Both the position numbers and the translations under genes were made by a program. Source: Deltaproteobacteria bacterium (lineage in GTDB: Bacteria; UBA10199; JACPAL01). From it: DNA of 64,000 nucleotides. Below, piece by piece: positions 1 to 64,000 of this stretch (position 1 is the stretch's first letter; every line of letters begins with the position of its first letter). The stretch lies in contig JACPAL010000007.1 in assembly GCA_016180855.1 (NCBI GenBank), forward strand, positions 1-64,000. Reading direction: 5' to 3'. The notes under the pieces are model-generated. The model ran no database searches and had not been told where the DNA came from. It saw only the letters and a list, made by a program, of their open reading frames with translations.

Positions 1-1613
1 AGCTCGCCCGTTTCTACATCGATATCTTCGGAGAGTAACCCCAAATGGTTGGCGTGCGAAAGGATATTTTCAAAAAGGAGGCGGCTTCGGTCCTTTTCGC
101 CGATCGTATAAAGCGCCTTGGCGAGCCAAAGGGAGGCGAGAATAAAGGCGTTTTTCGGTTTCCCGAAATCGTCGGCGTTGGTGTAGCGGAAGGCGAAACC
201 GTTCTGCATCAGCGATTGTTCGCACTGGCGGACTGTGGCAATCCAGCGGGGATCGTCCTTTTTCAGAAAACCGTACCTCTCCATCAGCAACAGGCCGACA
301 TCCAGATGTTCAGAACCATAAGATTGCGTAAAACTTCCGACGGACCTGTTCCATCCCTTTTCCTCAATCTCTCCCCGGATCTGGTCGGCGATCGCCTTCC
401 AATTGGAAACAGCGTAATCCTTTCCCAACCTCTGAGCGATTTTGATCCCCCGATCAAGAGCAACCCAGGAAAGGGTTTTTGAAAAAGTAAAATGTGCCTT
501 CCGATGCCGGAACTCCCAAATCCCGGCGTCTTCCGTATGCCAGTCCCTCGCGATCGTATTGACGAGGAATTTGACAAGCGACCAGACTTCATCCGGCATC
601 TTTTCAAATTCGTAGTGAAGGTAGTAGAGATAGAGTGTGTTTACGATCTCACCGAAGATATCGTTTTGTTGCGTATGACAGGCGTTGTTGCCGATCCGAA
701 CCGGGCTGGAGTTTTTATATCCCTTGAAATGGCTTAGGATTTTTTCCTCGAGATCGGCCCTCCCACCGATTCCATAAACGATCTGAACCTTGGTCTGCTT
801 GCTCTCAAAGAGGTGCAGGAGAAAATGAATAAAAGCCCGTGCCTCCTCGAAGTGGCCGATACTCTTCAAGGCCTCCAACATGAGGGAGGCGTCACGGAGC
901 CAACAGTAGCGGTAGTCCCAGTTTCTTCCCTCTCCGATGACCTCCGGAAGGGAGGTCGTCGGTGCCGCAATGATCGCACCGGTTTCCTCATAGGTCATCA
1001 GTTTCAGGGTGAGTGCCGACCGGAGGACTGTCTCGGAATAGAGGTTCGGTAATCGGCAATGGCCCGACCAGGTTTCCCAGTAGCCTTTTGTCTTTTCAAA
1101 CATCTCATGGGCATAGACGAGTGTGGGGGCCTCGATCTTTTCGTGGTAGGTTAGGAGAAGGTATTCTTCCCGCTCAAGTGGGAGGGGGCTCTCTGTCAGG
1201 ACGCCGTTCAGAGGGAGGCTTGAGTAGAGAAAGAGGCTTTCGAGGCCGTTGGAGGCGGTGATGACCGCCTGTCTTTTTCGGACGGACGTCTCGCCTTGGG
1301 CGTAGTTCATTTTGGGTTGAAATGAAACCTTGAGAAGAGACCGACCGCGCAGTGGTTTCAAAATCCTGATGATCTCGACGGGCCTCCGGTAGTCCGTCCC
1401 TTCTCGGTAGCGAGGCATGAAATCAAGCAAAGCAAAGGCGTTTTCCCCGTCATCGAATTCCGTTTGAAGGATGTTGGTTTGGGGCAGGTAGACCTGCGAA
1501 ATTCTTGCGGCGCCGGCAAGAGAGACCTGGAAATGACCCCCTTGGGCGTCCAGTATCCTGGCGAAGGCGGAGGGGCTGTCGAACTTGGGGAGGCAGCACC
1601 ATTCAATGCTCAA
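1..1613 (-). CDS. Glycoside hydrolase family 15 protein (glucoamylase/trehalase type), partial
   Basis: The minus strand stays open from the left edge to about 1613 and encodes a GH15 enzyme, expected to release glucose from alpha-glucans or trehalose. Seen: SIEWCCLPKFDSPSAFA near the start, then AAPTTSLPEVIGEGRNWDYRYCWLRDAS (around 870-990), the hallmark GH15 core, and ANHLGLLSEDID near the edge, which matches the family's C-terminal part. The last ~30 codons lie outside the window. The N-terminus is odd: family members carry about 25 residues before the SIDW motif, but here the only nearby start is TTG at 1613, overlapping the end of the upstream arsC-like gene. Both genes look cut at this junction. 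Family assignment is secure; the start is not. Confidence 0.88.
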   Translation of the reverse strand, partial: MSIEWCCLPKFDSPSAFARILDAQGGHFQVSLAGAARISQVYLPQTNILQTEFDDGENAFALLDFMPRYREGTDYRRPVEIIRILKPLRGRSLLKVSFQPKMNYAQGETSVRKRQAVITASNGLESLFLYSSLPLNGVLTESPLPLEREEYLLLTYHEKIEAPTLVYAHEMFEKTKGYWETWSGHCRLPNLYSETVLRSALTLKLMTYEETGAIIAAPTTSLPEVIGEGRNWDYRYCWLRDASLMLEALKSIGHFEEARAFIHFLLHLFESKQTKVQIVYGIGGRADLEEKILSHFKGYKNSSPVRIGNNACHTQQNDIFGEIVNTLYLYYLHYEFEKMPDEVWSLVKFLVNTIARDWHTEDAGIWEFRHRKAHFTFSKTLSWVALDRGIKIAQRLGKDYAVSNWKAIADQIRGEIEEKGWNRSVGSFTQSYGSEHLDVGLLLMERYGFLKKDDPRWIATVRQCEQSLMQNGFAFRYTNADDFGKPKNAFILASLWLAKALYTIGEKDRSRLLFENILSHANHLGLLSEDIDVETGE

Positions 1614-1974
1614 GCCACTCTTCTTCGCCGGGAATGGCCACGGGGTCCTCCAAGGGCCAGAGGATTTTTTTATCTGTTTTGAGTATTGAAGTGGCCCCCC
1701 ATGCCGGTTTGGCAAGGACAATCACCCGATCAAAATACATCTCACACACTTCCGCAAGCATCTTGGACTTCTGACTTGAGATGTCGATCCCGATCTCCCT
1801 CATGACCTCAATGGTAATTCGATTCAACTCACCAGGATAAAGACCGGCGCTTGTTATTGAAAAACTTCCCGGAAGGAACGCACGGGCCAGCCCCTCCGCC
1901 ATTTGACTCCGACAAGCATTGTATTCACAAACAAAGAGAATTTTCACCGGGGCAAGTGTATTTTGCCCTCCCAT
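1603..1974 (-). CDS. LMW-phosphatase-type arsenate reductase, C-terminally shortened
   Basis: 123 residues of the low-molecular-weight tyrosine phosphatase/ArsC fold. The P-loop CEYNACR followed by SQMAEG is intact near the N-terminus, and the DP motif region (WPLEDPVAIPG) is present. Family members normally continue about 20-25 residues beyond the GTEE-like segment as an amphipathic helix; here the protein stops at GEEEWLEH. That is exactly where the GH15 frame begins, which suggests a deletion that fused two gene ends. A GTG codon at about 1950 is an alternative start (VKILFVCEYN), since the 1974 ATG lacks a clear Shine-Dalgarno. It may still be partly functional as a phosphatase or reductase, but could be decaying. 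Confidence 0.75.
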   Translation of the reverse strand: MGGQNTLAPVKILFVCEYNACRSQMAEGLARAFLPGSFSITSAGLYPGELNRITIEVMREIGIDISSQKSKMLAEVCEMYFDRVIVLAKPAWGATSILKTDKKILWPLEDPVAIPGEEEWLEH

Positions 1975-1993
1975 GCTGTCAAGTTAGATTCGC

Positions 1994-2155
1994 TCATATT
2001 TTCTCTCCTTCAATCAGCAAATAGGTATCCGCCTTCAAGTAGGTCGTGCGAATCACCTTAAGCGATTTGATAGAATGAATGTGATCCAAAGTTTTGCGAT
2101 CGAACCGCGCCCCACAGACAAACTCGACAAACGGAGCGAGGATTTTCTGGCGAAG
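1994..2155 (-). pseudogene. C-terminal remnant of a class I methyltransferase-like gene
   Basis: The open minus frame after a TAA at 2156-2158 encodes about 53 residues ending TTYLKADTYLLIEGEKI and a stop. It resembles the last strand and hairpin of small SAM-dependent methyltransferases (my reading; no search run) and has no start or SAM-binding motif. A closely similar tail lies at 26167-26262, also just upstream of a minus-strand gene. Nothing else recognisable sits between 1975 and 2216. Confidence 0.5.
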
Positions 2156-2216
2156 TTAAAGGGGGAAATTTATAACTCATTTTTTCTGTTTTTTTTCATA
2201 TGTCCGATTCTTTTCT

Positions 2217-3329
2217 TCACATGATCTCCAAAAATTTTCTTAAAAAGGGATCAATAATGAAAAGGTGATTTTCAGTATCAAGGGAGAGGAGGGGGCAGTC
2301 TTCCAGTTCTTTCTTGATACGGGCCAGTTCGGAAGCCGGTAACCCCGACTCTTCCTGCATATCACTGCCGGAGTATTTTTTAACCGGCCCTATTTTCGCG
2401 ACTGCCCCAATGAATTTTTTTTGCAATGAACTGTAACCATACAGGGCAGAGAAATAGCGGCCCCGCTTTGATTCCACAGCCGATTCAAAGGCGCTGTCGA
2501 TGTGGCCTTGGGTGATTTCCAGATTTGAAAAATTCTCCACAATCCAGGCCCCTAGTTCATTAACGTAGTTTGGGACATTATTCATGAGATCCAACATATA
2601 TTGCGCCTCCTTTTTCTGGATCAAAATGTTCGAGGCCGCAAATCGCTCGTTCAGATAAGGCAGATAGTCTTCGACGGGGATTGGTTTTAATTCCATGTCT
2701 TCCCCAAAACTAAAAAATGGGAGTTTCTTGTCATTGAAGATTTTATAGAGCAGTCTTTGATTGCTCCCCATGAGAAGAATCGCCGCCTTGGAGAGCTGCT
2801 GGAATTCTCTGCGAAGAAAGGCCTGGACTTTTTTAAGTTCGGCAATAGCCTGGAATTCATCAATGATGAGAACCAATTCGTTTTTTTCGGAGATCTCCGC
2901 CAATTTGTGAAACAGTTGTATTAAATAAGTTTCGGGATGATGAAAGGCCATTTTTTCCATTGATAATTCAACGCCACCGGGAAGGTTGATCTTCAGCCGG
3001 GCCAGGAGGTCATTGAACAAGCCTTTGACCTTCTGGGCAGGAAACTGTTTTTTGAACGCCAGATCGCTGTGAGTATGAAATCTCTGCGCCACCTCTTCGA
3101 GTGAACTTGTCTCATTCAGGTCAACATAGAGATGGAAGGCATTTGGTTGAACAGCTCGCCTCCTCTGACTACAAACATGCACGAGAGAGGTCTTTCCCAT
3201 GCGCCGAATACTATAAAGGACCAAGCGACCCTGACGCTCCATGACAGAGAGGACCCGCTTGATCTCCTTTTGGCGGTCACAAAGATCCTCCGAATCCAAA
3301 ATCACGTCGAATTTAAACAACTTGGCCAC
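2217..3329 (-). CDS. P-loop ATPase of the archaeal-type ATPase_2 family
   Basis: 370-residue STAND/AAA-like ATPase of unknown role. Seen: a Walker A variant in SIRRMGKTSLVH (residues ~41-52), Walker B LVLIIDEFQ (~150-160), a sensor-like LLMGSNQR, and a C-terminal winged-helix-like part (ARIKKELEDCPLLS). The start is GTG at 3329, because a near-consensus promoter ends only six bases upstream, making the message essentially leaderless. No toxin, nuclease or antitoxin partner is adjacent; the neighbour downstream is a methyltransferase remnant and upstream is the anti-sigma gene. Related ATPases are often single mobile-like genes with unknown substrate. A separate ATPase of similar architecture is at 51217-52191. 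Confidence 0.8.
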   Translation of the reverse strand: MAKLFKFDVILDSEDLCDRQKEIKRVLSVMERQGRLVLYSIRRMGKTSLVHVCSQRRRAVQPNAFHLYVDLNETSSLEEVAQRFHTHSDLAFKKQFPAQKVKGLFNDLLARLKINLPGGVELSMEKMAFHHPETYLIQLFHKLAEISEKNELVLIIDEFQAIAELKKVQAFLRREFQQLSKAAILLMGSNQRLLYKIFNDKKLPFFSFGEDMELKPIPVEDYLPYLNERFAASNILIQKKEAQYMLDLMNNVPNYVNELGAWIVENFSNLEITQGHIDSAFESAVESKRGRYFSALYGYSSLQKKFIGAVAKIGPVKKYSGSDMQEESGLPASELARIKKELEDCPLLSLDTENHLFIIDPFLRKFLEIM

Positions 3330-3335
3330 AGTTAT

Positions 3336-3392
3336 TTTATATAGTAATATATATATAAAGTCAATTATGTTTACTTATATATTTATAAGTAA
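3336..3392 (-). promoter_or_regulatory. Strong promoter with upstream palindrome for the ATPase gene
   Basis: On the minus strand, TTGACT (3359-3364), a 17-bp spacer and TATAAA (3336-3341) precede the GTG start by six bases. Directly upstream of the -35 lies a perfect palindrome at 3371-3392 with 9-bp arms (TTACTTATA) and a 4-nt centre. This suggests a leaderless, possibly autoregulated gene. Confidence 0.6.
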
Positions 3393-3402
3393 ATAACTTG
3401 CC

Positions 3403-3702
3403 TCACACCCTCTCCCCTGCCTTCTGAACCAGAAACTCAAACAGTTTTTCTTTGAATTCCGGATCGAGCATCGGCCTCTGAAACGTCTTTACCAACGCCG
3501 CCGTCTTGCGATAGGCCGCGATGAAACGCTGACAGTTTTTACAAGCCTTGAGGTGACGTTCTACTGCCTTCATGGTCGATGAATCCAAGGACCCTTCCAA
3601 AAAGTCGTAGGCGAACTGCTCGACCTCTTCACAGGTAGGTAGCCCCATGAGGCCAAACATGGCCCGGATCATTTTGTGCTTAATGGACATATCTTTCCTC
3701 AA
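3403..3702 (-). CDS. Zinc-finger anti-sigma factor (soluble)
   Basis: 99 residues with a zf-HC2/ZAS signature: CEEVEQFAYDFLEG, followed by the metal site HLKACKNC (H-x3-C-x2-C). It overlaps the 3' end of the ECF sigma gene by 23 bp, the usual arrangement for translationally coupled sigma/anti-sigma pairs. There is no transmembrane segment, so it is a cytoplasmic ZAS-type regulator that probably senses redox or metal state through its zinc-binding cysteines (inference). The C-terminal part (KTAALVKTFQRP...) is helical and would not span the membrane. An internal ATG at the MSIKHKMI segment is an alternative start. Confidence 0.8.
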   Translation of the reverse strand: MRKDMSIKHKMIRAMFGLMGLPTCEEVEQFAYDFLEGSLDSSTMKAVERHLKACKNCQRFIAAYRKTAALVKTFQRPMLDPEFKEKLFEFLVQKAGERV

Positions 3703-4303
3703 TCCTTTTCCTTAAAAACAATCGCGCCCGATGCACTCGATTTTTCATCGCCGGTTTGGTCAGTTCCAAAATCTTGCAGACCTCCTCTTCCGGCAGTTGC
3801 TCGACATCCTTCAAGAGATAGGCGGTCTTTAAGTCATCGGGCAGAAGCTCGATCGACTCCTGGACAAATTGTTGAAACTCCTTCTCGACAAATTTCTCAT
3901 CCGGGAGCTTTGACCAGTCTGAGAAATTTTCCAGATGGATACCGCTTTCGTATTTTGGCAAGACCTCCTCCCACGAAACCGTCTTCTTCCCTTTATCGGG
4001 CCGAAGCCTCATCAACGACTCGTTCACGGTGACCCGATAGAGCCAGGTATATAATGAAGACGAGCCTTCAAACGTGTCGATCTTTTCCACCACCTTGAGT
4101 AACACCTCCTGAACAATCTCTTGGGCTTCTTCGGGGCGTTTCACGAACCGGAGTGAAAGCCTGTACAGTTTATCCGACCAGCGGGAGATCAATTCACGAA
4201 AGGCCCAATCGGCCTTCTCGCGGAGGCCCTGAATCAGTTCCTTCTCACTGAGATTAGATGCGGCGGCTGGCTGAAAATCTCGCGATTTTGGAAGAGTTTC
4301 CAC
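3680..4303 (-). CDS. ECF-type RNA polymerase sigma-70 factor
   Basis: 207 residues. Region 2 (FRELISRWSDKLYRLSLRFVKRPEEAQEIVQEV, residues ~35-68) and region 4 (LPDDLKTAYLLKDVEQLPEEEVCKILELTKPAMKNRVHRARLFLRKRI, ~150-200) are both clear, with the D/E-rich core-binding helix and the ECF helix-turn-helix. It directs RNA polymerase to a stress regulon that cannot be read from this sequence. It is the first gene of a two-gene unit with the zinc anti-sigma factor downstream. It is divergent from the ATPase gene at 4392; the 88-bp gap holds that gene's promoter, and no clear self-type ECF promoter could be recognised. Confidence 0.9.
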   Translation of the reverse strand: METLPKSRDFQPAAASNLSEKELIQGLREKADWAFRELISRWSDKLYRLSLRFVKRPEEAQEIVQEVLLKVVEKIDTFEGSSSLYTWLYRVTVNESLMRLRPDKGKKTVSWEEVLPKYESGIHLENFSDWSKLPDEKFVEKEFQQFVQESIELLPDDLKTAYLLKDVEQLPEEEVCKILELTKPAMKNRVHRARLFLRKRIEERYVH

Positions 4304-4354
4304 AGGGGCTGCAAATCTAGCAAAATCTCAAGGAATGGGAAGACAAAACCCCTC

Positions 4355-4391
4355 TTGACTATGACCCAAAAAACAACGTAGTATTTGGGTC
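4355..4391 (+). promoter_or_regulatory. Promoter overlapped by an inverted repeat, leaderless start
   Basis: TTGACT (4355-4360), an 18-bp spacer and TAGTAT (4379-4384) end seven bases before the GTG at 4392. The 8-bp inverted repeat GACCCAAA (4363-4370) / TTTGGGTC (4384-4391) brackets the spacer and -10 box, as expected for a repressor site. No Shine-Dalgarno can fit. Confidence 0.6.
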
Positions 4392-5555
4392 GTGTTCCAA
4401 AGATCAATCAACCTATCGAAATCGCACTCTTTTTTTTTGTTCGGACCAAGAGGAACCGGAAAATCGACCCTCTTAGATCGTTTTTTCGAGCCCGAAGAAA
4501 GTGTGGTGTTGAATTTGCTGGATTTTGAACTTGCCAACGAACTGGCAAGCTATCCCAATAATCTGCTGAACCGTCTCGCCCCCTACGCGGGTAAAAGGGC
4601 CTGGGTGGTGATTGATGAAGTCCAAAAGGCGCCCCCGTTGTTGGACCTGGTGCATAAGTTTATCAAAGAAAAACGGTTCAAATTTGCCCTGACCGGTTCA
4701 AGCGCCAGAAAACTGAAACGGGGCGCGGCGAATCTTTTGGCCGGAAGGGCCTTTATTTACCATTTGTTTCCACTGACGGTGACTGAGCTGCAAGCCCGAT
4801 TTTCTCTTGATGAAGCGCTGAAGTTCGGAACACTTCCGGAGATTTTTAATTTCGAAAATGAATCGGATAAAGCGAGCTTCTTAAAGGCTTACTCCAAGAC
4901 CTATCTCAAGGAAGAGATAATGACGGAACAAATTGTTCGCAATCTGCCGCCGTTTCGCCGTTTTCTGGACGTTGCGGCCCAAATGAATACCGGCGTTATC
5001 AGTTATTCCAATATCGCGCGGGATATTCATTCCGATCCGAAAACCGTGAGCGGGTATTACGATATATTAGAGGATACCCTGCTCGGAATCAGACTTCCCG
5101 CCTACCACACGTCCATCCGAAAACAGCAAAAAAAAGCTTCAAAATTTTATCTGTTTGACACGGGTGTTGCGCGAGCTTTGGCCGGACAGGTTGATTACGA
5201 TTTGGTCCCACGGAGCTTTGAATACGGACAATTGTTTGAGGCATTTATTATCAATGAGATTCATCGTCGCCTCACCTACCAAGGCAAGCAATTTAAGCTG
5301 TCCTACTTGCGGGTCAAGGAAGACCTGGAGATCGATTTGATTATCGAACGTGGAAAATTGGCTCCAACATTGGTAGAAATCAAGTCCGCGAACAGGGTAG
5401 ACGAACGTCACGCAAAGGGACTTCTGACACTGGGGAGTGATTTTAAATCACCCAAACAATATTTAATCTCGAATGATCCGGATCAAAAGCGTTTCTCAAC
5501 TGTTTCAGCCTGTCCATGGGCTGAGGCGATCGATCGTATCGTAAGTGACGCGTAA
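4392..5555 (+). CDS. AAA ATPase with DUF4143 domain
   Basis: 387 residues in the widespread ATP-binding/DUF4143 family, whose cellular role is unknown. Seen: Walker A FGPRGTGKSTLL (residues ~18-30), Walker B AWVVIDEVQKAP (~75-85), sensor ALTGSSARKLKRG, and the C-terminal nuclease-like DUF4143 domain with EIDLIIERGKLAPTLVEIKSA (~315-335), a D-x(n)-E-x-K arrangement. Such proteins are usually solitary, strain-variable and often compared to addiction or defence ATPases. The GTG start abuts the operator/promoter, giving a leaderless transcript. A bidirectional terminator follows. Divergent from the sigma-factor operon. Confidence 0.9.
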   Translation: MFQRSINLSKSHSFFLFGPRGTGKSTLLDRFFEPEESVVLNLLDFELANELASYPNNLLNRLAPYAGKRAWVVIDEVQKAPPLLDLVHKFIKEKRFKFALTGSSARKLKRGAANLLAGRAFIYHLFPLTVTELQARFSLDEALKFGTLPEIFNFENESDKASFLKAYSKTYLKEEIMTEQIVRNLPPFRRFLDVAAQMNTGVISYSNIARDIHSDPKTVSGYYDILEDTLLGIRLPAYHTSIRKQQKKASKFYLFDTGVARALAGQVDYDLVPRSFEYGQLFEAFIINEIHRRLTYQGKQFKLSYLRVKEDLEIDLIIERGKLAPTLVEIKSANRVDERHAKGLLTLGSDFKSPKQYLISNDPDQKRFSTVSACPWAEAIDRIVSDA

Positions 5556-5607
5556 GAAAGATTCTCCCGCCCGGAGAGACCTTTTCGTTCTCGGGTTCTT
5601 GCAATGA

Positions 5608-5639
5608 AAAAGCCCTCGGATAATGGTCCGAGGGCTTTT
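5608..5639. terminator. Bidirectional intrinsic terminator
   Basis: A perfect 13-bp stem (AAAAGCCCTCGGA / TCCGAGGGCTTTT) with a 6-nt loop, carrying an A-run on one side and a T-run on the other. It lies between the convergent ATPase gene and the Cys-repeat peptide gene and can serve both. Confidence 0.9.
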
Positions 5640-5659
5640 ACTTAATCGGGATCAGGGAA

Positions 5660-5947
5660 CTATTCCTTCATCGCGGTGCAGGAACCTTTCTTTCCCTCCT
5701 CCTTTTCGCCCTTCTTTTTCTTATCCTTCATCCCACTGCAGGAGCCTTCCTTCGCCTCCTCCTTCTTCTTGTCCTTCATGGCGCCACAGGAACCACCGGC
5801 GCACGATCCTCCCTTCCCCTTCTCCTCTTTCTTCTCCTGCTTGGCAGGTTCATCCCCGGCAAAGGCAAGGCTTCCTATCCCCGGGGCGAATGTCGTCGCC
5901 AGAAAACCGGCGAGTGTGAGACTGGTGATTAGCTTTTTCTTGTCCAT
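5660..5947 (-). CDS. Exported Cys-repeat peptide, candidate modified-peptide precursor
   Basis: 95 residues. A Sec signal peptide (residues 1-30, KK then LITSLTLAGFLATTF, cleavage near FA|GDE) is followed by a Lys/Glu-rich low-complexity tail. The tail repeats a GSC-x-x-MK unit: Cys49, Cys54, Cys70 and Cys90, each after Gly-Ser, three of them two residues before a Met-Lys. A good Shine-Dalgarno (AAGGAGG) precedes the ATG. The design (signal peptide plus repeated short Cys motif) recalls HvfA/bufferin-type precursors modified on cysteine. No DUF692 (MNIO) enzyme is visible here; instead a radical SAM/SPASM gene and a DoxX gene lie divergently 147 bp away. Function as a metal-binding or modified peptide is inference. 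Confidence 0.75.
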   Translation of the reverse strand: MDKKKLITSLTLAGFLATTFAPGIGSLAFAGDEPAKQEKKEEKGKGGSCAGGSCGAMKDKKKEEAKEGSCSGMKDKKKKGEKEEGKKGSCTAMKE

Positions 5948-6016
5948 TTTTTCCTCCTTTTGACAGGGTTAGATGACGAGACCGACGAAAAGTCTCATGG
6001 AGTGAATCAAAAATCC

Positions 6017-6034
6017 ATATGATCAATATCATAT
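6017..6034. promoter_or_regulatory. Palindromic operator candidate in the divergent promoter region
   Basis: Perfect inverted repeat ATATGAT-CAAT-ATCATAT, sitting about 70 bp from the peptide start and 61 bp from the radical SAM start. It is placed to control both divergent genes. The AT-rich 7-4-7 dyad is loosely like Fur-family or MerR-type sites; the regulator is not identifiable. Confidence 0.5.
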
Positions 6035-6094
6035 CGGAACTTTCCGAAGAAACTTTTATTGAGAAGAGTCATCTAATCGTCTTGAGAGGCCACC

Positions 6095-7205
6095 ATGCAT
6101 TGTTATTTTGCCGTCAGCAAGGTTTGTAATCTCCGGTGCAGCTATTGTTATGTCTCGGAATATAACAAGAGCCACCAGGACGACTACGATCGACGGGCGC
6201 TGTCGGCTGCGGAGAGATTTGTTGAGAAAGCAGGGACAGAAAAACTCCCGCTCGAGAGCGTCACACTGCATGGGGCTGAACCGACGATCCTCACAGCCAG
6301 GACGCTGGGCCAAATCGTAAATCTCTTTGCGAAACCAACTGACAACGATGTTCGAATCCAGTCCAACGGGACCCATTTTACACCGAAATATCTGGATGAC
6401 TTGCTGGGGGTAATACAGGATCCCGCAAAATTCTTTATCGGGATCAGCATGGACGGCAGCGCCGTGATCCATAATCCACAAAGAAACGACACGTGGGATC
6501 TCGTCTTTCGGAACATCATGGAACTCCGCGCCCGGAATTTTCAGACAGGGCTCCTGGCAGTCGTCACGAGCTTGACCCTCAAACACCTGAAGGAATTTGG
6601 GCTCTGGGTGGAATACATGAGACCGCTTGTCCACAGCATCACCTTTAAGCTTGGTGAGCATGGATTTGGGCTAACCGGCGTTCCAGCCGGACCTCTGCAT
6701 CCAGGACGGCAACGAATGTGAATTTTATGAATTCGACATCGATGGAAACTGCTACTCGTGCAACAAGAACTACCTCGAGACCGGGGTCTTTGCGAACTGG
6801 TTCGAGGAGCCGTTTGAAACGGTAGTGTCCAAGAGGCAGAGCCTCTACGGATCACGGCCTGTCGATCCGGAGTGTCAGTCCTGTCCCTACCTTTCGATTT
6901 GTCACAGCGGCTGTCCGCTCACACGGGAGGAAGGGAAATCGGTCGATTGCCGGATCAAGAAGGAGATCTATGCGCGGTTTGCAGAAGAGGGGATCGACCC
7001 CGAACTTTTCTTCAAGATTGGGAAAAGATCGACAGTAGAGACAATAAAGACAGCAAGATTTCTGAATCTGTTATTGAAGAACCGGCAGATGACTATTGGG
7101 GAGGCCCAGGAGACGCTTCAAATCACCAACGAGGAGAGGAATGATTCACTCGAATTGATCAAAAAACTTTACAATGAGGGCGACCTCAAGGAGGATTTAT
7201 GTTGA
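6095..7205 (+). CDS. Radical SAM/SPASM peptide-modifying enzyme, frameshifted
   Basis: About 370 residues in two frames. The first frame (6095-6680) has the cluster motif CNLRCSYC (C11, C15, C18), HGAEPT in place of the usual GGEP, and SNGT. The second frame (from about 6681 to 7205) carries the SPASM auxiliary-cluster region: GNCYSC, then CQSCPYLSICHSGC (C-x2-C-x5-C-x3-C) and a final VDC, plus a helical C-terminal tail. The two halves join only if one base is gained or lost around 6672-6692, where CCGGC...GCCGG forms a small hairpin. SPASM enzymes typically modify ribosomal peptides or sulfatases. The exported Cys peptide next door is the obvious candidate substrate. Start ATG follows AGAGG. 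The frameshift may be real, programmed or an assembly error. Confidence 0.82.
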
Positions 7206-7687
7206 CCAAACTTAAAGCCATCTACGAAAAATGGTTGCTCTGCACGGGGATATTGGCAAGCTTCTTTCTTCTACTCACAAGAATCAACTGGGGGTGGCAG
7301 TTTTTGGTTACGGGCAAAGGGAAGCTCGCGAATCCCGGTCCGGTGATCGAATTCTTTCAAGGACTCGGGATACCGTTTCCGACCTTCAACGTCTATCTGG
7401 TCGGCCTGACGGAATTTTTGGGTGGCCTCTTTTTGATTTTGGGGCTCGGATCCCGGATCATCACGATCCCTTTGGCGATCACGATGTTCGTCGCCTATCT
7501 GACCGCCGATCAGGCCGCCTTTTTCTCATTCTTCTCCGATACGGAGGCGTTTGTGAAGGCGACACCGTTTCCGTTTCTGATCACGGTCCTGACGGTCCTC
7601 TTCTTCGGAGCGGGTACCTTCTCCGTCGACAGGCTCATCGGAAGATTTTTCTCAAAATCCTACTCCTGCGCGGAGGATAAAGGTTGA
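7199..7687 (+). CDS. DoxX-family membrane protein
   Basis: 162 residues with four predicted membrane helices (around residues 15-30, 62-84, 88-106 and 120-140) and the DoxX-type WGWQFLVTGKGKL and GLGIPFP-like segments. It overlaps the radical SAM stop by seven bases, so the two are translationally coupled. DoxX proteins in HvfABCX-type operons (HvfX) accompany Cys-peptide maturation, which makes this partner informative, although the family also occurs in many unrelated oxidoreductase contexts. Probable inner-membrane location. The downstream LCAT gene overlaps its stop. Confidence 0.85.
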   Translation: MLTKLKAIYEKWLLCTGILASFFLLLTRINWGWQFLVTGKGKLANPGPVIEFFQGLGIPFPTFNVYLVGLTEFLGGLFLILGLGSRIITIPLAITMFVAYLTADQAAFFSFFSDTEAFVKATPFPFLITVLTVLFFGAGTFSVDRLIGRFFSKSYSCAEDKG

Positions 7688-9069
7688 TTCCAATGGAGTC
7701 TCGACGGCTTTGCAGAAACTTTATTTTCCTTATTTTTTGCCTACTGGTATTGATGACCCTTGTCTCCTGCGCGGTGACACGACCAAATTTGAATCGACTC
7801 TATGGGGATCTTGCCCGAAGGAAACATTACCCTGTGATCCTGATCCCGGGTGTCTTCGGGTCCCGTCTGGTCAATAAGAAGAGCGGGAAAGAGGTCTGGC
7901 CCGGCGGGTTCTTTAACCTGATGACGGGTCGCCACTTCAACGATCTGGCGATCCCGGTAACCTCCGAAGACGTTCATAAAAACCGCGATTCCATGCAGCC
8001 GGCCGGTCTCTTTTTCGAGGCGGTGGGGCACGACTTTTACGGGGAAATTATCAAGACCCTCGAAGGACCGGGTGGTTACCATTGCGCGCCGGCCGACCGA
8101 CCGAGACCGGAGACCGATTGCTACCTTTTCTCCTGGGATTGGAGGAGGGATTTCACCGAGGCGGCCGCGGAGCTTGACCGTTTGATTGAGAGCATCCGGC
8201 GTCGCGCTGGAGACACGCACCTCAAGGTCGACATCGTGGCCCATAGCGCCGGTGCCCTCGTGGCACGCTACTACCTCCGTTTTGGGGGAGAAGATGTGCT
8301 CAACCGGGAAAACGCCGTCGTCACTCAGGCGGGTGCCGCAAAGGTCCGCAAGGCGGTCCTGATCACGCCGCCCAACTTCGGATCGGTCACCGCCCTTCAG
8401 GTGGCGATGATGGGGTATCGGATCAGCCCCTTCGGGACAATACAGCCGGAGACACTCGCGACTTTCCCGAGCACCTACCAGCTCCTGCCACATCCGGATC
8501 GCGACTGGATGGTCGATGAGTACGGTCAAAAGATCAGCATGGACCTCTACAACATCGAGACATGGGAAAAAGGCTCCTGGTGGATTTTTGACCCGAAGAT
8601 CCGGCGTCGCATCGGCGAAAAATTTCACCATCCGGAAGATGCCAATCGCTATCTTCTATCTCTCGAACGCCTGATGACCCAATCGTTGGTCCGAGCCCGG
8701 TGGTTTCATCATTATCTCTCAATTCCTGTCGGAAAATCACCCACACATTATATCGTCTTTGGAGGGGACTGTCATCAGACACCGGCCCGGTGCCTGATGG
8801 AAACGGTTCATGGAAGGGTCATGATCCGGCTCCGGCCTGACGAAGTCGTCCGCCAGATTGAGGGTGTTGATTACGAGCGATTGATGTTGGAGCCGGGAGA
8901 CGGAAGGGTCACCAAGGCCTCGGTCCTGGCGAGGACGACGCTTGATCCGGAACAGAAGCAGACGGGGTACTTTCCGATTGAGGCGTTTGTCTTTCTTTGC
9001 CGCGATCATGAAGAGATGCCGGGAGACATCACGTTTCGGGATAACCTCTTAAACGTGCTGCTCTATTGA
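7684..9069 (+). CDS. LCAT-family lipase/acyltransferase lipoprotein
   Basis: 461 residues. N-terminal signal ending in lipobox LVSC (Cys29), so a lipoprotein. Then comes the LCAT/PDAT signature HYPVILIPGVFGSRL (~50-65), nucleophile elbow AHSAG (Ser188) and GDGRV (~400) carrying the likely catalytic Asp. The family moves or hydrolyses acyl chains of phospholipids. TTG at 7684 has GGAGG at a good distance; ATG at 7693 is an alternative. It overlaps the doxX stop, so it is probably the last gene of the radical SAM transcription unit, though a role in that system is unclear. A repeat-bearing 160-bp gap follows. Confidence 0.85.
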   Translation: MIPMESRRLCRNFIFLIFCLLVLMTLVSCAVTRPNLNRLYGDLARRKHYPVILIPGVFGSRLVNKKSGKEVWPGGFFNLMTGRHFNDLAIPVTSEDVHKNRDSMQPAGLFFEAVGHDFYGEIIKTLEGPGGYHCAPADRPRPETDCYLFSWDWRRDFTEAAAELDRLIESIRRRAGDTHLKVDIVAHSAGALVARYYLRFGGEDVLNRENAVVTQAGAAKVRKAVLITPPNFGSVTALQVAMMGYRISPFGTIQPETLATFPSTYQLLPHPDRDWMVDEYGQKISMDLYNIETWEKGSWWIFDPKIRRRIGEKFHHPEDANRYLLSLERLMTQSLVRARWFHHYLSIPVGKSPTHYIVFGGDCHQTPARCLMETVHGRVMIRLRPDEVVRQIEGVDYERLMLEPGDGRVTKASVLARTTLDPEQKQTGYFPIEAFVFLCRDHEEMPGDITFRDNLLNVLLY

Positions 9070-9129
9070 ATCAGCCAGATTTGAAGACCTTTTCGTTTCC
9101 ACGGCATCAAAGCGTATAGAAACCAAAAA

Positions 9130-9166
9130 CCCTTCGACTTGGCCCTCAACGGGCCTCGCTCAGGGT
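9130..9166. repeat. REP-like palindromic repeat (CTTCGA...CTCAG family), intergenic
   Basis: CCCTTCGAC ... GCTCAGGGT flanks an inner GGCCC-TCAAC-GGGCC hairpin, in the 160-bp gap before the disulfide oxidoreductase gene. It shares its ends with copies inside that gene (9462 and 9960). No promoter is confidently seen in the rest of the gap. Confidence 0.6.
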
Positions 9167-9230
9167 AAAAAAGGGGGACTTATAAAGATCAGGATCGGAC
9201 CTGTGCCACGTAAAGAACCAGATTCCCCAT

Positions 9231-10730
9231 ATGAGTAAACACTATCATTTGATCGTTATCGGCGCCGGGTCGGGGGGACTCGTTGCGGCGGCTGGGGCGG
9301 CAGGACTTGGGGCCAAGGTTGCATTGGTCGAGAAGCACAAAATGGGGGGTGATTGCCTCAACACCGGTTGTGTCCCCTCGAAGGCGATTATCCGAACGGC
9401 GAAACTGATTTATGATGCGAAAACCGGAAGTCGGTTTGGTCTTTCCGATCTTAACGCCGATATCAACCCTTCAACGCCGCTCAGGGTTGATCTTTCCCAA
9501 ATCATTAAATCGGTCCAATCGGTTCAGGGAAAATTGGAGCCGCATGACTCACCCGACCGGTTCCGAAAATTGGGAGTCGATCTCCACTTTGGGACCTTTC
9601 GATTCATCTCTCCGTACGAGATCACCGATGGAACTGTTACCTTATCGGCAAAACGATTTGTCATTGCGACCGGTGCCTCTCCCTTTGTGCCACCGATCAA
9701 GGGGATCAAAGAAATCTCGATTCTCACAAGCGATAATGTTTGGAGCCTCAAGGAAATTCCAAAACGGTTAGTGGTCTTGGGTGGAGGCCCGATTGGTGCT
9801 GAGCTGACTCAAGTCTTCGCCCGACTTGGATCGAGGGTCACTGTCGTTGAAATGTTGGACTCCCTTCTCATCCGGGAGGATGCGGAGGTTTCACAAGCCA
9901 TCAAAGAACGCTTTATAAAAGAAGGAATCGAGGTCTTGACCGGTCACAAGGCGGTTGAAATCAACCCTTCGACTCTGCTCAGAGTTGATGCTGAGCGCAG
10001 TCGAAGCATCAAGAAATCGGGTGAGTCCTTTGAACTGATGGCACAAGAAGGCGAGAAGGAAAAACGAATCCCATTTGACCAGATTCTTGTCGCGGTCGGC
10101 CGTGCCCCAAACGTGAACAACCTCGATTTGGAAAAGGCGGGAATAAGATTCTCCAGAAAAGGAATCGCGGTGGACGATTACCTCCGAACATCCGCCAAAC
10201 ATATCTATGCCTGTGGCGATGTCGTCGGTCCTTATCAATTCACCCACACCGCCGACTTTCAGGCGCGGCTGATCTTACGAAATGCACTCTTTCCCGGCAG
10301 ATCAAAGATCGACTACCGGGTCGTTCCGTGGTGCACCTTCACCGATCCGGAGGTGGCGCGGGTTGGCTTGAACGAAAAAGAAGCCAAGGAAAAAGGTCTC
10401 CACCATGACATTTATTCTTATTCCTTCAAAGATTTGGATCGTGCCGTCTGTGACCGTGAGGACGAGGGATTCATCAAGGTCTTGACCCAAAAAAGCTCGG
10501 ATCAATTATTGGGGGTGACGATTGTTGGACCCCACGCCGGGGATCTGCTTCACGAACTCGCGTTGGCGATGCATCAAAGGATCGGACTGAAAAAAGTCGC
10601 CTCGATGATCCATGTCTATCCGACACTTGCCGAAATTTCAAAGCGCGTTGGCGATGCGTATCAGAGAACGAGACTCACGCCTCGTTACAAAAAGTGGCTG
10701 GAAAGATATTTCCGATGGAGATTCGGATGA
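9231..10730 (+). CDS. FAD-dependent pyridine nucleotide-disulfide oxidoreductase (mercuric reductase/lipoamide dehydrogenase type)
   Basis: 499 residues. FAD-binding GAGSGG (residues 11-16), redox-active disulfide CLNTGC (C42/C47), NAD(P)-binding GGGPIGAEL, second FAD motif YACGDV, and a C-terminal dimer domain with HVYPTLAE. The C-terminal vicinal cysteines of true MerA are absent, so the mercury-reductase label is only by family. Two repeat-derived stretches interrupt the normal alignment: INPSTPLRVD (~77-87) and INPSTLLRVDAERSRSIKK (~243-262), encoded by palindromic REP-like DNA yet in frame. It is the first gene of the arsenosugar-type operon (ATGA overlap with the next gene); similar oxidoreductases often sit next to TVP38 proteins. 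Confidence 0.88.
   Translation: MSKHYHLIVIGAGSGGLVAAAGAAGLGAKVALVEKHKMGGDCLNTGCVPSKAIIRTAKLIYDAKTGSRFGLSDLNADINPSTPLRVDLSQIIKSVQSVQGKLEPHDSPDRFRKLGVDLHFGTFRFISPYEITDGTVTLSAKRFVIATGASPFVPPIKGIKEISILTSDNVWSLKEIPKRLVVLGGGPIGAELTQVFARLGSRVTVVEMLDSLLIREDAEVSQAIKERFIKEGIEVLTGHKAVEINPSTLLRVDAERSRSIKKSGESFELMAQEGEKEKRIPFDQILVAVGRAPNVNNLDLEKAGIRFSRKGIAVDDYLRTSAKHIYACGDVVGPYQFTHTADFQARLILRNALFPGRSKIDYRVVPWCTFTDPEVARVGLNEKEAKEKGLHHDIYSYSFKDLDRAVCDREDEGFIKVLTQKSSDQLLGVTIVGPHAGDLLHELALAMHQRIGLKKVASMIHVYPTLAEISKRVGDAYQRTRLTPRYKKWLERYFRWRFG
9462..9491. repeat. In-frame REP-like palindrome inside the oxidoreductase gene
   Basis: Perfect inverted repeat with 9-bp arms ATCAACCCT / AGGGTTGAT and a 12-nt loop. 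It encodes the INPSTPLRVD insertion and belongs to the same family as 9130 and 9960. Confidence 0.7.
9960..10009. repeat. Second in-frame REP-like palindrome inside the oxidoreductase gene
   Basis: CTTCGACTCTGCTCAG (9967-9982) pairs with CTGAGCGCAGTCGAAG (9991-10006), with two mismatches and an 8-nt loop. It is preceded by ATCAACC as in the first copy and encodes residues ~244-260 without breaking the frame. Confidence 0.75.
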
Positions 10731-11389
10731 TGGTTCGACAAGCTCACCACATTCCATTAGTCAGCGTTATTGTCCCTGTTCATCAAGAGGATCGGCATTT
10801 GGTTAAAAATCTCACTCAACTCCAAGGGGACCCACGAATCGAGGTCATCGTGGTTGAAGCAGAAAAGGTCGGTGTAGCCAACCGCGCCTATCAGATGAAC
10901 CTTGGCGCGTGCCAGGCACGTGGTCAACTGCTTGTTTTTCTTCACGTTGACACCTTAATTCATCCCAAGGATCTGTGGATAACTTATCAAAGACTAAAAG
11001 AGGATCCTTCCTTCGTCGGAGGCGTCTTTCGGTTCACTCTCGATACCCAATCTCCCAAGGCGCGCCTTCTTGAATTAGGGGTTTTACTCCGGCAACAAAT
11101 TTTCCATCTCCCTTACGGTGACCAGGCGATCTTCATTCGAAGGTCACGCTTCGAAGCGATGGGAGGTTACCCGGAGGTTCCTCTCTTGGAAGATGTTTTG
11201 TTTATCCAAAAGATGAAGAAACAGGGAAAACTCTTTTTCTGTTCAAAACCGGCAATCACAAGCGTCCGTCGTTGGGAGCGCCATGGATATCTCAAGACGA
11301 CAGTCGTGAATTTGGCGACAATGATTCTATGGAAATCGGGTGTCTCGTTGGAGCGTTTGCACACCTTCCGGAGGAGGTTTTTCTCATGA
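10727..11389 (+). CDS. rSAM/selenodomain-associated glycosyltransferase (TIGR04283 type)
   Basis: About 220 residues of a GT-A family 2 glycosyltransferase: SVIVPVHQED at the N-terminus, QMNLGACQARGQLLVFLHVDT with the metal-binding DxD-like HVD, and GDQAIFIRR plus EDVLF later. This subfamily recurs with the arsenosugar genes and is thought to help attach or process the sugar part (family knowledge). Start chosen at ATG 10727, overlapping the upstream TGA (ATGA). The first residues (MVRQAHH) come from a small palindromic repeat at 10731-10749. It overlaps arsS by four bases downstream. Confidence 0.85.
   Translation: MMVRQAHHIPLVSVIVPVHQEDRHLVKNLTQLQGDPRIEVIVVEAEKVGVANRAYQMNLGACQARGQLLVFLHVDTLIHPKDLWITYQRLKEDPSFVGGVFRFTLDTQSPKARLLELGVLLRQQIFHLPYGDQAIFIRRSRFEAMGGYPEVPLLEDVLFIQKMKKQGKLFFCSKPAITSVRRWERHGYLKTTVVNLATMILWKSGVSLERLHTFRRRFFS
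10731..10749. repeat. Short palindromic repeat at the glycosyltransferase start
   Basis: TGGTTCGACAAGCTCACCA, an imperfect palindrome of the TTCGA...GCTCA type. It supplies the first codons (MVRQAHH) of the glycosyltransferase, where family members normally begin directly at the ISVIIP strand. Confidence 0.5.
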
Positions 11390-12435
11390 CCCCGTTCCAA
11401 GATACATTGAAACGGCATCGTCTCAGTCTGACACGACAGAAGACCGAGATTTTGCAGATCAACGTCGGCAAGCTGTGTGATCTCGCTTGTCTCCACTGCC
11501 ATGTGGAGGCGGGGCCAAAACGCAAGGAGATTATGGAACGGAAGACTGTCGAGCGGCTCATGGAACTTTTGAAGAAGTCACCTGCTGTTCAGACCGTTGA
11601 TCTGACCGGCGGGGCGCCAGAACTCAACCCGAACTTCCGCTACTTGGTCGAAGAATCCAGCAAGATTCTAACCAGCCGCAAAGCGGCGTTGAGGGGGAGT
11701 CTCCATCCGGCTTTGCCGGTGGAGGGGGCGACGCAAGCCCCTGTAATTGACCGGTGTAATTTGACTGTCCTCTTTCAAAAGGGACAAGAGGAGACCCCCT
11801 ATTTTCTGAAAGAACACCGGGTGCAGATCGTTGCCTCGCTCCCCTGCTATTCCAAGGAAAACGTCGAGGCACAACGGGGTCGCGGGGTCTTTGATAAAAG
11901 CATCCGGGCACTTCGGTTCCTGAATGAATTGGGATACGGAAAGGAAGGGACCGGTCTTCTCCTCGACCTTGTTTACAATCCGGTCGGTCCCTTCCTGCCG
12001 CCACCTCAATCGGAGTTGGAGGCCGATTACAAAAAAGAGCTGAAAGAACTCTTTGGAATTGAGTTTAATCACCTGTTGACCATCACCAACATGCCAATCA
12101 AGAGATTTCACGATTATTTGGAACGCCGAGGTGAGTTAGACCAATACGCAGACCTTCTCGCTACCCATTTCAACCAGGAGGCAGTCGGTCGTGTGATGTG
12201 CCGTAATCTTGTTTCCATAGGCTGGGACGGAAAAATCTACGATTGTGATTTTAATCAGATGTTGGAGATTCCGCTGGGTGGAAAGAGGCGAACAATCTGG
12301 GAGATTGAGTCGCTTGATGAATTGGTCTCAGAGTCGATTGCGTTTGCCAATCATTGCTACGGTTGCACCGCAGGAGCTGGAAGTTCGTGTTCCGGTTCAC
12401 TTGTGAAGAAAGGAGGATATCGTAATGATAAATAG
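11386..12435 (+). CDS. arsS: Arsenosugar biosynthesis radical SAM protein ArsS
   Basis: About 349 residues. The radical SAM motif CDLACLHC (C31, C35, C38), the next-strand DLTGGAPEL, and the C-terminal DUF3641 region (GWDGKIYDCDFNQML and CYGCTAGAGSSC) are diagnostic of ArsS. ArsS joins a deoxyadenosyl group from SAM to dimethylarsenic made by ArsM, building the arsenosugar skeleton (known for the family). Start ATG 11386 has GGAGGAGG upstream and overlaps the previous stop (ATGA). Residues ~96-119 are encoded by an inserted structured repeat (11671-11742), kept in frame between an SSK and an IDRCNLTVL segment. It overlaps arsM by 11 bases. Confidence 0.93.
   Translation: MTPFQDTLKRHRLSLTRQKTEILQINVGKLCDLACLHCHVEAGPKRKEIMERKTVERLMELLKKSPAVQTVDLTGGAPELNPNFRYLVEESSKILTSRKAALRGSLHPALPVEGATQAPVIDRCNLTVLFQKGQEETPYFLKEHRVQIVASLPCYSKENVEAQRGRGVFDKSIRALRFLNELGYGKEGTGLLLDLVYNPVGPFLPPPQSELEADYKKELKELFGIEFNHLLTITNMPIKRFHDYLERRGELDQYADLLATHFNQEAVGRVMCRNLVSIGWDGKIYDCDFNQMLEIPLGGKRRTIWEIESLDELVSESIAFANHCYGCTAGAGSSCSGSLVKKGGYRNDK
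11671..11742. repeat. Multi-stem structured repeat, copy A (in frame in arsS)
   Basis: About 72 bp: hairpin GCCGC-AAA-GCGGC, then CTCCA...CCGGC-TTT-GCCGG...GGAG, then GGGGGCGACGCAAGCCCC. Copy B at 12448 shares both flanks almost identically (first 29 bases identical), while the middle stem differs by compensatory changes. Confidence 0.8.
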
Positions 12436-13558
12436 TCTTAGCGAAAACCAGCCGCAAAGCGGCGTTGAGGGGGAGGCTCCAACCCGCCGTTGCCAAGGCG
12501 GGGTGGAGGGGGCGATGCGAGCCCCTAGAGAAGACGTGAAAAATTATTATGGCAAGGTCCTCAGGGGAAAGAAAGACCTCAAGACCAACGCCTGTTGCGG
12601 CACCGATAGTTTCCCGGCTCATCTCCGTGAGATTGTAAAGATGATCCATCCGGAGATTATTGAAAAATGTTACGGCTGTGGCTCACCCATCCCATCAGTA
12701 TTGGCGGGGCTGACGGTTTTGGACCTTGGGTGCGGAACGGGACGCGATTCCTATATCCTTTCCAAGTTGGTCGGTCCAGAAGGTCAGGTCATCGGTGTTG
12801 ATATGACCGATGAACAACTGGAAGTGGCGCAACACCATCTCCCCTTTCAAATGAAACAGTTTGGATTTTCGAAACCGAACGTCCGTTTTTTGAAAGGGTA
12901 TATTGAGGATCTTGAATCATTGGGGATTGCAAATCATTCAGTTGATCTGATCGTTTCCAACTGTGTCATCAACCTCTCGCCCGACAAGCGGCGCGTCTTC
13001 TCCGAAATCTTCCGCATTTTGAAACCGGGCGGGGAACTCTATTTCGCCGATATTTTTACCGGGCGCCGGATGCCGAGGGAATTGTCGGAAGATCCAGTCC
13101 TCCTGGGCGAATGTCTCGGCGGCGCGCTTTACCTCGAAGACTTTCGCCGATTGCTTCTTGAGGTTGGATGCCACGATTATCGTGTTACCTCCCGTTCCAA
13201 AATTGAATTGAAAAATCCGGAGGTCGAGGCAAAAGCGGGGATGATCGACTTCTGGTCGATGACGATCCGGGCGTTCAAGCTGAAACTCGAAGACCGATGT
13301 GAGGATTACGGACAGATCGCTACTTACTTGGGAACGATTCCGGAATCACCTCATGCCTTCTTTCTTGATGACCACCACCTGTTTGAAAAAGGGCGCTCGG
13401 TTCCAGTCTGTAGCAATACAGCGGCAATGCTTCAACAGACAAGGGTTGCCTCGCACTTCAAAGTAACCGGCGATCTCTCGACTCACTATGGACTTTTTGA
13501 TTGCGGTGGTACAACGGCCACCGACAGGGAAAGAGTTTCGTCAGGGGGATGTTGCTGA
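12425..13558 (+). CDS. arsM: Arsenite S-adenosylmethionine methyltransferase ArsM
   Basis: 377 residues. KTNACC (C57/C58) is the arsenic-binding pair typical of ArsM, motif I is VLDLGCGTGRDSY (~98-110), conserved KCYGCGSPIP lies just before it, VSNCVINLSPDK follows, and the C-terminus ends SGGCC. It methylates trivalent arsenic using SAM and feeds ArsS, its immediate upstream neighbour. AAAGGAGG precedes the ATG at 12425. Residues ~8-34 derive from structured repeat copy B, giving an unusual N-terminal extension before the normal VKNYYGKVL start. The next gene starts on its stop codon (TGATG). Confidence 0.92.
   Translation: MINSLSENQPQSGVEGEAPTRRCQGGVEGAMRAPREDVKNYYGKVLRGKKDLKTNACCGTDSFPAHLREIVKMIHPEIIEKCYGCGSPIPSVLAGLTVLDLGCGTGRDSYILSKLVGPEGQVIGVDMTDEQLEVAQHHLPFQMKQFGFSKPNVRFLKGYIEDLESLGIANHSVDLIVSNCVINLSPDKRRVFSEIFRILKPGGELYFADIFTGRRMPRELSEDPVLLGECLGGALYLEDFRRLLLEVGCHDYRVTSRSKIELKNPEVEAKAGMIDFWSMTIRAFKLKLEDRCEDYGQIATYLGTIPESPHAFFLDDHHLFEKGRSVPVCSNTAAMLQQTRVASHFKVTGDLSTHYGLFDCGGTTATDRERVSSGGCC
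12448..12527. repeat. Multi-stem structured repeat, copy B (in frame in arsM)
   Basis: 80 bp, same architecture as copy A at 11671. The central stem is longer (CCCGCC...GGCGGG), while the outer GCCGC-AAA-GCGGC hairpin and the final GGGGGCGATGCGAGCCCC are conserved. It lies within the first 35 codons of arsM. Confidence 0.8.
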
Positions 13559-14130
13559 TGAACGAACTTCTCATCTTTGCCAAATATCCCGAACCGGGAC
13601 GGGTCAAGACGCGACTTGCGCGAACTGTCGGTCCTGTAAAAGCGGCCCTCCGTTATCGGGGCATGGTCGAGATGGTTATGCAAAAGAGTCTTCCCTTGAA
13701 TGGTGAGTACCAACGGGCTCTCTGTTTTGATCCTCCCGAAAGGGAAAACGATTTTAGAAAATGGTTTCCTTCACTCGATTTGAGGCGACAAGGAGGTGGG
13801 GATTTGGGACAACGAATGTCAGCCGCTTTTCAAGAGTCGTTGGCAAAGGGTTCGAATCGAGCGGTGTTGATCGGCACCGATTGCATCGAGATCAACCGAT
13901 CTCTTTTATGTGAGGCCTTTGATCGTCTGGATAAGGCTGATCTTGTCCTCGGCCCGGCCAAGGACGGAGGTTATTATTTGATCGGGATGAAGAAGACGCA
14001 TCCCTTTCTTTTTGAGGGGATCCCCTGGAGTACGGAGAAGGTCCTTGATGAGACTCTTGAAAAGGCCAAGAGGGACCGCCTCAAGGTTGAACTGTTCAAA
14101 ACACTCTCGGATCTCGATGAAGAATTTTAA
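13558..14130 (+). CDS. rSAM/selenodomain-associated transferase (TIGR04282, DUF2064)
   Basis: 190 residues of the GT-A-like DUF2064 family: ELLIFAKYPEPGRVKTRLA at the N-terminus is the family signature, followed by LGQRMSAAFQ, VLIGTDCIEI and LGPAKDGGYYLIGMK. These nucleotidyl/glycosyltransferase-like proteins co-occur with ArsS/ArsM and with the TIGR04283 transferase in arsenosugar clusters. Start ATG 13558 overlaps the arsM stop and has AGGGGG upstream. The next gene begins 14 bases before its end, so the operon is tightly coupled. Exact acceptor is not known from sequence. Confidence 0.9.
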   Translation: MNELLIFAKYPEPGRVKTRLARTVGPVKAALRYRGMVEMVMQKSLPLNGEYQRALCFDPPERENDFRKWFPSLDLRRQGGGDLGQRMSAAFQESLAKGSNRAVLIGTDCIEINRSLLCEAFDRLDKADLVLGPAKDGGYYLIGMKKTHPFLFEGIPWSTEKVLDETLEKAKRDRLKVELFKTLSDLDEEF

Positions 14131-14773
14131 GCCACTTCTTTTTCTGTTGATCTTGGTGGGTGGGTTGGCTGCCTATTTTTTCACACCACTTCGACAAGTC
14201 ATGACGCCAGCTCGTCTCGTCGCCTTAACCCACTCGACACATGGAGTTTGGTGGATGCCGGTCGTCCTCATTCTTTTCTATGGCATCGGGGGGTTGTTTG
14301 GTCTTCCCGGATCGGCCCTGACTTTAGCCATCGGTGCCCTGTATGGGGTCCTCCCCGGATTTTTCTACAACGTGATTGCCTCAAACCTTGCCGCCGGTGC
14401 CGGTTTCTTCGGGGCGCGATACTTGGGACGGGATTTTGTCTCCCGTTTTCTGAAAGGAAAATGGAAGGAGTTCGATGAACAAGCGGCGAGCCACGGGTTT
14501 CGCCTGATCTTTTATCTTCGCCTCGTCCCTCTTTTCCCTTTCAATGGAATCAACTTCGGTGCCGGTCTTTCCAAGGTCCGATTCACTGATTACGCGGTTG
14601 CTTCATTGTTGGGGATGATCCCCGGCACCTTCGTCTATACCTACTTCGCCTCATCCCTTTTGAGTAGGACCACAGGGGCCAAAGAGGAAGCAACGTTCCA
14701 CTTGATACTTTCAACGGTTCTGTTCGTACTGTTGTCCCTCATTCCGGTGATTTATAAACAATTCAGGAAGTGA
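14117..14773 (+). CDS. TVP38/TMEM64 family membrane protein
   Basis: About 218 residues with five or so hydrophobic helices and the VTT (SNARE-associated/DedA-like) motif region: GLFGLPGSALTLAIGALYG, then SNLAAGAGFFGARYLGRDF and RLVPLFPFNGINFGAGLSKVRF. Inner-membrane protein, possibly a small-solute or lipid transporter; the family commonly accompanies the disulfide oxidoreductase type seen at 9231. Start ATG 14117 (MKNFKPLLF) places the first helix at the N-terminus; upstream in-frame codons are Arg-rich and overlap the previous gene. Probably the last gene of the arsenosugar operon. Confidence 0.88.
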   Translation: MKNFKPLLFLLILVGGLAAYFFTPLRQVMTPARLVALTHSTHGVWWMPVVLILFYGIGGLFGLPGSALTLAIGALYGVLPGFFYNVIASNLAAGAGFFGARYLGRDFVSRFLKGKWKEFDEQAASHGFRLIFYLRLVPLFPFNGINFGAGLSKVRFTDYAVASLLGMIPGTFVYTYFASSLLSRTTGAKEEATFHLILSTVLFVLLSLIPVIYKQFRK

Positions 14774-14853
14774 GCCGATGAATGCTCCCTACGGCTTGGT
14801 TGAGAAAAAACAATGGAAAGTCTGTAGCAGTTGGTGTACTAACTAAGCTAGAA

Positions 14854-15240
14854 ATGAAAATCATTCTGGCGCATCGCTTCAACTTCCCATTTGTCTTTTT
14901 GTTGAGCTTCGCACTCCTCACCGCAAGGACGGTTTGTTCCTGTGAGTCGTTTTCAGCGGCAAGTCATGATCATCAACATGCAAAAGCCCAACAAGACGCT
15001 CACGAGCATGATTCGCCCCCTGAACCTTACCACGACGACTGTCTTTGTGCCCATGTTGATCAGGGTGTTGCCTTACAAACATACCAGTTCAGTCCGGCTT
15101 TCTCGTTTTTTATTGGTTCACTCACTTCGATCGGTCTTGATTCGTTTCCGGACCATCATGCCACAAAGCCAATGGTCTCCTATCATTCGCCGCCTTCCAC
15201 CCGCCCACTCTATATTACACAATCATCCCTTCTGATGTAG
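14854..15240 (+). CDS. Small exported His-rich protein, unknown function
   Basis: 128 residues from ATG 14854. A signal-like hydrophobic stretch (FPFVFLLSFALLTA) is followed by a His/Asp-rich segment (SHDHQHAKAQQDAHEHDSPPEPYHDDCLCAHVD) with cysteines at CSC and CLC. The composition suggests periplasmic metal binding (inference). It resembles no family I can name with confidence. It lies after the TVP38 gene and before another small membrane ORF and cysteine synthase. An upstream start at 14782 would add a non-signal N-terminus and is less likely. Confidence 0.55.
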   Translation: MKIILAHRFNFPFVFLLSFALLTARTVCSCESFSAASHDHQHAKAQQDAHEHDSPPEPYHDDCLCAHVDQGVALQTYQFSPAFSFFIGSLTSIGLDSFPDHHATKPMVSYHSPPSTRPLYITQSSLLM

Positions 15241-15316
15241 CGAGCCACCTGTTGTTTTTGGTTGGCTGGCGATTTTACGCCCGCCCGCTCTGCATTCACC
15301 TTAAGAAAGGATTTTT

Positions 15317-15484
15317 ATGGATTTTTCATTTCTCGGATTTCATGGCTTGAAAGAGGTTTTCAATAATAGGCATGACTTGTTATTGGCGGGCCAGATCTGT
15401 CTGGGCGTGGGGGTCATCATCATGGGGATCATAGCCAGCAGCTCCGTCATCACGAGGAGGAATAATCATGAAAACGGTAGATAA
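15317..15484 (+). CDS. 55-residue single-span membrane protein
   Basis: Short ORF with AAGAAAGGA at proper distance from ATG 15317. The product starts MDFSFLGFHGLKEVFNNRH and has one strong membrane helix (LLLAGQICLGVGVIIMGIIA), then a charged tail. Its last 17 bases overlap the cysteine synthase start at 15468, indicating coupling. No function recognised. Between 15241 and 15316 nothing else is evident. Confidence 0.5.
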   Translation: MDFSFLGFHGLKEVFNNRHDLLLAGQICLGVGVIIMGIIASSSVITRRNNHENGR

Positions 15485-16376
15485 CCTATTAGAACTCGTT
15501 GGTAACACACCTGTTTTAAGGCTGCACCCTTTTGAAACAGAAGGGGTCCGTTTGTACGCTAAGCTGGAGGGATTCAATCCATCGGGAAGCGTCAAGGACC
15601 GAACGGCGCTTGCGATGCTGAAAGCGGTAAAAGCGAGCGGCTCTCTCCGTCCCGGAATGAAAATTGTGGAGGCCTCAAGCGGTAACACCGGTATTGGGCT
15701 CGCGATGGTCTGTCGATTGGAAGGATTTCCTCTCACGATCGTGATGTCAAAAAAGGCGAGTCAGGAACGGATCGCGATGTTACGTGCCTACGGCGTCGAA
15801 TTAATCCTGACCTCCCGGGAAGGAGGCGCTGACGAAGCCCGTCGCGTTGCCGACGAAACGGCCATAAAATCACCCCATCTCTACTTCCGGCTTTCTCAGC
15901 ACCGCTCTCGCGAGAACGTCAACATGCACTATAAGTGGACGGCCGGAGAACTTCTGGAGCAGGTGCCTGGACCAATCGATGCCTTTGTCGCGGGGATAGG
16001 AACTGGTGGAACGTTGATGGGTATTTCCCGAAGACTTAGAGAGACATACTCCAATATCCGGATCATCGGAGTTCAACCAGAGGAAATTTTAAGCCGGCAA
16101 GAAGGACTTCGAAACGTCAATAAATCAGTTACGCCAGAAATCTTTGACAGGAAACTGTTGGATGAAATTCTAGAGATACAGGACAAAGAGGCAATTTTAA
16201 GAACCAGGCAACTTATGGAACGGTGTGGCCTTCTTTACGGACCGAGTTCCGGAGCAATCCTTGCGGGTGCTCTCAAATTGGTACATGACGGTATGAAAGG
16301 AACGATCGCCATGATTTTTCCGGATCGGGGAGAAAAATATCTCTCCACTTCAATCTATCAGGCGGAAGAAGAATGA
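15468..16376 (+). CDS. cysM: Cysteine synthase / O-acetylserine sulfhydrylase-type PLP enzyme
   Basis: 302 residues of PLP fold type II. NTPVLRLH at the start, lysine in GSVKDRTA (K43) for the Schiff base, SSGNTGIGLA phosphate/substrate loop, GIGTGGTLMG glycine loop, and a C-terminal GPSSGAIL. It makes cysteine from an activated serine and sulfide or thiosulfate. Length and the VKDR context fit CysM-type members, but CysK-like or cystathionine-synthase-like specificity cannot be excluded. GAGGAGG lies upstream. In this arsenic region it may supply thiols for detoxification (inference). Its TGA overlaps the EamA start (ATGA). Confidence 0.88.
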   Translation: MKTVDNLLELVGNTPVLRLHPFETEGVRLYAKLEGFNPSGSVKDRTALAMLKAVKASGSLRPGMKIVEASSGNTGIGLAMVCRLEGFPLTIVMSKKASQERIAMLRAYGVELILTSREGGADEARRVADETAIKSPHLYFRLSQHRSRENVNMHYKWTAGELLEQVPGPIDAFVAGIGTGGTLMGISRRLRETYSNIRIIGVQPEEILSRQEGLRNVNKSVTPEIFDRKLLDEILEIQDKEAILRTRQLMERCGLLYGPSSGAILAGALKLVHDGMKGTIAMIFPDRGEKYLSTSIYQAEEE

Positions 16377-17227
16377 TTCAAATGGTTGGTGGAACACTCT
16401 TTCTTCTTGGGTCCTCTTTCTTTTTTGCCATCATGGGGATGATGATCAAACTGCTTGATGGAAGAATTCCTCTTTTTCAACTCTCATTTTTGAGAAGCTC
16501 ACTGGCATTGGTCCCCCTCTTTTTTTTGATGAAACGGTTGGGGGTGACGTTTAGAAGCCCTCAATGGCCTTTGTTAAGCCTCAGAGGAATCTGGGGTCTT
16601 CTGGCAATGCTCTTCTATTTTTGGGCGCTGGCCAATATCCCGCTCGCTCCCGCCGTCATGCTGAATTATTCCTCCCCCATCTTCACAACCCTCTTTGCGA
16701 GCTGCCTTCTTGGTGAGAAAGTAACCCGAGTTGGTATTATTTGTCTCACGGTGGCACTCTTGGGACTCGTTTGTATCCTTAAGCCGTTTGATGGGAGGCC
16801 AGAGTGGGGTTATTTTTTAGCGCTTGGGGCCGGTATTTTTTCGGGAGCTGCCTTTACGACCGTCAAGCACCTCACAGTAAGGGAGCCTCCCTGGAGAATT
16901 GTCTGGTATTACAATTTCATTGCGAGCCTTGGGGCTTTGCCTGTTGCGGTCAGTAACTGGGTTTGGAGGGATGTGCCTGATCTGCTTCTCCTGCTTGCCA
17001 TCTCTTTGGCTGGAACAACGGGCCAAATCTTTTTAACCGAAGGATTCTTGCGTTGTTCAGCATCCGAGGGAAGCGTTGTCACCCTTTCTATTGTTGTCTT
17101 TACAAGCTTGGGGGGGTGGTTCTTTTGGGGTGAAGTCCCCGATTTTTTGCAATTTTTGGGAATGATGGCTGTCCTCGGAGGCATTCTTGGAATCACGAAA
17201 TCGAAGGAACTTGGAATAATAAAATGA
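16373..17227 (+). CDS. EamA/DMT-superfamily transporter
   Basis: 284 residues, about ten transmembrane helices in two EamA repeats (roughly 1-135 and 145-280), starting with GGTLFLLGSSFFFAIMGMMIKLL. The motif-like segment ANIPLAPAVMLNYSSPIFTTLFA in repeat one is typical of drug/metabolite exporters. ATGA overlap with the cysteine synthase gene suggests export of a cysteine-pathway metabolite or a thiol/arsenic conjugate (inference only). Inner membrane. A short gap with AAAGGAGG leads into the next gene. Confidence 0.88.
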   Translation: MIQMVGGTLFLLGSSFFFAIMGMMIKLLDGRIPLFQLSFLRSSLALVPLFFLMKRLGVTFRSPQWPLLSLRGIWGLLAMLFYFWALANIPLAPAVMLNYSSPIFTTLFASCLLGEKVTRVGIICLTVALLGLVCILKPFDGRPEWGYFLALGAGIFSGAAFTTVKHLTVREPPWRIVWYYNFIASLGALPVAVSNWVWRDVPDLLLLLAISLAGTTGQIFLTEGFLRCSASEGSVVTLSIVVFTSLGGWFFWGEVPDFLQFLGMMAVLGGILGITKSKELGIIK

Positions 17228-17258
17228 GGTAGAAAACCAAACCCAAAGGAGGAAAACT

Positions 17259-17687
17259 ATGAAAAGCACAAGAGCAGCAGGAGTAGCGATTATGGTGGCC
17301 ATGGTTTTTATGGCAGGGTCCGTGGCGACGGCTCAAGAACATGCACACAAATCGCCACATGGCGGGCAGGTCATTACCGTTGGATCGTATCACTATGAAA
17401 TGCTCGTCAAGCCGGGAGAGATCAATCTCTACGTGTTGGATGGCAAGCTCGCCACATTACCCCTCAAGGGAATGGAAGGTAGACTTCTCCTTCAATTGCC
17501 GGACAAGACGAAGAAGGAGGTTACATTGCAACCTGACGGAGAACACCTCAAGGGAGCCGTTGATCTTGGGTCCACCACAAGTTTTATCGCCATTGCCACC
17601 GTGAAGATCGACGGCAAGCCGAATGCCGGACGGTTCAGTTACCCTCCCAAGGAATCTACGGAGGAACACCACCACAAGGAGAAATAA
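17259..17687 (+). CDS. Exported HGG-motif protein, probably metal-resistance related
   Basis: 142 residues. Signal peptide to about residue 26 (VATAQEH), then HAHKSPHGGQVITVGSYHYEMLV, a His-rich motif found in small periplasmic proteins of heavy-metal resistance loci, and a beta-rich body of about 85 residues (INLYVLDGKL..., IATVKIDGKPNAGRFSY) ending in a His/Lys tail. No enzymatic motif. AAAGGAGG upstream. It lies two bases from the next lipoprotein gene, so they are probably co-transcribed. Role in metal or metalloid binding is inferred from composition and context. Confidence 0.6.
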   Translation: MKSTRAAGVAIMVAMVFMAGSVATAQEHAHKSPHGGQVITVGSYHYEMLVKPGEINLYVLDGKLATLPLKGMEGRLLLQLPDKTKKEVTLQPDGEHLKGAVDLGSTTSFIAIATVKIDGKPNAGRFSYPPKESTEEHHHKEK

Positions 17688-17689
17688 TC

Positions 17690-18010
17690 ATGAAAACGAA
17701 TCAAAAATGGAGACAATTTATGAGATCAATTGTTGTCGGTACCCTGTTCGTTGCTGCTTTCCTGTTATCTTCCTGCATGATGTTTCATCACGGCATGATG
17801 GGTTCCCATCAAACGAAGAAAGACAATAATCACCAGATTCTTGTGGGACGGATCATCGAAGTCGAAGCTGATTCGTTCGTTCTTGAGGTGCGAGAGGGTC
17901 ACCGCTACGAGTTTGAGATAGCCCACGATGCGAAGCTCTCGAAGAAGCGGCTTTCCCGTTATCGGGACAATAGGCGTACACGCGTGCCAGGCACGCTTAC
18001 AACCAGTTGA
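17690..18010 (+). CDS. Small lipoprotein with altered C-terminus
   Basis: 106 residues. Lipobox LLSSC (~Cys29) after a hydrophobic stretch, a Met/His-rich patch after it (MMFHHGMMGSHQ), then a short beta-rich domain (ILVGRIIEVEADSFVLEVREGHRYEFEIAHDAKLSKK). The last residues (RRTRVPGTLTTS) are encoded across the palindrome CGTGCCAGGCACG at 17983-17995, so the native C-terminus was probably replaced by a dispersed repeat. The function is unknown; the Met/His patch hints at copper or other metal binding. Confidence 0.55.
   Translation: MKTNQKWRQFMRSIVVGTLFVAAFLLSSCMMFHHGMMGSHQTKKDNNHQILVGRIIEVEADSFVLEVREGHRYEFEIAHDAKLSKKRLSRYRDNRRTRVPGTLTTS
17983..17995. repeat. Dispersed palindrome CGTGCCAGGCACG
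   Basis: A 13-bp palindrome at the 3' end of the lipoprotein gene. The 11-bp core GTGCCAGGCAC recurs at 50763-50773 in an intergenic gap; similar GTGCCTGGCAC-type palindromes are familiar as REP-like repeats. Confidence 0.45.
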
Positions 18011-18125
18011 GAAATAATAATAATATCTAAAATTCACTTGTGGATAACATGTGCCGGCCGGTAAGTCCGAAAGATCAAAGTTTAATTCCCTTGAGTTGGT
18101 CCGTGCGTCATGTATCCCATCCTTC

Positions 18126-18659
18126 ATGCAATCTCCCATTTTCTTGCTTCGACAGAGTTTTCCTTTTGTCTCCTCAACCAACGCGGAGATTTTGATCCTG
18201 GGCTCAATGCCCGGACAAAAATCGCTGGAGGCGAATCAGTATTATGCCCACCCCCACAACTCTTTTTGGGACCTGATGGAGCATATCTTCGGCGCAGGTC
18301 ATCAACTGGAGTATGAGAAGAGGCTTCAAATGCTGAAAGAGAATCGTGTCGCCCTCTGGGACGTGGCGTTCCAATGTCAGCGGAATGGCAGCCTTGATTC
18401 TAATATCCGAGCCGTCACCCCGAATGATTTTCAATCATTTTTTGCTAAACACCGTCGGATTCGTTCTGTCTTTTTTAACGGCCAAAAGGCGGAACAACTT
18501 TTTACGAGGCTGGTCTTAAGCAATATAGGAGAGAGGGTTCAAAAACTTAAATTCGTCAGACTCCCCTCCACGAGCCCCGCACACGCCTCACTCACGAGGG
18601 AGCAAAAGAAGGCACGATGGCATCGAGCATTGAACGCTGCCCAAAACCGGAGAGGTTGA
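18126..18659 (+). CDS. DNA-deoxyinosine glycosylase (uracil-DNA glycosylase superfamily)
   Basis: 177 residues. ILILGSMPGQKSLEANQYYAHPHNSFW is the signature of the TIGR04274 hypoxanthine-DNA glycosylase group (active-site GSMPG, water-organising N in the HPHNSFW stretch), with the C-terminal STSPAHA motif replacing the HPSP of classical enzymes. It removes deaminated adenine from DNA. Start ATG 18126 gives the normal N-terminus (MQSPIFLLRQSFPFV); the upstream open frame is not needed. No clear Shine-Dalgarno. Not obviously linked to the arsenic genes. Confidence 0.88.
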   Translation: MQSPIFLLRQSFPFVSSTNAEILILGSMPGQKSLEANQYYAHPHNSFWDLMEHIFGAGHQLEYEKRLQMLKENRVALWDVAFQCQRNGSLDSNIRAVTPNDFQSFFAKHRRIRSVFFNGQKAEQLFTRLVLSNIGERVQKLKFVRLPSTSPAHASLTREQKKARWHRALNAAQNRRG

Positions 18660-18677
18660 AACTTCCAAATTGATCAT

Positions 18678-18803
18678 CTAAGTCCTTCGATTCATAAATT
18701 CGGTGATGAATTTATTCACTCAGGACTAGTGCTGAGCGAGCAATTTCATTGATTTTTTTGGCTTTTTAGATACGTCATGGTAATTACGAGTCGAAGTACT
18801 AAG
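18678..18803. repeat. Miniature inverted-repeat element, copy 1 (with internal insertion)
   Basis: Ends CTAAGTCCTTCGA and TCGAAGTACTAAG are imperfect inverted repeats. The right half (TTGATTTTTTTGGC ... GATACGTCATGGTAATTACGAG) matches copy 2 at 33869-33945 in reverse orientation. Relative to copy 2 it holds about 48 extra bases, with a small ATAAATTC/GAATTTAT hairpin and CTCAGGACTAGTGCTGAG. It fills the gap before the aquaporin gene. Confidence 0.75.
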
Positions 18804-18823
18804 AGGTGGTTAGAGAGGAAAAT

Positions 18824-19534
18824 ATGAAGAGGACACGGTTTGCCGAGGAGCAGATCACGGGAATTCTGCGCAGAGTCGTTGCCGAGGCGGTCGGCACGGC
18901 CCTGCTTCTAACGGCCGTTGTCGGATCGGGAATTATGGGGGAACGGCTCGCCGGCGGAAATCTGGCCGTTGTCCTGTTGGCCAATAGTCTTGCGACAGGT
19001 GCCACTCTCGTTATCTTGATTCTTATTTTCGGAGAGGTTTCCGGGGCACACTTCAATCCAGCAGTCACGCTTGTTCTTGGGCGACGGGCGAACATGTCAT
19101 GGGGCCAGATTCTTTATTACATGATCGCCCAGGTACTGGGTGCCATGGGGGGTGTTTGGATCGCCCATGCGATGTTCGGAGAGCCAATCCTCATGGTTTC
19201 AAGTCATGTTCGTGAGGGATACCCCCAAATCTTCGCCGAGTCTATTGCCACCTTCGGACTGCTCTTAACCATCTTGAGTTGTGTCCGGAATCACCCTCGC
19301 GCGGTTCCCGCGGCCGTCGGACTCTATATCATGGCCGCTTACTGGTTTACCGCCTCCACCTCTTTTGCAAATCCGGCTGTTACATTGGCGCGTGGTCTGA
19401 CGGACACATTCACGGGAATACGCCCCCAAGACATACCCGGGTTTATTGTCGCACAACTCATCGGGGCCATATTCGCGATGTTTTTATTCCGATTCCTATT
19501 TCCCGATAAGGACTGCTCGCAAGAATCGTTATGA
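18824..19534 (+). CDS. Aquaporin/MIP channel, probably arsenite-conducting (AqpS-like)
   Basis: 236 residues, six-helix MIP fold with two NPA loops: HFNPAVTL (N78-A80) and FANPAVTLAR (N183-A185 with the filter Arg190). Coupled to an arsenate reductase by an ATGA overlap, which is the AqpS-ArsC arrangement known from rhizobia, where arsenite made by ArsC leaves by the channel down its gradient. Start ATG 18824 (MKRTRFAEEQ) has AGAGG upstream; in-frame codons before it lie in the repeat. No ArsR gene is adjacent. Confidence 0.9.
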   Translation: MKRTRFAEEQITGILRRVVAEAVGTALLLTAVVGSGIMGERLAGGNLAVVLLANSLATGATLVILILIFGEVSGAHFNPAVTLVLGRRANMSWGQILYYMIAQVLGAMGGVWIAHAMFGEPILMVSSHVREGYPQIFAESIATFGLLLTILSCVRNHPRAVPAAVGLYIMAAYWFTASTSFANPAVTLARGLTDTFTGIRPQDIPGFIVAQLIGAIFAMFLFRFLFPDKDCSQESL

Positions 19535-19956
19535 CGATTGTCCTTTTTGCATGTGTTCATAACGCAGGTCGCTCTCAGATCGCGGCAGCATTCTTTAATG
19601 CGCTTGCCGATCCAGGAAAGGCAAAGGCCCTCTCGGCGGGGACAAAACCAGCGGAAAAGATTCATCCCGAAGTGGTGGAGGTGATGAGAGAAGTTGGCAT
19701 CGATCTCTCTCGTATGAAGCCCCAAAAGTTCACCGATGAATTGGCGAGAAAGGGACAGATGCTGATTACTATGAGTTGCGGTGAATCTTGCCCTCTCGTG
19801 CCGGGCCTCTTTCGAGACGACTGGCAAATTTCTGATCCGAAAGGACAGACCCTTGATGCGGTGAGGTTGATTCGAGATGAGATCTCAAGAAGAGTTCAGG
19901 CACTCATCCAGAGAAAGGGGTGGGAACGACCGCGGAGAGTTCGCTCCGCATATTAA
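19531..19956 (+). CDS. arsC: Arsenate reductase, LMW-PTPase family
   Basis: 141 residues. Active-site loop CVHNAGRSQ (C-x5-R) at the N-terminus, SAGT, VMREVGIDLSRMKP, and MSCGESCPLVPG with the second and third redox cysteines typical of thioredoxin- or mycothiol/glutathione-type LMW arsenate reductases, then DWQISDPKGQ with the catalytic Asp. Reduces arsenate to arsenite for export by the aquaporin encoded directly upstream (ATGA overlap). Full length, in contrast to the shortened relative at 1603. Confidence 0.92.
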   Translation: MTIVLFACVHNAGRSQIAAAFFNALADPGKAKALSAGTKPAEKIHPEVVEVMREVGIDLSRMKPQKFTDELARKGQMLITMSCGESCPLVPGLFRDDWQISDPKGQTLDAVRLIRDEISRRVQALIQRKGWERPRRVRSAY

Positions 19957-20059
19957 AACAACTTGATTTCCAACTCGTTGGAGATCTACTGGGTACAGCT
20001 ATGTAGATGCCCGACACATGAGTGCCGCACGATTATTTTAAATCTTGAAAGGGGGATTT

Positions 20060-20473
20060 ATGAATAAGAAGAGGTGGGTACTAACAGCCGTTGTCGTGAC
20101 AGTGGTCATTACAATACTCGAAGCGATCTTCCACGGCGTGTTCTTGAAGGAGACTTATGCAGCGACCGCATCGATCTGGAGACCAATGATCGAGATGAAC
20201 CGGCTCATGCCTCTGGGCTGGCTTTCGACGCTCATCACGTCATTCATCGTCGTCTACATCTTTCACCGTGGCTATGAGGGGAAGGGGAGCCAACTCACCG
20301 AAGGGTTGCGCTTTGGTTTAATGATGGGTCTCTTCACCTCCATCCCAATGTCGGTCTGGACTTACATCATGTGGCCGGTTTCTCTCTTTCTCGCAGTTGC
20401 GTGGTTCGTCATCGCAATGATCAACATGCTGGTCGCTGGCATAATTATCGGGATGCTGTACAAGAGGTTATGA
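20060..20473 (+). CDS. Four-helix membrane protein, unknown function
   Basis: 137 residues from ATG 20060 (MNKKRWVLTAVVV), preceded by GGGGG at a suitable distance; a TTG at 20045 would add five residues. Four membrane helices (around residues 5-25, 50-70, 90-108 and 110-135), with short polar loops (HRGYEGKGSQ). Resembles small DUF1761-like or other unknown integral membrane proteins but I cannot name a family. It follows the ars genes by about 100 bp and may be a separate unit. Confidence 0.6.
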   Translation: MNKKRWVLTAVVVTVVITILEAIFHGVFLKETYAATASIWRPMIEMNRLMPLGWLSTLITSFIVVYIFHRGYEGKGSQLTEGLRFGLMMGLFTSIPMSVWTYIMWPVSLFLAVAWFVIAMINMLVAGIIIGMLYKRL

Positions 20474-20552
20474 AGCTCACCCGCAACAGCCTATTCCACA
20501 CTGTCCGATTTTCTTCTTTAAAGAACGAAAGATTTTAAGGTATAGGCCTCGT

Positions 20553-21707
20553 GTGGGCCTTTTGTCTCCCTTCACTACCGAACATGAACTCTTTCGCAAG
20601 GCGGTGCGGGACTTTGCCGAAAAGGAGCTCCTTCCACATAAAGATGAGTGGGAACAGACCCGTGGCTTCCCTCGCGAGATCTACCGTCGGGCGGGAAAAC
20701 TCGGCCTCTTTGGAATTTGTTATCCGGAAGAGGTGGGGGGAAGCGGAGGAGACTACTGGTTCAAGGTCGTCTTCTGCGAGGAGATGATCCGCTGTCGGAT
20801 GACCGGTCTGGTGATGGATTTCCTTGTTCAGGCTGATATTTCGACACCGGTCATTTACGCCCTCGGCACCGAGGAACAGAAGAGGGAGTTTTTGATCCCT
20901 GCCATTCACGGTGAAAAAATCGGGGCGTTGGGAATTACGGAACCGGGTTGTGGATCGGATGTCGCCGCAATCAAGACAACCGCCCGTCGCGAAGGAGATG
21001 ATTATGTCATCAATGGTGCCAAGATGTTCTGCACGAACGGCGGGCGTGGAAATTTTATTACACTGGCAGTCCGGACGGGGAAAATGGGGTATGGTGGTAT
21101 CAGCCTCGTCACTTTTCCGACCGACACGAACGGTTTTAAGGTAGGTAAAAAGTTGGAGAAATTGGGAAATCATACCTCCGATACGGCACTCCTTTTCTTT
21201 GAGAACTGTCGGATCCCCTGTCGCTATCTCTTGGGTGAGGAAAACAAGGGCTTTGCCTACATCATGGAAAATTTCCAAGGGGAGCGATTGGTGGCAGCCC
21301 TGATGGCGATGGCGGGTGCCGAGCTGGCCCTTGAGGATACCATCCGTTACACAAAAGAACGACAGGCCTTTGGACGTCGAATTATTGATTTTCAAATCTG
21401 GCAGCACAAATTCGCAACACTCGCTACCGAGCTCGAAGCAGCCCGTCGGCTGACATACCATGCGGTCGCCCTTTTTGATGCCAAGAGGGAATGCGTGAAA
21501 GAGGTCTCGATGGCCAAGCTCTTTGCCGGAGATCTGGCGCAGAAGGTCGCCTATGAATGCCTCCAAGCCCATGGGGGATACGGTTATATGGAAGAATATG
21601 ACAGCGCACGATTTGTGCGGGACATCCGCCTGATCACTATAGGAGGTGGATCATCGGAGATTATGAAGGAGATCATCACCAAAAAAATGGGATGGGGCGT
21701 GTCGTGA
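20553..21707 (+). CDS. Acyl-CoA dehydrogenase
   Basis: 384 residues, full-length ACAD: N-terminal helical domain, ITEPGCGSDVAAIKTTA flavin/acyl signature, ERLVAALMAMAGAELALEDTIRYTKERQAFG and the C-terminal LQAHGGYGYMEEYDSARFVRDIRLITIGGGSSEIM. The usual YEGT catalytic Glu is replaced (IGGGSSE), as in isovaleryl-CoA/long-chain subgroups, where the base lies on an earlier helix. GTG start at 20553 with weak Shine-Dalgarno. First gene of a four-gene acyl-CoA operon; overlaps the carboxyltransferase gene by 16 bases. Substrate probably branched or medium acyl-CoA (inference). Confidence 0.92.
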   Translation: MGLLSPFTTEHELFRKAVRDFAEKELLPHKDEWEQTRGFPREIYRRAGKLGLFGICYPEEVGGSGGDYWFKVVFCEEMIRCRMTGLVMDFLVQADISTPVIYALGTEEQKREFLIPAIHGEKIGALGITEPGCGSDVAAIKTTARREGDDYVINGAKMFCTNGGRGNFITLAVRTGKMGYGGISLVTFPTDTNGFKVGKKLEKLGNHTSDTALLFFENCRIPCRYLLGEENKGFAYIMENFQGERLVAALMAMAGAELALEDTIRYTKERQAFGRRIIDFQIWQHKFATLATELEAARRLTYHAVALFDAKRECVKEVSMAKLFAGDLAQKVAYECLQAHGGYGYMEEYDSARFVRDIRLITIGGGSSEIMKEIITKKMGWGVS

Positions 21708-23278
21708 CCAAAACGAAGAGACAGTTAGAGTCGTTAGCTGAGAAGAAAGAAAAGATCCGGCAGATGGGCGGACCCGATGAGGTGCAACGTCAGCATCAGG
21801 CAGGAAAACTGACCGCACGCGAACGAATCGATCTCCTGTTTGACAAGGGAACATTTATCGAAATTGGAATCCTCGGTCACCATCAGTCGACTCATCCCGA
21901 TATGCAAGGCCGTTATACGCCGACCGATGGCTGTGTAACCGGTTATGGAAAGATCCAAGGCCGGTGGGCCGCCTGTGCCGCTTATGATTTTACCGTTATG
22001 GCCGGTTCCATCGGCGAGGTTCAGGAGAGAAAAGTCGAACGGCTGCGCGAAATTGCCTTGCGGGAAAAAATTCCGATGATCTGGCTCCTCGATTCAGCCG
22101 GGGCCCGGATCCAGGAACTGGCCGGCTCGCAGTTTGCCGGCAGTGGAAAACTTTTTTATGACCAGGTAAAAATGAGCGGGGTCGTTCCGCAGATCGCCGC
22201 GATGATGGGGCCCTGCGCGGCTGGTACCGCCTATATCCCGGCCCTCTCCGACTTTGTCCCGATGGTCAAATGGACGAGCTCAATGGCCCTTGCAGGGCCA
22301 CCACTGGTCAAGGCAGTGATCGGTGAGGAGATCAGCATGGAGGAGTTAGGAGGATCGAGAATCCATTGTGAGGTGAGTGGCGTCGGAGATCTCGAAACTC
22401 CGGACGACCGGACCTGTCTTGAGGTTATCAAAGAGTATTTAAGTTACTTTCCTTCCCATTCCGGCGAAAAGCCGTTGCGATATCTCCGGAGTGGGGGATT
22501 CGATTTCGAAGAGGCCCCCGACGATCATGTTGATGATTCAATCCTGAACGTCCTGCCCGATAATCCAAAAAAGCCGTACGACATGCATGAAGTGGTTACG
22601 CGATTGGTTGATCATGGTCGTTTCCTCGAGCTCAAGCCAGCCTTTGCAAAAAACATACTGGTCGGATTTGGCCGAACCTGTGGATGGCCCTTAGGGATTG
22701 TGGCGAACCAACCGGCGGTACTCAGTGGTGTGATCGATGTCGATGCGGCCGACAAGGCATCCCGCTTCATCAACCTCTGCGATGCCTTTAATATTCCGCT
22801 CCTTTTCTTGCAGGATGTCCCCGGCTTTATGGTCGGGTCCAAGGTGGAGAGGCAGGGAATCATCCGACATGGGGCCAAGATGCTCTATGCCGTCTCACGC
22901 GCCTCGGTGCCGAAACTGACCGTGGTCATTCGAAAGGCGTATGGTGCCGGTTACTATGTTATGTGCGGTCGGGGCTACGAACCGGATGGCCTCGTCGCCT
23001 GGCCCTCCGCCGAAATCTCGTTGATGGGGGCTGAGGGGGCCGTCAACATTATCTTTCGAAAGGAGATTGATTCCTCCAAAGAGCCTGAAAAGACGCGCCT
23101 GGAGTTGGTTGAGAGATATCAAAAGGAGATCAGTCTCGAAAAGGCGGCCCGCGGGGCTTATATTGATGACATCATCGACCCGCGAGAGACGAAGCGCTGG
23201 ATCGTCCGAACCGTTGAACTTGCTCAAAACAGAGAGAACCATTGGCCAAAAAAGAAACACGGGGTCGCTCCCGTATGA
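21692..23278 (+). CDS. Acyl-CoA carboxylase carboxyltransferase (beta) subunit
   Basis: 528 residues, propionyl/methylcrotonyl-CoA carboxylase beta family. KLTARERIDLLFDKGTF in the N-terminal part, SAGARIQE, GPCAAGTAYIPALSDF acyl-CoA site, GEEISMEELGGSRIH, and in the C-terminal half FLQDVPGFMVGSKVE and KAYGAGYYVMCGRGYEPD. It transfers carboxyl from biotin to an acyl-CoA. The partner biotin carboxylase/carrier subunit is not in this window. The operon order (dehydrogenase, carboxylase, BKACE, hydratase) resembles a leucine-type pathway with BKACE where HMG-CoA lyase would be, but this is inference. Confidence 0.92.
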   Translation: MGRVVTKTKRQLESLAEKKEKIRQMGGPDEVQRQHQAGKLTARERIDLLFDKGTFIEIGILGHHQSTHPDMQGRYTPTDGCVTGYGKIQGRWAACAAYDFTVMAGSIGEVQERKVERLREIALREKIPMIWLLDSAGARIQELAGSQFAGSGKLFYDQVKMSGVVPQIAAMMGPCAAGTAYIPALSDFVPMVKWTSSMALAGPPLVKAVIGEEISMEELGGSRIHCEVSGVGDLETPDDRTCLEVIKEYLSYFPSHSGEKPLRYLRSGGFDFEEAPDDHVDDSILNVLPDNPKKPYDMHEVVTRLVDHGRFLELKPAFAKNILVGFGRTCGWPLGIVANQPAVLSGVIDVDAADKASRFINLCDAFNIPLLFLQDVPGFMVGSKVERQGIIRHGAKMLYAVSRASVPKLTVVIRKAYGAGYYVMCGRGYEPDGLVAWPSAEISLMGAEGAVNIIFRKEIDSSKEPEKTRLELVERYQKEISLEKAARGAYIDDIIDPRETKRWIVRTVELAQNRENHWPKKKHGVAPV

Positions 23279-24123
23279 GCCCTAAGGTCATCATGACCTG
23301 CGCCCTGACGGGCGTTCTCGCTAAAAAAGAGCAGTGCCCGGCGATTCCCTATTCACCGGTTGAGATTGCCGAAGAGGCGAAGAGGGCCTACGATGCCGGC
23401 GCAGCGATTGTTCACATCCATGCACGAACTCCACAAGGTGGGGCCTGTTGGGAACCAGAAGTCTTTGGAGAAATTAAGGCCGAGATCCAGAAACGTTGTC
23501 CTGTCATTCTCAATTTCTCCAGCGGCGGAATTGGGGTTCCAATCCAGGAACGAACGCTTCATATCGCAGAACATCGGCCGATGATCGCCGCCCTCAATAT
23601 GGGCTCGATGAACTACGCACTCTACAGCCCGAAGGCGAAGAAATTTTATCATGATCATGTCTTTGCCAATCCATTTCGGGATATTGAGTATTGTCTGAGA
23701 CAGATTGTCGAAGCAGGTGCCAAACCGGAACTTGAGTGCTTTGACACCGGCCATATCGCCAACGCAGAACCGTTCATCGATATGGGACTACTCAAAACAC
23801 CAGCCCATTTTTCACTCATCCTCGGTGTCCTGGGCGGCATCTCAACCCGCACGGGAAATCTGAAACACATGGTAGATAATCTCCCGAACGGTTCTCATTG
23901 GGAAGTGATCGGGATCGGACGGGATCAATGGCGACTCGTCCGTGAGGCGTTGCAACTGGGGGGAGATATTCGTGTGGGACTCGAGGACAACTTCTATCTC
24001 CCGCAGGGTGAGATGGCAAAATCAAATGGAGAGCTGGTCATGGCAGCAAGCCAGATGATCCGACAAACGGGGAAAGAGGTCGCAACGGTCCAGGAGGCGC
24101 GGAAAATTATGGGACTTGTCTAG
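23275..24123 (+). CDS. Beta-keto acid cleavage enzyme (BKACE, DUF849)
   Basis: 282 residues from ATG 23275, which overlaps the upstream TGA (ATGA). Family signature: MTCALTGVL near the start, the zinc-binding VHIHAR (two His), LNFSSGGIG, ALNMGSMN, ELECFDTGHI and the C-terminal GLEDNFYLPQGEMAKSNGELV. BKACE enzymes split beta-keto acids with acetyl-CoA, giving acetoacetate and an acyl-CoA. In this operon it may finish the pathway started by the dehydrogenase and carboxylase. Followed two bases later by the enoyl-CoA hydratase gene. Confidence 0.92.
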   Translation: MSPKVIMTCALTGVLAKKEQCPAIPYSPVEIAEEAKRAYDAGAAIVHIHARTPQGGACWEPEVFGEIKAEIQKRCPVILNFSSGGIGVPIQERTLHIAEHRPMIAALNMGSMNYALYSPKAKKFYHDHVFANPFRDIEYCLRQIVEAGAKPELECFDTGHIANAEPFIDMGLLKTPAHFSLILGVLGGISTRTGNLKHMVDNLPNGSHWEVIGIGRDQWRLVREALQLGGDIRVGLEDNFYLPQGEMAKSNGELVMAASQMIRQTGKEVATVQEARKIMGLV

Positions 24124-24125
24124 CG

Positions 24126-24836
24126 ATGTCCATTCTTCTCTCAGAACGACAAGGGGCGATCCTTTCGCTCACGCTCAATCGCCCTGAAAAGGCGAATGCC
24201 CTTTCGACGGAGTTGATTGAGGCGTTGCACCTCGCCTTTCAATCAGCGGAAAAGGCAGCGGATCTTTTGGTCATCACCCTGACGGGTGTGGGAGGAAATT
24301 TTTGTTCCGGGGCGGATACCGATGAATTCAAGAAAGGGGCTGAAGGACGTCGACGGGCCGTTGAAGGATATTGTGAGCTGGTTCAGTCGATCCAGCAGTT
24401 TTCGAAACCGTTTCTTGTCGGCGTTGAGGGGGGGGCGGTCGGAGGGGGGCTTGGACTGGTAGCCCTTGCCGATCTGGTAATCGCCTCCGAGAAGGCGCAT
24501 TTCAGGACGCCTGAGCTGACATTGGGTCTTTTCCCTTTCATCATCTCTCCACTCCTCGTACCGGTCATCGGCAAAAAGCATTTTTTTGAGATGGTCTACA
24601 CCGGAAGGCCTGTTGGTTCCGACCAGGCACGTGAGTGGGGGCTGGTCAATGAGGTTGTCACATCGGAAATGCTTGGCGGTAGCCTGTTTTCCTTGGCGGG
24701 CCTTATTGCGAAGGCACCCCTGGAAACCCTCCAGCGAGGGAAACGTACCGTGAGAGAGGGGCCCTCATTTCAAAAACTGGGTGAGGAACTCTTGGCTCTT
24801 TTAGGACGATCCCCTTTACATCCTCCAAAGCCATGA
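24126..24836 (+). CDS. Enoyl-CoA hydratase/isomerase family protein, C-terminally altered
   Basis: 236 residues of crotonase fold: LNRPEKANALS, oxyanion-hole VGGNFCSGADTDEF, GAVGGGLGLVALADLVIASEKAHFRTPELTLGLFP with the catalytic region, then helical C-terminal part. Family members normally run about 20-25 residues further; here the last residues (RSPLHPPKP) overlap, in another frame, the start of a GIY-YIG remnant. The C-terminus therefore looks fused to foreign DNA. Last gene of the acyl-CoA operon. Confidence 0.88.
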   Translation: MSILLSERQGAILSLTLNRPEKANALSTELIEALHLAFQSAEKAADLLVITLTGVGGNFCSGADTDEFKKGAEGRRRAVEGYCELVQSIQQFSKPFLVGVEGGAVGGGLGLVALADLVIASEKAHFRTPELTLGLFPFIISPLLVPVIGKKHFFEMVYTGRPVGSDQAREWGLVNEVVTSEMLGGSLFSLAGLIAKAPLETLQRGKRTVREGPSFQKLGEELLALLGRSPLHPPKP

Positions 24837-24918
24837 CGGCCTTTTTTACACAGGATACACCACCAATCTTGATCGCAGACTCAAAGAGCATCAATCCGGT
24901 TCTCCAAATCTCATGAAA
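24805..24918 (+). pseudogene. GIY-YIG endonuclease (UPF0213-like) fragment
   Basis: In the +1 frame relative to the hydratase gene, an open stretch after a TAG reads YILQSHDGLFYTGYTTNL then DRRLKEHQSG, the first half of a small GIY-YIG protein. It lacks the initiating Met and N-terminal W/Y, and its 3' half is replaced by a miniature inverted-repeat element at 24919. A remnant, not an active gene. Confidence 0.8.
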
Positions 24919-25041
24919 GGGACTGTTGAAAAATGCCATCTGCTGCGTTCCCCTCGTCGCCGGCTCCTCGACGTACCCTCAAGTACGCCTGCGTCGCGGC
25001 TCCTCGAGGTGCCTTGCAGCTGGGCATTTTTGAACAGTCCC
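24919..25041. mobile_element. MITE-like element with ~19-bp terminal inverted repeats
   Basis: 123 bp, ends GGGACTGTTGAAAAATGCC and GGGCATTTTTGAACAGTCCC (one mismatch when paired). The interior forms a long imperfect hairpin (CTGCTGCG...GCCTTGCAG, CGACGTAC...GTACGCC). No ORF of its own. It truncates the GIY-YIG fragment. This palindrome type is familiar as a dispersed repeat in related genomes; that is recollection, not a search result. Confidence 0.8.
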
Positions 25042-25108
25042 CAAAAGCCATTTTTCAACACACCCAAAGGTGAGGGGTTAACAAGTGACCCGCAGATGCC
25101 TTGACAAG

Positions 25109-26170
25109 TCATTTAAAAATCGGCGGGCGATCACCAATATTACTCGCTGAAAGTCTCGTTTTGAAAACAGTTGTCAGATCGGGCACTGCCTCAACACGCA
25201 TTTCTGTGTCATTGGCGGGATTATCATCGCCAGCCCAATCCCAATAGTCATTCCACCAAGCGAAACCACGAACCTGGGACCAGCGACCTGAGAGGATTGC
25301 TTCTAACGCTTCGTCGGCCCACGTCGCCTGGTTTTTTCCGCCTGAGTTGATCGATGTCGTCGCAAACTCGAAGACAAAAACAGGCTTGTCGGGTGCCATC
25401 GCAATCAGCCGCGAATAGAACGCGTCGAAATTTGAAATAAATTCAATCATGGACTCGTCCGTTGGTGCTTGTGCCCCATAGAGGGAAACACCGGTACAAT
25501 CGATCACGTCATTACCCGGATAGTAATTCTCGAAATCATTCCATGCCTCCTTCGGGCTTGCTGGAATATTGACATGGAATCCCCAATGAATATTGGTCGC
25601 TCCACGGTTGTCCATCAGTTCAATGATGTGGCGATATGCCTTTTGAAAATTCTTTGGTCCTTCGGTCTCCCCGCCGTTATGGGAACCGTTCCATGGGTTA
25701 AAATCCCCATTCATTTCCCATCCCCAGTTTACGATGAGTTCTGATCCAAAGTTCTTGGCCCCGTCTGCCCAGGCGGCGAGATCCGAGTCAAACTCGCCAG
25801 AAATAATCTTGGCCAACGTGTAAATCGGATCTGCTCCTTCATCAACACTGCGAAGATTCAGAAAGATCAGTGGGGTGGCTCCTCGATCCTTGATAGAAGT
25901 TGCAACACTCGAAGGAAACGCGCGGCCGTCCGTCTCCCATTCGTGTCCGAACGCCACCCAGGCAACTGCACGGCCCGCAGCAGCCTCATAGGCATCCACC
26001 TCAGTCTTGATGGCATCTACCTGACCCTCGCCACGTGTAACAAAACTACTCCAACGATGGGTTGTAATACCGTGGGAGATGAGGGGTGTACTCTCTTCTT
26101 TGGAAGAGAAACAGCTCATCAATCCCAAAACAACAATCCAAATTTCCAAAGCCATAGTCATTTTTTTCAT
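25109..26170 (-). CDS. GH26-like beta-mannanase-type lipoprotein
   Basis: 353 residues. Signal ending in LGLMSC (lipobox), then a TIM-barrel glycosidase: NWGWEMNGDFNPWNG holds the likely acid/base Glu, VSLYGAQ, and PVFVFEFATTSIN the likely nucleophile Glu; FAWWNDYWDW follows near the end. The pattern is that of GH26 and relatives that cut beta-mannans or related glucans. It is anchored outside the cytoplasm. The gene's 5' end overlaps a methyltransferase-tail remnant by four bases (ATGA), and its 3' end is close to the MITE. It might have entered this site as an acquired gene, but the composition looks ordinary. Confidence 0.8.
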   Translation of the reverse strand: MKKMTMALEIWIVVLGLMSCFSSKEESTPLISHGITTHRWSSFVTRGEGQVDAIKTEVDAYEAAAGRAVAWVAFGHEWETDGRAFPSSVATSIKDRGATPLIFLNLRSVDEGADPIYTLAKIISGEFDSDLAAWADGAKNFGSELIVNWGWEMNGDFNPWNGSHNGGETEGPKNFQKAYRHIIELMDNRGATNIHWGFHVNIPASPKEAWNDFENYYPGNDVIDCTGVSLYGAQAPTDESMIEFISNFDAFYSRLIAMAPDKPVFVFEFATTSINSGGKNQATWADEALEAILSGRWSQVRGFAWWNDYWDWAGDDNPANDTEMRVEAVPDLTTVFKTRLSASNIGDRPPIFK

Positions 26171-26262
26171 TTTCGGTTCTCTTTCTTCGAACCTTCAATC
26201 AAAAGATAAGTATCCACCTTCAAATAGTTACAGCTCGCCTCCAAGAACTTTTCTACCTCGAT
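26167..26262 (-). pseudogene. Second copy of the methyltransferase-like C-terminal tail
   Basis: Minus-frame stretch of about 31 codons ending NYLKVDTYLLIEGSKKENRK and TGA. The DNA between 26196 and about 26232 is clearly related to 2010-2046. No upstream domain remains. The TGA overlaps the GH26 ATG. The 26263-26381 stretch beyond it shows only the inverted pair AAAAGTCGA/TCGACTTTT near 26270 and the cspA leader. Confidence 0.5.
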
Positions 26263-26381
26263 TTATGGTCAAAAGTCGAATGTCGACTTTTTTACTGTCA
26301 ATCTCTTACAAGACTGGACATATGGATACAAATTATTGTAGCTTAGTGGGTAACTTATAACCCAACAATAAGGAGAGGATC

Positions 26382-26576
26382 ATGGAAACCGGTACCGTAA
26401 AGTTTTTCAGTGAAGAAAAGGGTTTTGGATTCATCACGCCTGACAAAGGTGGAAAGGATCTCTTCGTCCACTCTAGCGCCGTCGTGAATGGTCCTATTAC
26501 CAAAGATGACAAGGTTGAGTTCGAAATCGGCCAGGGCAAAAAAGGTCCTTGCGCTGAAAAAGTAAGTCGTAAGTAG
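26382..26576 (+). CDS. Cold-shock (CspA-family) RNA/DNA-binding protein
   Basis: 64 residues, a single cold-shock OB-fold: METGTVKFFSEEKGFGFI (RNP1 KGFGFI) and DLFVHSSAV (RNP2), ending CAEKVSRK. It binds single-stranded nucleic acids and melts RNA structure. AAGGAGAGG precedes the start. The following gene is a DEAD-box helicase, a typical cold-adaptation pairing; a CCCGCGG/CCGCGGG stem-loop between them may give differential expression (inference). Length is standard for the family. Confidence 0.95.
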   Translation: METGTVKFFSEEKGFGFITPDKGGKDLFVHSSAVVNGPITKDDKVEFEIGQGKKGPCAEKVSRK

Positions 26577-26586
26577 CTGAAGCTTG

Positions 26587-26605
26587 CCCGCGGCAAGACC
26601 GCGGG
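26587..26605 (+). terminator. GC-rich stem-loop between cspA-like and helicase genes
   Basis: CCCGCGG (26587-26593), loop CAAGA, CCGCGGG (26599-26605), then GAATTAG without a U-run. Could be a partial terminator or mRNA 3' stabiliser for the cold-shock message. Confidence 0.4.
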
Positions 26606-26715
26606 GAATTAGACCCGGATTCAACAAACTATTCTAGTTGGTGTGGTAGCTCAACGGCGGTTGACCTTCCCTTTGTATTCAGGTGCCCAGTCAGGACTTT
26701 GCAATCAGGAGACTT

Positions 26716-27954
26716 GTGAAAACAGCTGAGGGTGACGGTGCTGATTTTGAAACACTCAAGCTTGATCCTAATCTTTTAAAGGGAATCCACCACCTAGGTT
26801 TCTTAAGGCCGACGCCGATCCAGACCCAGGCAATTCCACCGATTCTCGCGGGTCGGGACGTTATTGGACTTGCCCAGACGGGAACCGGAAAAACCGCGGC
26901 ATTCGTTCTCCCCATCCTCCATCGCTTGCTCAAGTCACCCTCATGCAGGTCGCCACGGGCACTTATTATTGCACCGACACGAGAATTGGCGCTCCAGTCG
27001 ATGGATCATCTGAAGGCACTTTCCCGGTTTGTTCATTTAAAAGGAACCGCCATTTTTGGTGGCGTTTCGTTTCAACCTCAAATTTCGGCAATCCAGAACG
27101 GGATTGACATTCTCTCGGCAACACCAGGCCGCTTGCTTGACCATGTAGAGGCCGGTCGCCTGAAACTCTCCAAAATTGAAACGTTTGTATTGGATGAAGT
27201 GGATCAGATGTTAAACATGGGCTTCCTTCCCGCCATTCAAAAAATCATACAACTCTTGCCTTCACCGAGGCAAAATCTGGTTTTTTCGGCAACGCTCTCA
27301 GCTCAGATGTCGGCCCTCGTGCACAAAATTCTAACGAACCCGGTGACGGTTCAAGTGGGGCAAAGATCTTCTGCCGCCACGGGGATCCGGCATGCCGTCT
27401 ATCCGGTGCCACGCCATCTTAAGATAGAGCTTTTGGTGGATATCCTGCGGGGTCAAGGGATGACATCGGTGTTGATTTTCACCCGCACCAAACGGAATGC
27501 CGATCGACTGGGGCTTAAACTGCAAAAGAGGGGTTTTGTGGTCTCCGTGATTCATGGAGACCGCAATCAAAATCAGCGCCTTCGGGCATTGAGCGATTTT
27601 CGGAGTGGACGAAGCCAGATCTTGGTTGCCACCGACGTGGCTGCACGGGGGATCGATGTGGAAGAGATTACGCATGTCATCAATCTGGATGTTCCAGAGG
27701 CCCCGGAGACCTACATTCATCGGATCGGTCGTACCGCGCGCGGCGATGCCACGGGAGATGCCTTTACATTGGTCGACCGTCAAGAGGAGCCATTGATTCG
27801 GGATATTGAGCGCTTACTGAAGCAGGCGTTGCCGCGGGTAACCCTTCCTGATTTTGATTACAAAAAACCAAAGCTGGACGTACCCCATCACCCACCCCAG
27901 CAGCACAGGCATTCCCAGTGGAGAGGGTCGCATCGTAGGCAAGGCCGACCTTAA
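26716..27954 (+). CDS. DEAD-box ATP-dependent RNA helicase
   Basis: 412 residues from GTG 26716, which has AGGAG seven bases upstream; a GTG at 26683 is an alternative. Helicase motifs in order: Q motif PTPIQTQAIP, I AQTGTGKT, Ia PTRELALQ, Ib TPGRLLDH, II DEVD, III SAT, IV VLIFTRTK, V ATDVAARGIDV, VI HRIGRTAR. Motif II is DEVD rather than DEAD, a tolerated but unusual change at the third position. The C-terminal tail is short and His/Arg-rich (HHPPQQHRHSQWRGSHRRQGRP), suggesting RNA contact. It probably unwinds RNA at low temperature along with the cold-shock protein. Confidence 0.93.
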   Translation: MKTAEGDGADFETLKLDPNLLKGIHHLGFLRPTPIQTQAIPPILAGRDVIGLAQTGTGKTAAFVLPILHRLLKSPSCRSPRALIIAPTRELALQSMDHLKALSRFVHLKGTAIFGGVSFQPQISAIQNGIDILSATPGRLLDHVEAGRLKLSKIETFVLDEVDQMLNMGFLPAIQKIIQLLPSPRQNLVFSATLSAQMSALVHKILTNPVTVQVGQRSSAATGIRHAVYPVPRHLKIELLVDILRGQGMTSVLIFTRTKRNADRLGLKLQKRGFVVSVIHGDRNQNQRLRALSDFRSGRSQILVATDVAARGIDVEEITHVINLDVPEAPETYIHRIGRTARGDATGDAFTLVDRQEEPLIRDIERLLKQALPRVTLPDFDYKKPKLDVPHHPPQQHRHSQWRGSHRRQGRP

Positions 27955-28003
27955 GGGCCTTTTTCTCCTTTGGTTTTAATTCTCTTTCCATGATTGAACC
28001 CGT

Positions 28004-28222
28004 TCAGGCAATCTCAACCATCTTTCTCTTTCCCTTCGCCCCCTTGAGGATCGTCACGGCTGATTTTGGGACTGAGAAATGTTTAGCCAGCACCTCAATC
28101 ACCGCCTCGTTGGCCCGTCCCTCAATCGGTGGGGCATTGACCCGGACCTGGAGGGCGCCGTCCGGGAGTTCCTCCACAGACTCTTTCCGGGAATTAGGTT
28201 TAACAATCAGACTGATCTTCAC
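28004..28222 (-). CDS. DUF167 family protein (YggU-like)
   Basis: 72 residues: VKPNSRKESVEELPDGALQVRVNAPPIEGRANEAVIEVLAKHF, the full DUF167 signature, followed by VTILKGAKGKRKMVEI. A compact alpha/beta protein of unknown function, widespread and often near yggT or proC; here it stands alone, convergent with the helicase gene. The 243 bp beyond its start (28223-28465) hold no gene; only AT-rich promoter-like sequence before the next gene is evident. Confidence 0.9.
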   Translation of the reverse strand: MKISLIVKPNSRKESVEELPDGALQVRVNAPPIEGRANEAVIEVLAKHFSVPKSAVTILKGAKGKRKMVEIA

Positions 28223-28465
28223 TTCTTACGCATCGCTCATTGATTTTCTTTCGTTTTATACTAAGGAGTTCATATCCCACTATACATTGGAAAAGAAAAA
28301 TGAAGCATATTCTCCTTAGTACTGTCAGGTCTTATGAATAGAGATTAATGAACTAACTTGTAAGTCAAAAGTGGAAGAAGACAATATGAAAATAACTTTC
28401 TTTTTTTCCCCTTCTAAAAGAGGTAGACTCCCTTAAACTATGAATGAACAAAAGGAGGCGGTCCG

Positions 28466-29008
28466 ATGAAATTCTTATCTATCTTGTTGACCTTGTTCCT
28501 ATTCGCATCGACTTATCTTACAGCCGGTGGTGGGCCTCAGAAGGGATCCATGGAGAAAAAAGGGATATCTCAAAAATCGATTCAACAACATATCAAACGC
28601 AGGAATCCCTTAAAAACGTATTCCATCATTGCTCTTGAGGATCTGTGTTTTGACAGCATCATAGATGACAATGATTATCGAGTTATTGACCTTCGGATGG
28701 CCTCATTCACTGTTAATGATTTCGCCTTAGGTTCTACCTGGCCAGGCACAATCATGTACGGCAATCTCGGATGTGAAGTTCTCTTTCAGAAAGCCACTTC
28801 TAATTGCGTAGGGGGTTTGATTGCCTATGCAGACCCTTCGGATGGTCCTCGTGCAGCCCAGATCTGTGACACCCTTTCGGATGTCTTCACTTCTTCCAAG
28901 GACTTTCTTGTCGATATCCAGGGTTTTGTCTTCCATATCTATAATGTTGACGGGGTATTCCATCCCATTATGAATATCGATGGAATCCGAGTCCGTGAAG
29001 AGCCTTAA
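28466..29008 (+). CDS. Exported protein of unknown function
   Basis: 180 residues. Signal peptide MKFLSILLTLFLFASTYLTA (residues 1-20), then a Lys-rich linker and a globular part with three or four cysteines (LCFDSI, LGCEVLF, NCVGG, ICDTL), possibly two disulfides. AAAGGAGG upstream. No family recognised; the C-terminal FHIYNVDGVFHPIMNIDG looks like beta strands. The start of a glutaredoxin-like gene lies 13 bases past its stop, suggesting co-transcription and perhaps a thiol link (speculative). Confidence 0.6.
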   Translation: MKFLSILLTLFLFASTYLTAGGGPQKGSMEKKGISQKSIQQHIKRRNPLKTYSIIALEDLCFDSIIDDNDYRVIDLRMASFTVNDFALGSTWPGTIMYGNLGCEVLFQKATSNCVGGLIAYADPSDGPRAAQICDTLSDVFTSSKDFLVDIQGFVFHIYNVDGVFHPIMNIDGIRVREEP

Positions 29009-29021
29009 GAGGAGTCGATCC

Positions 29022-29387
29022 TTGAAAATAATCCGCTGGCTTTTAGGAAAAATCATCTTGCTTGTTGAGACACTCTTTGCCCCCAGAGGAATTGAGCGTT
29101 CTGCCAAAGAGCAAGCGAAGGTCGATCAACAAACCATGCAACTGGCCCTTTATCAGTTCAAGGCCTGTCCCTTTTGCGTCAAGGTCCGCTTCACGATGAA
29201 ACGGTTGGGGTTGAACATTGTTACACGGGATGCGCAAAACAATCCCCTTCACAAAAAAGAGCTGATTGAACAGGGAGGACAGTACATGGTCCCTTGTCTT
29301 CGTATCGTAAAGGAAGACGGCACCGCTCAGTGGCTGTATGAATCAACGGATATTACCCGCTACCTCACCGAGAAATTCTCGAGTTAG
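29022..29387 (+). CDS. Membrane-anchored glutaredoxin / GST N-terminal domain protein
   Basis: 121 residues from TTG 29022, chosen because AGAGGAG sits seven bases upstream. N-terminal hydrophobic helix (IIRWLLGKIILLVETLF) then a thioredoxin fold: LALYQFKACPFCVKVRFTMKRLGL with redox pair CPFC, VPCLRI with the cis-Pro, and STDITRYLTEKF. Glutaredoxin-like proteins of this type reduce mixed disulfides; the anchoring helix would place it at the membrane. It may use glutathione or another small thiol. Confidence 0.82.
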   Translation: MKIIRWLLGKIILLVETLFAPRGIERSAKEQAKVDQQTMQLALYQFKACPFCVKVRFTMKRLGLNIVTRDAQNNPLHKKELIEQGGQYMVPCLRIVKEDGTAQWLYESTDITRYLTEKFSS

Positions 29388-29392
29388 TCGAC

Positions 29393-29654
29393 CTATTCGC
29401 CGGAAATCCAAGTTTCTGTTAGGGCATCCCATTCAGAGAGGGTCTTCCCATGATCATACAGAATAGCGTGGAGGCCAGAATTGATCGGGATGGCAGCCGT
29501 GGTGTCAATCTCCCATCCGCCACCCGGATTGTAACCGGTGTGGAAACGATGAGACCGAAGGGAAGCTCCCGAAATCGGTCCGGAGACAGCCCCCCATCAT
29601 AAGAATGACTAAAATCAACGCAAAACGGGGCTGATTGATTGAGATGAAAGACAC
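29393..29654 (-). pseudogene. Lipoprotein gene remnant broken near a G-run
   Basis: From GTG 29654 the frame gives a signal and lipobox (FALILVILMMGGC) and then stops within about 25 codons. The other frame continues from the GGGGGG tract as SGPISGASLRSHRFHTGYN then PGGGWEIDTTAAIPINSG to a TAG at 29393. One base change in or after the G-run would join them. It starts five bases after the HMA gene. It explains most of the 29388-29658 gap. Confidence 0.4.
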
Positions 29655-29658
29655 AGGA

Positions 29659-29934
29659 CTAATTCAGCTTCGTGGTCTTAAAACCGGTCTTGTTGGCCTC
29701 GGAAAGGATCTGTTCAACCGTCACAGGGGCCTGATAGGAGCAAACACCTTCCCCTTTTTCACGATCGATCACGACCTCCTTGCAGACCGAGGAGAGCTGT
29801 TTTTTGACCTTTGCCTCACACATCCCGCAGGTCATCCCTTCAATCTTCATCTTGAGCGCCTGCTTCTCAGCGGCAAAGAGCTGTACTGAGAGAAGTAATA
29901 ATACGACGAGCATCAGTCGATTGATCTGTTTCAT
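29659..29934 (-). CDS. Periplasmic heavy-metal-associated (HMA) domain protein
   Basis: 91 residues. Signal peptide (MKQINRLMLVVLLLLSVQLFA, ~21 residues) then a single HMA ferredoxin-like domain: MKIEGMTCGMCEAKVKKQL with the metal-binding CxxC, ending ILSEANKTGFKTTKLN. This is a MerP-like periplasmic metallochaperone, probably for copper or mercury. AAGGAGG upstream of the ATG. No transporter ATPase is adjacent; the downstream lipoprotein remnant may once have been its partner. Confidence 0.88.
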   Translation of the reverse strand: MKQINRLMLVVLLLLSVQLFAAEKQALKMKIEGMTCGMCEAKVKKQLSSVCKEVVIDREKGEGVCSYQAPVTVEQILSEANKTGFKTTKLN

Positions 29935-29958
29935 GTTAACCTCCTTTAAGATGCGCTA

Positions 29959-30582
29959 TCATAACGCCCGTGATGTAAGCAACCCAAGAGAAACCAGCTC
30001 ATGACGAAGATGCTGGGGAGATTGGAAATGGATCGGGTAAAACCCAATTCTTTCTGCGGCAACGACATTCTCCTCACGGTCATCAATAAAAACAGCCTCC
30101 TCGGCACGAAATGAGAAGGTGTCGAGGAGTCGATAAAAAATAGCCGGGTCCGGTTTGGCCATGCGAACCTCCCCTGACACGACAATCCCCTTAAACCATG
30201 ATAAGAATGGGAATATCTCTCGGGCGCGCGGAAAAGTCTCTGCCGACCAATTGGTCAATACGTACAGCGGTTGCCCCCTGTCAGAGAGCTCCTTTACAAT
30301 ATCCAGGCTCCCCTGCATCGGCGGACCGAGCATTTTTTCGAACTCAAAAAAGTAGGCCTGAATCGCGGCCTTATACTGAGGATATTGCTCAATCAAGCCC
30401 CGAGAATTCTCTTCAAAAGTAGCTCCCAGATCGTGGTGCGAGTTCCATTCATAGTTACAGACCTCCGCGAGGAACCATTCCATCTCTTCTTCATTCCCGC
30501 CAAAAAAATTCCGGTAGAAGTGCCGCGGATTCCAGTCGATGAGGACGCCCCCAAGGTCAAAAACGATAACAGACCGCTCCAT
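29959..30582 (-). CDS. HAD-superfamily hydrolase (subfamily IA, YihX-like)
   Basis: 207 residues. Motif I VIVFDLGGVLIDWN near the N-terminus (nucleophile Asp and acid Asp replaced by G-G in DxGGV, common in this subgroup), YVLTNWSAETF motif II (T/S), K of motif III in AKPDPAIFYRLL and motif IV VFIDDREENVVAAERIG. Probably a sugar-phosphate or nucleotide phosphatase (YihX is alpha-glucose-1-phosphatase). It is a single gene divergent from the amino-acid transporter at 30672. Confidence 0.88.
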   Translation of the reverse strand: MERSVIVFDLGGVLIDWNPRHFYRNFFGGNEEEMEWFLAEVCNYEWNSHHDLGATFEENSRGLIEQYPQYKAAIQAYFFEFEKMLGPPMQGSLDIVKELSDRGQPLYVLTNWSAETFPRAREIFPFLSWFKGIVVSGEVRMAKPDPAIFYRLLDTFSFRAEEAVFIDDREENVVAAERIGFYPIHFQSPQHLRHELVSLGLLTSRAL

Positions 30583-30671
30583 GGCCGCTCACTACTAAGA
30601 TCCCTCATTCCTAAACAAGCAAAATAAGTTTGCATTTGTTTTCGATTTGAATAGTGTCACACGCTTCGTCG

Positions 30672-32132
30672 ATGAAGTTTTTTCTACTGTTTACTTTTTT
30701 TTGTTCTTTGGCACAAGCCAACACCCTCGATAAGATCAGAGAGCGCGGTGTTCTGCTGTGGGGTGCCGATGCCGCCGGAGCCGCTCCCTACCTTTTTCCA
30801 AATCCGCGAGACCCAAACGAACTGATCGGCTTCGAAGTAGAACTGGCCCATACCTTTGCAAAAGAACTGGGAGTGGCCGGGAAACAGGTCCAGATCAATT
30901 GGGAGAGTCTTATCCCATCGCTTCAAAAAAAAGATTTCGATCTTTCACTGGACGGGATTGAAATTACCCCTGACCGCCAAAAGGTGGTCCTCTTCTCAAG
31001 GCCGTTCTTTGTCTACACGGAACAGCTCGTTGTCCGAAAAGATGAAAGCCACATCAAGCAATTTGAAGATCTGAAGGGGAAAAAGGTTGGAACGCTTGCT
31101 GCCTCAGCCGCCATGGAAATCCTGGAAAATCTCGGTGGGGTCCATATCCAGGTCTACGAATCGCAGGTCCAGCCTTACGATGATCTGGTGCTGGGAAGAA
31201 TCGACGCCGTCTTTCTCGATCTGCCCATCGCGGAATATTTTGGAAGGCCAAACCCAAAGCTCAAGTTTCTGGGGGAACCGATTGGGGAGGGATACTACGG
31301 TGTCGCGATCCGCAAGGAAGATGTAGAACTTAAAATGGAGATCGACCGTATCATTGAAAAACTGTTAAAGAACGGGACGCTACAGGGAATTTACGAGAAA
31401 TGGGGGATCTGGAATAAATCTCAGGAAAAACTCCTCCAGTGGGACGAAAGGACGAGTATCACAGGGCTGGAACAGGCCCATTCGGAGGTGCCTCTCTCCA
31501 GTTTTCTGCCAACCCTCCTGCGGGGGGCCAGGACCACAATCTTCCTTTCTTGCGCCTCGATGGGACTGGCAATTCTATTGGGCCTCTTTCTTACACTGAT
31601 CCGACTGTACGGCCCAAGACCTCTCAGCGACCTCTCCTACCTCTACATTGAGATCTATCGGGGAACCCCGATCCTGGTTCAACTTTTTATCCTCTACTAT
31701 GGCCTTCCAAATATCGGGATTACCTTAAGTCCTATTGCCGCTTCTATCATAGGACTGGGGATGAATTACGCCGCCTACGAGGCAGAGGCCTACCGGGCAG
31801 GCATTTCCGCCATCCCCAAGGGACAGCTGGAGGCTGGTTCGGCCCTCGGAATGACGCGAGTCCATATTATCAGCCGTATCCTGCTTCCCCAAGCGATCCG
31901 GATCAGCCTGCCTGTCGTAACAAACGACTTTATCGCCCTTTTTAAAGATTCTTCGATTGTCTCGATGGTGGCAATGGTCGAACTCACAAAGACCTATACC
32001 ATTCTTGCAACAACCAAGATGCGATTCTTTGAATTGGGACTGGTCACAGCCTTTCTCTACTTCGCAATGAGTTATCCATTGTCATTCTTGAGTCGACATC
32101 TGGAAAAAAAGATGAAAAGGGGATTTGTATGA
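30672..32132 (+). CDS. Amino-acid ABC transporter, fused substrate-binding and permease protein
   Basis: 486 residues from ATG 30672. Signal peptide, then a family 3 periplasmic binding domain (LDKIRERGVLLWGADAAGAAPY ... IGFEVELAHTFAKELG, ~20-250), a linker, and a HisM-type permease with about five helices (TTIFLSCASMGLAILLGLFLTL, EIYRGTPILVQLFILYYGLP, EAGSALGMTRVHIISRILLPQAIR as the EAA loop). It imports polar amino acids. Fusion of the two parts is a known natural arrangement. A GTG at 30654 is an alternative start without signal-peptide advantage. Overlaps the ATPase gene by four bases. Confidence 0.92.
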   Translation: MKFFLLFTFFCSLAQANTLDKIRERGVLLWGADAAGAAPYLFPNPRDPNELIGFEVELAHTFAKELGVAGKQVQINWESLIPSLQKKDFDLSLDGIEITPDRQKVVLFSRPFFVYTEQLVVRKDESHIKQFEDLKGKKVGTLAASAAMEILENLGGVHIQVYESQVQPYDDLVLGRIDAVFLDLPIAEYFGRPNPKLKFLGEPIGEGYYGVAIRKEDVELKMEIDRIIEKLLKNGTLQGIYEKWGIWNKSQEKLLQWDERTSITGLEQAHSEVPLSSFLPTLLRGARTTIFLSCASMGLAILLGLFLTLIRLYGPRPLSDLSYLYIEIYRGTPILVQLFILYYGLPNIGITLSPIAASIIGLGMNYAAYEAEAYRAGISAIPKGQLEAGSALGMTRVHIISRILLPQAIRISLPVVTNDFIALFKDSSIVSMVAMVELTKTYTILATTKMRFFELGLVTAFLYFAMSYPLSFLSRHLEKKMKRGFV

Positions 32133-32941
32133 TTCATGTCAGGAATCTGTACCGGATCTGCGATGAGCAGGTCCTGCTTAAGGGAATTAATCTGGAAGTG
32201 AAAGAGGGGGAGGCGGTGGCAATCGTCGGCCCTTCCGGAAGCGGGAAGAGCACACTCCTTCGGTGCCTTAACGGCCTTGAATATTTTCAGCAGGGAGAAG
32301 TCGATGTCGGACCGATTGAACTGCATTCTATCGAGAGGCTCAAACCGAAGGCCAAGGATCGGGAGGCGATCCGCCAGATTCGCTTGACGCTAGGAATGGT
32401 CTTTCAGCATCTCAATCTCTTTCCCCATATGACCGTCCTGCAGAATATTATTGAGGCCCCCGTCTCGGTGCTGAAAATTTCCAGGGAAGAGGCGATTTTA
32501 CGGGCGCGGGAACTTCTTGAGAAGGTCAATCTGCATCGGAAAGAAGACCGCTATCCGGCGACCCTATCCGGTGGAGAACAGCAACGGGTTGCCATCGCAA
32601 GGGCGTTAGCCATGAAACCAAAGGCAATGCTTTTTGATGAACCAACCTCGGCCCTTGACCCGGAAATGACCGGCGAGGTTCTGGTGGTAATCCGCGATCT
32701 GATTGATGAAGGGATGACCACCATCATGGCAGCCCACGAGATGAGTTTTGCAAGGGAGATGGCCGATACCATTATTGTACTCAATCAGGGGGAGATCATT
32801 GAACAGGGCTCCCCGGAAGAGGTCTTTAACAACCCCCAATCGGAAAGGACCAAGGCATTTTTACGTCGTGTCGTCCGGCGACGGAGGCTCCGAAAGAAGC
32901 CTCTGCTGGTTCCACCACAAAATCTGGTTGTTGTTAAATAG
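32129..32941 (+). CDS. Polar amino-acid ABC transporter ATP-binding protein
   Basis: 270 residues. Walker A GPSGSGKST, Q-loop QHLNLFPHM, signature LSGGEQQRVAIARAL, Walker B AMLFDEPTSALDPEM and switch His AAHEMSFAREMAD, all as in GlnQ/HisP-type ATPases. It energises the fused binding protein/permease encoded immediately upstream (ATGA overlap). The C-terminal tail is unusually basic (RRVVRRRRLRKKP). Its stop overlaps the convergent membrane protein gene by eight bases. Confidence 0.95.
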   Translation: MIHVRNLYRICDEQVLLKGINLEVKEGEAVAIVGPSGSGKSTLLRCLNGLEYFQQGEVDVGPIELHSIERLKPKAKDREAIRQIRLTLGMVFQHLNLFPHMTVLQNIIEAPVSVLKISREEAILRARELLEKVNLHRKEDRYPATLSGGEQQRVAIARALAMKPKAMLFDEPTSALDPEMTGEVLVVIRDLIDEGMTTIMAAHEMSFAREMADTIIVLNQGEIIEQGSPEEVFNNPQSERTKAFLRRVVRRRRLRKKPLLVPPQNLVVVK

Positions 32942-33824
32942 TGTGGTCTTTGGTTTCGTGATGGATCCCTTTTTCCTTCCACCACCGGAAGTAAACAGCA
33001 AACTCTCCCGCAATCAAGAGCTGACGCGCCAAGATGGCGTGAATGGAGGCCGGACTTAAAAAATTACGATAAATAAATCTTTCATTCAGGGTTCCACAAA
33101 TCAGATTCACGAGACTCAACTCAACCGTAATCAGCGAAGATTTCTCAACACTATTCCCATTCGCCAGTCCGTACCAAAGCTGGAGTGGAATCATTGCACA
33201 GGTCGCCGCTCCATTAAGTAGAACGGCCCCCTTCCAGGCGCCCCAACGATTCCAAGACCAGGCATGGGATCCAAACGAGGCCCCTTTGAGTTCAGCCCCA
33301 AAATGCTTGCCAAAAAGGCCGTAGCCGCAACTGATCATGGAAAAGACGGAGGCAGGAAAAATATTGAGCTCCTCCAGAGTTTTCCCCTTGGCCACCACCT
33401 GGTTGAGGATTTCCGCCACCACCCCCATGGAAAGGGGGGCTAAAACGGAAAAAAAACGGCCAAATTTTGAGTCCATCAATCCCAGACCACGGAGCGGCCT
33501 CCAATAGGAGCAAACACCTAATACAAGCAATGTCCCCCCCATAATCGCCAAACCACGCCGATTAGTCTCATTGTTGATCTGATAATCGGGGGTCGCCTCC
33601 TTCGCCTCCTCCCGATGCCAGATCGTCGGGGCCATCATGGCAATACCGGCAATGCCCGCGGCAACAAGCGCCAACCCCTGGTTTGGAGTCGACATGCCGA
33701 GACCCGGCCTCAAAACTACGTTTCGATGTCCCATGCGGCTCACGGCAATAGCCGCCGGAAGACCTGCGCCAGCCGTCATCCAGGCATCCCAAGGAACGGT
33801 CTGTATCAAAGAGATAAATGACAT
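32934..33824 (-). CDS. Multi-span membrane protein, unknown function
   Basis: 296 residues with about seven predicted helices (GLALVAAGIAGIAMMAPTIW, GLAIMGGTLLVLGVCSYW, FFSVLAPLSMGVVAEIL, FSMISCGYGLFG, GAVLLNGAATCAMIPLQLWYG, SLITVELSLVNLICG and one near ARQLLIAGEFAVYF). No catalytic motif or family recognised. A gene without an obvious Shine-Dalgarno; it stands between the convergent ABC operon and a repeat. It is likely restricted to close relatives (inference). Confidence 0.6.
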   Translation of the reverse strand: MSFISLIQTVPWDAWMTAGAGLPAAIAVSRMGHRNVVLRPGLGMSTPNQGLALVAAGIAGIAMMAPTIWHREEAKEATPDYQINNETNRRGLAIMGGTLLVLGVCSYWRPLRGLGLMDSKFGRFFSVLAPLSMGVVAEILNQVVAKGKTLEELNIFPASVFSMISCGYGLFGKHFGAELKGASFGSHAWSWNRWGAWKGAVLLNGAATCAMIPLQLWYGLANGNSVEKSSLITVELSLVNLICGTLNERFIYRNFLSPASIHAILARQLLIAGEFAVYFRWWKEKGIHHETKDHTI

Positions 33825-33868
33825 GGAATTACTATGCAGACCCTATCGCACACCGCGATATTCAGTTG

Positions 33869-33945
33869 CTAAGTACTTCGACTCGTAATGACTATGACGT
33901 ATATACAAAGCCAAGAAAATCAACAAAATTACTCGAAGGACTAAG
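33869..33945. repeat. Miniature inverted-repeat element, copy 2
   Basis: 77 bp, ends CTAAGTACTTCGA and TCGAAGGACTAAG (imperfect TIRs). In reverse orientation it matches the flanks and right half of copy 1 at 18678-18803. It occupies most of the 33825-33991 gap between the divergent membrane-protein and hpt genes. Confidence 0.75.
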
Positions 33946-33991
33946 AAAGTAGTCGTTGCATTTCTTTTTAGGATCAGATTAGAGGGCCGAC

Positions 33992-34507
33992 ATGGATATC
34001 GAGCCTCTTTTGGGTGAAGAACAGATCCGAAAGCGAATTCAGGAGCTTGCCAATCAGATCAACAAAGATTTTGCGGGCGAGAAGATTACCGTTGTTGGGG
34101 TGCTCAAGGGGGCGTTTGTCTTTATGGCGGACCTCGTCCGATACCTGAAGGGTCCCCTAACATGTGATTTTTTAAGGATGTCGAGCTACGACTCCGATGG
34201 AAAGTCGACCGGTACGATCCGTCTCGAATTTGATCTGACCCAACCGGTCGAAGGAAAGCATGTCCTTCTCGTGGAAGATATCGTCGACACCGGACTCACC
34301 GCCTCTTACCTGTTGAAACATCTGAAGCAGAAGAATCCAAAGACGGTCAAATTGTGCACATTCCTTCATAAACCGGTCGACAAGGTCCATGTCCCGATCG
34401 ATTATCTTGGGTTTGAAATTCCCAATGAATACGTTGTTGGTTATGGTTTGGACTTGGACGGTAAATTCCGACATCTCCCCTATCTTGCCAGGGTGATAAA
34501 CTTGTGA
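33992..34507 (+). CDS. hpt: Hypoxanthine phosphoribosyltransferase
   Basis: 171 residues. The PRPP-binding motif VLLVEDIVDTGLTASYL, the GAFVFMADLVRYL hood segment, the RMSSYDSDGKSTG flexible loop, and the C-terminal NEYVVGYGLDLDGKFRHLPYL are standard for HPRT. It converts hypoxanthine or guanine to IMP or GMP using PRPP. The next gene, a purine permease, overlaps it by four bases, forming a purine uptake-and-salvage operon. Cytoplasmic. Confidence 0.95.
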   Translation: MDIEPLLGEEQIRKRIQELANQINKDFAGEKITVVGVLKGAFVFMADLVRYLKGPLTCDFLRMSSYDSDGKSTGTIRLEFDLTQPVEGKHVLLVEDIVDTGLTASYLLKHLKQKNPKTVKLCTFLHKPVDKVHVPIDYLGFEIPNEYVVGYGLDLDGKFRHLPYLARVINL

Positions 34508-35802
34508 AGGGAATTCTACGACGATATTTTAATTTGCAAGAGGCGGGGAGTTCGCTTCGTACAGAGGTCCTGGCGGGGTTCACCACTTTTTTGACGCTCG
34601 CCTATATCGTCTTTGTCAATCCAACGATCCTGAAACAGACCGGAATGGATGGAGGGGCCCTGATCACCGCAACCATTTTGAGTGCGGTTATCGGAACTCT
34701 GCTGATGGGGATTTTTGCCAAACAGCCATTTGCACTCGCTCCCGGGATGGGCCTCAACGCCTATTTTGCCTATACCGTTGTTCTGGGCCAGGGACTTCCC
34801 TGGCAAACGGCGTTAGGGGCAGTCTTTTTCTCCGGTATTGCCTTTGTTCTGTTGAGCATCACCAAGGCACGGCTTTACATTATCAACTCCGTTCCGTTGA
34901 GCTTAAAGATCGCAATCGCCGCGGGGATTGGACTCTTTCTCACCTTTATTGGACTCAAAAATGGCGGTTTTATTACGGCGCATGATGTAACGCTGCTCAC
35001 GATTGGAAATCTGAAATCACGCGATGTGATCGTTTCAACCGCCGGTCTTCTTGTGATGACTGCCCTCCTGTCCCGACAGATGAAAGGGGCGATCCTCATC
35101 GGTATTTTAGTCGGAACAGTTCTCTCCATTTTTCTCGGAATCGTAAAATTGCCGGTTGCCTGGATCAGCGCCCCCCCCTCGCTCGCCCCTTTATGGATGA
35201 AGATGGACTTGAAGGCGGCGCTCGCCCTTGGGCCAGTTGCCATCATCTTCACCTTCTTGCTCGTTGATTTCTTTGACAATATGGGGACCTTGATCGGGCT
35301 CGGCAAAAAGGCGGGGATGATGGACGCCAAGGGAAATCTCAACCGGATGCAACAGGCCTTGATTACGGACGGATTCGCCGTCATCACCGGTGCCTGTTTG
35401 GGAACCTCAACCGTCACCACTTATATTGAAAGTGCCGCCGGGATCCAGGATGGGGGACGAACCGGTCTCACGGCTATCGCCTGCGCCTTCTTTCTCTTCT
35501 GTCTCCTCTTTTTCTCACCAATCATCGCCATTATACCAGCCTCCGCCACAGCACCAGCCTTGATCGTTGTCGGCCTCATGATGGCTGCGTCCATTAAAGA
35601 ATTAGATATGGAAGATTATACGAACGCCTTGCCAACCTTCCTCACGGTTATCATGATTCCGTTCACCTTCTCTATTGCCAGGGGGATCGCAATCGGGTTT
35701 ATCAGCTACACCCTAATCAAGGTCCTGACCGGGCGGTGGCGAGAGGTGCATTGGATGATGTACCTTCTGTCGCTCGCCCTCGGCCTGCATTTAACAATCT
35801 GA
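34504..35802 (+). CDS. NCS2-family (AzgA/PbuG-type) purine permease
   Basis: 432 residues, about 12-14 membrane helices. N-terminal LRTEVLAGFTTFLTLAYIVFVNP and FALAPGMGLNAYFAYTVV, the family substrate region FLLVDFFDNMGTLIGLGKKAG, and GTSTVTTYIESAAGIQDGGRTGL are diagnostic of hypoxanthine/guanine-type permeases. GTG start overlaps the hpt stop. It imports purine bases by proton symport, feeding Hpt. Inner membrane. Confidence 0.93.
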   Translation: MKGILRRYFNLQEAGSSLRTEVLAGFTTFLTLAYIVFVNPTILKQTGMDGGALITATILSAVIGTLLMGIFAKQPFALAPGMGLNAYFAYTVVLGQGLPWQTALGAVFFSGIAFVLLSITKARLYIINSVPLSLKIAIAAGIGLFLTFIGLKNGGFITAHDVTLLTIGNLKSRDVIVSTAGLLVMTALLSRQMKGAILIGILVGTVLSIFLGIVKLPVAWISAPPSLAPLWMKMDLKAALALGPVAIIFTFLLVDFFDNMGTLIGLGKKAGMMDAKGNLNRMQQALITDGFAVITGACLGTSTVTTYIESAAGIQDGGRTGLTAIACAFFLFCLLFFSPIIAIIPASATAPALIVVGLMMAASIKELDMEDYTNALPTFLTVIMIPFTFSIARGIAIGFISYTLIKVLTGRWREVHWMMYLLSLALGLHLTI

Positions 35803-35855
35803 CATAGCAACAAAGCCCCCTAGAACGTCGATAATAAGGACAGCTCGAGCCCCCT

Positions 35856-36974
35856 ATGGTTGAGAAGCTGAAAGTATCCGAGATTACCCCCAACCCAAAA
35901 ACTCAGGCCCTCCTTCGCCAGATTGGCAACCGGGATGAAATCATTGAGAAATCAGAGATCGATCAACCGAAAGCTCCTGGGGAGAGGCCGGACGGTTATC
36001 TTGACTGTACAGCCACCCCTTCCAAATGGTCTGGCTATCAATTTGGACTCGTTCAAGCTGCCCTTTACGATGCCGGCCTCATTACCAATCTAAGAGACAA
36101 GGTTTGCGGAGGTCACACCTTCCAGGATGAGACATTGGAGAAAAACTATAACGCCGTTCTCCAAGGACTTAACATCCCGGATGGCCGCCTTCCGGCCATC
36201 CATTACTTGGCAAGTATCGTGACAGGAGGCCAACGTTTTTTGGGAGGAGATTTAAGCCCAGACCACGAAAGGAAGATTAAGACCCGCCTCGCAAGGATCA
36301 TCGTCGAGCTCGGAGGACTGACCTATTTTGAAGAACAATCCAGAAAAGATTCAGGTGCCTTGTTCCTGCTCCGCTTTATGAGTGGTCCCGATACAGAACA
36401 TCTCATCCCGATTTTCGAAAGAGCCGTTTTCTCTGAGGATAAGACGTCGCACCACGAAAAGGCATCGGCTGTTGAGGGGCTACAGAACATCGGTACCCCC
36501 CGTGCTGAATCGGTCTTGCTTCAGGCGTTTGATTCGAATGAGACAGCAGTCTTGGCGTTGGATGCACTCTACGAGATGGGGACCCCAGCCGCGTTGAGGC
36601 GACTCGAGGAGTCTCGTGAACGGATCCGGAAGATTGGTGAAGAGATGAAGTACGACATGGAGGCTTTGCTGGACAAGGCAATATGGAAGATCCGCGAGCG
36701 TGCTGGTCAACTGGGTGATCGTAGAATTGTGAGTTACTCCAGCCCTTACTCCTATTTCATGGATCTGGGATACACCTTTAATCACACCAGCCATTTTGAA
36801 ACCCAAGTGCTCAGATCAGATTATCGCTACCGTCCCGATAGAGAGAAAATTGTTGCCCGTATTTCACGCGATCCCGGCGACAGATACATCGTCACTATCC
36901 TGGACGATCAGCTATACGAAAAGATAAAAGCCAACCCACCCGATTGGCAACGTGTCAATTTGGATAAGGATTGA
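35856..36974 (+). CDS. Protein of unknown function with HEAT-like helical repeats
   Basis: 372 residues, no signal peptide, no recognised family. A central part (HLIPIFERAVFSEDKTSHHEKASAVEGLQNIGTPRAESVLLQAFDSNETAVLALDALYEMGTPAALRRLEE, ~188-255) has the length and periodicity of two or three HEAT/PBS-lyase repeats, commonly protein-binding. Its C-terminus is beta-rich with several Tyr/Ser. It converges with the TonB-like gene, overlapping it by 20 bases. No operon partner on the plus strand. ATG at 35856 is preceded by no clear Shine-Dalgarno. Confidence 0.55.
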   Translation: MVEKLKVSEITPNPKTQALLRQIGNRDEIIEKSEIDQPKAPGERPDGYLDCTATPSKWSGYQFGLVQAALYDAGLITNLRDKVCGGHTFQDETLEKNYNAVLQGLNIPDGRLPAIHYLASIVTGGQRFLGGDLSPDHERKIKTRLARIIVELGGLTYFEEQSRKDSGALFLLRFMSGPDTEHLIPIFERAVFSEDKTSHHEKASAVEGLQNIGTPRAESVLLQAFDSNETAVLALDALYEMGTPAALRRLEESRERIRKIGEEMKYDMEALLDKAIWKIRERAGQLGDRRIVSYSSPYSYFMDLGYTFNHTSHFETQVLRSDYRYRPDREKIVARISRDPGDRYIVTILDDQLYEKIKANPPDWQRVNLDKD

Positions 36975-38211
36975 ATACCACGCCTGACGTTCTTATCTGA
37001 TTAAGCTGTTTTAACTCCTCTGGCGTGTAGGCCCGAGGCGATCCAGCCGGTATCGTCTGCCTGATAAAGGAAAGAATTCCCTCTCTCATCACCATCGCCC
37101 CTTGAAGAACCTCTTCACCGGCCCAGTCATCCTTTCCTGCCTCAAGGGTCTCATCCCATAGATCAAAAAAGATCCTCTTTTTCTCATCAAGGCGCTTGCC
37201 CGGGTTATTCCAAATAGCCTGAAGATCACTGTCGATCCTTTTCAGGGCCGCCTCACGAGCCAGTTTACGAAACGCCTCAGCCATCTCCGCCCTCTCCTCA
37301 AACGTGCTTTCCAGAATCTTCGTCTTCTCTCCCTCTGTGGGCTCAGGATTTGGTTTATAGAAAGGAGAGACGAGAACCCCTAGTTGAGGGACAAACTGGA
37401 GAACCGTATCAACCCCCTTTTGGGCAATCGGCCTCTCCCAAAAAACAACCGATCCGTCAGGCCGAACCTTGAATCCCTCCTTCTCAAGGAGTCGTTCCCG
37501 TCGTGGATCATCACCATTTAAAGCGAGTTCTCGCTCAGCATGCCGCTTAAAAAGAGGGTCTTTGGTCAAATCCTCTGCACGATAATAACGACCGGGACCG
37601 ACCCTTGTTTTGGAAAATTGTGGGGGGTGTTCGCGTAATGATTCTTCAGCAATCTCTTGAAGGGTCTCTTCAGTAGGATAAAGATCTTTAAGAGAGAGGC
37701 CCCCTCCCTCACCACCCTGTCCCTGTATCGTTGTTCCGTTCCCAGGAGAACCTCCGATCCCAAGAGGAAAACCACCTGGATCTCCTGTGCCCTGTCCCTC
37801 TGCCTTCTCTCCCACCGAACCGATCACTCCAATGGAGGAGATGATTCGCCTCTTTCTCTTTTTATGAACAGGGACCTCATCCGAATCTCCAGAATGAGCC
37901 TGTGATTCTTGTCCAGATAGAACTGATCCTCCCTCCACCTCAGGATCTCGTTTTTCGAATACAGGAGGAGGTTCTTCCACGATCTCCAGATCAATCACAG
38001 AAATCTCCGGATCTTTTGGCGGTTCACGCAACCATCTCGTTAATCCATAAATGGCAATTCCATGAAGAATGAGGGAGGCTGTTGAATAGATAAACGCCTG
38101 CCGGAAACTAAAACCAGAAAGAAACCGGAACCCCACGAGGAGGGCCGCATAGCCCAAGAGAAAAACCCCGCCCGAGATCAGATTCTCGCGTGCCTCCTTA
38201 TCCAGATGCAT
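36955..38211 (-). CDS. TonB-like protein with two membrane helices and Gly-rich linker
   Basis: 418 residues from ATG 38211, chosen because GGGGGGA lies at good spacing; an in-frame ATG at 38373 would add 54 residues lacking signal features. Two membrane helices (ISGGVFLLGYAALLVGFRFL and FIYSTASLILHGIAIYGL), then PRO/GLU-rich IVEEPPPVF, a basic KKRKRRI patch, a Gly-rich linker (GIGGSPGNGTTIQGQGGEGGG), and a soluble C-terminal part. The layout resembles TonB/GltG-like energy transducers; the function is inferred only. The next gene downstream on this strand is none in this direction; the barrel gene lies upstream. Confidence 0.5.
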   Translation of the reverse strand: MHLDKEARENLISGGVFLLGYAALLVGFRFLSGFSFRQAFIYSTASLILHGIAIYGLTRWLREPPKDPEISVIDLEIVEEPPPVFEKRDPEVEGGSVLSGQESQAHSGDSDEVPVHKKRKRRIISSIGVIGSVGEKAEGQGTGDPGGFPLGIGGSPGNGTTIQGQGGEGGGLSLKDLYPTEETLQEIAEESLREHPPQFSKTRVGPGRYYRAEDLTKDPLFKRHAERELALNGDDPRRERLLEKEGFKVRPDGSVVFWERPIAQKGVDTVLQFVPQLGVLVSPFYKPNPEPTEGEKTKILESTFEERAEMAEAFRKLAREAALKRIDSDLQAIWNNPGKRLDEKKRIFFDLWDETLEAGKDDWAGEEVLQGAMVMREGILSFIRQTIPAGSPRAYTPEELKQLNQIRTSGVVFNPYPN

Positions 38212-38419
38212 CTTAAAAATCCCCCCGTACCAAAAATGGGGAGGGGACAGGAAAGGGGTGGCCCATCCTGCGGTCAATGAAGAAGAATCGGGTGAAAATA
38301 CTTGAGAAATAGAGGTGCCATAAGGTTCTGAAACTATGGGAGAAGAGGGTCGGACGAAAGAGACACCCATCAACGATGATTATCGTCAAGAAAACAGGTT
38401 TGTTGTGAGGACAGAAAAC

Positions 38420-38977
38420 CTAAAACTGATAGGCAAGGGACAATCTCAAGACCGGCTCAAAGAAATTGCCTGCCTTGATCTTTCGATAAAACCCCTCCAC
38501 TTCGCCACTTAAACTCAATCCCGCTTTCTCCACAAAAATGTACCCTGCACCGGCACCGACTAGATAACCCCAACGTTGAACCCCCTGGGTTATTGAGAAG
38601 CCAGCGATCCGCGTCCCCGAAGAGGCATCCGCAAAAGTAGGCCCGCCACCGGCCAGGAGATAAAAGCCAGGGGCGGCAAGATAGCTCACATGGGGAGCCA
38701 GATCGATAAAGTGAAAGAGGACATTAAACTGACGCGTGAACCGCCAGCCGCTATCCAAAAAAACCGACCAATCATCCGTAATCCCGTAACCGCCACGCAG
38801 ATTGAGCCCACCGGTTGCCCGGCGAAAATCATTGACTAGAACCCCTAGCTGCGGCTCCGCCCCAATAAAAAAGGCTCCTCTCTCAACTAAGATTTTTTCT
38901 GCAGAAACAGCCTCCTCTTCAACCCTGGCTGTTTGTGGAACTAAAAGCAGCAGGCAAGTGACGAGTAAAAATTTCAA
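38420..38977 (-). CDS. Outer-membrane beta-barrel protein
   Basis: 185 residues. Signal peptide to about residue 17-20, then alternating polar/hydrophobic strands rich in Gly and aromatic residues (GGLNLRGGYGITDDWSVFLDSGWRF, YLLAGGGPTFAD, WGYLVGAGAGYIF), ending LRLSLAYQF with the terminal Phe typical for BAM recognition. An 8-stranded barrel of the OprF/OmpA N-terminal or similar type is plausible. It overlaps the YceD stop by four bases (ATGA), so the two share a transcript. Confidence 0.72.
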   Translation of the reverse strand: MKFLLVTCLLLLVPQTARVEEEAVSAEKILVERGAFFIGAEPQLGVLVNDFRRATGGLNLRGGYGITDDWSVFLDSGWRFTRQFNVLFHFIDLAPHVSYLAAPGFYLLAGGGPTFADASSGTRIAGFSITQGVQRWGYLVGAGAGYIFVEKAGLSLSGEVEGFYRKIKAGNFFEPVLRLSLAYQF

Positions 38978-39525
38978 TGCTTCCTCCTTTTTTTTACTGG
39001 AAAATCCTTGAGTACAGCAAGCGGCCGATTACTCTGACGGGGGAGACACTCACAGATCTTCTCATTTAAGTTCTGACCGCACTGAGGACAGATTCCCCGA
39101 CAGTCTTCCCGACAGAGCCAGCGAATCGGGACAGACAAAACCAACGCCTCCCGAACCATCTTGCCGACATCAATCTCATTCCCCTCATAGAAGGAAAAAT
39201 CGATATCATCCACAACCAGTTCCTCCTCAACAGGCTCACTATCAACCCCTTCAGACGGGGCCATCACAAGATCAATCGGAATCTGCGAATGAAAAGGGAA
39301 AGCCTTCAGACAGCGAGAACAGACCGGATTCAGGTCAACCTCTACTTCTCCCTCAAGACTGACGTTGTCACAGGTTTTTAGAACCTTGAGGTGCAAGCCC
39401 CCGTTCTGGCCAGCCTGGTAATCTTGTTGAAAGGCGTCACGCAAGACCTCGGCAAACCAGGGTTCTCTCTCCTTTGCCCGAAGTACGAGACCCTCGGGAA
39501 GAATCTCGGAAACCTTAATCTTCAC
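38974..39525 (-). CDS. YceD/DUF177 family protein
   Basis: 183 residues from GTG 39525 (VKIKVSEILPEG); an upstream start at 39561 is possible. DUF177 signature: VCSRCLKAFPF in the middle and DIDFSFYEGNEIDVG, then a second Cys motif CREDCRGICPQCGQNLNEKIC. YceD proteins usually precede rpmF and fatty-acid synthesis genes and are tied to 23S rRNA/ribosome accumulation. Here rpmF does not follow; the barrel gene does. Cys motifs suggest zinc binding. Confidence 0.85.
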   Translation of the reverse strand: MKIKVSEILPEGLVLRAKEREPWFAEVLRDAFQQDYQAGQNGGLHLKVLKTCDNVSLEGEVEVDLNPVCSRCLKAFPFHSQIPIDLVMAPSEGVDSEPVEEELVVDDIDFSFYEGNEIDVGKMVREALVLSVPIRWLCREDCRGICPQCGQNLNEKICECLPRQSNRPLAVLKDFPVKKRRKH

Positions 39526-39584
39526 AAAATAGGGGCTAACAAAGGTTGACCGGAAAAACAATACGGTTATGAAGTGGAAGAGTT

Positions 39585-40397
39585 ATGCTTCGCCTCGACC
39601 GGTTCGGTCCCACAAAACGATTGACGATGGCCCGTAGCCTGGGGGGAAGAACTTTTTATCACTGTCATGCCTATCTGGTTGACGGGCTTTTGATCGACAG
39701 CGGTTGCCCCTGTGTCACACGCCCCTTTCAGGGTTTTTTGGATAGTGAGGAGGTGACTCGTGCAGCCATCACACACTATCACGAGGATCATGCAGGAAAT
39801 GTCATCAGTCTGAACCTTTCCGGAATCCCGATTTTGGCTCCTCAATCCAGTCTCGACCGGATCAAGCGGGGAATTGTGAATCCGTTTAATAAAACTCAAC
39901 CTTACGGTCTTGTTTTCTGGGGAAAAAGTTTGGGCGGCCTTGCCGATCCACTGCCTCAAAAGCTGGAGACGGAACGACACTGTTTCGAAGTGATTTCAAG
40001 CCCAGGCCACTCCGACGACATGCAGATCTTTTACGAAAAGAAAGAGGGTTGGCTTTTTTCCGCTGATCTCTACATCGCCGCCCGGAAAATTTATTGGAGA
40101 AAAGAAGAGAACCCTCTCCAGGCGATGGCAGGGATCAAGAAGGCGATCACCCTCGATTTTGCAGACCTGTTCTGCGGTCATTCACCCGTTTTGGGGCGAG
40201 GAAAAGAGGCCCTTCAAAAGAAACTGGAGTTTATGGAAGAGATCCAATTCAAGGCAAAAAAGTTACGAGAAGAAGGGCTTGCGATTTCTGAAATCGCCAA
40301 AAAACTCCTGGGAAGGGAAGGGGTCTGGACTTATCTGACGCTCGGCGACTTTTCAAAACGACATTTTATTGAAGGATTGCTCTCTCAACCGGCCTGA
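39585..40397 (+). CDS. Metallo-beta-lactamase-fold hydrolase
   Basis: 270 residues. Zinc motif HYHEDHAG (H-x-H-x-D-H), further metal ligand SSPGHSDDM, and FSADLY for the bridging Asp, followed by FCGHSPV with the last His. The C-terminal helical tail (KKLREEGLAISEIAKKLLG) resembles the LACTB2-like or glyoxalase II-type tail with a winged-helix-like end. Hydrolytic substrate unknown; thioesters or nucleic acids are options. It converges with atpC, overlapping its end by 13 bases. Confidence 0.88.
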   Translation: MLRLDRFGPTKRLTMARSLGGRTFYHCHAYLVDGLLIDSGCPCVTRPFQGFLDSEEVTRAAITHYHEDHAGNVISLNLSGIPILAPQSSLDRIKRGIVNPFNKTQPYGLVFWGKSLGGLADPLPQKLETERHCFEVISSPGHSDDMQIFYEKKEGWLFSADLYIAARKIYWRKEENPLQAMAGIKKAITLDFADLFCGHSPVLGRGKEALQKKLEFMEEIQFKAKKLREEGLAISEIAKKLLGREGVWTYLTLGDFSKRHFIEGLLSQPA

Positions 40398-40635
40398 TCC
40401 GCCAAAACGGTGACCTGATTTTGTCGCACCTCACAAAAACCACCGAAAATCTGAACTGTCTGGGATTGGTTCCCCTTTTTGAAGGTCAAGGCTCCATTTC
40501 CCAATTCGCTGAGCAGGGTGGTATGTTCCGGAAGGACGCCAAACTGGCCCTCAATACCAGGAAGAACAACCTCATCCACCTCTTCCGAGGCAATCGGTTT
40601 TTCAGGCGTCACAATAATAAGTCTCAATTTTGACA

Positions 40636-40636
<1 letters not shown>
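40385..40636 (-). CDS. atpC: ATP synthase epsilon subunit, short form
   Basis: 83 residues: KLRLIIVTPEKPIASEEVDEVVLPGIEGQFGVLPEHTTLLSEL, then the beta-sandwich GNGALTFKKGNQSQTVQIFGGFCEVRQNQVTVLADQAG. This is only the N-terminal domain; the two C-terminal inhibitory helices present in most epsilon subunits (about 130 residues) are missing, as in some short natural forms such as those of Chlorobium. It starts on the last base of atpD and ends against a convergent gene. Part of the F1 central stalk. Confidence 0.9.
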
Positions 40637-44480
<3,844 letters not shown>

Positions 44481-45032
44481 TTAATTAAAACTTCTCTCCA
44501 ACATCGCCTTTTTCATTCTCTCGAGATCCCTCTTGATCGATCCATCATAAAGGGTCTCTCCCACACGAACCATCATGCCACCAATCAGCTCAGGACTTTC
44601 AACAGCCGACGCCTTGATCTTTTTGCGAAGCCGCGTGGACAAAAGGGTCTCGATCGATCGCAAGTCCTCCTCTGTGGGAGTCTTGGGGGAATAGACTTGA
44701 ATACGAATAACCCCTTCAACCTCATCACGAAGTGAAAAGAACTCCCGGCAGATTTGCGGAAACAGAGAGAACCTCTCCTTGTGAACAAGCAAAAACAGGA
44801 AGTTCTTGAGTAGCAACGGAATTGAAACCTTTTTGAGGATCTCTTCCAGAATCTTGAGGCGATCCGCCCTTGAATAAGAGGACTCGGCCATTGTTTCCAG
44901 GGCGATGGAGGATTCGACAAAAATTTTGCCGAGGCCCTCCAGGCAGGAAACATACTCCCCCAGCCGCCCACCCTCCTGAGCCAAGGAGAAAACCGCCCTC
45001 GCATACCGTCTTGGCAGTGATCCGTTCATCAT
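44481..45032 (-). CDS. atpH: ATP synthase delta subunit
   Basis: 183 residues: RRYARAVFSLAQEGGRLGEYVSCLEGLGKIF at the N-terminus, and the C-terminal PELIGGMMVRVGETLYDGSIKRDLERMKKAM, typical for OSCP/delta. It clamps the b-b' stalk to the top of F1. ATGA overlap with the atpF stop. Length is normal for the family. Confidence 0.95.
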   Translation of the reverse strand: MMNGSLPRRYARAVFSLAQEGGRLGEYVSCLEGLGKIFVESSIALETMAESSYSRADRLKILEEILKKVSIPLLLKNFLFLLVHKERFSLFPQICREFFSLRDEVEGVIRIQVYSPKTPTEEDLRSIETLLSTRLRKKIKASAVESPELIGGMMVRVGETLYDGSIKRDLERMKKAMLERSFN

Positions 45033-45520
45033 AATTGTCCTCCCAACTGGTGCAAAAATTTCTGACCCAACTTTTGCTGATCGGAATCGTTGAAATTTTC
45101 CTGTAGAAGCTGTCTGGCCCGCTCCAGTGACGCCTCAACGATCTCTCTCTTCAACTGTTCCTTTGTCCTCTGAATCTCCTGATGCATAATTCGATCGGCA
45201 TCCTGCCTGACTTTTTCAACAAGACCGCCTGTTTCATTCAAGATTTTTTTCTTTTCGGATTCCCCCTCGTCACGCAAGGTCTGAATGATTTTTTTTGACT
45301 CCTGATCCAAGTGGTCAATCCGTTTCTCCAAATCAATCACTCTGACCGCCGCCTCTCTGTGGAGGCGCGCCGCCTCTTCCAGGTCGAATTCGATCTTGTG
45401 GGTTCGTGTCTTCCAGAATTCTGCAACAGGCTTTCGCAACACAAAATAGAGGAACGTCAGAAAAAGGGCGAAGTTGAGCGTTTTCCAATGCATCCCGGCG
45501 TTCAAAAAATCGTTCATCAT
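45029..45520 (-). CDS. atpF: ATP synthase b subunit
   Basis: 163 residues. Short N-terminal membrane helix (TLNFALFLTFLYFVLRKPVAEFW) then a long charged coiled coil (EEAARLHREAAVRVIDLEKRIDHLDQESKKII...). Peripheral stalk of ATP synthase. Overlaps atpH by four bases and atpF' by four. The atpB, atpE and atpI genes of the membrane sector are not in this cluster, so the operon is split, as in several deltaproteobacteria. Confidence 0.92.
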   Translation of the reverse strand: MMNDFLNAGMHWKTLNFALFLTFLYFVLRKPVAEFWKTRTHKIEFDLEEAARLHREAAVRVIDLEKRIDHLDQESKKIIQTLRDEGESEKKKILNETGGLVEKVRQDADRIMHQEIQRTKEQLKREIVEASLERARQLLQENFNDSDQQKLGQKFLHQLGGQL

Positions 45521-45948
45521 GAAAGTTTTCTCTCCAGGATTTTTTCAACCGTCTCTTGTGCTGCCTCGTTAGAATATTTTTTCAATTCTATCGATGCCTG
45601 CCTCGCCTCTCTCTCCAACGTCAGGCGTAACGATTCAATCTGACGGTTTACCTCTTCCTTGGCCTGCTGCAAAGTCTGTCGTTGAAACTCCTCCGCCTCT
45701 CGAAGAACGCTCCCCCGCTCACGCCCCCCCAGGGTACGTGCCTCATCAATCTTCCTGGCATAGTCGTTCGCCAATCTTTCACCCCGTTTGATCAACTGAA
45801 CGGTCCTCTTCTGTTCTCCAACCGTCTTTTCTTCACGAAGGCTCAAAATTCGGATGATCGGCCGGAACACCCCCCAATGAAGGGCCAAAGCGGCCGTAAT
45901 AAAGATAAACCACTGAAACACCAGAGTTTGATTTGGTAATAGATCCAT
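45517..45948 (-). CDS. atpF': ATP synthase b' subunit
   Basis: 143 residues. N-terminal helix (VFQWFIFITAALALHWGVFRPII) and a coiled-coil body (RERGSVLREAEEFQRQTLQQAKEEVNRQIESLRLTLEREARQ). It pairs with AtpF to make a b-b' heterodimeric stalk, as in photosynthetic bacteria and some deltaproteobacteria. First gene of the operon; the gap to bactofilin (45949-46036) holds a hairpin at 45966-46004. Confidence 0.9.
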   Translation of the reverse strand: MDLLPNQTLVFQWFIFITAALALHWGVFRPIIRILSLREEKTVGEQKRTVQLIKRGERLANDYARKIDEARTLGGRERGSVLREAEEFQRQTLQQAKEEVNRQIESLRLTLEREARQASIELKKYSNEAAQETVEKILERKLS

Positions 45949-45965
45949 AGATCCTGATAATTAAA

Positions 45966-46004
45966 GAATGCCGGCAGACCCCTTACTAGGATCGATCGGC
46001 ATTC
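45966..46004 (-). terminator. Hairpin between bactofilin gene and ATP synthase operon
   Basis: GAATGCCG (45966-45973) pairs with CGGCATTC (45997-46004) over a 23-nt loop. Reading on the minus strand it is followed by TTTAATTAT, so it could act as a weak terminator or attenuator before atpF'. Confidence 0.4.
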
Positions 46005-46036
46005 GCAAGGCCTACTTATGAAAACAATCTGACGAC

Positions 46037-46438
46037 TTAAGAGGCTGCTTTCTTCTCCTCTTCAACAGACCGGAGAACTCCCTTTTTACCCATTGAACAA
46101 GAGCCCTCAAACACAACCCCTTCATCGATGACCAGGGTCTGTGCTGTAATATCACTCTGAACGACAGCGGGAGCATGCATCTCAATACGATCCGTCGCCT
46201 TGATACTCCCGTTTGCCTCTCCATGAATCATGATATTGCCAACCTCAATCTTTCCATCAACAACAGCCCCTTCCCCAATGATAAGAGTTCCCTCGGAAAA
46301 AATCTCTCCCGTAAACTTTCCGTTGATCCGAACAGTCCCCTCAAAGGTCAGTTTTCCCTCGAACTCACATCCCCTTTCAAGAAGACCGCTAATGGGTCCA
46401 CTCTTATGTGACTCGGTTATCCCTTTTTCACCAAACAT
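46037..46438 (-). CDS. Bactofilin-type polymer-forming cytoskeletal protein
   Basis: 133 residues. The central DUF583 beta-helix reads FEGKLTFEGTVRINGKFTGEIFSEGTLIIGEGAVVDGKIEVGNIMIHGEANGSIKATDRIEMHAPAVVQSDITAQTLVIDEGVVFEG, with the regular hydrophobic/Gly spacing of bactofilins, and short disordered ends. It polymerises without nucleotide and often organises chromosome or ParABS positioning or cell shape. Location between parB and the ATP synthase genes matches the arrangement in myxobacteria and relatives. AAAGGAGGAG precedes the start. Confidence 0.93.
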   Translation of the reverse strand: MFGEKGITESHKSGPISGLLERGCEFEGKLTFEGTVRINGKFTGEIFSEGTLIIGEGAVVDGKIEVGNIMIHGEANGSIKATDRIEMHAPAVVQSDITAQTLVIDEGVVFEGSCSMGKKGVLRSVEEEKKAAS

Positions 46439-46454
46439 ACTCTCCTCCTTTTTT

Positions 46455-47369
46455 TCAACTCCTTGTAACAGTCCTATAAATTCGGTCTAAATCGCCCTGT
46501 GAATAATAATCAATAACAATCTTTCCCTTGTCGCCCAAAACCTCTCCCTTTTTCAGCGGGTGGGATGGAAGCAAATGAACCTGGGTTCCTAAAAGCCTCC
46601 GAAATTGATCAACCATTTCAACAAGATGGTCTGGAAGAACCTTTGAGGCACGGCGGCGCCCCCTCGGCACCGATCGTCCATCGGCAATTCGCCTCTCCAA
46701 ATCACGGACGGTAAGACCTTCCGAAATGATTTTTTCCAAAAAATAGATCTGTCTCTCGATCTCGGTTATCCCGAGCAGGGCACGGGCATGCCCCATGGTT
46801 ATCAGACCCTGTTGAAGCGCTTCCTTCGCCTTAGAGGGGAGCTTCAAAAGTCTCAGCATGTTGGCAATCGTCGCACGATCTTTACCGACCTTTACCGCCA
46901 CCTCTTCTTGGGTATAACCGAATCGCTCCATGAGGGACTGGTAGGCCAATCCCTCCTCAATGGAATTCAAATCAGCACGCTGAATATTCTCAATAAGGGC
47001 AATTTCCAACTTTTCAGAACTGTCGGCCTCGCGAATTATCACGGGCACCTCGGATAATCCGGCAATCTGGGCTGCTCGAAGACGACGCTCTCCAGAAATA
47101 AGTTCGTATTGTTCCCCCTTTTTTGAAACAATCAATGGGGCCAAAATCCCTTTTTGCCTGATCGAATCAGCAAGCTCTTCAATCTTTGCAGCATCAAAGT
47201 GCATCCTCGGTTGCAACTCGTTGGGGCGGATTGAAGAGACCAGCACCATTCGCATACCATCTCCCGAACGGACTTCCATGGAGGTAGCCACTACAGGAGT
47301 TTCGTAAGATGTCTCTTTGACGGTTGATATCAGCGAGGCAAGACCTCGACCAAGCGCTCTTCTTTCCAT
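46455..47369 (-). CDS. parB: Chromosome-partitioning protein ParB
   Basis: 304 residues. N-terminal RALGRGLASLI, the Box II motif GERRLRAAQIAGL (CTP-binding), a helix-turn-helix region (QEEVAVKVGKDRATIANMLRLLKL) and a C-terminal dimerisation domain. Binds parS and spreads as a CTP-dependent sliding clamp. Overlaps the parA 3' end by 40 bases, a coupled pair. Two parS sites lie upstream, at 48210 and 48443. Confidence 0.97.
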   Translation of the reverse strand: MERRALGRGLASLISTVKETSYETPVVATSMEVRSGDGMRMVLVSSIRPNELQPRMHFDAAKIEELADSIRQKGILAPLIVSKKGEQYELISGERRLRAAQIAGLSEVPVIIREADSSEKLEIALIENIQRADLNSIEEGLAYQSLMERFGYTQEEVAVKVGKDRATIANMLRLLKLPSKAKEALQQGLITMGHARALLGITEIERQIYFLEKIISEGLTVRDLERRIADGRSVPRGRRRASKVLPDHLVEMVDQFRRLLGTQVHLLPSHPLKKGEVLGDKGKIVIDYYSQGDLDRIYRTVTRS

Positions 47370-48148
47370 GTATCACCTCCTGGAGCCTGAAGACTGTACC
47401 TCTCAAGGATTTCTTGAGAGAGATCCAGATAGCTCTGGGCCCCTCTTGATTTATGGTCATAAACAATGATCGGCATACCGTGGCTCGGCGCCTCTGAAAT
47501 ACGAACAGATCGTGGGATGACGGTCTTGAACACCTTCTCGCTGAAATGGGTTCTTAATTCCCGTTCGACATCATGAGAGAGCCTGTTCCTCCCATCAAAC
47601 ATCGTAAGAATAATGCCGCCAATTGAAAGAGTTGGATTTAACCTTTTCTTGACGAGATCAATTGTCTTTAAGAGTTCCGTAAGCCCCTCCAGGGCGAAGT
47701 ACTCACATTGAACCGGAATAAGGAGTGACGTTGATGCCGTCAGTAAATTAAGGGTGAGAAGACCCAGAGAGGGAGGGGCATCCACGAAAATGAAATCGTA
47801 TCTCCCAAGATAGTGTCTCAAGGAGGATTTGATTCTCGTCTCACGCTCATCAAAGCTGACAAGCTCTATCTCGGCCCCAACAAGCTCGGTTGTCGAGGGG
47901 ACAATATCCAGATTTGCAAGGTCGGTCGCAACGGGGGATGGGATGTTTTCATGGGTAAATAGATTATAACTATTTGATATTAATGAATTTTTTTCTAAAC
48001 CAAGGGCTGATGTAGCGTTACATTGTGGATCAATATCAACCAAAAGGACCTTTTTACCAAGAAAGGCAATCGACGCAGCAACGTTAACGGCGCTCGTTGT
48101 CTTGCCGACACCACCTTTTTGATTACAAAACCCTATTATTTCAGTCAT
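47330..48148 (-). CDS. parA: Chromosome-partitioning ATPase ParA (Soj)
   Basis: 272 residues. Deviant Walker A QKGGVGKTTSAVNVAA, Walker A' VDIDPQCNATSALG, Walker B IFVDAPPSLG. Drives segregation of ParB-parS complexes along the nucleoid. The C-terminus extends past the parB start by 40 bases, a larger overlap than usual and giving an extended tail (LQAPGGDTWKEERLVEVLPR). The gap of 90 bases to rsmG carries a parS. Confidence 0.97.
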   Translation of the reverse strand: MTEIIGFCNQKGGVGKTTSAVNVAASIAFLGKKVLLVDIDPQCNATSALGLEKNSLISNSYNLFTHENIPSPVATDLANLDIVPSTTELVGAEIELVSFDERETRIKSSLRHYLGRYDFIFVDAPPSLGLLTLNLLTASTSLLIPVQCEYFALEGLTELLKTIDLVKKRLNPTLSIGGIILTMFDGRNRLSHDVERELRTHFSEKVFKTVIPRSVRISEAPSHGMPIIVYDHKSRGAQSYLDLSQEILERYSLQAPGGDTWKEERLVEVLPR

Positions 48149-48209
48149 TTATTTTATTAAATAGCCCCATGCCAAAGGTAAATTAATGTCTTGATGAAAT
48201 CAACAAAAA

Positions 48210-48225
48210 TGTTTCACGTGAAACA
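48210..48225. promoter_or_regulatory. parS centromere site (perfect consensus)
   Basis: TGTTTCACGTGAAACA, a perfect 16-bp palindrome, in the short gap between rsmG and parA. It matches the consensus ParB-binding site and marks the region as origin-proximal. Confidence 0.95.
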
Positions 48226-48238
48226 TTTTTATGACACC

Positions 48239-48877
48239 TCAAATATGACTGACAACAATTAGAGTTCGCTTCTTTCCGGACATGGGAAGTGAATATGGGA
48301 TTTTTTCGACAATCAAATTGTTCTTCGTTATTTTTTGGAGCTCTGAAATTTCAGACGACGGCTCTTCTCCCTTCATTGTTATAATCGTTCCTGCCTTAAC
48401 GACAAAATTAAGTGAGAGCCTTACGAGATCGCTCAAGGACATTGTTCCACGTGAAACAACGATATCATACCGTCCAATCTCTGAATCTTTATGGAGTCTC
48501 AAATTCAGCACCTCGAGATTGTCCATGGACAGCTTTCTAGCGACTGCCTTGATAAAGTCTGATTTCTTTTTGATTGATTCTACAAGGGTCAATTGAATTG
48601 CTGGAAGTGCTATTTTCAATGGAATACCCGGAAGTCCGGCGCCACTGCCAATATCCAAAATTTTTATATCTAAACTTCCCGCCATCTTGATTTGGTCAAC
48701 AAGAAAGAGCGAATCTACAAAAAGTTCTTCCAGTATAATCCTTGGATCGTTCAGTGAGGTGAGATTGATTTTACTGTTCCACTGCAGAAGGATTTGGAGA
48801 TATTCATAGAACGGCTTGAAATCATATCGACTTGAAGTCATCTTGTTAAAAAATGATTCGAGGTCTAAATAATTCAT
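48239..48877 (-). CDS. rsmG: 16S rRNA methyltransferase RsmG (GidB)
   Basis: 212 residues. SAM motif KILDIGSGAGLPGIPLKIALP, then LTLVESIKKKSDFI and the conserved VVSRGTMSLSDLV. It methylates N7 of G527 of 16S rRNA. A second parS site lies inside its coding sequence at 48443-48458. Eighteen bases separate it from mnmG upstream. The whole group mnmG-rsmG-parA-parB is the classic origin-proximal order. Confidence 0.95.
   Translation of the reverse strand: MNYLDLESFFNKMTSSRYDFKPFYEYLQILLQWNSKINLTSLNDPRIILEELFVDSLFLVDQIKMAGSLDIKILDIGSGAGLPGIPLKIALPAIQLTLVESIKKKSDFIKAVARKLSMDNLEVLNLRLHKDSEIGRYDIVVSRGTMSLSDLVRLSLNFVVKAGTIITMKGEEPSSEISELQKITKNNLIVEKIPYSLPMSGKKRTLIVVSHI
48443..48458. promoter_or_regulatory. 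parS site inside rsmG
   Basis: TGTTCCACGTGAAACA, one base from the perfect palindrome and within the accepted parS consensus (TGTTNCACGTGAAACA). It lies within the rsmG coding sequence on either strand, 233 bp from the first site. Confidence 0.9.
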
Positions 48878-48895
48878 AAATATGTTTTATATCAA

Positions 48896-50692
48896 CTACT
48901 TGATTATATTTACCATGAGGATCTGAAGGGCCGCTGGTGTAATTCCTGATATCCTTGATGCCTGACCAAGGGACCCAGGTTTGATCTGACTCAATTTTTC
49001 AACCATCTCATGGGAAAGACCAGGTATCCGATCATAACAAAACCTCTCTGGGATCTTCATCGATTCCATTTTTTTAAACCTCCTCACCTCTTCCTCTTGG
49101 CGATGGAGATACCCATCGTACTTCACCTGAATCTCCACCTGCTCCATGACTTCCAGGCTAAACTCAGAGGAAGGGATGAGCCCTGTAAGAGAGACCTCAG
49201 GCCTCCTCAATAACTCCTCAAGCGTTTGACCATTACGGCGTGTATTGTTGAGGTACCCCCTTAAGAGAAAAATGTCGGAGACCTTTTTTTCAAAGCGGTT
49301 GAACTCCTGACTCGTGACTAACCCCAACAAAAACCCATGCCTCCTTAATCGAAGATCGGCATTCTCCTCGCGGAGAGACAAACGATATTCGGCCCTTGAT
49401 GTAAACATCCTGTAAGGCTCCGCCCTTCCCTCAAAGGAGACCCCTTTTGTCACCAAGTCATCGATAAGGATCCCAATATAGGCCTCGGCCCGATCGAGGA
49501 TAAACGGACCTTTCCCCAAAATTTTGAGCGACGCATTGATACCAGCCATCAAGCCTTGTGCCGCCGCCTCTTCATAGCCAGTCGTACCATTGATTTGTCC
49601 GGCATGGTAAAGTCCGCTGATCCTCTTTGTCTCGAGGGTCGGAAGCAGTTCCGTAGGCGGGAGATAATCATACTCAATCGCATAACCTGGCTTCATAATC
49701 TCAACATCTTCTAATCCCTTCATTGTCCTTAACATCTCTATCTGGACCTTGAGCGGGAGGGAGGTGGATAACCCATTCGGATACCACTCACGGGTCGTTA
49801 GCCCCTCAGGCTCCAAAAAAATCTGGTGTCTTGATTTCCCCGCAAACCGAACAATCTTATCTTCAATAGAGGGACAGTAACGTGGGCCTGTCGATTTAAT
49901 GATTCCACTGTAAATAGCTGATTCTTTTATATTATTTTTTATTACCCGATGTGTCTCGTCGTTGGTGTAGGTGATGTAGCATGGGACCTGGGTCAATTCC
50001 TGTGGAACATTTGAAAATGAAAATCGAGGCGGTGGATCATCTCCATCCTGTCTCTCGAGAGTCTCAAAATTGATTGTTCTTCCATCAAGTCTCGGACAGG
50101 TTCCTGTCTTTAGGCGACCAACAGGAAATCCAAGTTGACTAAAACTTTCCGTTAATCTTTCTGAAGAAAAATCGCCGGCACGGCCTGCTGGATAGTTATT
50201 TCTACCAATATGAATCAATCCACGAAGAAAGGTCCCTGTACAAACGATAACCGCCTTGGCTGGAAAAAATTCACCGATGCTCGTCCTGACCCCTTCAATC
50301 TGATTATTTCGAATAACAAGCCGATCCACCATCACCTGCTTGAGATAAAGGTTCGGTTGATTTTCCAAAACCTGTCGCATCTTTACCTTGTAGGCGAGCA
50401 TGTCGGATTGGCATCGTGTCCCCCGGACAGCCGGCCCCTTTTTGGTGTTAAGTCGACGAAACTGGATCCCCGTGGCATCGGCAATCTTCCCCATCTCACC
50501 ACCGAGGGCATCAATCTCCCGAACGAGATGACCCTTTCCGATCCCCCCAATCGCCGGATTGCAGCTCATCTGGGCGATGTTATCGATGTTGGATGTGGCC
50601 AGTAAGGTCTTCAATCCGATACGGGATGAGGCAAGTGCCGCCTCACAACCGGCATGACCGGCGCCGATCACGATGATGTCGTATTGTTTCAT
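48896..50692 (-). CDS. mnmG: tRNA uridine 5-carboxymethylaminomethyl modification enzyme MnmG (GidA)
   Basis: 598 residues. FAD motif [19 protein letters not shown] at the N-terminus, [53 protein letters not shown] and the C-terminal helical part. With MnmE it modifies the wobble uridine of several tRNAs. Start ATG 50692. mnmE is not in the window; a truncated 5' copy of mnmG lies 1.5 kb away at 52186-52269. Confidence 0.97.
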
Positions 50693-50761
50693 GGGGCTGA
50701 ACCGTTACGATATCCCCAGCAGATTTTCAAAACAAATCGTTATTTTTCGGAACCTTCCAAG

Positions 50762-50774
50762 TGTGCCAGGCACA
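50762..50774. repeat. Dispersed palindrome TGTGCCAGGCACA
   Basis: Second occurrence of the GTGCCAGGCAC core, in the 136-bp gap (50693-50828) between mnmG and the small ORF. Nearby TTTGTGAC...GTCACAAA (about 50779-50808) is a further inverted pair. Confidence 0.4.
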
Positions 50775-50828
50775 AAACCTTTGTGACAAGGATTTTGAGT
50801 CACAAAGCAAAATCCGGATCTTTGCCAC

Positions 50829-51056
50829 TTAGCTTAACTTTTGAGTATCTTTTGCAAAGAGACGACTCGCAATCGGTGGAAAGAAGTATTGTTTCACCTT
50901 GAACCTGACATTCTCCATGGTGAATTGATCCTTCCCAGCGGGTTTCTTGCCAGCACTATAGGTTGTGTTACAACCGCAATTGTCCGATAACATTGCTGCT
51001 CCACCAATCATGAGTAGAAGTCCTACTCTAACATTACTAAATATTTTCCCAAGCAT
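50829..51056 (-). CDS. Small exported/membrane-anchored protein of unknown function
   Basis: 75 residues from ATG 51056, chosen for the strong GGAGGAGGA upstream; an in-frame start at 51101 is without Shine-Dalgarno advantage. One hydrophobic segment (VGLLLMIGGAAML) followed by SDNCGCNTTYSAGKK and a basic, aromatic tail (FKVKQYFFPP). It could be a signal peptide with a Cys pair, or a lipoprotein-like item without a good lipobox. Unknown. It precedes mnmG on the same strand. Confidence 0.5.
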   Translation of the reverse strand: MLGKIFSNVRVGLLLMIGGAAMLSDNCGCNTTYSAGKKPAGKDQFTMENVRFKVKQYFFPPIASRLFAKDTQKLS

Positions 51057-51144
51057 TTTTCCTCCTCCTCCTCTTCCTCTTAAGTTTTTCAGCAGAACCA
51101 TTATATTATCGAGAGGGGGGGAGAGAAGTTGCGAAGTTCTCGCC

Positions 51145-51200
51145 TTGACACATGCATCTAAACAAGTATTAGTTACTAATACTATGTATTAGTTGCTAAC
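51145..51200 (+). promoter_or_regulatory. Tandem dyad operator/promoter upstream of the third ATPase
   Basis: TTGACA (51145-51150) is followed by the perfect dyad TATTAGTTACTAATA (51167-51181). A second, imperfect copy TATTAGTTGCTAAC (51187-51200) lies exactly 20 bp downstream. A -10 element is not clear-cut (TATTAG at 16 bp). Two in-phase sites suggest cooperative repression. Confidence 0.55.
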
Positions 51201-51216
51201 CCTTACAGGGGAGTTC

Positions 51217-52191
51217 ATGTATTTTGACCCTCAAGCAAAACAGAAGCTCGAAGACTTCTACAACTTTGAGGTCTTGCAACAAGAGCTCAAAAAGGTCCTC
51301 GAAGATCCCCACACCCCCCTGATTGCGGTTCATGGCCTCCGCAGAACCGGAAAGACGAGTCTTATTCGTGTTGTTCTGAATGCGTCCCGAAAAAAATATG
51401 TCTGGCTGGATGGCCGTGAAATCGTCTCCCGAAACGAATTTTTCCTGAAACTCTCCGAAGAGGTCAGCAAATTGAGGCGGTTTGAAATAAAAGGGATCTC
51501 CTTGAAGGGGGTTTCATGGTCACTGGATCTCCATAAAAAAGACCTGGATTTCCTCAACAAGCAAAAAATAACACTCGTCATTGATGAGGTTCAATTGCTC
51601 AAAAAAATGAAAGTCGATTATCTCCTCGCCTCAATTTATGATAACCACCCTCAAATCAAAATTGTTGTCTCGGGTTCGGAACGGGGGATGCTCGTCAATT
51701 TTCTGGGCCAGGCGAATGCCAAGGCGCCCCTCTACGGACGGGCAGTTTTTGAACTGTCAACACGACGACTGACCAAAGAAGAAGGCCTCCATTTCTTGCG
51801 TGAGGGGTCAAAAAAACTGGATACACCGATAAAAGAAGAGGAAATTCTCGACGCGATTCAATCACTCGATGGCATCATTGGGTGGTTAACAAAATATGGT
51901 TGGTACCGGCTCCGGCTTCCTCATAAAACGGCCTTGCAAAAAACAATTGAAGATGGAAAGCATGTTGCCTACGCGGAGTTTCTTAGTTTTGCGGCCCGTT
52001 CCGAGAAAAAATATTTGAGAATCCTCAAGACCATGAAAGAGGGAGACCGATGGGAAGAGATCAAGAAGCGGGCACAAACTTCAGATACGCAGTTGGGTGA
52101 AATGCTGAAAAGGATGGTTGATTACGGGTTTGTTGAAAAAGCAGAACAAACCTACCGAATTTCAGATCCCTTGTTAGAGGCAAGCCTATAA
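51217..52191 (+). CDS. P-loop ATPase of the archaeal-type ATPase_2 family
   Basis: 324 residues from ATG 51217 (MYFDPQAKQKLEDFYN), preceded by GGGGAG; TTG 51193 would lie inside the operator copy. Walker A AVHGLRRTGKTSLIRV (residues ~34-48), Walker B ITLVIDEVQLL (~118-128), sensor IVVSGSERG, and a C-terminal winged-helix-like end (RWEEIKKRAQTSDTQLGEMLKRMVDYGFVEKAEQTYRISDP). Similar in plan to the ATPase at 2217. Its stop adjoins a truncated mnmG 5' copy, implying that it arrived by an insertion or duplication. Function unknown. Confidence 0.82.
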   Translation: MYFDPQAKQKLEDFYNFEVLQQELKKVLEDPHTPLIAVHGLRRTGKTSLIRVVLNASRKKYVWLDGREIVSRNEFFLKLSEEVSKLRRFEIKGISLKGVSWSLDLHKKDLDFLNKQKITLVIDEVQLLKKMKVDYLLASIYDNHPQIKIVVSGSERGMLVNFLGQANAKAPLYGRAVFELSTRRLTKEEGLHFLREGSKKLDTPIKEEEILDAIQSLDGIIGWLTKYGWYRLRLPHKTALQKTIEDGKHVAYAEFLSFAARSEKKYLRILKTMKEGDRWEEIKKRAQTSDTQLGEMLKRMVDYGFVEKAEQTYRISDPLLEASL

Positions 52192-52269
52192 GTCGATGTT
52201 CGAGGTCGCCAGCACCGCTTCGCACCCCGCATGACCGGCGCCGATCACAACGATGTCGTAGGAACTCAT
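52186..52269 (-). pseudogene. Truncated 5' copy of mnmG
   Basis: Reads [18 protein letters not shown] directly joined to VLATSNID, then a stop. It is the N-terminus of MnmG with an internal deletion of about 12 codons relative to the intact gene (whose start is at 50692). It lies at the 3' edge of the ATPase gene and points the same way as the real mnmG. Confidence 0.85.
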
Positions 52270-52393
52270 TATACGGGCTCACTATCTGGAACCCCGATAT
52301 CCATCAAGAGAGGAATCAGAGAGGAATTTTGGCAACATTTTCGGCAGCCAACCGAGAACTTAGGTAGGCTGCTTAACCTTTTAGGAGGCTTCT

Positions 52394-52963
52394 ATGGCTA
52401 GCATACCGTTCGTCCCTTCGGGTTCACCGCATATCTACACCCACCCTGAGGTCCCTGAGGCGTTCGTGGTCGACACGGATCGAAATGGGATCGATGGGGA
52501 TGATATGGTCTGTCTTGGTCCTGATGCCGGAACGCTTTATAGCTATGAAATTGAAGGGCGACATTTTCCAAGATTTGAGAGTGTGGTCGATCAAGAGACA
52601 TTAGATTCCATTGGTCGTCAGCTTTTGAGAACGGGCTGGCGGAGAGAGACAGAGAACAGGGCGTTAGATGGAAACCTCTGTTTTGAGGTTTCTGGGGTTG
52701 TTCCTGAAACAGGCAGCGCCAGTCTCTACGCCGCGTGCCTTGGTGCAATTGTTACTGGCGTGTTTGGGTCACTATGGATTTCCAGGGGAATAGTTGGAAG
52801 AAGAGATGTACGCTATGGAATAGATCTTCGTTGGACCAAGATGACCCAAGGAGGGGGTGCCATTGGTCTCTCACTACTGGCTGTTGCCGGTATCCTTCTT
52901 CTTTACGGCAGATCAATCGTGAAGCAACAGAGAGAAGAGCGGACTCTCACGGCAGTAAGATAA
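52394..52963 (+). CDS. Membrane protein of unknown function (radical SAM cluster gene 1)
   Basis: 189 residues, TTAGGAGG upstream. No signal peptide; the N-terminal 100 residues are soluble (DTDRNGIDGDDMVCLGP), then two membrane helices (ASLYAACLGAIVTGVFGSLW and GGAIGLSLLAVAGILLLYG). No known family. It is the first of three tandem genes ending in a HemW-like radical SAM protein; spacing to gene 2 is 17 bases with a shared Shine-Dalgarno style. The function is unknown; membrane location is clear. Confidence 0.6.
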   Translation: MASIPFVPSGSPHIYTHPEVPEAFVVDTDRNGIDGDDMVCLGPDAGTLYSYEIEGRHFPRFESVVDQETLDSIGRQLLRTGWRRETENRALDGNLCFEVSGVVPETGSASLYAACLGAIVTGVFGSLWISRGIVGRRDVRYGIDLRWTKMTQGGGAIGLSLLAVAGILLLYGRSIVKQQREERTLTAVR

Positions 52964-52980
52964 ATCTTTAAGGAGGATCG

Positions 52981-53460
52981 ATGAAATTATCGTTAGATCT
53001 CTATCGTCAGGCTGTAACGGCCCTGAGGACTATCACGCTTGATCTCCCAACCTCGGCTCATACACTCAATGTCGCTACCGCTGAGGTGAGAGACGTATTG
53101 TTGAGGGGGGGATTGGACGCCGAACAGGCAGGGGCTGCGGCAGCCGTTAAGATACTTATTCCGGGGCAGGATCCACGCCAACCTGTCTTCGGCCTCCTGT
53201 TTTCTGGAATAAGACCGTTCTACTTTCTCCTCACCACGCGACCAATTCCGTGGGGACTCAACCAACTGACCCTCGCCAATAGTGTTGATCTGCCCTTGGA
53301 CCTTAGCCCTTCACTCGGTGTCTGTCTCCTCAGTGTTGATGAGGCAGCCAATAAGGTCGTTGGCAGGATTCTTCAGATGGGACAGGCATTATCGTCAGAA
53401 AGCGTAAGGACAATAGCCCCCCTCATGGATGGGATGCTTGATGGGTGGCAATTTGTGTAA
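52981..53460 (+). CDS. Protein of unknown function (radical SAM cluster gene 2)
   Basis: 159 residues, AAGGAGG upstream. No signal or membrane helix; alpha/beta pattern (QAVTALRTITLDL, AEVRDVLLRGGLDAEQAGAAAAVKILIPG, FGLLFSGIRPFYFLLTTRPI). No family recognised. It sits two bases before the radical SAM gene start, so translation is probably coupled and the products may act together. Low-complexity is absent, so it is likely a real folded protein. Confidence 0.6.
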   Translation: MKLSLDLYRQAVTALRTITLDLPTSAHTLNVATAEVRDVLLRGGLDAEQAGAAAAVKILIPGQDPRQPVFGLLFSGIRPFYFLLTTRPIPWGLNQLTLANSVDLPLDLSPSLGVCLLSVDEAANKVVGRILQMGQALSSESVRTIAPLMDGMLDGWQFV

Positions 53461-53462
53461 AG

Positions 53463-55331
53463 ATGACCGATTCGATTATCTCGATAGGTGAAGAGGCGGT
53501 CAGTTATTCCGGCTATCTCACGACCGGTCTTGTGGGGCTCACCCGAATTGGCGAGTTTGTCGAAGATGGGGCGCTCAAATATCAGAAAGTAAACCTTGCC
53601 GCATCGGCCCAAAAATTTCAAAGACTGTTAACGACGGCGACCGGTCGTCCTCTCAAGACGATTCTCTTTGTCTCCTCGCTGAGCACCCTCTGGCAGACCG
53701 GTGAAGGGATCATCGATTGGGCTGGCGGAGACGAAGGCGCCAACAAAGACCAAAACGGGATCATCCTCTCAAGCGGTCTTCTCACGCTCCTGAATCTCTC
53801 AACACTCGCCGGACCCAATGGTTCCACACTGGTCCGTGCAGCCAGTCTTTCCGGAGCGCTTCTTATTGACGGTATCGGACTCAAAAATGCGATCAGCAAC
53901 GATGCGAGCGCAAAGGAGATCGCCTACCAGGCAGCCACCCTCGTCCTATTCAACGGAGGACGGACGGAACGGGCCGAATTTCTCGCACTCCGAAAAAGGA
54001 TTTTTGATCAACCCGACAAGGTCATCCATCGAAGTGCGATGACCCGGATCATCGACAAAATGTTCCACCCGATTCCTCTCTCCCAGATTTATCGTGATGT
54101 CCCGGACAGCTCCCAAAACATGGGGGTTTATATCCATATCCCGTTTTGTCCCACCATCTGCTCCTTCTGCGGCTTCAAGGTCGATATCGACAAGGGTGAC
54201 GTTCGGGAGCGTTACAGTCGGGCGGTGGCGAACGAGATCGAACAGTTTGCCAAACGGTATCCGAACAGAAAAGTCGAGTGGATCTATTTTGGAGGAGGCA
54301 CACCGGGGACCCTGACGGAAGCCCAATTGGGAAGAATCGTCACAAGTCTTAAGAGGCTGAATGTCTCGAACGGACTGCCGTTCACGATGGAGGTACGGGT
54401 CGACAGCATCACCGAAGAGAAGATGAGGGCCTACATGGCGATGGGGATCAACCGCTTTAGCGTAGGGGTGCAGACCTTTGATCCTAAAGAGAGACAAGAT
54501 TTCAAACTCGTCTTTTCTCCTGATGAAGTTCTTGAACGTCTCCAGATCTTAAGCCGTTTGGGCGTGGAGTATAATATTGATCTCATCTTCGGGGCACCCG
54601 GACAAACGCTTGAGGCGTGGCAGAGGACCGTTCAGAGGGCCCTGCAGATCCGTCCCAATCAGATCACAACCTACGCCTATATGCCGATCAGCTACACCAC
54701 GACCCATCGTCGGATGACGGGGGAGGAGAGTCGATGGTCACTCTGGCAAAGACAGAAAGGGATGATCGATCTTGTTCGTGAGGAGATGCAGACAGCTGGT
54801 TACCGTCAGTCAGATACCTTTGTCTTCTCGAGGGAAGAGGCGAAGGAGTACAGCCCCTATGCCGATACCAGCATGATCGCCTCTACAGTCGATTTCGTCG
54901 GCTTCGGACCAAGCGCCTACTCTTTTTTTGGGCCCTACGCGTATGTCAATCCGTACGACACAGTCCCCTACATGAGGGCTATCGAGAGGGGTGATGATCT
55001 GACCGTGGTTGGCATCCGTAACAATCCCTTTTTTGATGCCCTTCGCAAGGTCGCCTCTTTGGCGTCGAACATTCAGAAGGAATCGCGTCGACCTGTTGAT
55101 GAGGGGGGGTCGATTCACGACGCTGTCGATTCCTGGTCTACCTACGGCATCTACCGGTTCTGGACCTTTATCTATTCGATGGCGCGCTGTTGGAATATGG
55201 AGACCTTATTGGTTGGCTATAGCCCCGTTGCAAAAAAGGTGCAGCCAAAGAGTCCCCATATGGCGCTTTGGCTCGACTCTCCATCCGATTTGGTCCCTCT
55301 TCGAAGGTCAGGAGCCTCTGCAAATAACTAG
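53463..55331 (+). CDS. HemW/HemN-like radical SAM protein with N-terminal hydrophobic domain
   Basis: 622 residues from ATG 53463. Residues ~1-215 form an extra domain with several hydrophobic stretches (LKTILFVSSLSTLW, IILSSGLLTLLNLSTLAG, LVRAASLSGALLIDGIG). Then the radical SAM core: YIHIPFCPTICSFC (C229, C233, C236), YFGGGTPGTL, FSVGVQTFD and YNIDLIFGAPGQTLEAW, all closely HemW/coproporphyrinogen-oxidase-like. The C-terminal region (after ~480) keeps GFGPSAYSFFG then diverges. Housekeeping HemW is about 380 residues without such an N-terminal domain, so this is a specialised enzyme, perhaps acting on a membrane-associated substrate (inference). Confidence 0.85.
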   Translation: MTDSIISIGEEAVSYSGYLTTGLVGLTRIGEFVEDGALKYQKVNLAASAQKFQRLLTTATGRPLKTILFVSSLSTLWQTGEGIIDWAGGDEGANKDQNGIILSSGLLTLLNLSTLAGPNGSTLVRAASLSGALLIDGIGLKNAISNDASAKEIAYQAATLVLFNGGRTERAEFLALRKRIFDQPDKVIHRSAMTRIIDKMFHPIPLSQIYRDVPDSSQNMGVYIHIPFCPTICSFCGFKVDIDKGDVRERYSRAVANEIEQFAKRYPNRKVEWIYFGGGTPGTLTEAQLGRIVTSLKRLNVSNGLPFTMEVRVDSITEEKMRAYMAMGINRFSVGVQTFDPKERQDFKLVFSPDEVLERLQILSRLGVEYNIDLIFGAPGQTLEAWQRTVQRALQIRPNQITTYAYMPISYTTTHRRMTGEESRWSLWQRQKGMIDLVREEMQTAGYRQSDTFVFSREEAKEYSPYADTSMIASTVDFVGFGPSAYSFFGPYAYVNPYDTVPYMRAIERGDDLTVVGIRNNPFFDALRKVASLASNIQKESRRPVDEGGSIHDAVDSWSTYGIYRFWTFIYSMARCWNMETLLVGYSPVAKKVQPKSPHMALWLDSPSDLVPLRRSGASANN

Positions 55332-55686
55332 AAACAAATGTGCCCCATCGATCGACAATACCTCCAGTTATGAGCGGAGCGTTGACAAAAGCGTTATGTA
55401 ACGACCCTGCAAGGGTAAACTGTTATATCCAGGCAGCGGGATAACGCCTAGGGATCCGAATGTTGATGGGGGAGATGGTTGTGCCATCCTGGAGCCTCTT
55501 TGCAGGGAGCGGTGGGCACAACTGTCCAGCGGCAATAGCCGGCCCTGTCCTAACGCAAGATTGAGTGGGGGTGATCAACAAAGAGTCTTGTGGGGCCTCT
55601 TGCTCTTCATCGCATCTCTCGGAGCCGCCATCGGCATTAACTACCTCACCCATCGTCCTCCTCCCCGAGTTCCACCAGGCCCCTAG
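55332..55686 (+). other. Gap after the radical SAM gene; possible small membrane ORF
   Basis: No confident gene. The plus frame ending at TAG 55684-55686 stays open from about 55395 without ATG/GTG; a TTG at 55561 would give 41 residues with one good membrane helix (VLWGLLLFIASLGAAIGINYL) and a Pro-rich end. The upstream in-frame stretch has Cys residues. No Shine-Dalgarno for the TTG. A minus-strand frame over the same DNA is probably a shadow. Confidence 0.3.
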
Positions 55687-56453
55687 TTCGTAATCTTGAC
55701 CCAAATATATCCACGGTTTCGGTCCCAGTCTCGATCGATCGTTGCCATCCCCTTGAGGAGGGTTCCCTCAGAGACCCAATAAGGCTCATACCATTCTCGA
55801 TCCGGATCCATCACAAGCACCTGCCTTCTTTTGGCATCGTAGGCCCCGATCGGCGCGATATGACCGACATCCGCATCATCGGTGTAGATCCCCTGGATAA
55901 AGTTGATGATGAGGAAATCGTCCCCTGATTTTTCATTTTGAACAAGCACCTCGTGGAGACGCTTTTCCGTCTCAGGCAAGGTGTCATCCGTATGAAAGAG
56001 CTCTACCGATCCCTTGAGACCATAGCTCTGTAAACTCTTTTTCAAGAGATCACCCACTTCATCCATGGACAAGGTACGAACCGTCTTCTTGGATAAAATT
56101 GCCTCATCCCATCGGGGGCTCTTAACCTTCTCCAGAAGAGTTGTTTGAGTAATGAGCGGTTCGTCAGACGACAATCGCCATCCTCTTCTCGCCGCATTCA
56201 AAACCATTGCAACGCTCGCCACAGAGCAGGCCTTTTCATTAAACTGGGCGGCATAATAGGGGGCCAAGGCCCAGTAATCGGGGGCCGGTCTCTTTCTAAG
56301 ATACTCATTCCGCTTCGAGAGGGGGACTGCCTCTGGGCCATATTTTGGCTTAGCCTCCTCTGCCAGCAGGAGAGACGGAATGACCAACAGGAACGAGACA
56401 AGGGGTCTGATTTTCCATTTCATTATGGCGTCCATAGCTTTTTTAGACGACAC
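55683..56453 (-). CDS. Exported phytochelatin synthase-like cysteine protease
   Basis: 256 residues from 56453; ATG 56423 (MKWKIRPLV) is a likely alternative giving the signal peptide (LVSFLLVIPSLLLA) at its very start. Catalytic triad of the phytochelatin synthase/papain-like fold: C76 in ACSVASVAMVLNA, H198 in VGHIAPIGAYD, D216 in VLVMDPDR. The spacing fits the cyanobacterial enzyme group (about 120 and 18 residues). Half-size bacterial members cut glutathione or make short peptides that bind cadmium or arsenic. The signal peptide puts it in the periplasm, unusual for a cytosolic thiol substrate. It is divergent from the PEGA gene. Confidence 0.85.
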   Translation of the reverse strand: MSSKKAMDAIMKWKIRPLVSFLLVIPSLLLAEEAKPKYGPEAVPLSKRNEYLRKRPAPDYWALAPYYAAQFNEKACSVASVAMVLNAARRGWRLSSDEPLITQTTLLEKVKSPRWDEAILSKKTVRTLSMDEVGDLLKKSLQSYGLKGSVELFHTDDTLPETEKRLHEVLVQNEKSGDDFLIINFIQGIYTDDADVGHIAPIGAYDAKRRQVLVMDPDREWYEPYWVSEGTLLKGMATIDRDWDRNRGYIWVKITN

Positions 56454-56668
56454 CGTCTACAAATCGGTCGATCAAACCCTGCTTTGTCTCCTCACAATAC
56501 GGAGCCTTATAAAAAGACTATTAAAAACGGTCTCTTGCGTGTATCGTCCGGTTCGCCATTGATGGCACACGATTTGTAATGACTTGGGTAAAAAAACAAC
56601 CGTTCGTCCGAAACAAATCGTTTTAAGAAGTCGATAATGAAGGGCGACCGTTTTTGGATAAGGCGAAG

Positions 56669-57559
56669 ATGGCATCCACTTTCAAAAGGCTTTTAGCTGG
56701 CAGTCTGATCGCCTCGCTGCTCATGGCCGGCCAGCCGCTATCTGCAGAACCATCATCCCCCCTCACAGAAAACAGCCTTAAAGGAGCGATCGACGAGGCC
56801 CAATCCCTCTACGAAAATTTCGAATTTGAACAGGCACGCAATCTTCTGCGTGAAGCGCTTTCCTCTCTATCAGGGCAGGAGTTGAACCACACAGACCTTC
56901 TCTCCCTCGTTCCGGCCTACACCCTGCTTGGTCTGCTTCAACATATCAATGGAGAGAACGCCGATTCGCTGCAGGCGTTTGAAGAGGTTGCGAGACTCTC
57001 CCCCTCAACCATCTTGAGTGAAAATGATTATTCCCCCACGGTCCGTCAGATTTTTCAAAAGGCGCAGGAGAAGGTTTTTTCCCATCGCGATGAATTTGGA
57101 TCGGTGCAGATCAGCTCACGTCCCAAGGGGGCCCAGGTCTTTCTCAATGGCCAACTGAAGGGAAAGAGTCCGTTGGGGCTTGAATCTCTTCCCCTGGGGC
57201 CTCACCGGGTGAGCCTTGTTAAAGAGGGGTTCAAGGCGGAGGTCCATCGTGTCGAGGTCTCACCGCACTCCTCACTAAAGGTCTCATTCCGGCTTGAGAA
57301 AGAGGCCCCCATCGATACACACCTCTCCTCAGACACAAATTTTATCCAGGATTCTCCCAAAATGGACGTTGTGGAGGGCCGATCGATCCGAAAACCGTTC
57401 TGGAGGAGACCCCTCTTCTGGATCATTGCAGGGATTGCCGTCGGGACAGGAACGGGGGTCGGCCTTGCCTTAAGTCAGGGAGGTGACGACTCAGCAGGGG
57501 GCGGCGGAAGCTCGTCCGTTCAGGTTCAAACACCGGTCTTGGGAGGCAGCCTACGATGA
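56669..57559 (+). CDS. PEGA-domain lipoprotein/secreted protein with C-terminal membrane helix
   Basis: 296 residues from ATG 56669; a TTG at 56654 is possible. Signal peptide (LLAGSLIASLLMAGQPLSA), helical TPR-like repeats (IDEAQSLYENFEFEQARNLLREAL, AYTLLGLLQHINGENADSLQAFEEVA), then a PEGA domain (FGSVQISSRPKGAQVFLNGQLKGKSPLGLESLPLG), a linker and a membrane helix (LFWIIAGIAVGTGTGVGLAL) near the end. A surface or cell-wall-linked scaffolding protein is likely. It overlaps the LamG gene by four bases (ATGA), implying co-function. Confidence 0.82.
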   Translation: MASTFKRLLAGSLIASLLMAGQPLSAEPSSPLTENSLKGAIDEAQSLYENFEFEQARNLLREALSSLSGQELNHTDLLSLVPAYTLLGLLQHINGENADSLQAFEEVARLSPSTILSENDYSPTVRQIFQKAQEKVFSHRDEFGSVQISSRPKGAQVFLNGQLKGKSPLGLESLPLGPHRVSLVKEGFKAEVHRVEVSPHSSLKVSFRLEKEAPIDTHLSSDTNFIQDSPKMDVVEGRSIRKPFWRRPLFWIIAGIAVGTGTGVGLALSQGGDDSAGGGGSSSVQVQTPVLGGSLR

Positions 57560-60500
57560 AGGTTCGATTACTTCTCCTCCCGGTGCTCTTTCTCTGCCTC
57601 TCTCTCCAGATCGGCTGTCTTGGATCTCGAGGGGATAATAAAAAACCGGGATTTGAAACTATTCCTCCTCAGAAATTGCAGGCGCTGGGGCTGCCGTTAT
57701 CGGCCTTTGTTGTTGTTTCGTTGGATCCTGCCACAAGACATCCCCTCCTTCTGGATTCCTCAACCAACAGCTTCAAGGGAGAGGTCAAGGTTCCCCTCGG
57801 GAGTCAATTTGATCTGACAGTCATCTATACAGTGGATGATCCGATATCGGGGAAGGTGATCGAGATCGCTCACTATGTTCGGAAAGAGGTGCTTGCTGAG
57901 ACGGAGACGACACAGGTTATTTACCTCGGAGACGAGAACAACTGGCAGACCCTCTTTGACCTCTCTCCCGGAATACCTAACGACCTGAATCTGGATGGGG
58001 ACGCCTACAACAATTTTATCGAGGTGGCGTATGGCAGCCATCCCGAAAATTCGGAAAGCCTCCCGGAAGGGGCCAAGACCTCAGCAACCCATAAAGATCC
58101 AATTTTTGGTTCTCAGGACGTCGCGCTTCCTCCTCCCGGCGCTGACATCACCGCCGCACTCAAGGGAGAAGAGGAGGTCCTGCTCGAGACAACGACTCCA
58201 TTTGACTTAAAGGAGTTTAAATTATTGTCCCCCGGCTATGGCATTGAAATCCTCTCATCCGCCGAAGAGATCCTTGAGGCCAAAAAGATGAAGGTCAGGA
58301 TCAACACCAAACGGTTTGTGACGGGAAACAAGGTAGGAGAGATGGTTTTGGTCATCCGGGTTGTTGATGAATATGATCTTTCACGGGAGACCGCTCTCCG
58401 GGACTCTATCAGCTTTTCCTGGGAACTCGACGACCCCTCAGGGATCGATAGCTCCAACACCTCGGTCCTCTTGAGGAGCCTGGATAGAAACTTTACCGTT
58501 GGAATAGTGGTCACAGATGAAAAACCGGAGGCCTCACGTCTCCTCTCACAAATCGGTCTCGAAACAATCGGGTATCCCGATGGAACCTACCAGATGGAGT
58601 TTTTAACCAGAGATAGTGCCGGCAATCCCCTTTTTGAGACAATTCCTGTAAGGATTCAAAACAGCAGGGCCGTCAGCCAGTTTGGTGCGAAGATCTCTGC
58701 TGTTCCGGGCTCTATACCGGAAGATGCCGGTCTGACACTCAGTGCCCGAGAATCGGTCGGCCCATTCCCCAATCAGCTAAAACTTTACGAATGGAACTGT
58801 ACCGACCTGGCCAATTTCAATCCATCGGGGATGGGAGAGGGCTTTAGGCTGGATCGTCTTCCCAATGTGACACGGGCCGAACGGTCAAGGACGGTCCGCT
58901 GCCGACTGCTCTTCCAGAACGGGAGTTTCCGGGAAGAGGCAACGACCTCATTCGATGTCAGCTTTGTGAATGCAACACCGATCATTGAGACCCTTCAACT
59001 CACCCCGACCAACGGAACCGACATCTTATCCGACAACTTCACCATTTCATGGAACACAATCGATCCGGACAGAGACACGCTTCTCTACGACCTTACGATT
59101 ACAAGACAAGATCCGAATGGCCCCCCCGTCACTGTGACGACCTGTTCTAACCTGACCCTCTCCTCTTTGAACGAAATGAGTGATCTTTCAAATCTCTGCA
59201 CGGAACCGGCGAAGGGGTTCGGGGAGCTGTTAAGCCCGTTCCGGTTAGGGGCCAAGTCAGGATACGCCTTCCTTCTCACGGCCAAAGATGTGGATGGGGC
59301 AACCGGTCAGGCAACAACCTCCGGAACTGTGTTGGATAACAATCTGCTTGGGCGTTGGAGCTCCAGCGGTCTGGATGGGATCAATCTCCCGTTTGAGGCA
59401 CCGGAGGAGGAGAGTTTTGATTTTGGCACGGGTGATTTTACACTCTCGGCCTGGATCTCTCCGGGAGGGGGAGGAACCGAATCGATCTTGAGCAAGAATG
59501 TCGATGGGAACGGCTTTAACCTGTTCCGGTATCTCTCTAACTATATCAACTTCTCGGTTCAGGAATGCAGCACCTTTCTGTCCGTTCGTCATCCGACCGA
59601 CCACTGGATGCAGGTCGTTGTTGCAAAAAGAGGGTCGGTCTTCTCACTCTATCTGAACGGCGAACTGGAGGATCAGAAGGAATGTCAGGGCGTGAACATC
59701 AGTAACAACTCCCCGCTGGTTGTCGGATGTAACCGATCCCCAGGAAGTTGCACGGAGCCTTTTAGCAGATCGATCGACGAGGTGTCGGTCTACAACCGGG
59801 TCATCCGTATTGATGAGGTGAGGAGGGACTGCCGGCGAAACCACCCGAGCCCAACCTCCTGCCCCGATCCGAAAGAGCCGATCATCCTTGCCCCAACACC
59901 GAATCAGATCCTCCCACCGACCCGAATTTTCTGGAACTGGAGGGGTGAGAAGGATCCGGACGGGGGGTTGGTCTATCCTGATCAGGGGTATAAGGTTGAT
60001 TTTGATATTGACAACAATTTGGCTAACGGCGCTTTCGAGTCGACATTCGTTCCAAGCTATAACAATATCAGCGATCGAACGAGCGAGTCTTCAGAACATC
60101 ATGTGGAGTCGGAGGAGATTAATCCGAATCGGGCCTACAAGTTACGGATACGGCCTGTCCAGAATGATTCTATCCTCTCTGGATTTGATGCCACGCGAGT
60201 CTTCTTGACCGATAACTCCGTCGTCGCCTGGTGGAATTTCTATGAGGGGACCGGTTCGATTGCGGGGGATGTCGTTGGTGGTTATGATGGCCAGTTGATC
60301 AATTTTGGAGGGATTGGCTGGAGCGACGGCCTGATCGATCTTGGTGCGTTTACCGATCGGTCGCTCAATTTTGATGGCAATGATGATTTTGTCGATATCT
60401 CCCATGACCCCCTCCTGGTCCCTGCCAACCTGACACTGGAGGCATGGGTCAACCCGACACGGCTCGATGGCTGCAACGGGGAGAGCTGTGGTATCCTGAA

Positions 60501-60924
60501 CAAGAGTTCGGGTGGCAACGGCTACCGGTTGGCAATCGATCCATCGGGCACAATTTCGTTCGGTTTCGGAGATGGGGTGACGGGCGAGAGCAACACGGCC
60601 TCTGCAACATTAGGGAATGGGACTGATACCTGGACGCACCTCGCCGCAACCCACAACGGCTCCATAGGGGCCCTCTTTCAGAACGGCCGATTTGAATCAT
60701 CCGCCACGGCCCCACTGAGGGACTCCATGGGGAACCCAAATCTGCAAATTGGCCGGGACTACCCCACGGGGTATTTCAATGGGATCATCGATGAGGTGCG
60801 GATCTACAACCGGGCGATGGACGGCCTCGACCTCTGCAATAGCTACCTCTCCTTCTGCTACTCGGCCCAAGAAGAGGATCCCCGACTGAATCCCTCACCC
60901 CCATTGAAGATAAAGATGGGGTGA
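57556..60924 (+). CDS. Large LamG-domain surface lipoprotein
   Basis: 1122 residues. Lipobox LQIGC (~Cys21), a dockerin-like Asp stretch (DLNLDGDAYNNFIEVAYGS, ~138), Ig-like parts, and two LamG/concanavalin-type domains: ~595-755 (GDFTLSAWISPGG ... LYLNGELEDQKECQG) and ~890-1095 (LNFDGNDDFVDISHD ... GIIDEVRIYNRAM). Presumed cell-surface binding or adhesion protein. The last 98 bases of its LamG domain are duplicated at 61548-61645. It forms an operon with the upstream PEGA gene. Confidence 0.9.
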   Translation: MKVRLLLLPVLFLCLSLQIGCLGSRGDNKKPGFETIPPQKLQALGLPLSAFVVVSLDPATRHPLLLDSSTNSFKGEVKVPLGSQFDLTVIYTVDDPISGKVIEIAHYVRKEVLAETETTQVIYLGDENNWQTLFDLSPGIPNDLNLDGDAYNNFIEVAYGSHPENSESLPEGAKTSATHKDPIFGSQDVALPPPGADITAALKGEEEVLLETTTPFDLKEFKLLSPGYGIEILSSAEEILEAKKMKVRINTKRFVTGNKVGEMVLVIRVVDEYDLSRETALRDSISFSWELDDPSGIDSSNTSVLLRSLDRNFTVGIVVTDEKPEASRLLSQIGLETIGYPDGTYQMEFLTRDSAGNPLFETIPVRIQNSRAVSQFGAKISAVPGSIPEDAGLTLSARESVGPFPNQLKLYEWNCTDLANFNPSGMGEGFRLDRLPNVTRAERSRTVRCRLLFQNGSFREEATTSFDVSFVNATPIIETLQLTPTNGTDILSDNFTISWNTIDPDRDTLLYDLTITRQDPNGPPVTVTTCSNLTLSSLNEMSDLSNLCTEPAKGFGELLSPFRLGAKSGYAFLLTAKDVDGATGQATTSGTVLDNNLLGRWSSSGLDGINLPFEAPEEESFDFGTGDFTLSAWISPGGGGTESILSKNVDGNGFNLFRYLSNYINFSVQECSTFLSVRHPTDHWMQVVVAKRGSVFSLYLNGELEDQKECQGVNISNNSPLVVGCNRSPGSCTEPFSRSIDEVSVYNRVIRIDEVRRDCRRNHPSPTSCPDPKEPIILAPTPNQILPPTRIFWNWRGEKDPDGGLVYPDQGYKVDFDIDNNLANGAFESTFVPSYNNISDRTSESSEHHVESEEINPNRAYKLRIRPVQNDSILSGFDATRVFLTDNSVVAWWNFYEGTGSIAGDVVGGYDGQLINFGGIGWSDGLIDLGAFTDRSLNFDGNDDFVDISHDPLLVPANLTLEAWVNPTRLDGCNGESCGILNKSSGGNGYRLAIDPSGTISFGFGDGVTGESNTASATLGNGTDTWTHLAATHNGSIGALFQNGRFESSATAPLRDSMGNPNLQIGRDYPTGYFNGIIDEVRIYNRAMDGLDLCNSYLSFCYSAQEEDPRLNPSPPLKIKMG
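60781..60878 (+). repeat. LamG-tail direct repeat, copy 1
   Basis: 98 bases, identical to 61548-61645, encoding the final GIIDEVRIYNRAM... segment of the LamG lipoprotein. Copy 2 lies 767 bp downstream in the same orientation. Confidence 0.95.
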
Positions 60925-60931
60925 GGGGGGG

Positions 60932-61414
60932 TCAATCCGAAACATAACTATCAACGGGACGGTTTTCTGCTGCTACGATCTGCTCTTCAATATTTCTTAG
61001 GCCCCGCTCAACATCTTCAAGAATAGAATCAGATTCAGTCAAGGAGGCGTCCTTCCAACTGTAACTTTTCCCCCTAACACCTACTGTTATACCCAACTTG
61101 GTATAATTATAATATTTCGTGGGATCAATATCATAATTTGCCGTCCCAGAAGAATAGATCACCCGGATCGAATCAACCTTTGCATAGAGGAGATCGCTGC
61201 TAACTATTTTTCGAACGTCTCCCCCAACGGTGCCCTGAGAACAGTTGCCAAAACCGACCATCGTGATTTTTGAGCCTGAGGATGGATAATCACAGCCGTT
61301 TTCATTGGATCTCATAATTTCTGGACATGGGAACCCAGACCATTTCTGCTTCGGTAAGCAAGCGGCCAAAAGAGCTGTGGTGGCTACCCCTGCGAGGGAA
61401 ATCAAACATTTCAT
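60932..61414 (-). CDS. Lipoprotein of unknown function
   Basis: 160 residues. Lipobox ALLAAC (~Cys19) followed by LPKQKWSGFPCPEIM; Cys at NGCDYP and GNCSQGT may form a disulfide. Body is beta-rich (YAKVDSIRVIYSSG, YNYTKLGITVGVRGKSYSW), and the end is helical and acidic. AAAAAAAGGAGG precedes the ATG. It sits, in the opposite direction, between the two LamG-tail repeats, so it may have been trapped by a rearrangement. No family recognised. Confidence 0.65.
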   Translation of the reverse strand: MKCLISLAGVATTALLAACLPKQKWSGFPCPEIMRSNENGCDYPSSGSKITMVGFGNCSQGTVGGDVRKIVSSDLLYAKVDSIRVIYSSGTANYDIDPTKYYNYTKLGITVGVRGKSYSWKDASLTESDSILEDVERGLRNIEEQIVAAENRPVDSYVSD

Positions 61415-61547
61415 CGGAACCTCCTTTTTTTCTGTTCTATTTTTTTTCGCTCTCTTTTTTTTCTTTTTTCTGCAGACAAGTCTTGTTGTTGCGAAAAACT
61501 GCCATTTCGAAGAGAAAAACTGGTCTCTTCAGAGAACAGACCATTAT

Positions 61548-61645
61548 GGGATCATCGATGAGGTGCGGATCTACAACCGGGCGATGGACGGCCTCGACCT
61601 CTGCAATAGCTACCTCTCCTTCTGCTACTCGGCCCAAGAAGAGGA
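61548..61645 (+). repeat. LamG-tail direct repeat, copy 2 (gene remnant)
   Basis: Identical to 60781-60878. After it, AGATGGGGTGAGGGGGG-TCAATCC resembles the DNA following copy 1, but a ~35-bp stretch is missing. No LamG gene is attached to this copy, so it is the tail of a lost gene or a duplication. The 61415-61547 region before it is a pyrimidine-rich promoter area of the lipoprotein gene. Confidence 0.9.
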
Positions 61646-61663
61646 AGATGGGGTGAGGGGGGA

Positions 61664-63991
61664 TCAATCCGCCGTCGTCAGATACTTCAGGTCCCCGTTC
61701 GTCGCGTCGTAATAGGAGATATGAAGGCGATCATTTGAATCAATGGCAATGTCACAATAGTTGCCGACATCGCCGGCAGAGTCGAGCGTTGTCGCTACCC
61801 AATCACCACTCAGGTTTGTGACGTATCTCAGATTGTTGGTCCCTATGCTGTCTTCATAGTAAACGAGATGTACAAAACCTTGGGAATCGACCGCAACGGC
61901 GATTGGGTCTCCTGAGGTCGTGTCAACCAGCTCCCCTTCCCAGTTCGAACCGTTTTTGGAGGCGACATAAATATCCCCATTTTCCCAATAGGCAATAATG
62001 ACCTTTGCATCATCACTGACAGTTATGGAGGGTGAAAGTCCGGTATTATTCCCTGATTGAACTACTTCTACGGCCCAGGAGCCCGACACATTGGTGGCAT
62101 ACTGCAGGCTCGAGGGACGAACATTCGAATGAGCTGCAATATGAACCCGATTATTCGGGCCAATCGTCAAGGAAGGTTCCTCGATCCCCCTGTCGAATGG
62201 TATAATTTGAGAGGACCAGGCACCGGAAGAGCCGGTAACATATCGGACATAACCTGAGCCCTCAATCCAGTGGGCGATATGAACGGCCCCACTCGAATCG
62301 ACCGCAATCGATGGCGAAAAGCCTCCTGCCTCAACTCTCTCATTAACCCAGATGCCAGAAGCGTTAGTCGCATATCTAAGCGTCCCATTGGTGGCATCTC
62401 GATAGGCGATGTGAAGCTTGTCGTTTGAATCAATCGCGATTGAGGTACCAATACCAACATCAGCACTCTCATCGACCGGCAAATGGATCAGTGCCCCATT
62501 CGTAAGATTCCAGAGTGATAACCTTGGGGCATTGGCCTGATAGCTGGAGATGTAAGCCTTTCCGGACGAATCAACCGTAATGGAGCTATATTGTCCGTGA
62601 TTGTTCGTATTTGGACTCGTGGAATAAATCTTTACCACCTCAATCCCGTCGCTGATCGTTGGCGAGATATTGCCCGCCGCATCCTTAAGCCAGAGGTATT
62701 GGGTCGAGAGCCCCCGGAGATCGGTCAGATTCCGGGAGGAGGAGGTGGAAAGGGAGGTCGTCGAACTAATAGAGATCCAGTTGCCATCGTTCAGATCGGG
62801 TGGCGTTGAATCGGAACTCAGATAATACGCCGTGATCCCGATTGAATCGGTGCCGGTCATGTCGGCTGAAACGGTTGAATCGACGGTCAATTTGTTTCCA
62901 TCATCCAGCCTCAGGCCCCCTGTCGGTGGATTCGCATCGAGCGTGATCGTGCCGGATGTTGTTCCGGTCCGATTCAACGAATCCTTGAGATGGAGATAGA
63001 CCGTCTTCAACCGATCGCCCGGAGAGAGCTCCAGATTCACCGTTTTCTGCAAACTGGCAGAAGGGGATTCAATCGCTGTCCACGAGGCATCAAAGGGGGA
63101 AGGGGCGGAGGCGATCGTCTCCGAGACGAGATAACCGGTGATCGTCGTTGAACTAAGACCGGAGAGGCCAAGCGAGAGATTCCTCATTGCGGTGTAACGG
63201 GCATTGTTGTTGATCGTAAGACCCGCCGTGAGTTCAATCGCCGCAAGATCGATCGTGTCCAGGACAGACTCGGAGATCTGCCCGGCCTCATTCTTCACCC
63301 AACCATAAATAGTGTGTGCTCCGACAGAAGGGATGAGGGTAAAATCGGTCTCGATCTCTACCGACCCTTTCGGTTCCAACAGCGGATTCCAGAGAGGGGA
63401 GTCGGATGACGGGACAGCCCCATCCTCCGACAGCATATAATGTGTGATCTTTATGCGGGAGGAGCCGGTCAGTCTGACGGTCACCGAAAGATCGTCAGTA
63501 GCCGTGTCCCCGTTGTTGATCGTGATCGCCCCGGCCGGCCTCTGGGTCGAGAGGGTCAGTGTCAGACAGGTCACGGGTGAAAGATTGTTGTCACCCTCCT
63601 TAAACCAGACATGAACCGTCTTGTTTCCATCCCCTGGCGAAAGGACCGATGCAACCTCCCCCGAATACTCAGAAACGGGGGTCACGAGGACCCAGGACGG
63701 ATCGGAGAGAGAGGGGGTCTCCAGTCTCTCCGAGATAAAGTAACCGGCGACCCTGTTTGCGTGTCTTGCGGAAAGGAGAAGGGTGATGTTCTGCGAGGTG
63801 GCTATCGTCCCCTCACCCTTGAGTACAACCGACTGGTTCCAGTTGGAATCGGGGGTTGAAGAGCATTCGGCAGGACCACTCTCGGAACCGGTGACGGATG
63901 GGGAGGAAGAAGGGGAGTCCGATCCCTTTTTACCGAAACAGGAGAGGAGCAGGAGAGAGCAAAGAATGACGGAAAGCGCCCGGGACGACAC
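61664..63991 (-). CDS. Large lipoprotein with Ig-like repeats and a beta-propeller
   Basis: 775 residues; starts with GTG 63991 close to the window edge, so an upstream start is possible. Lipobox LLLLSC (~Cys18). About four ~95-residue beta-sandwich repeats follow (each with VWFKEGDNN/GWVKNEAGQ/LHLKDSLNR/LWLKDAAGN), then from residue ~445 a beta-propeller of six or so blades with IAIDSNDKLHIAYRDATNGTLRYAT-type units. Such propellers are secreted recognition modules, probably surface exposed. Not an enzyme by any visible motif. Confidence 0.85.
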   Translation of the reverse strand: MSSRALSVILCSLLLLSCFGKKGSDSPSSSPSVTGSESGPAECSSTPDSNWNQSVVLKGEGTIATSQNITLLLSARHANRVAGYFISERLETPSLSDPSWVLVTPVSEYSGEVASVLSPGDGNKTVHVWFKEGDNNLSPVTCLTLTLSTQRPAGAITINNGDTATDDLSVTVRLTGSSRIKITHYMLSEDGAVPSSDSPLWNPLLEPKGSVEIETDFTLIPSVGAHTIYGWVKNEAGQISESVLDTIDLAAIELTAGLTINNNARYTAMRNLSLGLSGLSSTTITGYLVSETIASAPSPFDASWTAIESPSASLQKTVNLELSPGDRLKTVYLHLKDSLNRTGTTSGTITLDANPPTGGLRLDDGNKLTVDSTVSADMTGTDSIGITAYYLSSDSTPPDLNDGNWISISSTTSLSTSSSRNLTDLRGLSTQYLWLKDAAGNISPTISDGIEVVKIYSTSPNTNNHGQYSSITVDSSGKAYISSYQANAPRLSLWNLTNGALIHLPVDESADVGIGTSIAIDSNDKLHIAYRDATNGTLRYATNASGIWVNERVEAGGFSPSIAVDSSGAVHIAHWIEGSGYVRYVTGSSGAWSSQIIPFDRGIEEPSLTIGPNNRVHIAAHSNVRPSSLQYATNVSGSWAVEVVQSGNNTGLSPSITVSDDAKVIIAYWENGDIYVASKNGSNWEGELVDTTSGDPIAVAVDSQGFVHLVYYEDSIGTNNLRYVTNLSGDWVATTLDSAGDVGNYCDIAIDSNDRLHISYYDATNGDLKYLTTAD

Positions 63992-64000
63992 AAACCGGAA

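Follow-up and report, generated by a model that had tools for sequence, protein, structure and literature searches.

Peptides with repeated cysteine units and a Sec-type signal are normally modified by an iron oxygenase (MNIO; PF05114/DUF692), and the locus studied here raises the question of whether a radical SAM enzyme can take its place. The locus lies in a stretch of 64,000 nucleotides from a Deltaproteobacteria bacterium, which we call the window, and an earlier note on this DNA had proposed that a Cys-repeat peptide, a divergent radical SAM/SPASM enzyme and a DoxX protein belong together. We consider it probable that peptide and enzyme together make up a two-gene RiPP system, a radical SAM version of the HvfA/bufferin ("captophorin") kind, in which an ECF-controlled modification of cysteines serves metal(loid) buffering. 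The enzyme appears to replace the MNIO that normally modifies such metal-binding peptides.

The precursor peptide gene (5660-5947, minus strand) is an open reading frame of 95 residues and has the features that had been claimed for it, an exported-type N-terminus and a tail rich in Lys and Glu that carries four GSC units. The N-terminus, MDKKKLITSLTLAGFLATTFAPGIGSLAFA-, is of the Sec type, and by eye its signal features (KKK, a hydrophobic stretch and an AFA cleavage-like site) are kept in the peptides of all four genomes that carry the gene. The tail, with the motifs KGGSCAGGSCGAMK...EGSCSGMK...KGSCTAMKE, holds four Cys and consists of Cys, Ser, Thr, Met, Lys, Asp/Glu, Gly and Ala, with zero aromatic residues and zero His. 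Orthologous peptides of the form MDKKKLL... with GSC/GAC units occur in three further genomes (G003, G009 and G027). Judged from the profile, which gives orthologues in exactly four of the 46 phylum genomes (E<=1.5e-39), this reading frame is more than a chance one. In comparison with curated models, the G009 peptide matched NF050188, the HvfA model, along almost its entire length (24.5 bits versus a curated cut-off of 95; E=3.1e-5), and the peptides of the window, G003 and G027 showed no match to the HvfA or BufA models. The curated HvfA (NF050188) or BufA cut-off was reached by none of the four peptides, and the window peptide had no NCBIfam match.

When the radical SAM half of the enzyme was searched in 146 relatives, it was found in three further genomes, again G003, G009 and G027. 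In these genomes the enzyme gene is intact, with 426-485 codons, and the orthologous peptide gene is divergent from it and adjoins it in every case (3/3). The peptide profile and the radical SAM half thus mark the identical four of 46 phylum genomes, which represent four genera of one phylum, and the divergent, adjacent order is found at all four loci. The earlier note would have given up the partnership if the two genes were never neighbours elsewhere; the three additional genomes show the opposite. In the window, the divergent spacing of 147 bp was also seen as described. On the evidence of this genome comparison, peptide and SPASM genes form a genuine and conserved pair. The only further phylum genome with enzyme sequence is G001, which is also the sole other genome of the window's family among the 46; it has the SPASM half only, beside the same DoxX gene, and a profile search found no peptide there, the first half of the enzyme being absent as well. 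A contig scan across genomes with the window's enzyme half as the query gave nothing. A scan with the enzyme alignment gave generic 19-33% relatives, and among the matches listed none of these had an HvfC-type RRE (local HMM) or a peptide of the GSC kind (simple pattern). In 385 relatives and 39 genomes of another phylum, nothing was found outside the pair's own phylum.

In the window, the radical SAM half of the SPASM enzyme lies at 6095-6673 (plus strand, frame 2; residues 1-193) and contains the CxxxCxxC motif as CNLRCSYC, and the SPASM half with a shortened C-terminal helical tail lies at 6678-7205 (plus strand, frame 0; TIGR04085, 35 bits). These two halves are out of frame with each other. 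Between them, at 6674-6677, there are 4 nt where the intact homologues have 22 codons, encoding the 22 residues between GFGL and AFQPDLC, so that the window gene has lost about 62 nt net and is frameshifted, either disrupted or misassembled. Accordingly, the divergent radical SAM/SPASM gene that had been described does start at 6095, but it is not one open, intact frame. A programmed frameshift was ruled out, since about 62 nt are missing and not one base. The window's radical SAM half is 62-69% identical to the intact homologues (65% to G003, 69% to G009 and 62% to G027) and is no more diverged from them than they are from one another, indicating from the sequences that the break is either a recent event or an assembly error. 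Between the window and G001, dN/dS was 0.19 for the SPASM halves and 0.13 for DoxX. Considering that the window enzyme is frameshifted and that G001 keeps the SPASM half only, the system is decaying in the window's family. As for the family as a whole, the enzymes match PF04055 with 55-68 bits and TIGR04085 above its cut-off, and all eight SPASM Cys are invariant in the three intact members. The enzymes therefore show the marks of a radical SAM/SPASM maturase, namely the CxxxCxxC core, the full set of SPASM Cys and an adjacent peptide at 4/4 loci.

A link to the HvfA-type systems comes from the C-terminus of the G009 enzyme, which matches the RRE family PF22106 with 39.1 bits (cut-off 27). The same enzyme matches NF050145, "HvfC family RiPP maturation protein", with E=1.1e-13 over the C-terminal part of the model only, and hhalign of this domain against the phylum's own HvfC proteins gave E=5.8e-7 and a probability of 92. 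A local HMM built from HvfC domains only recognised the G009 enzyme with E=3e-14, and the same HMM gave zero matches among ORFs from 80 loci that surround unrelated radical SAM genes. Of the four enzymes, only that of G009 has a recognisably complete RRE; in the other three (G003, G027 and the window) the C-terminal domain is shortened and by itself unrecognised, which is the weakest point of the link. No DUF2063 domain is found in the enzymes, and only the RRE part (PF22106, or the C-terminal half of NF050145) is fused in G009. A phmmer search of the RRE alone against the PDB gave zero matches. An AlphaFold model of the G009 enzyme, made from 3 sequences with a mean pLDDT of 60, has a C-terminus predicted as strands followed by three helices, which looks RRE-like; this model was kept out of the proof for the RRE.

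The earlier note had seen no DUF692 gene near the peptide, and this holds throughout the window's genome (G000; 2.2 Mb, 96% complete) and, for PF05114, in the G027 genome as well. In G003, an MNIO/HvfC cluster lies 3.5 kb from the pair and has its own BufA2-type precursor directly upstream of the MNIO (NF050166, 69 bits, cut-off 60). In G009, an MNIO fused to an HvfC-like protein is encoded on another contig, also with its own precursor upstream. As two of the four pair genomes are without an MNIO, this enzyme is not required for the pair's persistence, although in G003 and G009 it could have an additional part. The proposal of an HvfA-like substrate with a SPASM enzyme in the position of DUF692 is thus supported by co-occurrence and divergent order in four genera, by the two MNIO-less genomes, by the HvfC-type RRE in one enzyme and by a promoter motif that the two genes share.

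Two further observations on the MNIO genes of this phylum can be added. The G009 fusion (L181, G009:C41:1-12000, 5239-6918) has PF05114 and PF22106 in one frame of 559 aa, with its precursor upstream at 4849-5235, and this natural fusion mirrors the artificial HvfBC fusion of PMC13419390. Family f13 of the phylum has long MNIO-adjacent precursors with Cys repeats of the KKCSGDKKCSG and KKCGAEKKCGA types, which end in a GCGAGACG/GAGSCG-type sequence (L118 2437-2952 in G019, L119 2438-2878 in G015 and L123 1005-1388 in G038); the two of these that were compared, L118 and L123, showed no HvfA or BufA match.

The shared motif is of the ECF type. Both divergent promoters have the form GARACTTTT-N10-GTCATCTAA with identical spacing, as GAGACTTTT-N10-GTCATCTAA before the peptide gene (5969-5996, minus strand) and as GAAACTTTT-N10-GTCATCTAA before the SPASM gene (6049-6076, plus strand). 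In the 2.2-Mb genome, at two or fewer mismatches, the motif was found at these two promoters only, and a reversed-pattern control at the same threshold found none. Because the motif was defined from the two window sites, the independent test lies in the other genomes. In the intergenic gaps of G003 and G009, the best site on each strand was correctly placed with the same spacing and agreed at 14-15 of 18 positions (shuffles, p<=0.0023), and the G027 locus showed no promoter motif and no sigma gene next to the pair. Over 151 kb of related loci, there were 16 sites that agreed at 14 or more of the 18 positions versus 2.6 expected, the two defining sites being counted in. A weaker copy (14/18) in the window at 9084-9111 (plus strand) lies upstream of an arsenosugar operon and has orthologous copies in G003 and G001; in G009, a copy precedes an operon for a PiT-like permease, ArsS and ArsM, and in G003 one stands at the start of the sigma gene. 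In G009, we also observed an exported CxxCH protein encoded next to the peptide gene (L005, 8775-9287), with a motif copy (14/18) directly upstream.

A candidate regulator of both promoters is the ECF sigma factor at 3680-4303 (minus strand), which is accompanied by a zf-HC2 anti-sigma factor at 3403-3702 (minus strand); at three of the loci (window, G003 and G009) the pair has ECF sigma/anti-sigma genes as neighbours. The window sigma shows 86-88% likeness to the sigmas adjacent to the arsenosugar operons of G001 and G003, versus 62% to the peptide-adjacent sigma of G003. From the motif copies and the sigma likenesses across loci, we infer that one sigma family may serve the peptide, the enzyme and the arsenic genes. 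Between the two promoters, the palindrome that had been noticed before was confirmed as ATATGAT-CAAT-ATCATAT at 6017-6034, and differing palindromes occupy the same position between the two genes in G003, G009 and G027. Judging from these sequences, a second regulator acting via the palindrome is possible.

We weighed three explanations in which the SPASM enzyme would not be the maturase on which the peptide depends. On the one hand, the SPASM gene may encode an anaerobic sulfatase maturase or a housekeeping radical SAM enzyme and be a neighbour of the peptide by chance. TIGR03942, the anaerobic sulfatase maturase family, is indeed the best family match of every member, and the anSME structure 4k37 is the top structural match and nearest solved relative. 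However, the intact members score 79-86 bits, far under the cut-off of 349, and the position of Asp277 of 4k37, which we take to be the catalytic base of anSME, is Asn in the pair's enzymes, so that a sulfatase maturase was ruled out. In addition, the HvfC RRE fused to one enzyme, the perfect co-occurrence with the peptide and the shared promoters speak against a chance neighbour in general, and we regard this explanation as highly improbable. On the other hand, the peptide may be modified by an MNIO encoded elsewhere, with the SPASM enzyme having another role. The MNIO genes of G003 and G009 would allow this, but each of them has its own precursor directly upstream, and G000 and G027 have the pair and no MNIO, so that the case that the earlier note named against itself, modification by a DUF692 enzyme, did not arise in half of the pair genomes; this explanation is very unlikely, if slightly less so than the former. 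The unmodified Cys-repeat peptide may also be a functional metal binder in itself, with the maturase being dispensable in the window's lineage. The intact peptide and promoter beside a broken enzyme in the window fit this explanation, as does G001, which is without the peptide and without the first enzyme half. Considering, however, that the enzyme is intact next to the peptide gene in three genomes and that the substitution level of the window's radical SAM half resembles that between the intact homologues, we think this explanation unlikely, though less so than the other two.

The reading that the enzyme does modify the peptide leaves the product to be considered. Judging from the composition of the peptide tail, which has no aromatic residue, Cys is the likely target and a cyclophane is unlikely to form. 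HvfBC and related MNIOs form 5-thiooxazoles (PMC13419390, PMC13097082), and SbtM, a SPASM radical SAM enzyme, is reported to form a thiooxazole from Cys with the loss of four hydrogens (PMC11002830). By analogy with these enzymes, thiooxazole is our first guess for the product and thioether the second. A different product, either a ranthipeptide-like thioether from Cys to Asp/Glu or another Cys oxidation, is a serious alternative to which we give somewhat less than an even chance. The enzyme has PapB-type ranthipeptide maturases among its closer NCBIfam neighbours (60.5 bits), and the tail is rich in Asp/Glu. However, the RRE and the type of precursor point to HvfA/HvfC systems, whose known product is thiooxazole, and there is no obvious conserved Cys-to-acid spacing in the four peptides. 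A more far-reaching version of our reading, that of a non-orthologous replacement in which a SPASM enzyme with an HvfC domain, working without O2 and under an ECF regulon shared with the arsenosugar genes, makes the metal-binding Cys groups that O2-dependent MNIOs place on Sec-exported HvfA-type peptides, is put forward tentatively and seems to us rather doubtful as a whole.

With thiooxazole as the favoured product, the system may work as follows. Metal(loid) or redox stress would release the ECF sigma factor, and both divergent promoters would fire, as their shared motif suggests. The enzyme would bind the Sec-type N-terminus of the peptide via a C-terminal RRE borrowed from HvfC, in keeping with the homology seen in G009 only. 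Its radical SAM core, together with its two auxiliary clusters, could then oxidise the Cys of the GSC units, most plausibly to thiooxazole-type heterocycles as with SbtM. The peptide would be exported by Sec, and soft metals or metalloids would be buffered outside the cytoplasm. In the window's genome, provided that the assembly is correct, this modification would have been lost with the missing part of the enzyme gene.

In MNIO systems, type-1 partner proteins (DUF2063 plus RRE) accompany signal-peptide precursors, and preliminary indications are reported that the recognition sequence includes the signal peptide; bufferin clusters also repeatedly contain genes for ECF sigma factors and DoxX proteins (PMC12452194). 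The pair resembles HvfABCX (oxazolin, Haemophilus influenzae) and the EGKCG/FonA type, which have a Sec-signal precursor, in its precursor with a Sec-type N-terminus, repeated Cys units and a charged tail (PMC13419390, PMC13097082), and it shares with HvfABCX the HvfC-type RRE (in the G009 enzyme) and an HvfX-like DoxX gene (in the window's family). Unlike in HvfABCX, a radical SAM/SPASM enzyme stands in the place of the MNIO as maturase and has the RRE fused to it (in G009), and there is no DUF2063; the repeat is GSC and not EGKCG, and the genes are divergent and not in a single operon. An MNIO within the cluster, which marks HvfABCX and bufferins, was not found at the pair, as the MNIOs of G003 and G009 belong to separate clusters. 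The bufferins BufA1 and BufA2 are likewise Cys peptides of the Sec-exported kind with ECF sigma/anti-sigma and DoxX genes nearby in a metal-stress setting, but have an MNIO with a DUF2063-RRE partner and other Cys patterns (PMC12452194). SbtM, by its description, is similar in being a SPASM enzyme with a Cys peptide as its substrate and in producing the heterocycle known from MNIOs, and differs in that no HvfC-type RRE is mentioned and its native substrate is predicted to bear selenocysteine (PMC11002830). The anSME 4k37 is close in sequence and fold and has the same SPASM Cys pattern, and it differs in the Asp277 position, in the extra C-terminal RRE of the pair's enzyme and in the genetic partner.

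In the papers cited here, the HvfA/bufferin-type systems described rely throughout on an MNIO with a DUF2063-RRE partner. A radical SAM enzyme with an HvfC RRE suggests that an unrelated catalyst can acquire the recognition module. The pair would explain how organisms without an MNIO could make HvfA-type peptides and would give a second, probably O2-independent, route to Cys metallophores. Fusions of radical SAM and PF22106 provide a handle for mining.

The DoxX-family membrane protein (7199-7687, plus strand) has HvfX (NF050144) as its nearest named family, with a score under the cut-off (68.5 bits versus 80). Its gene overlaps the end of the SPASM part, so the coupling reported by the earlier note is real in the window, but it is not conserved outside the window's family. 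DoxX relatives occur in 33 of the 46 phylum genomes, and at the loci of G003, G009 and G027 the pair has no DoxX neighbour. Since DoxX adjoins the enzyme only in the window's family, we ruled it out as a core part, and its claimed membership in the conserved system was not upheld. Directly after DoxX, the window encodes a lipoprotein-like LCAT/lipase-fold protein (7684-9069), which matches Lipase_2 just above the cut-off and no NCBIfam family.

The neighbouring operon at 9231-14130 (plus strand) encodes a MerA-like FAD oxidoreductase, a TIGR04283 glycosyltransferase (GT), ArsS, an ArsM-like protein and a TIGR04282 GT. This arsenosugar-type operon probably shares a regulon with the pair and is not part of it. 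The motif upstream of it in three genomes suggests an arsenic regulon under ECF sigma control. Two ArsC-like/low-molecular-weight phosphatase-like ORFs and an aquaporin-like ORF are also present in the window (1603-1974, 18806-19534 and 19531-19956), which is consistent with an arsenic island.
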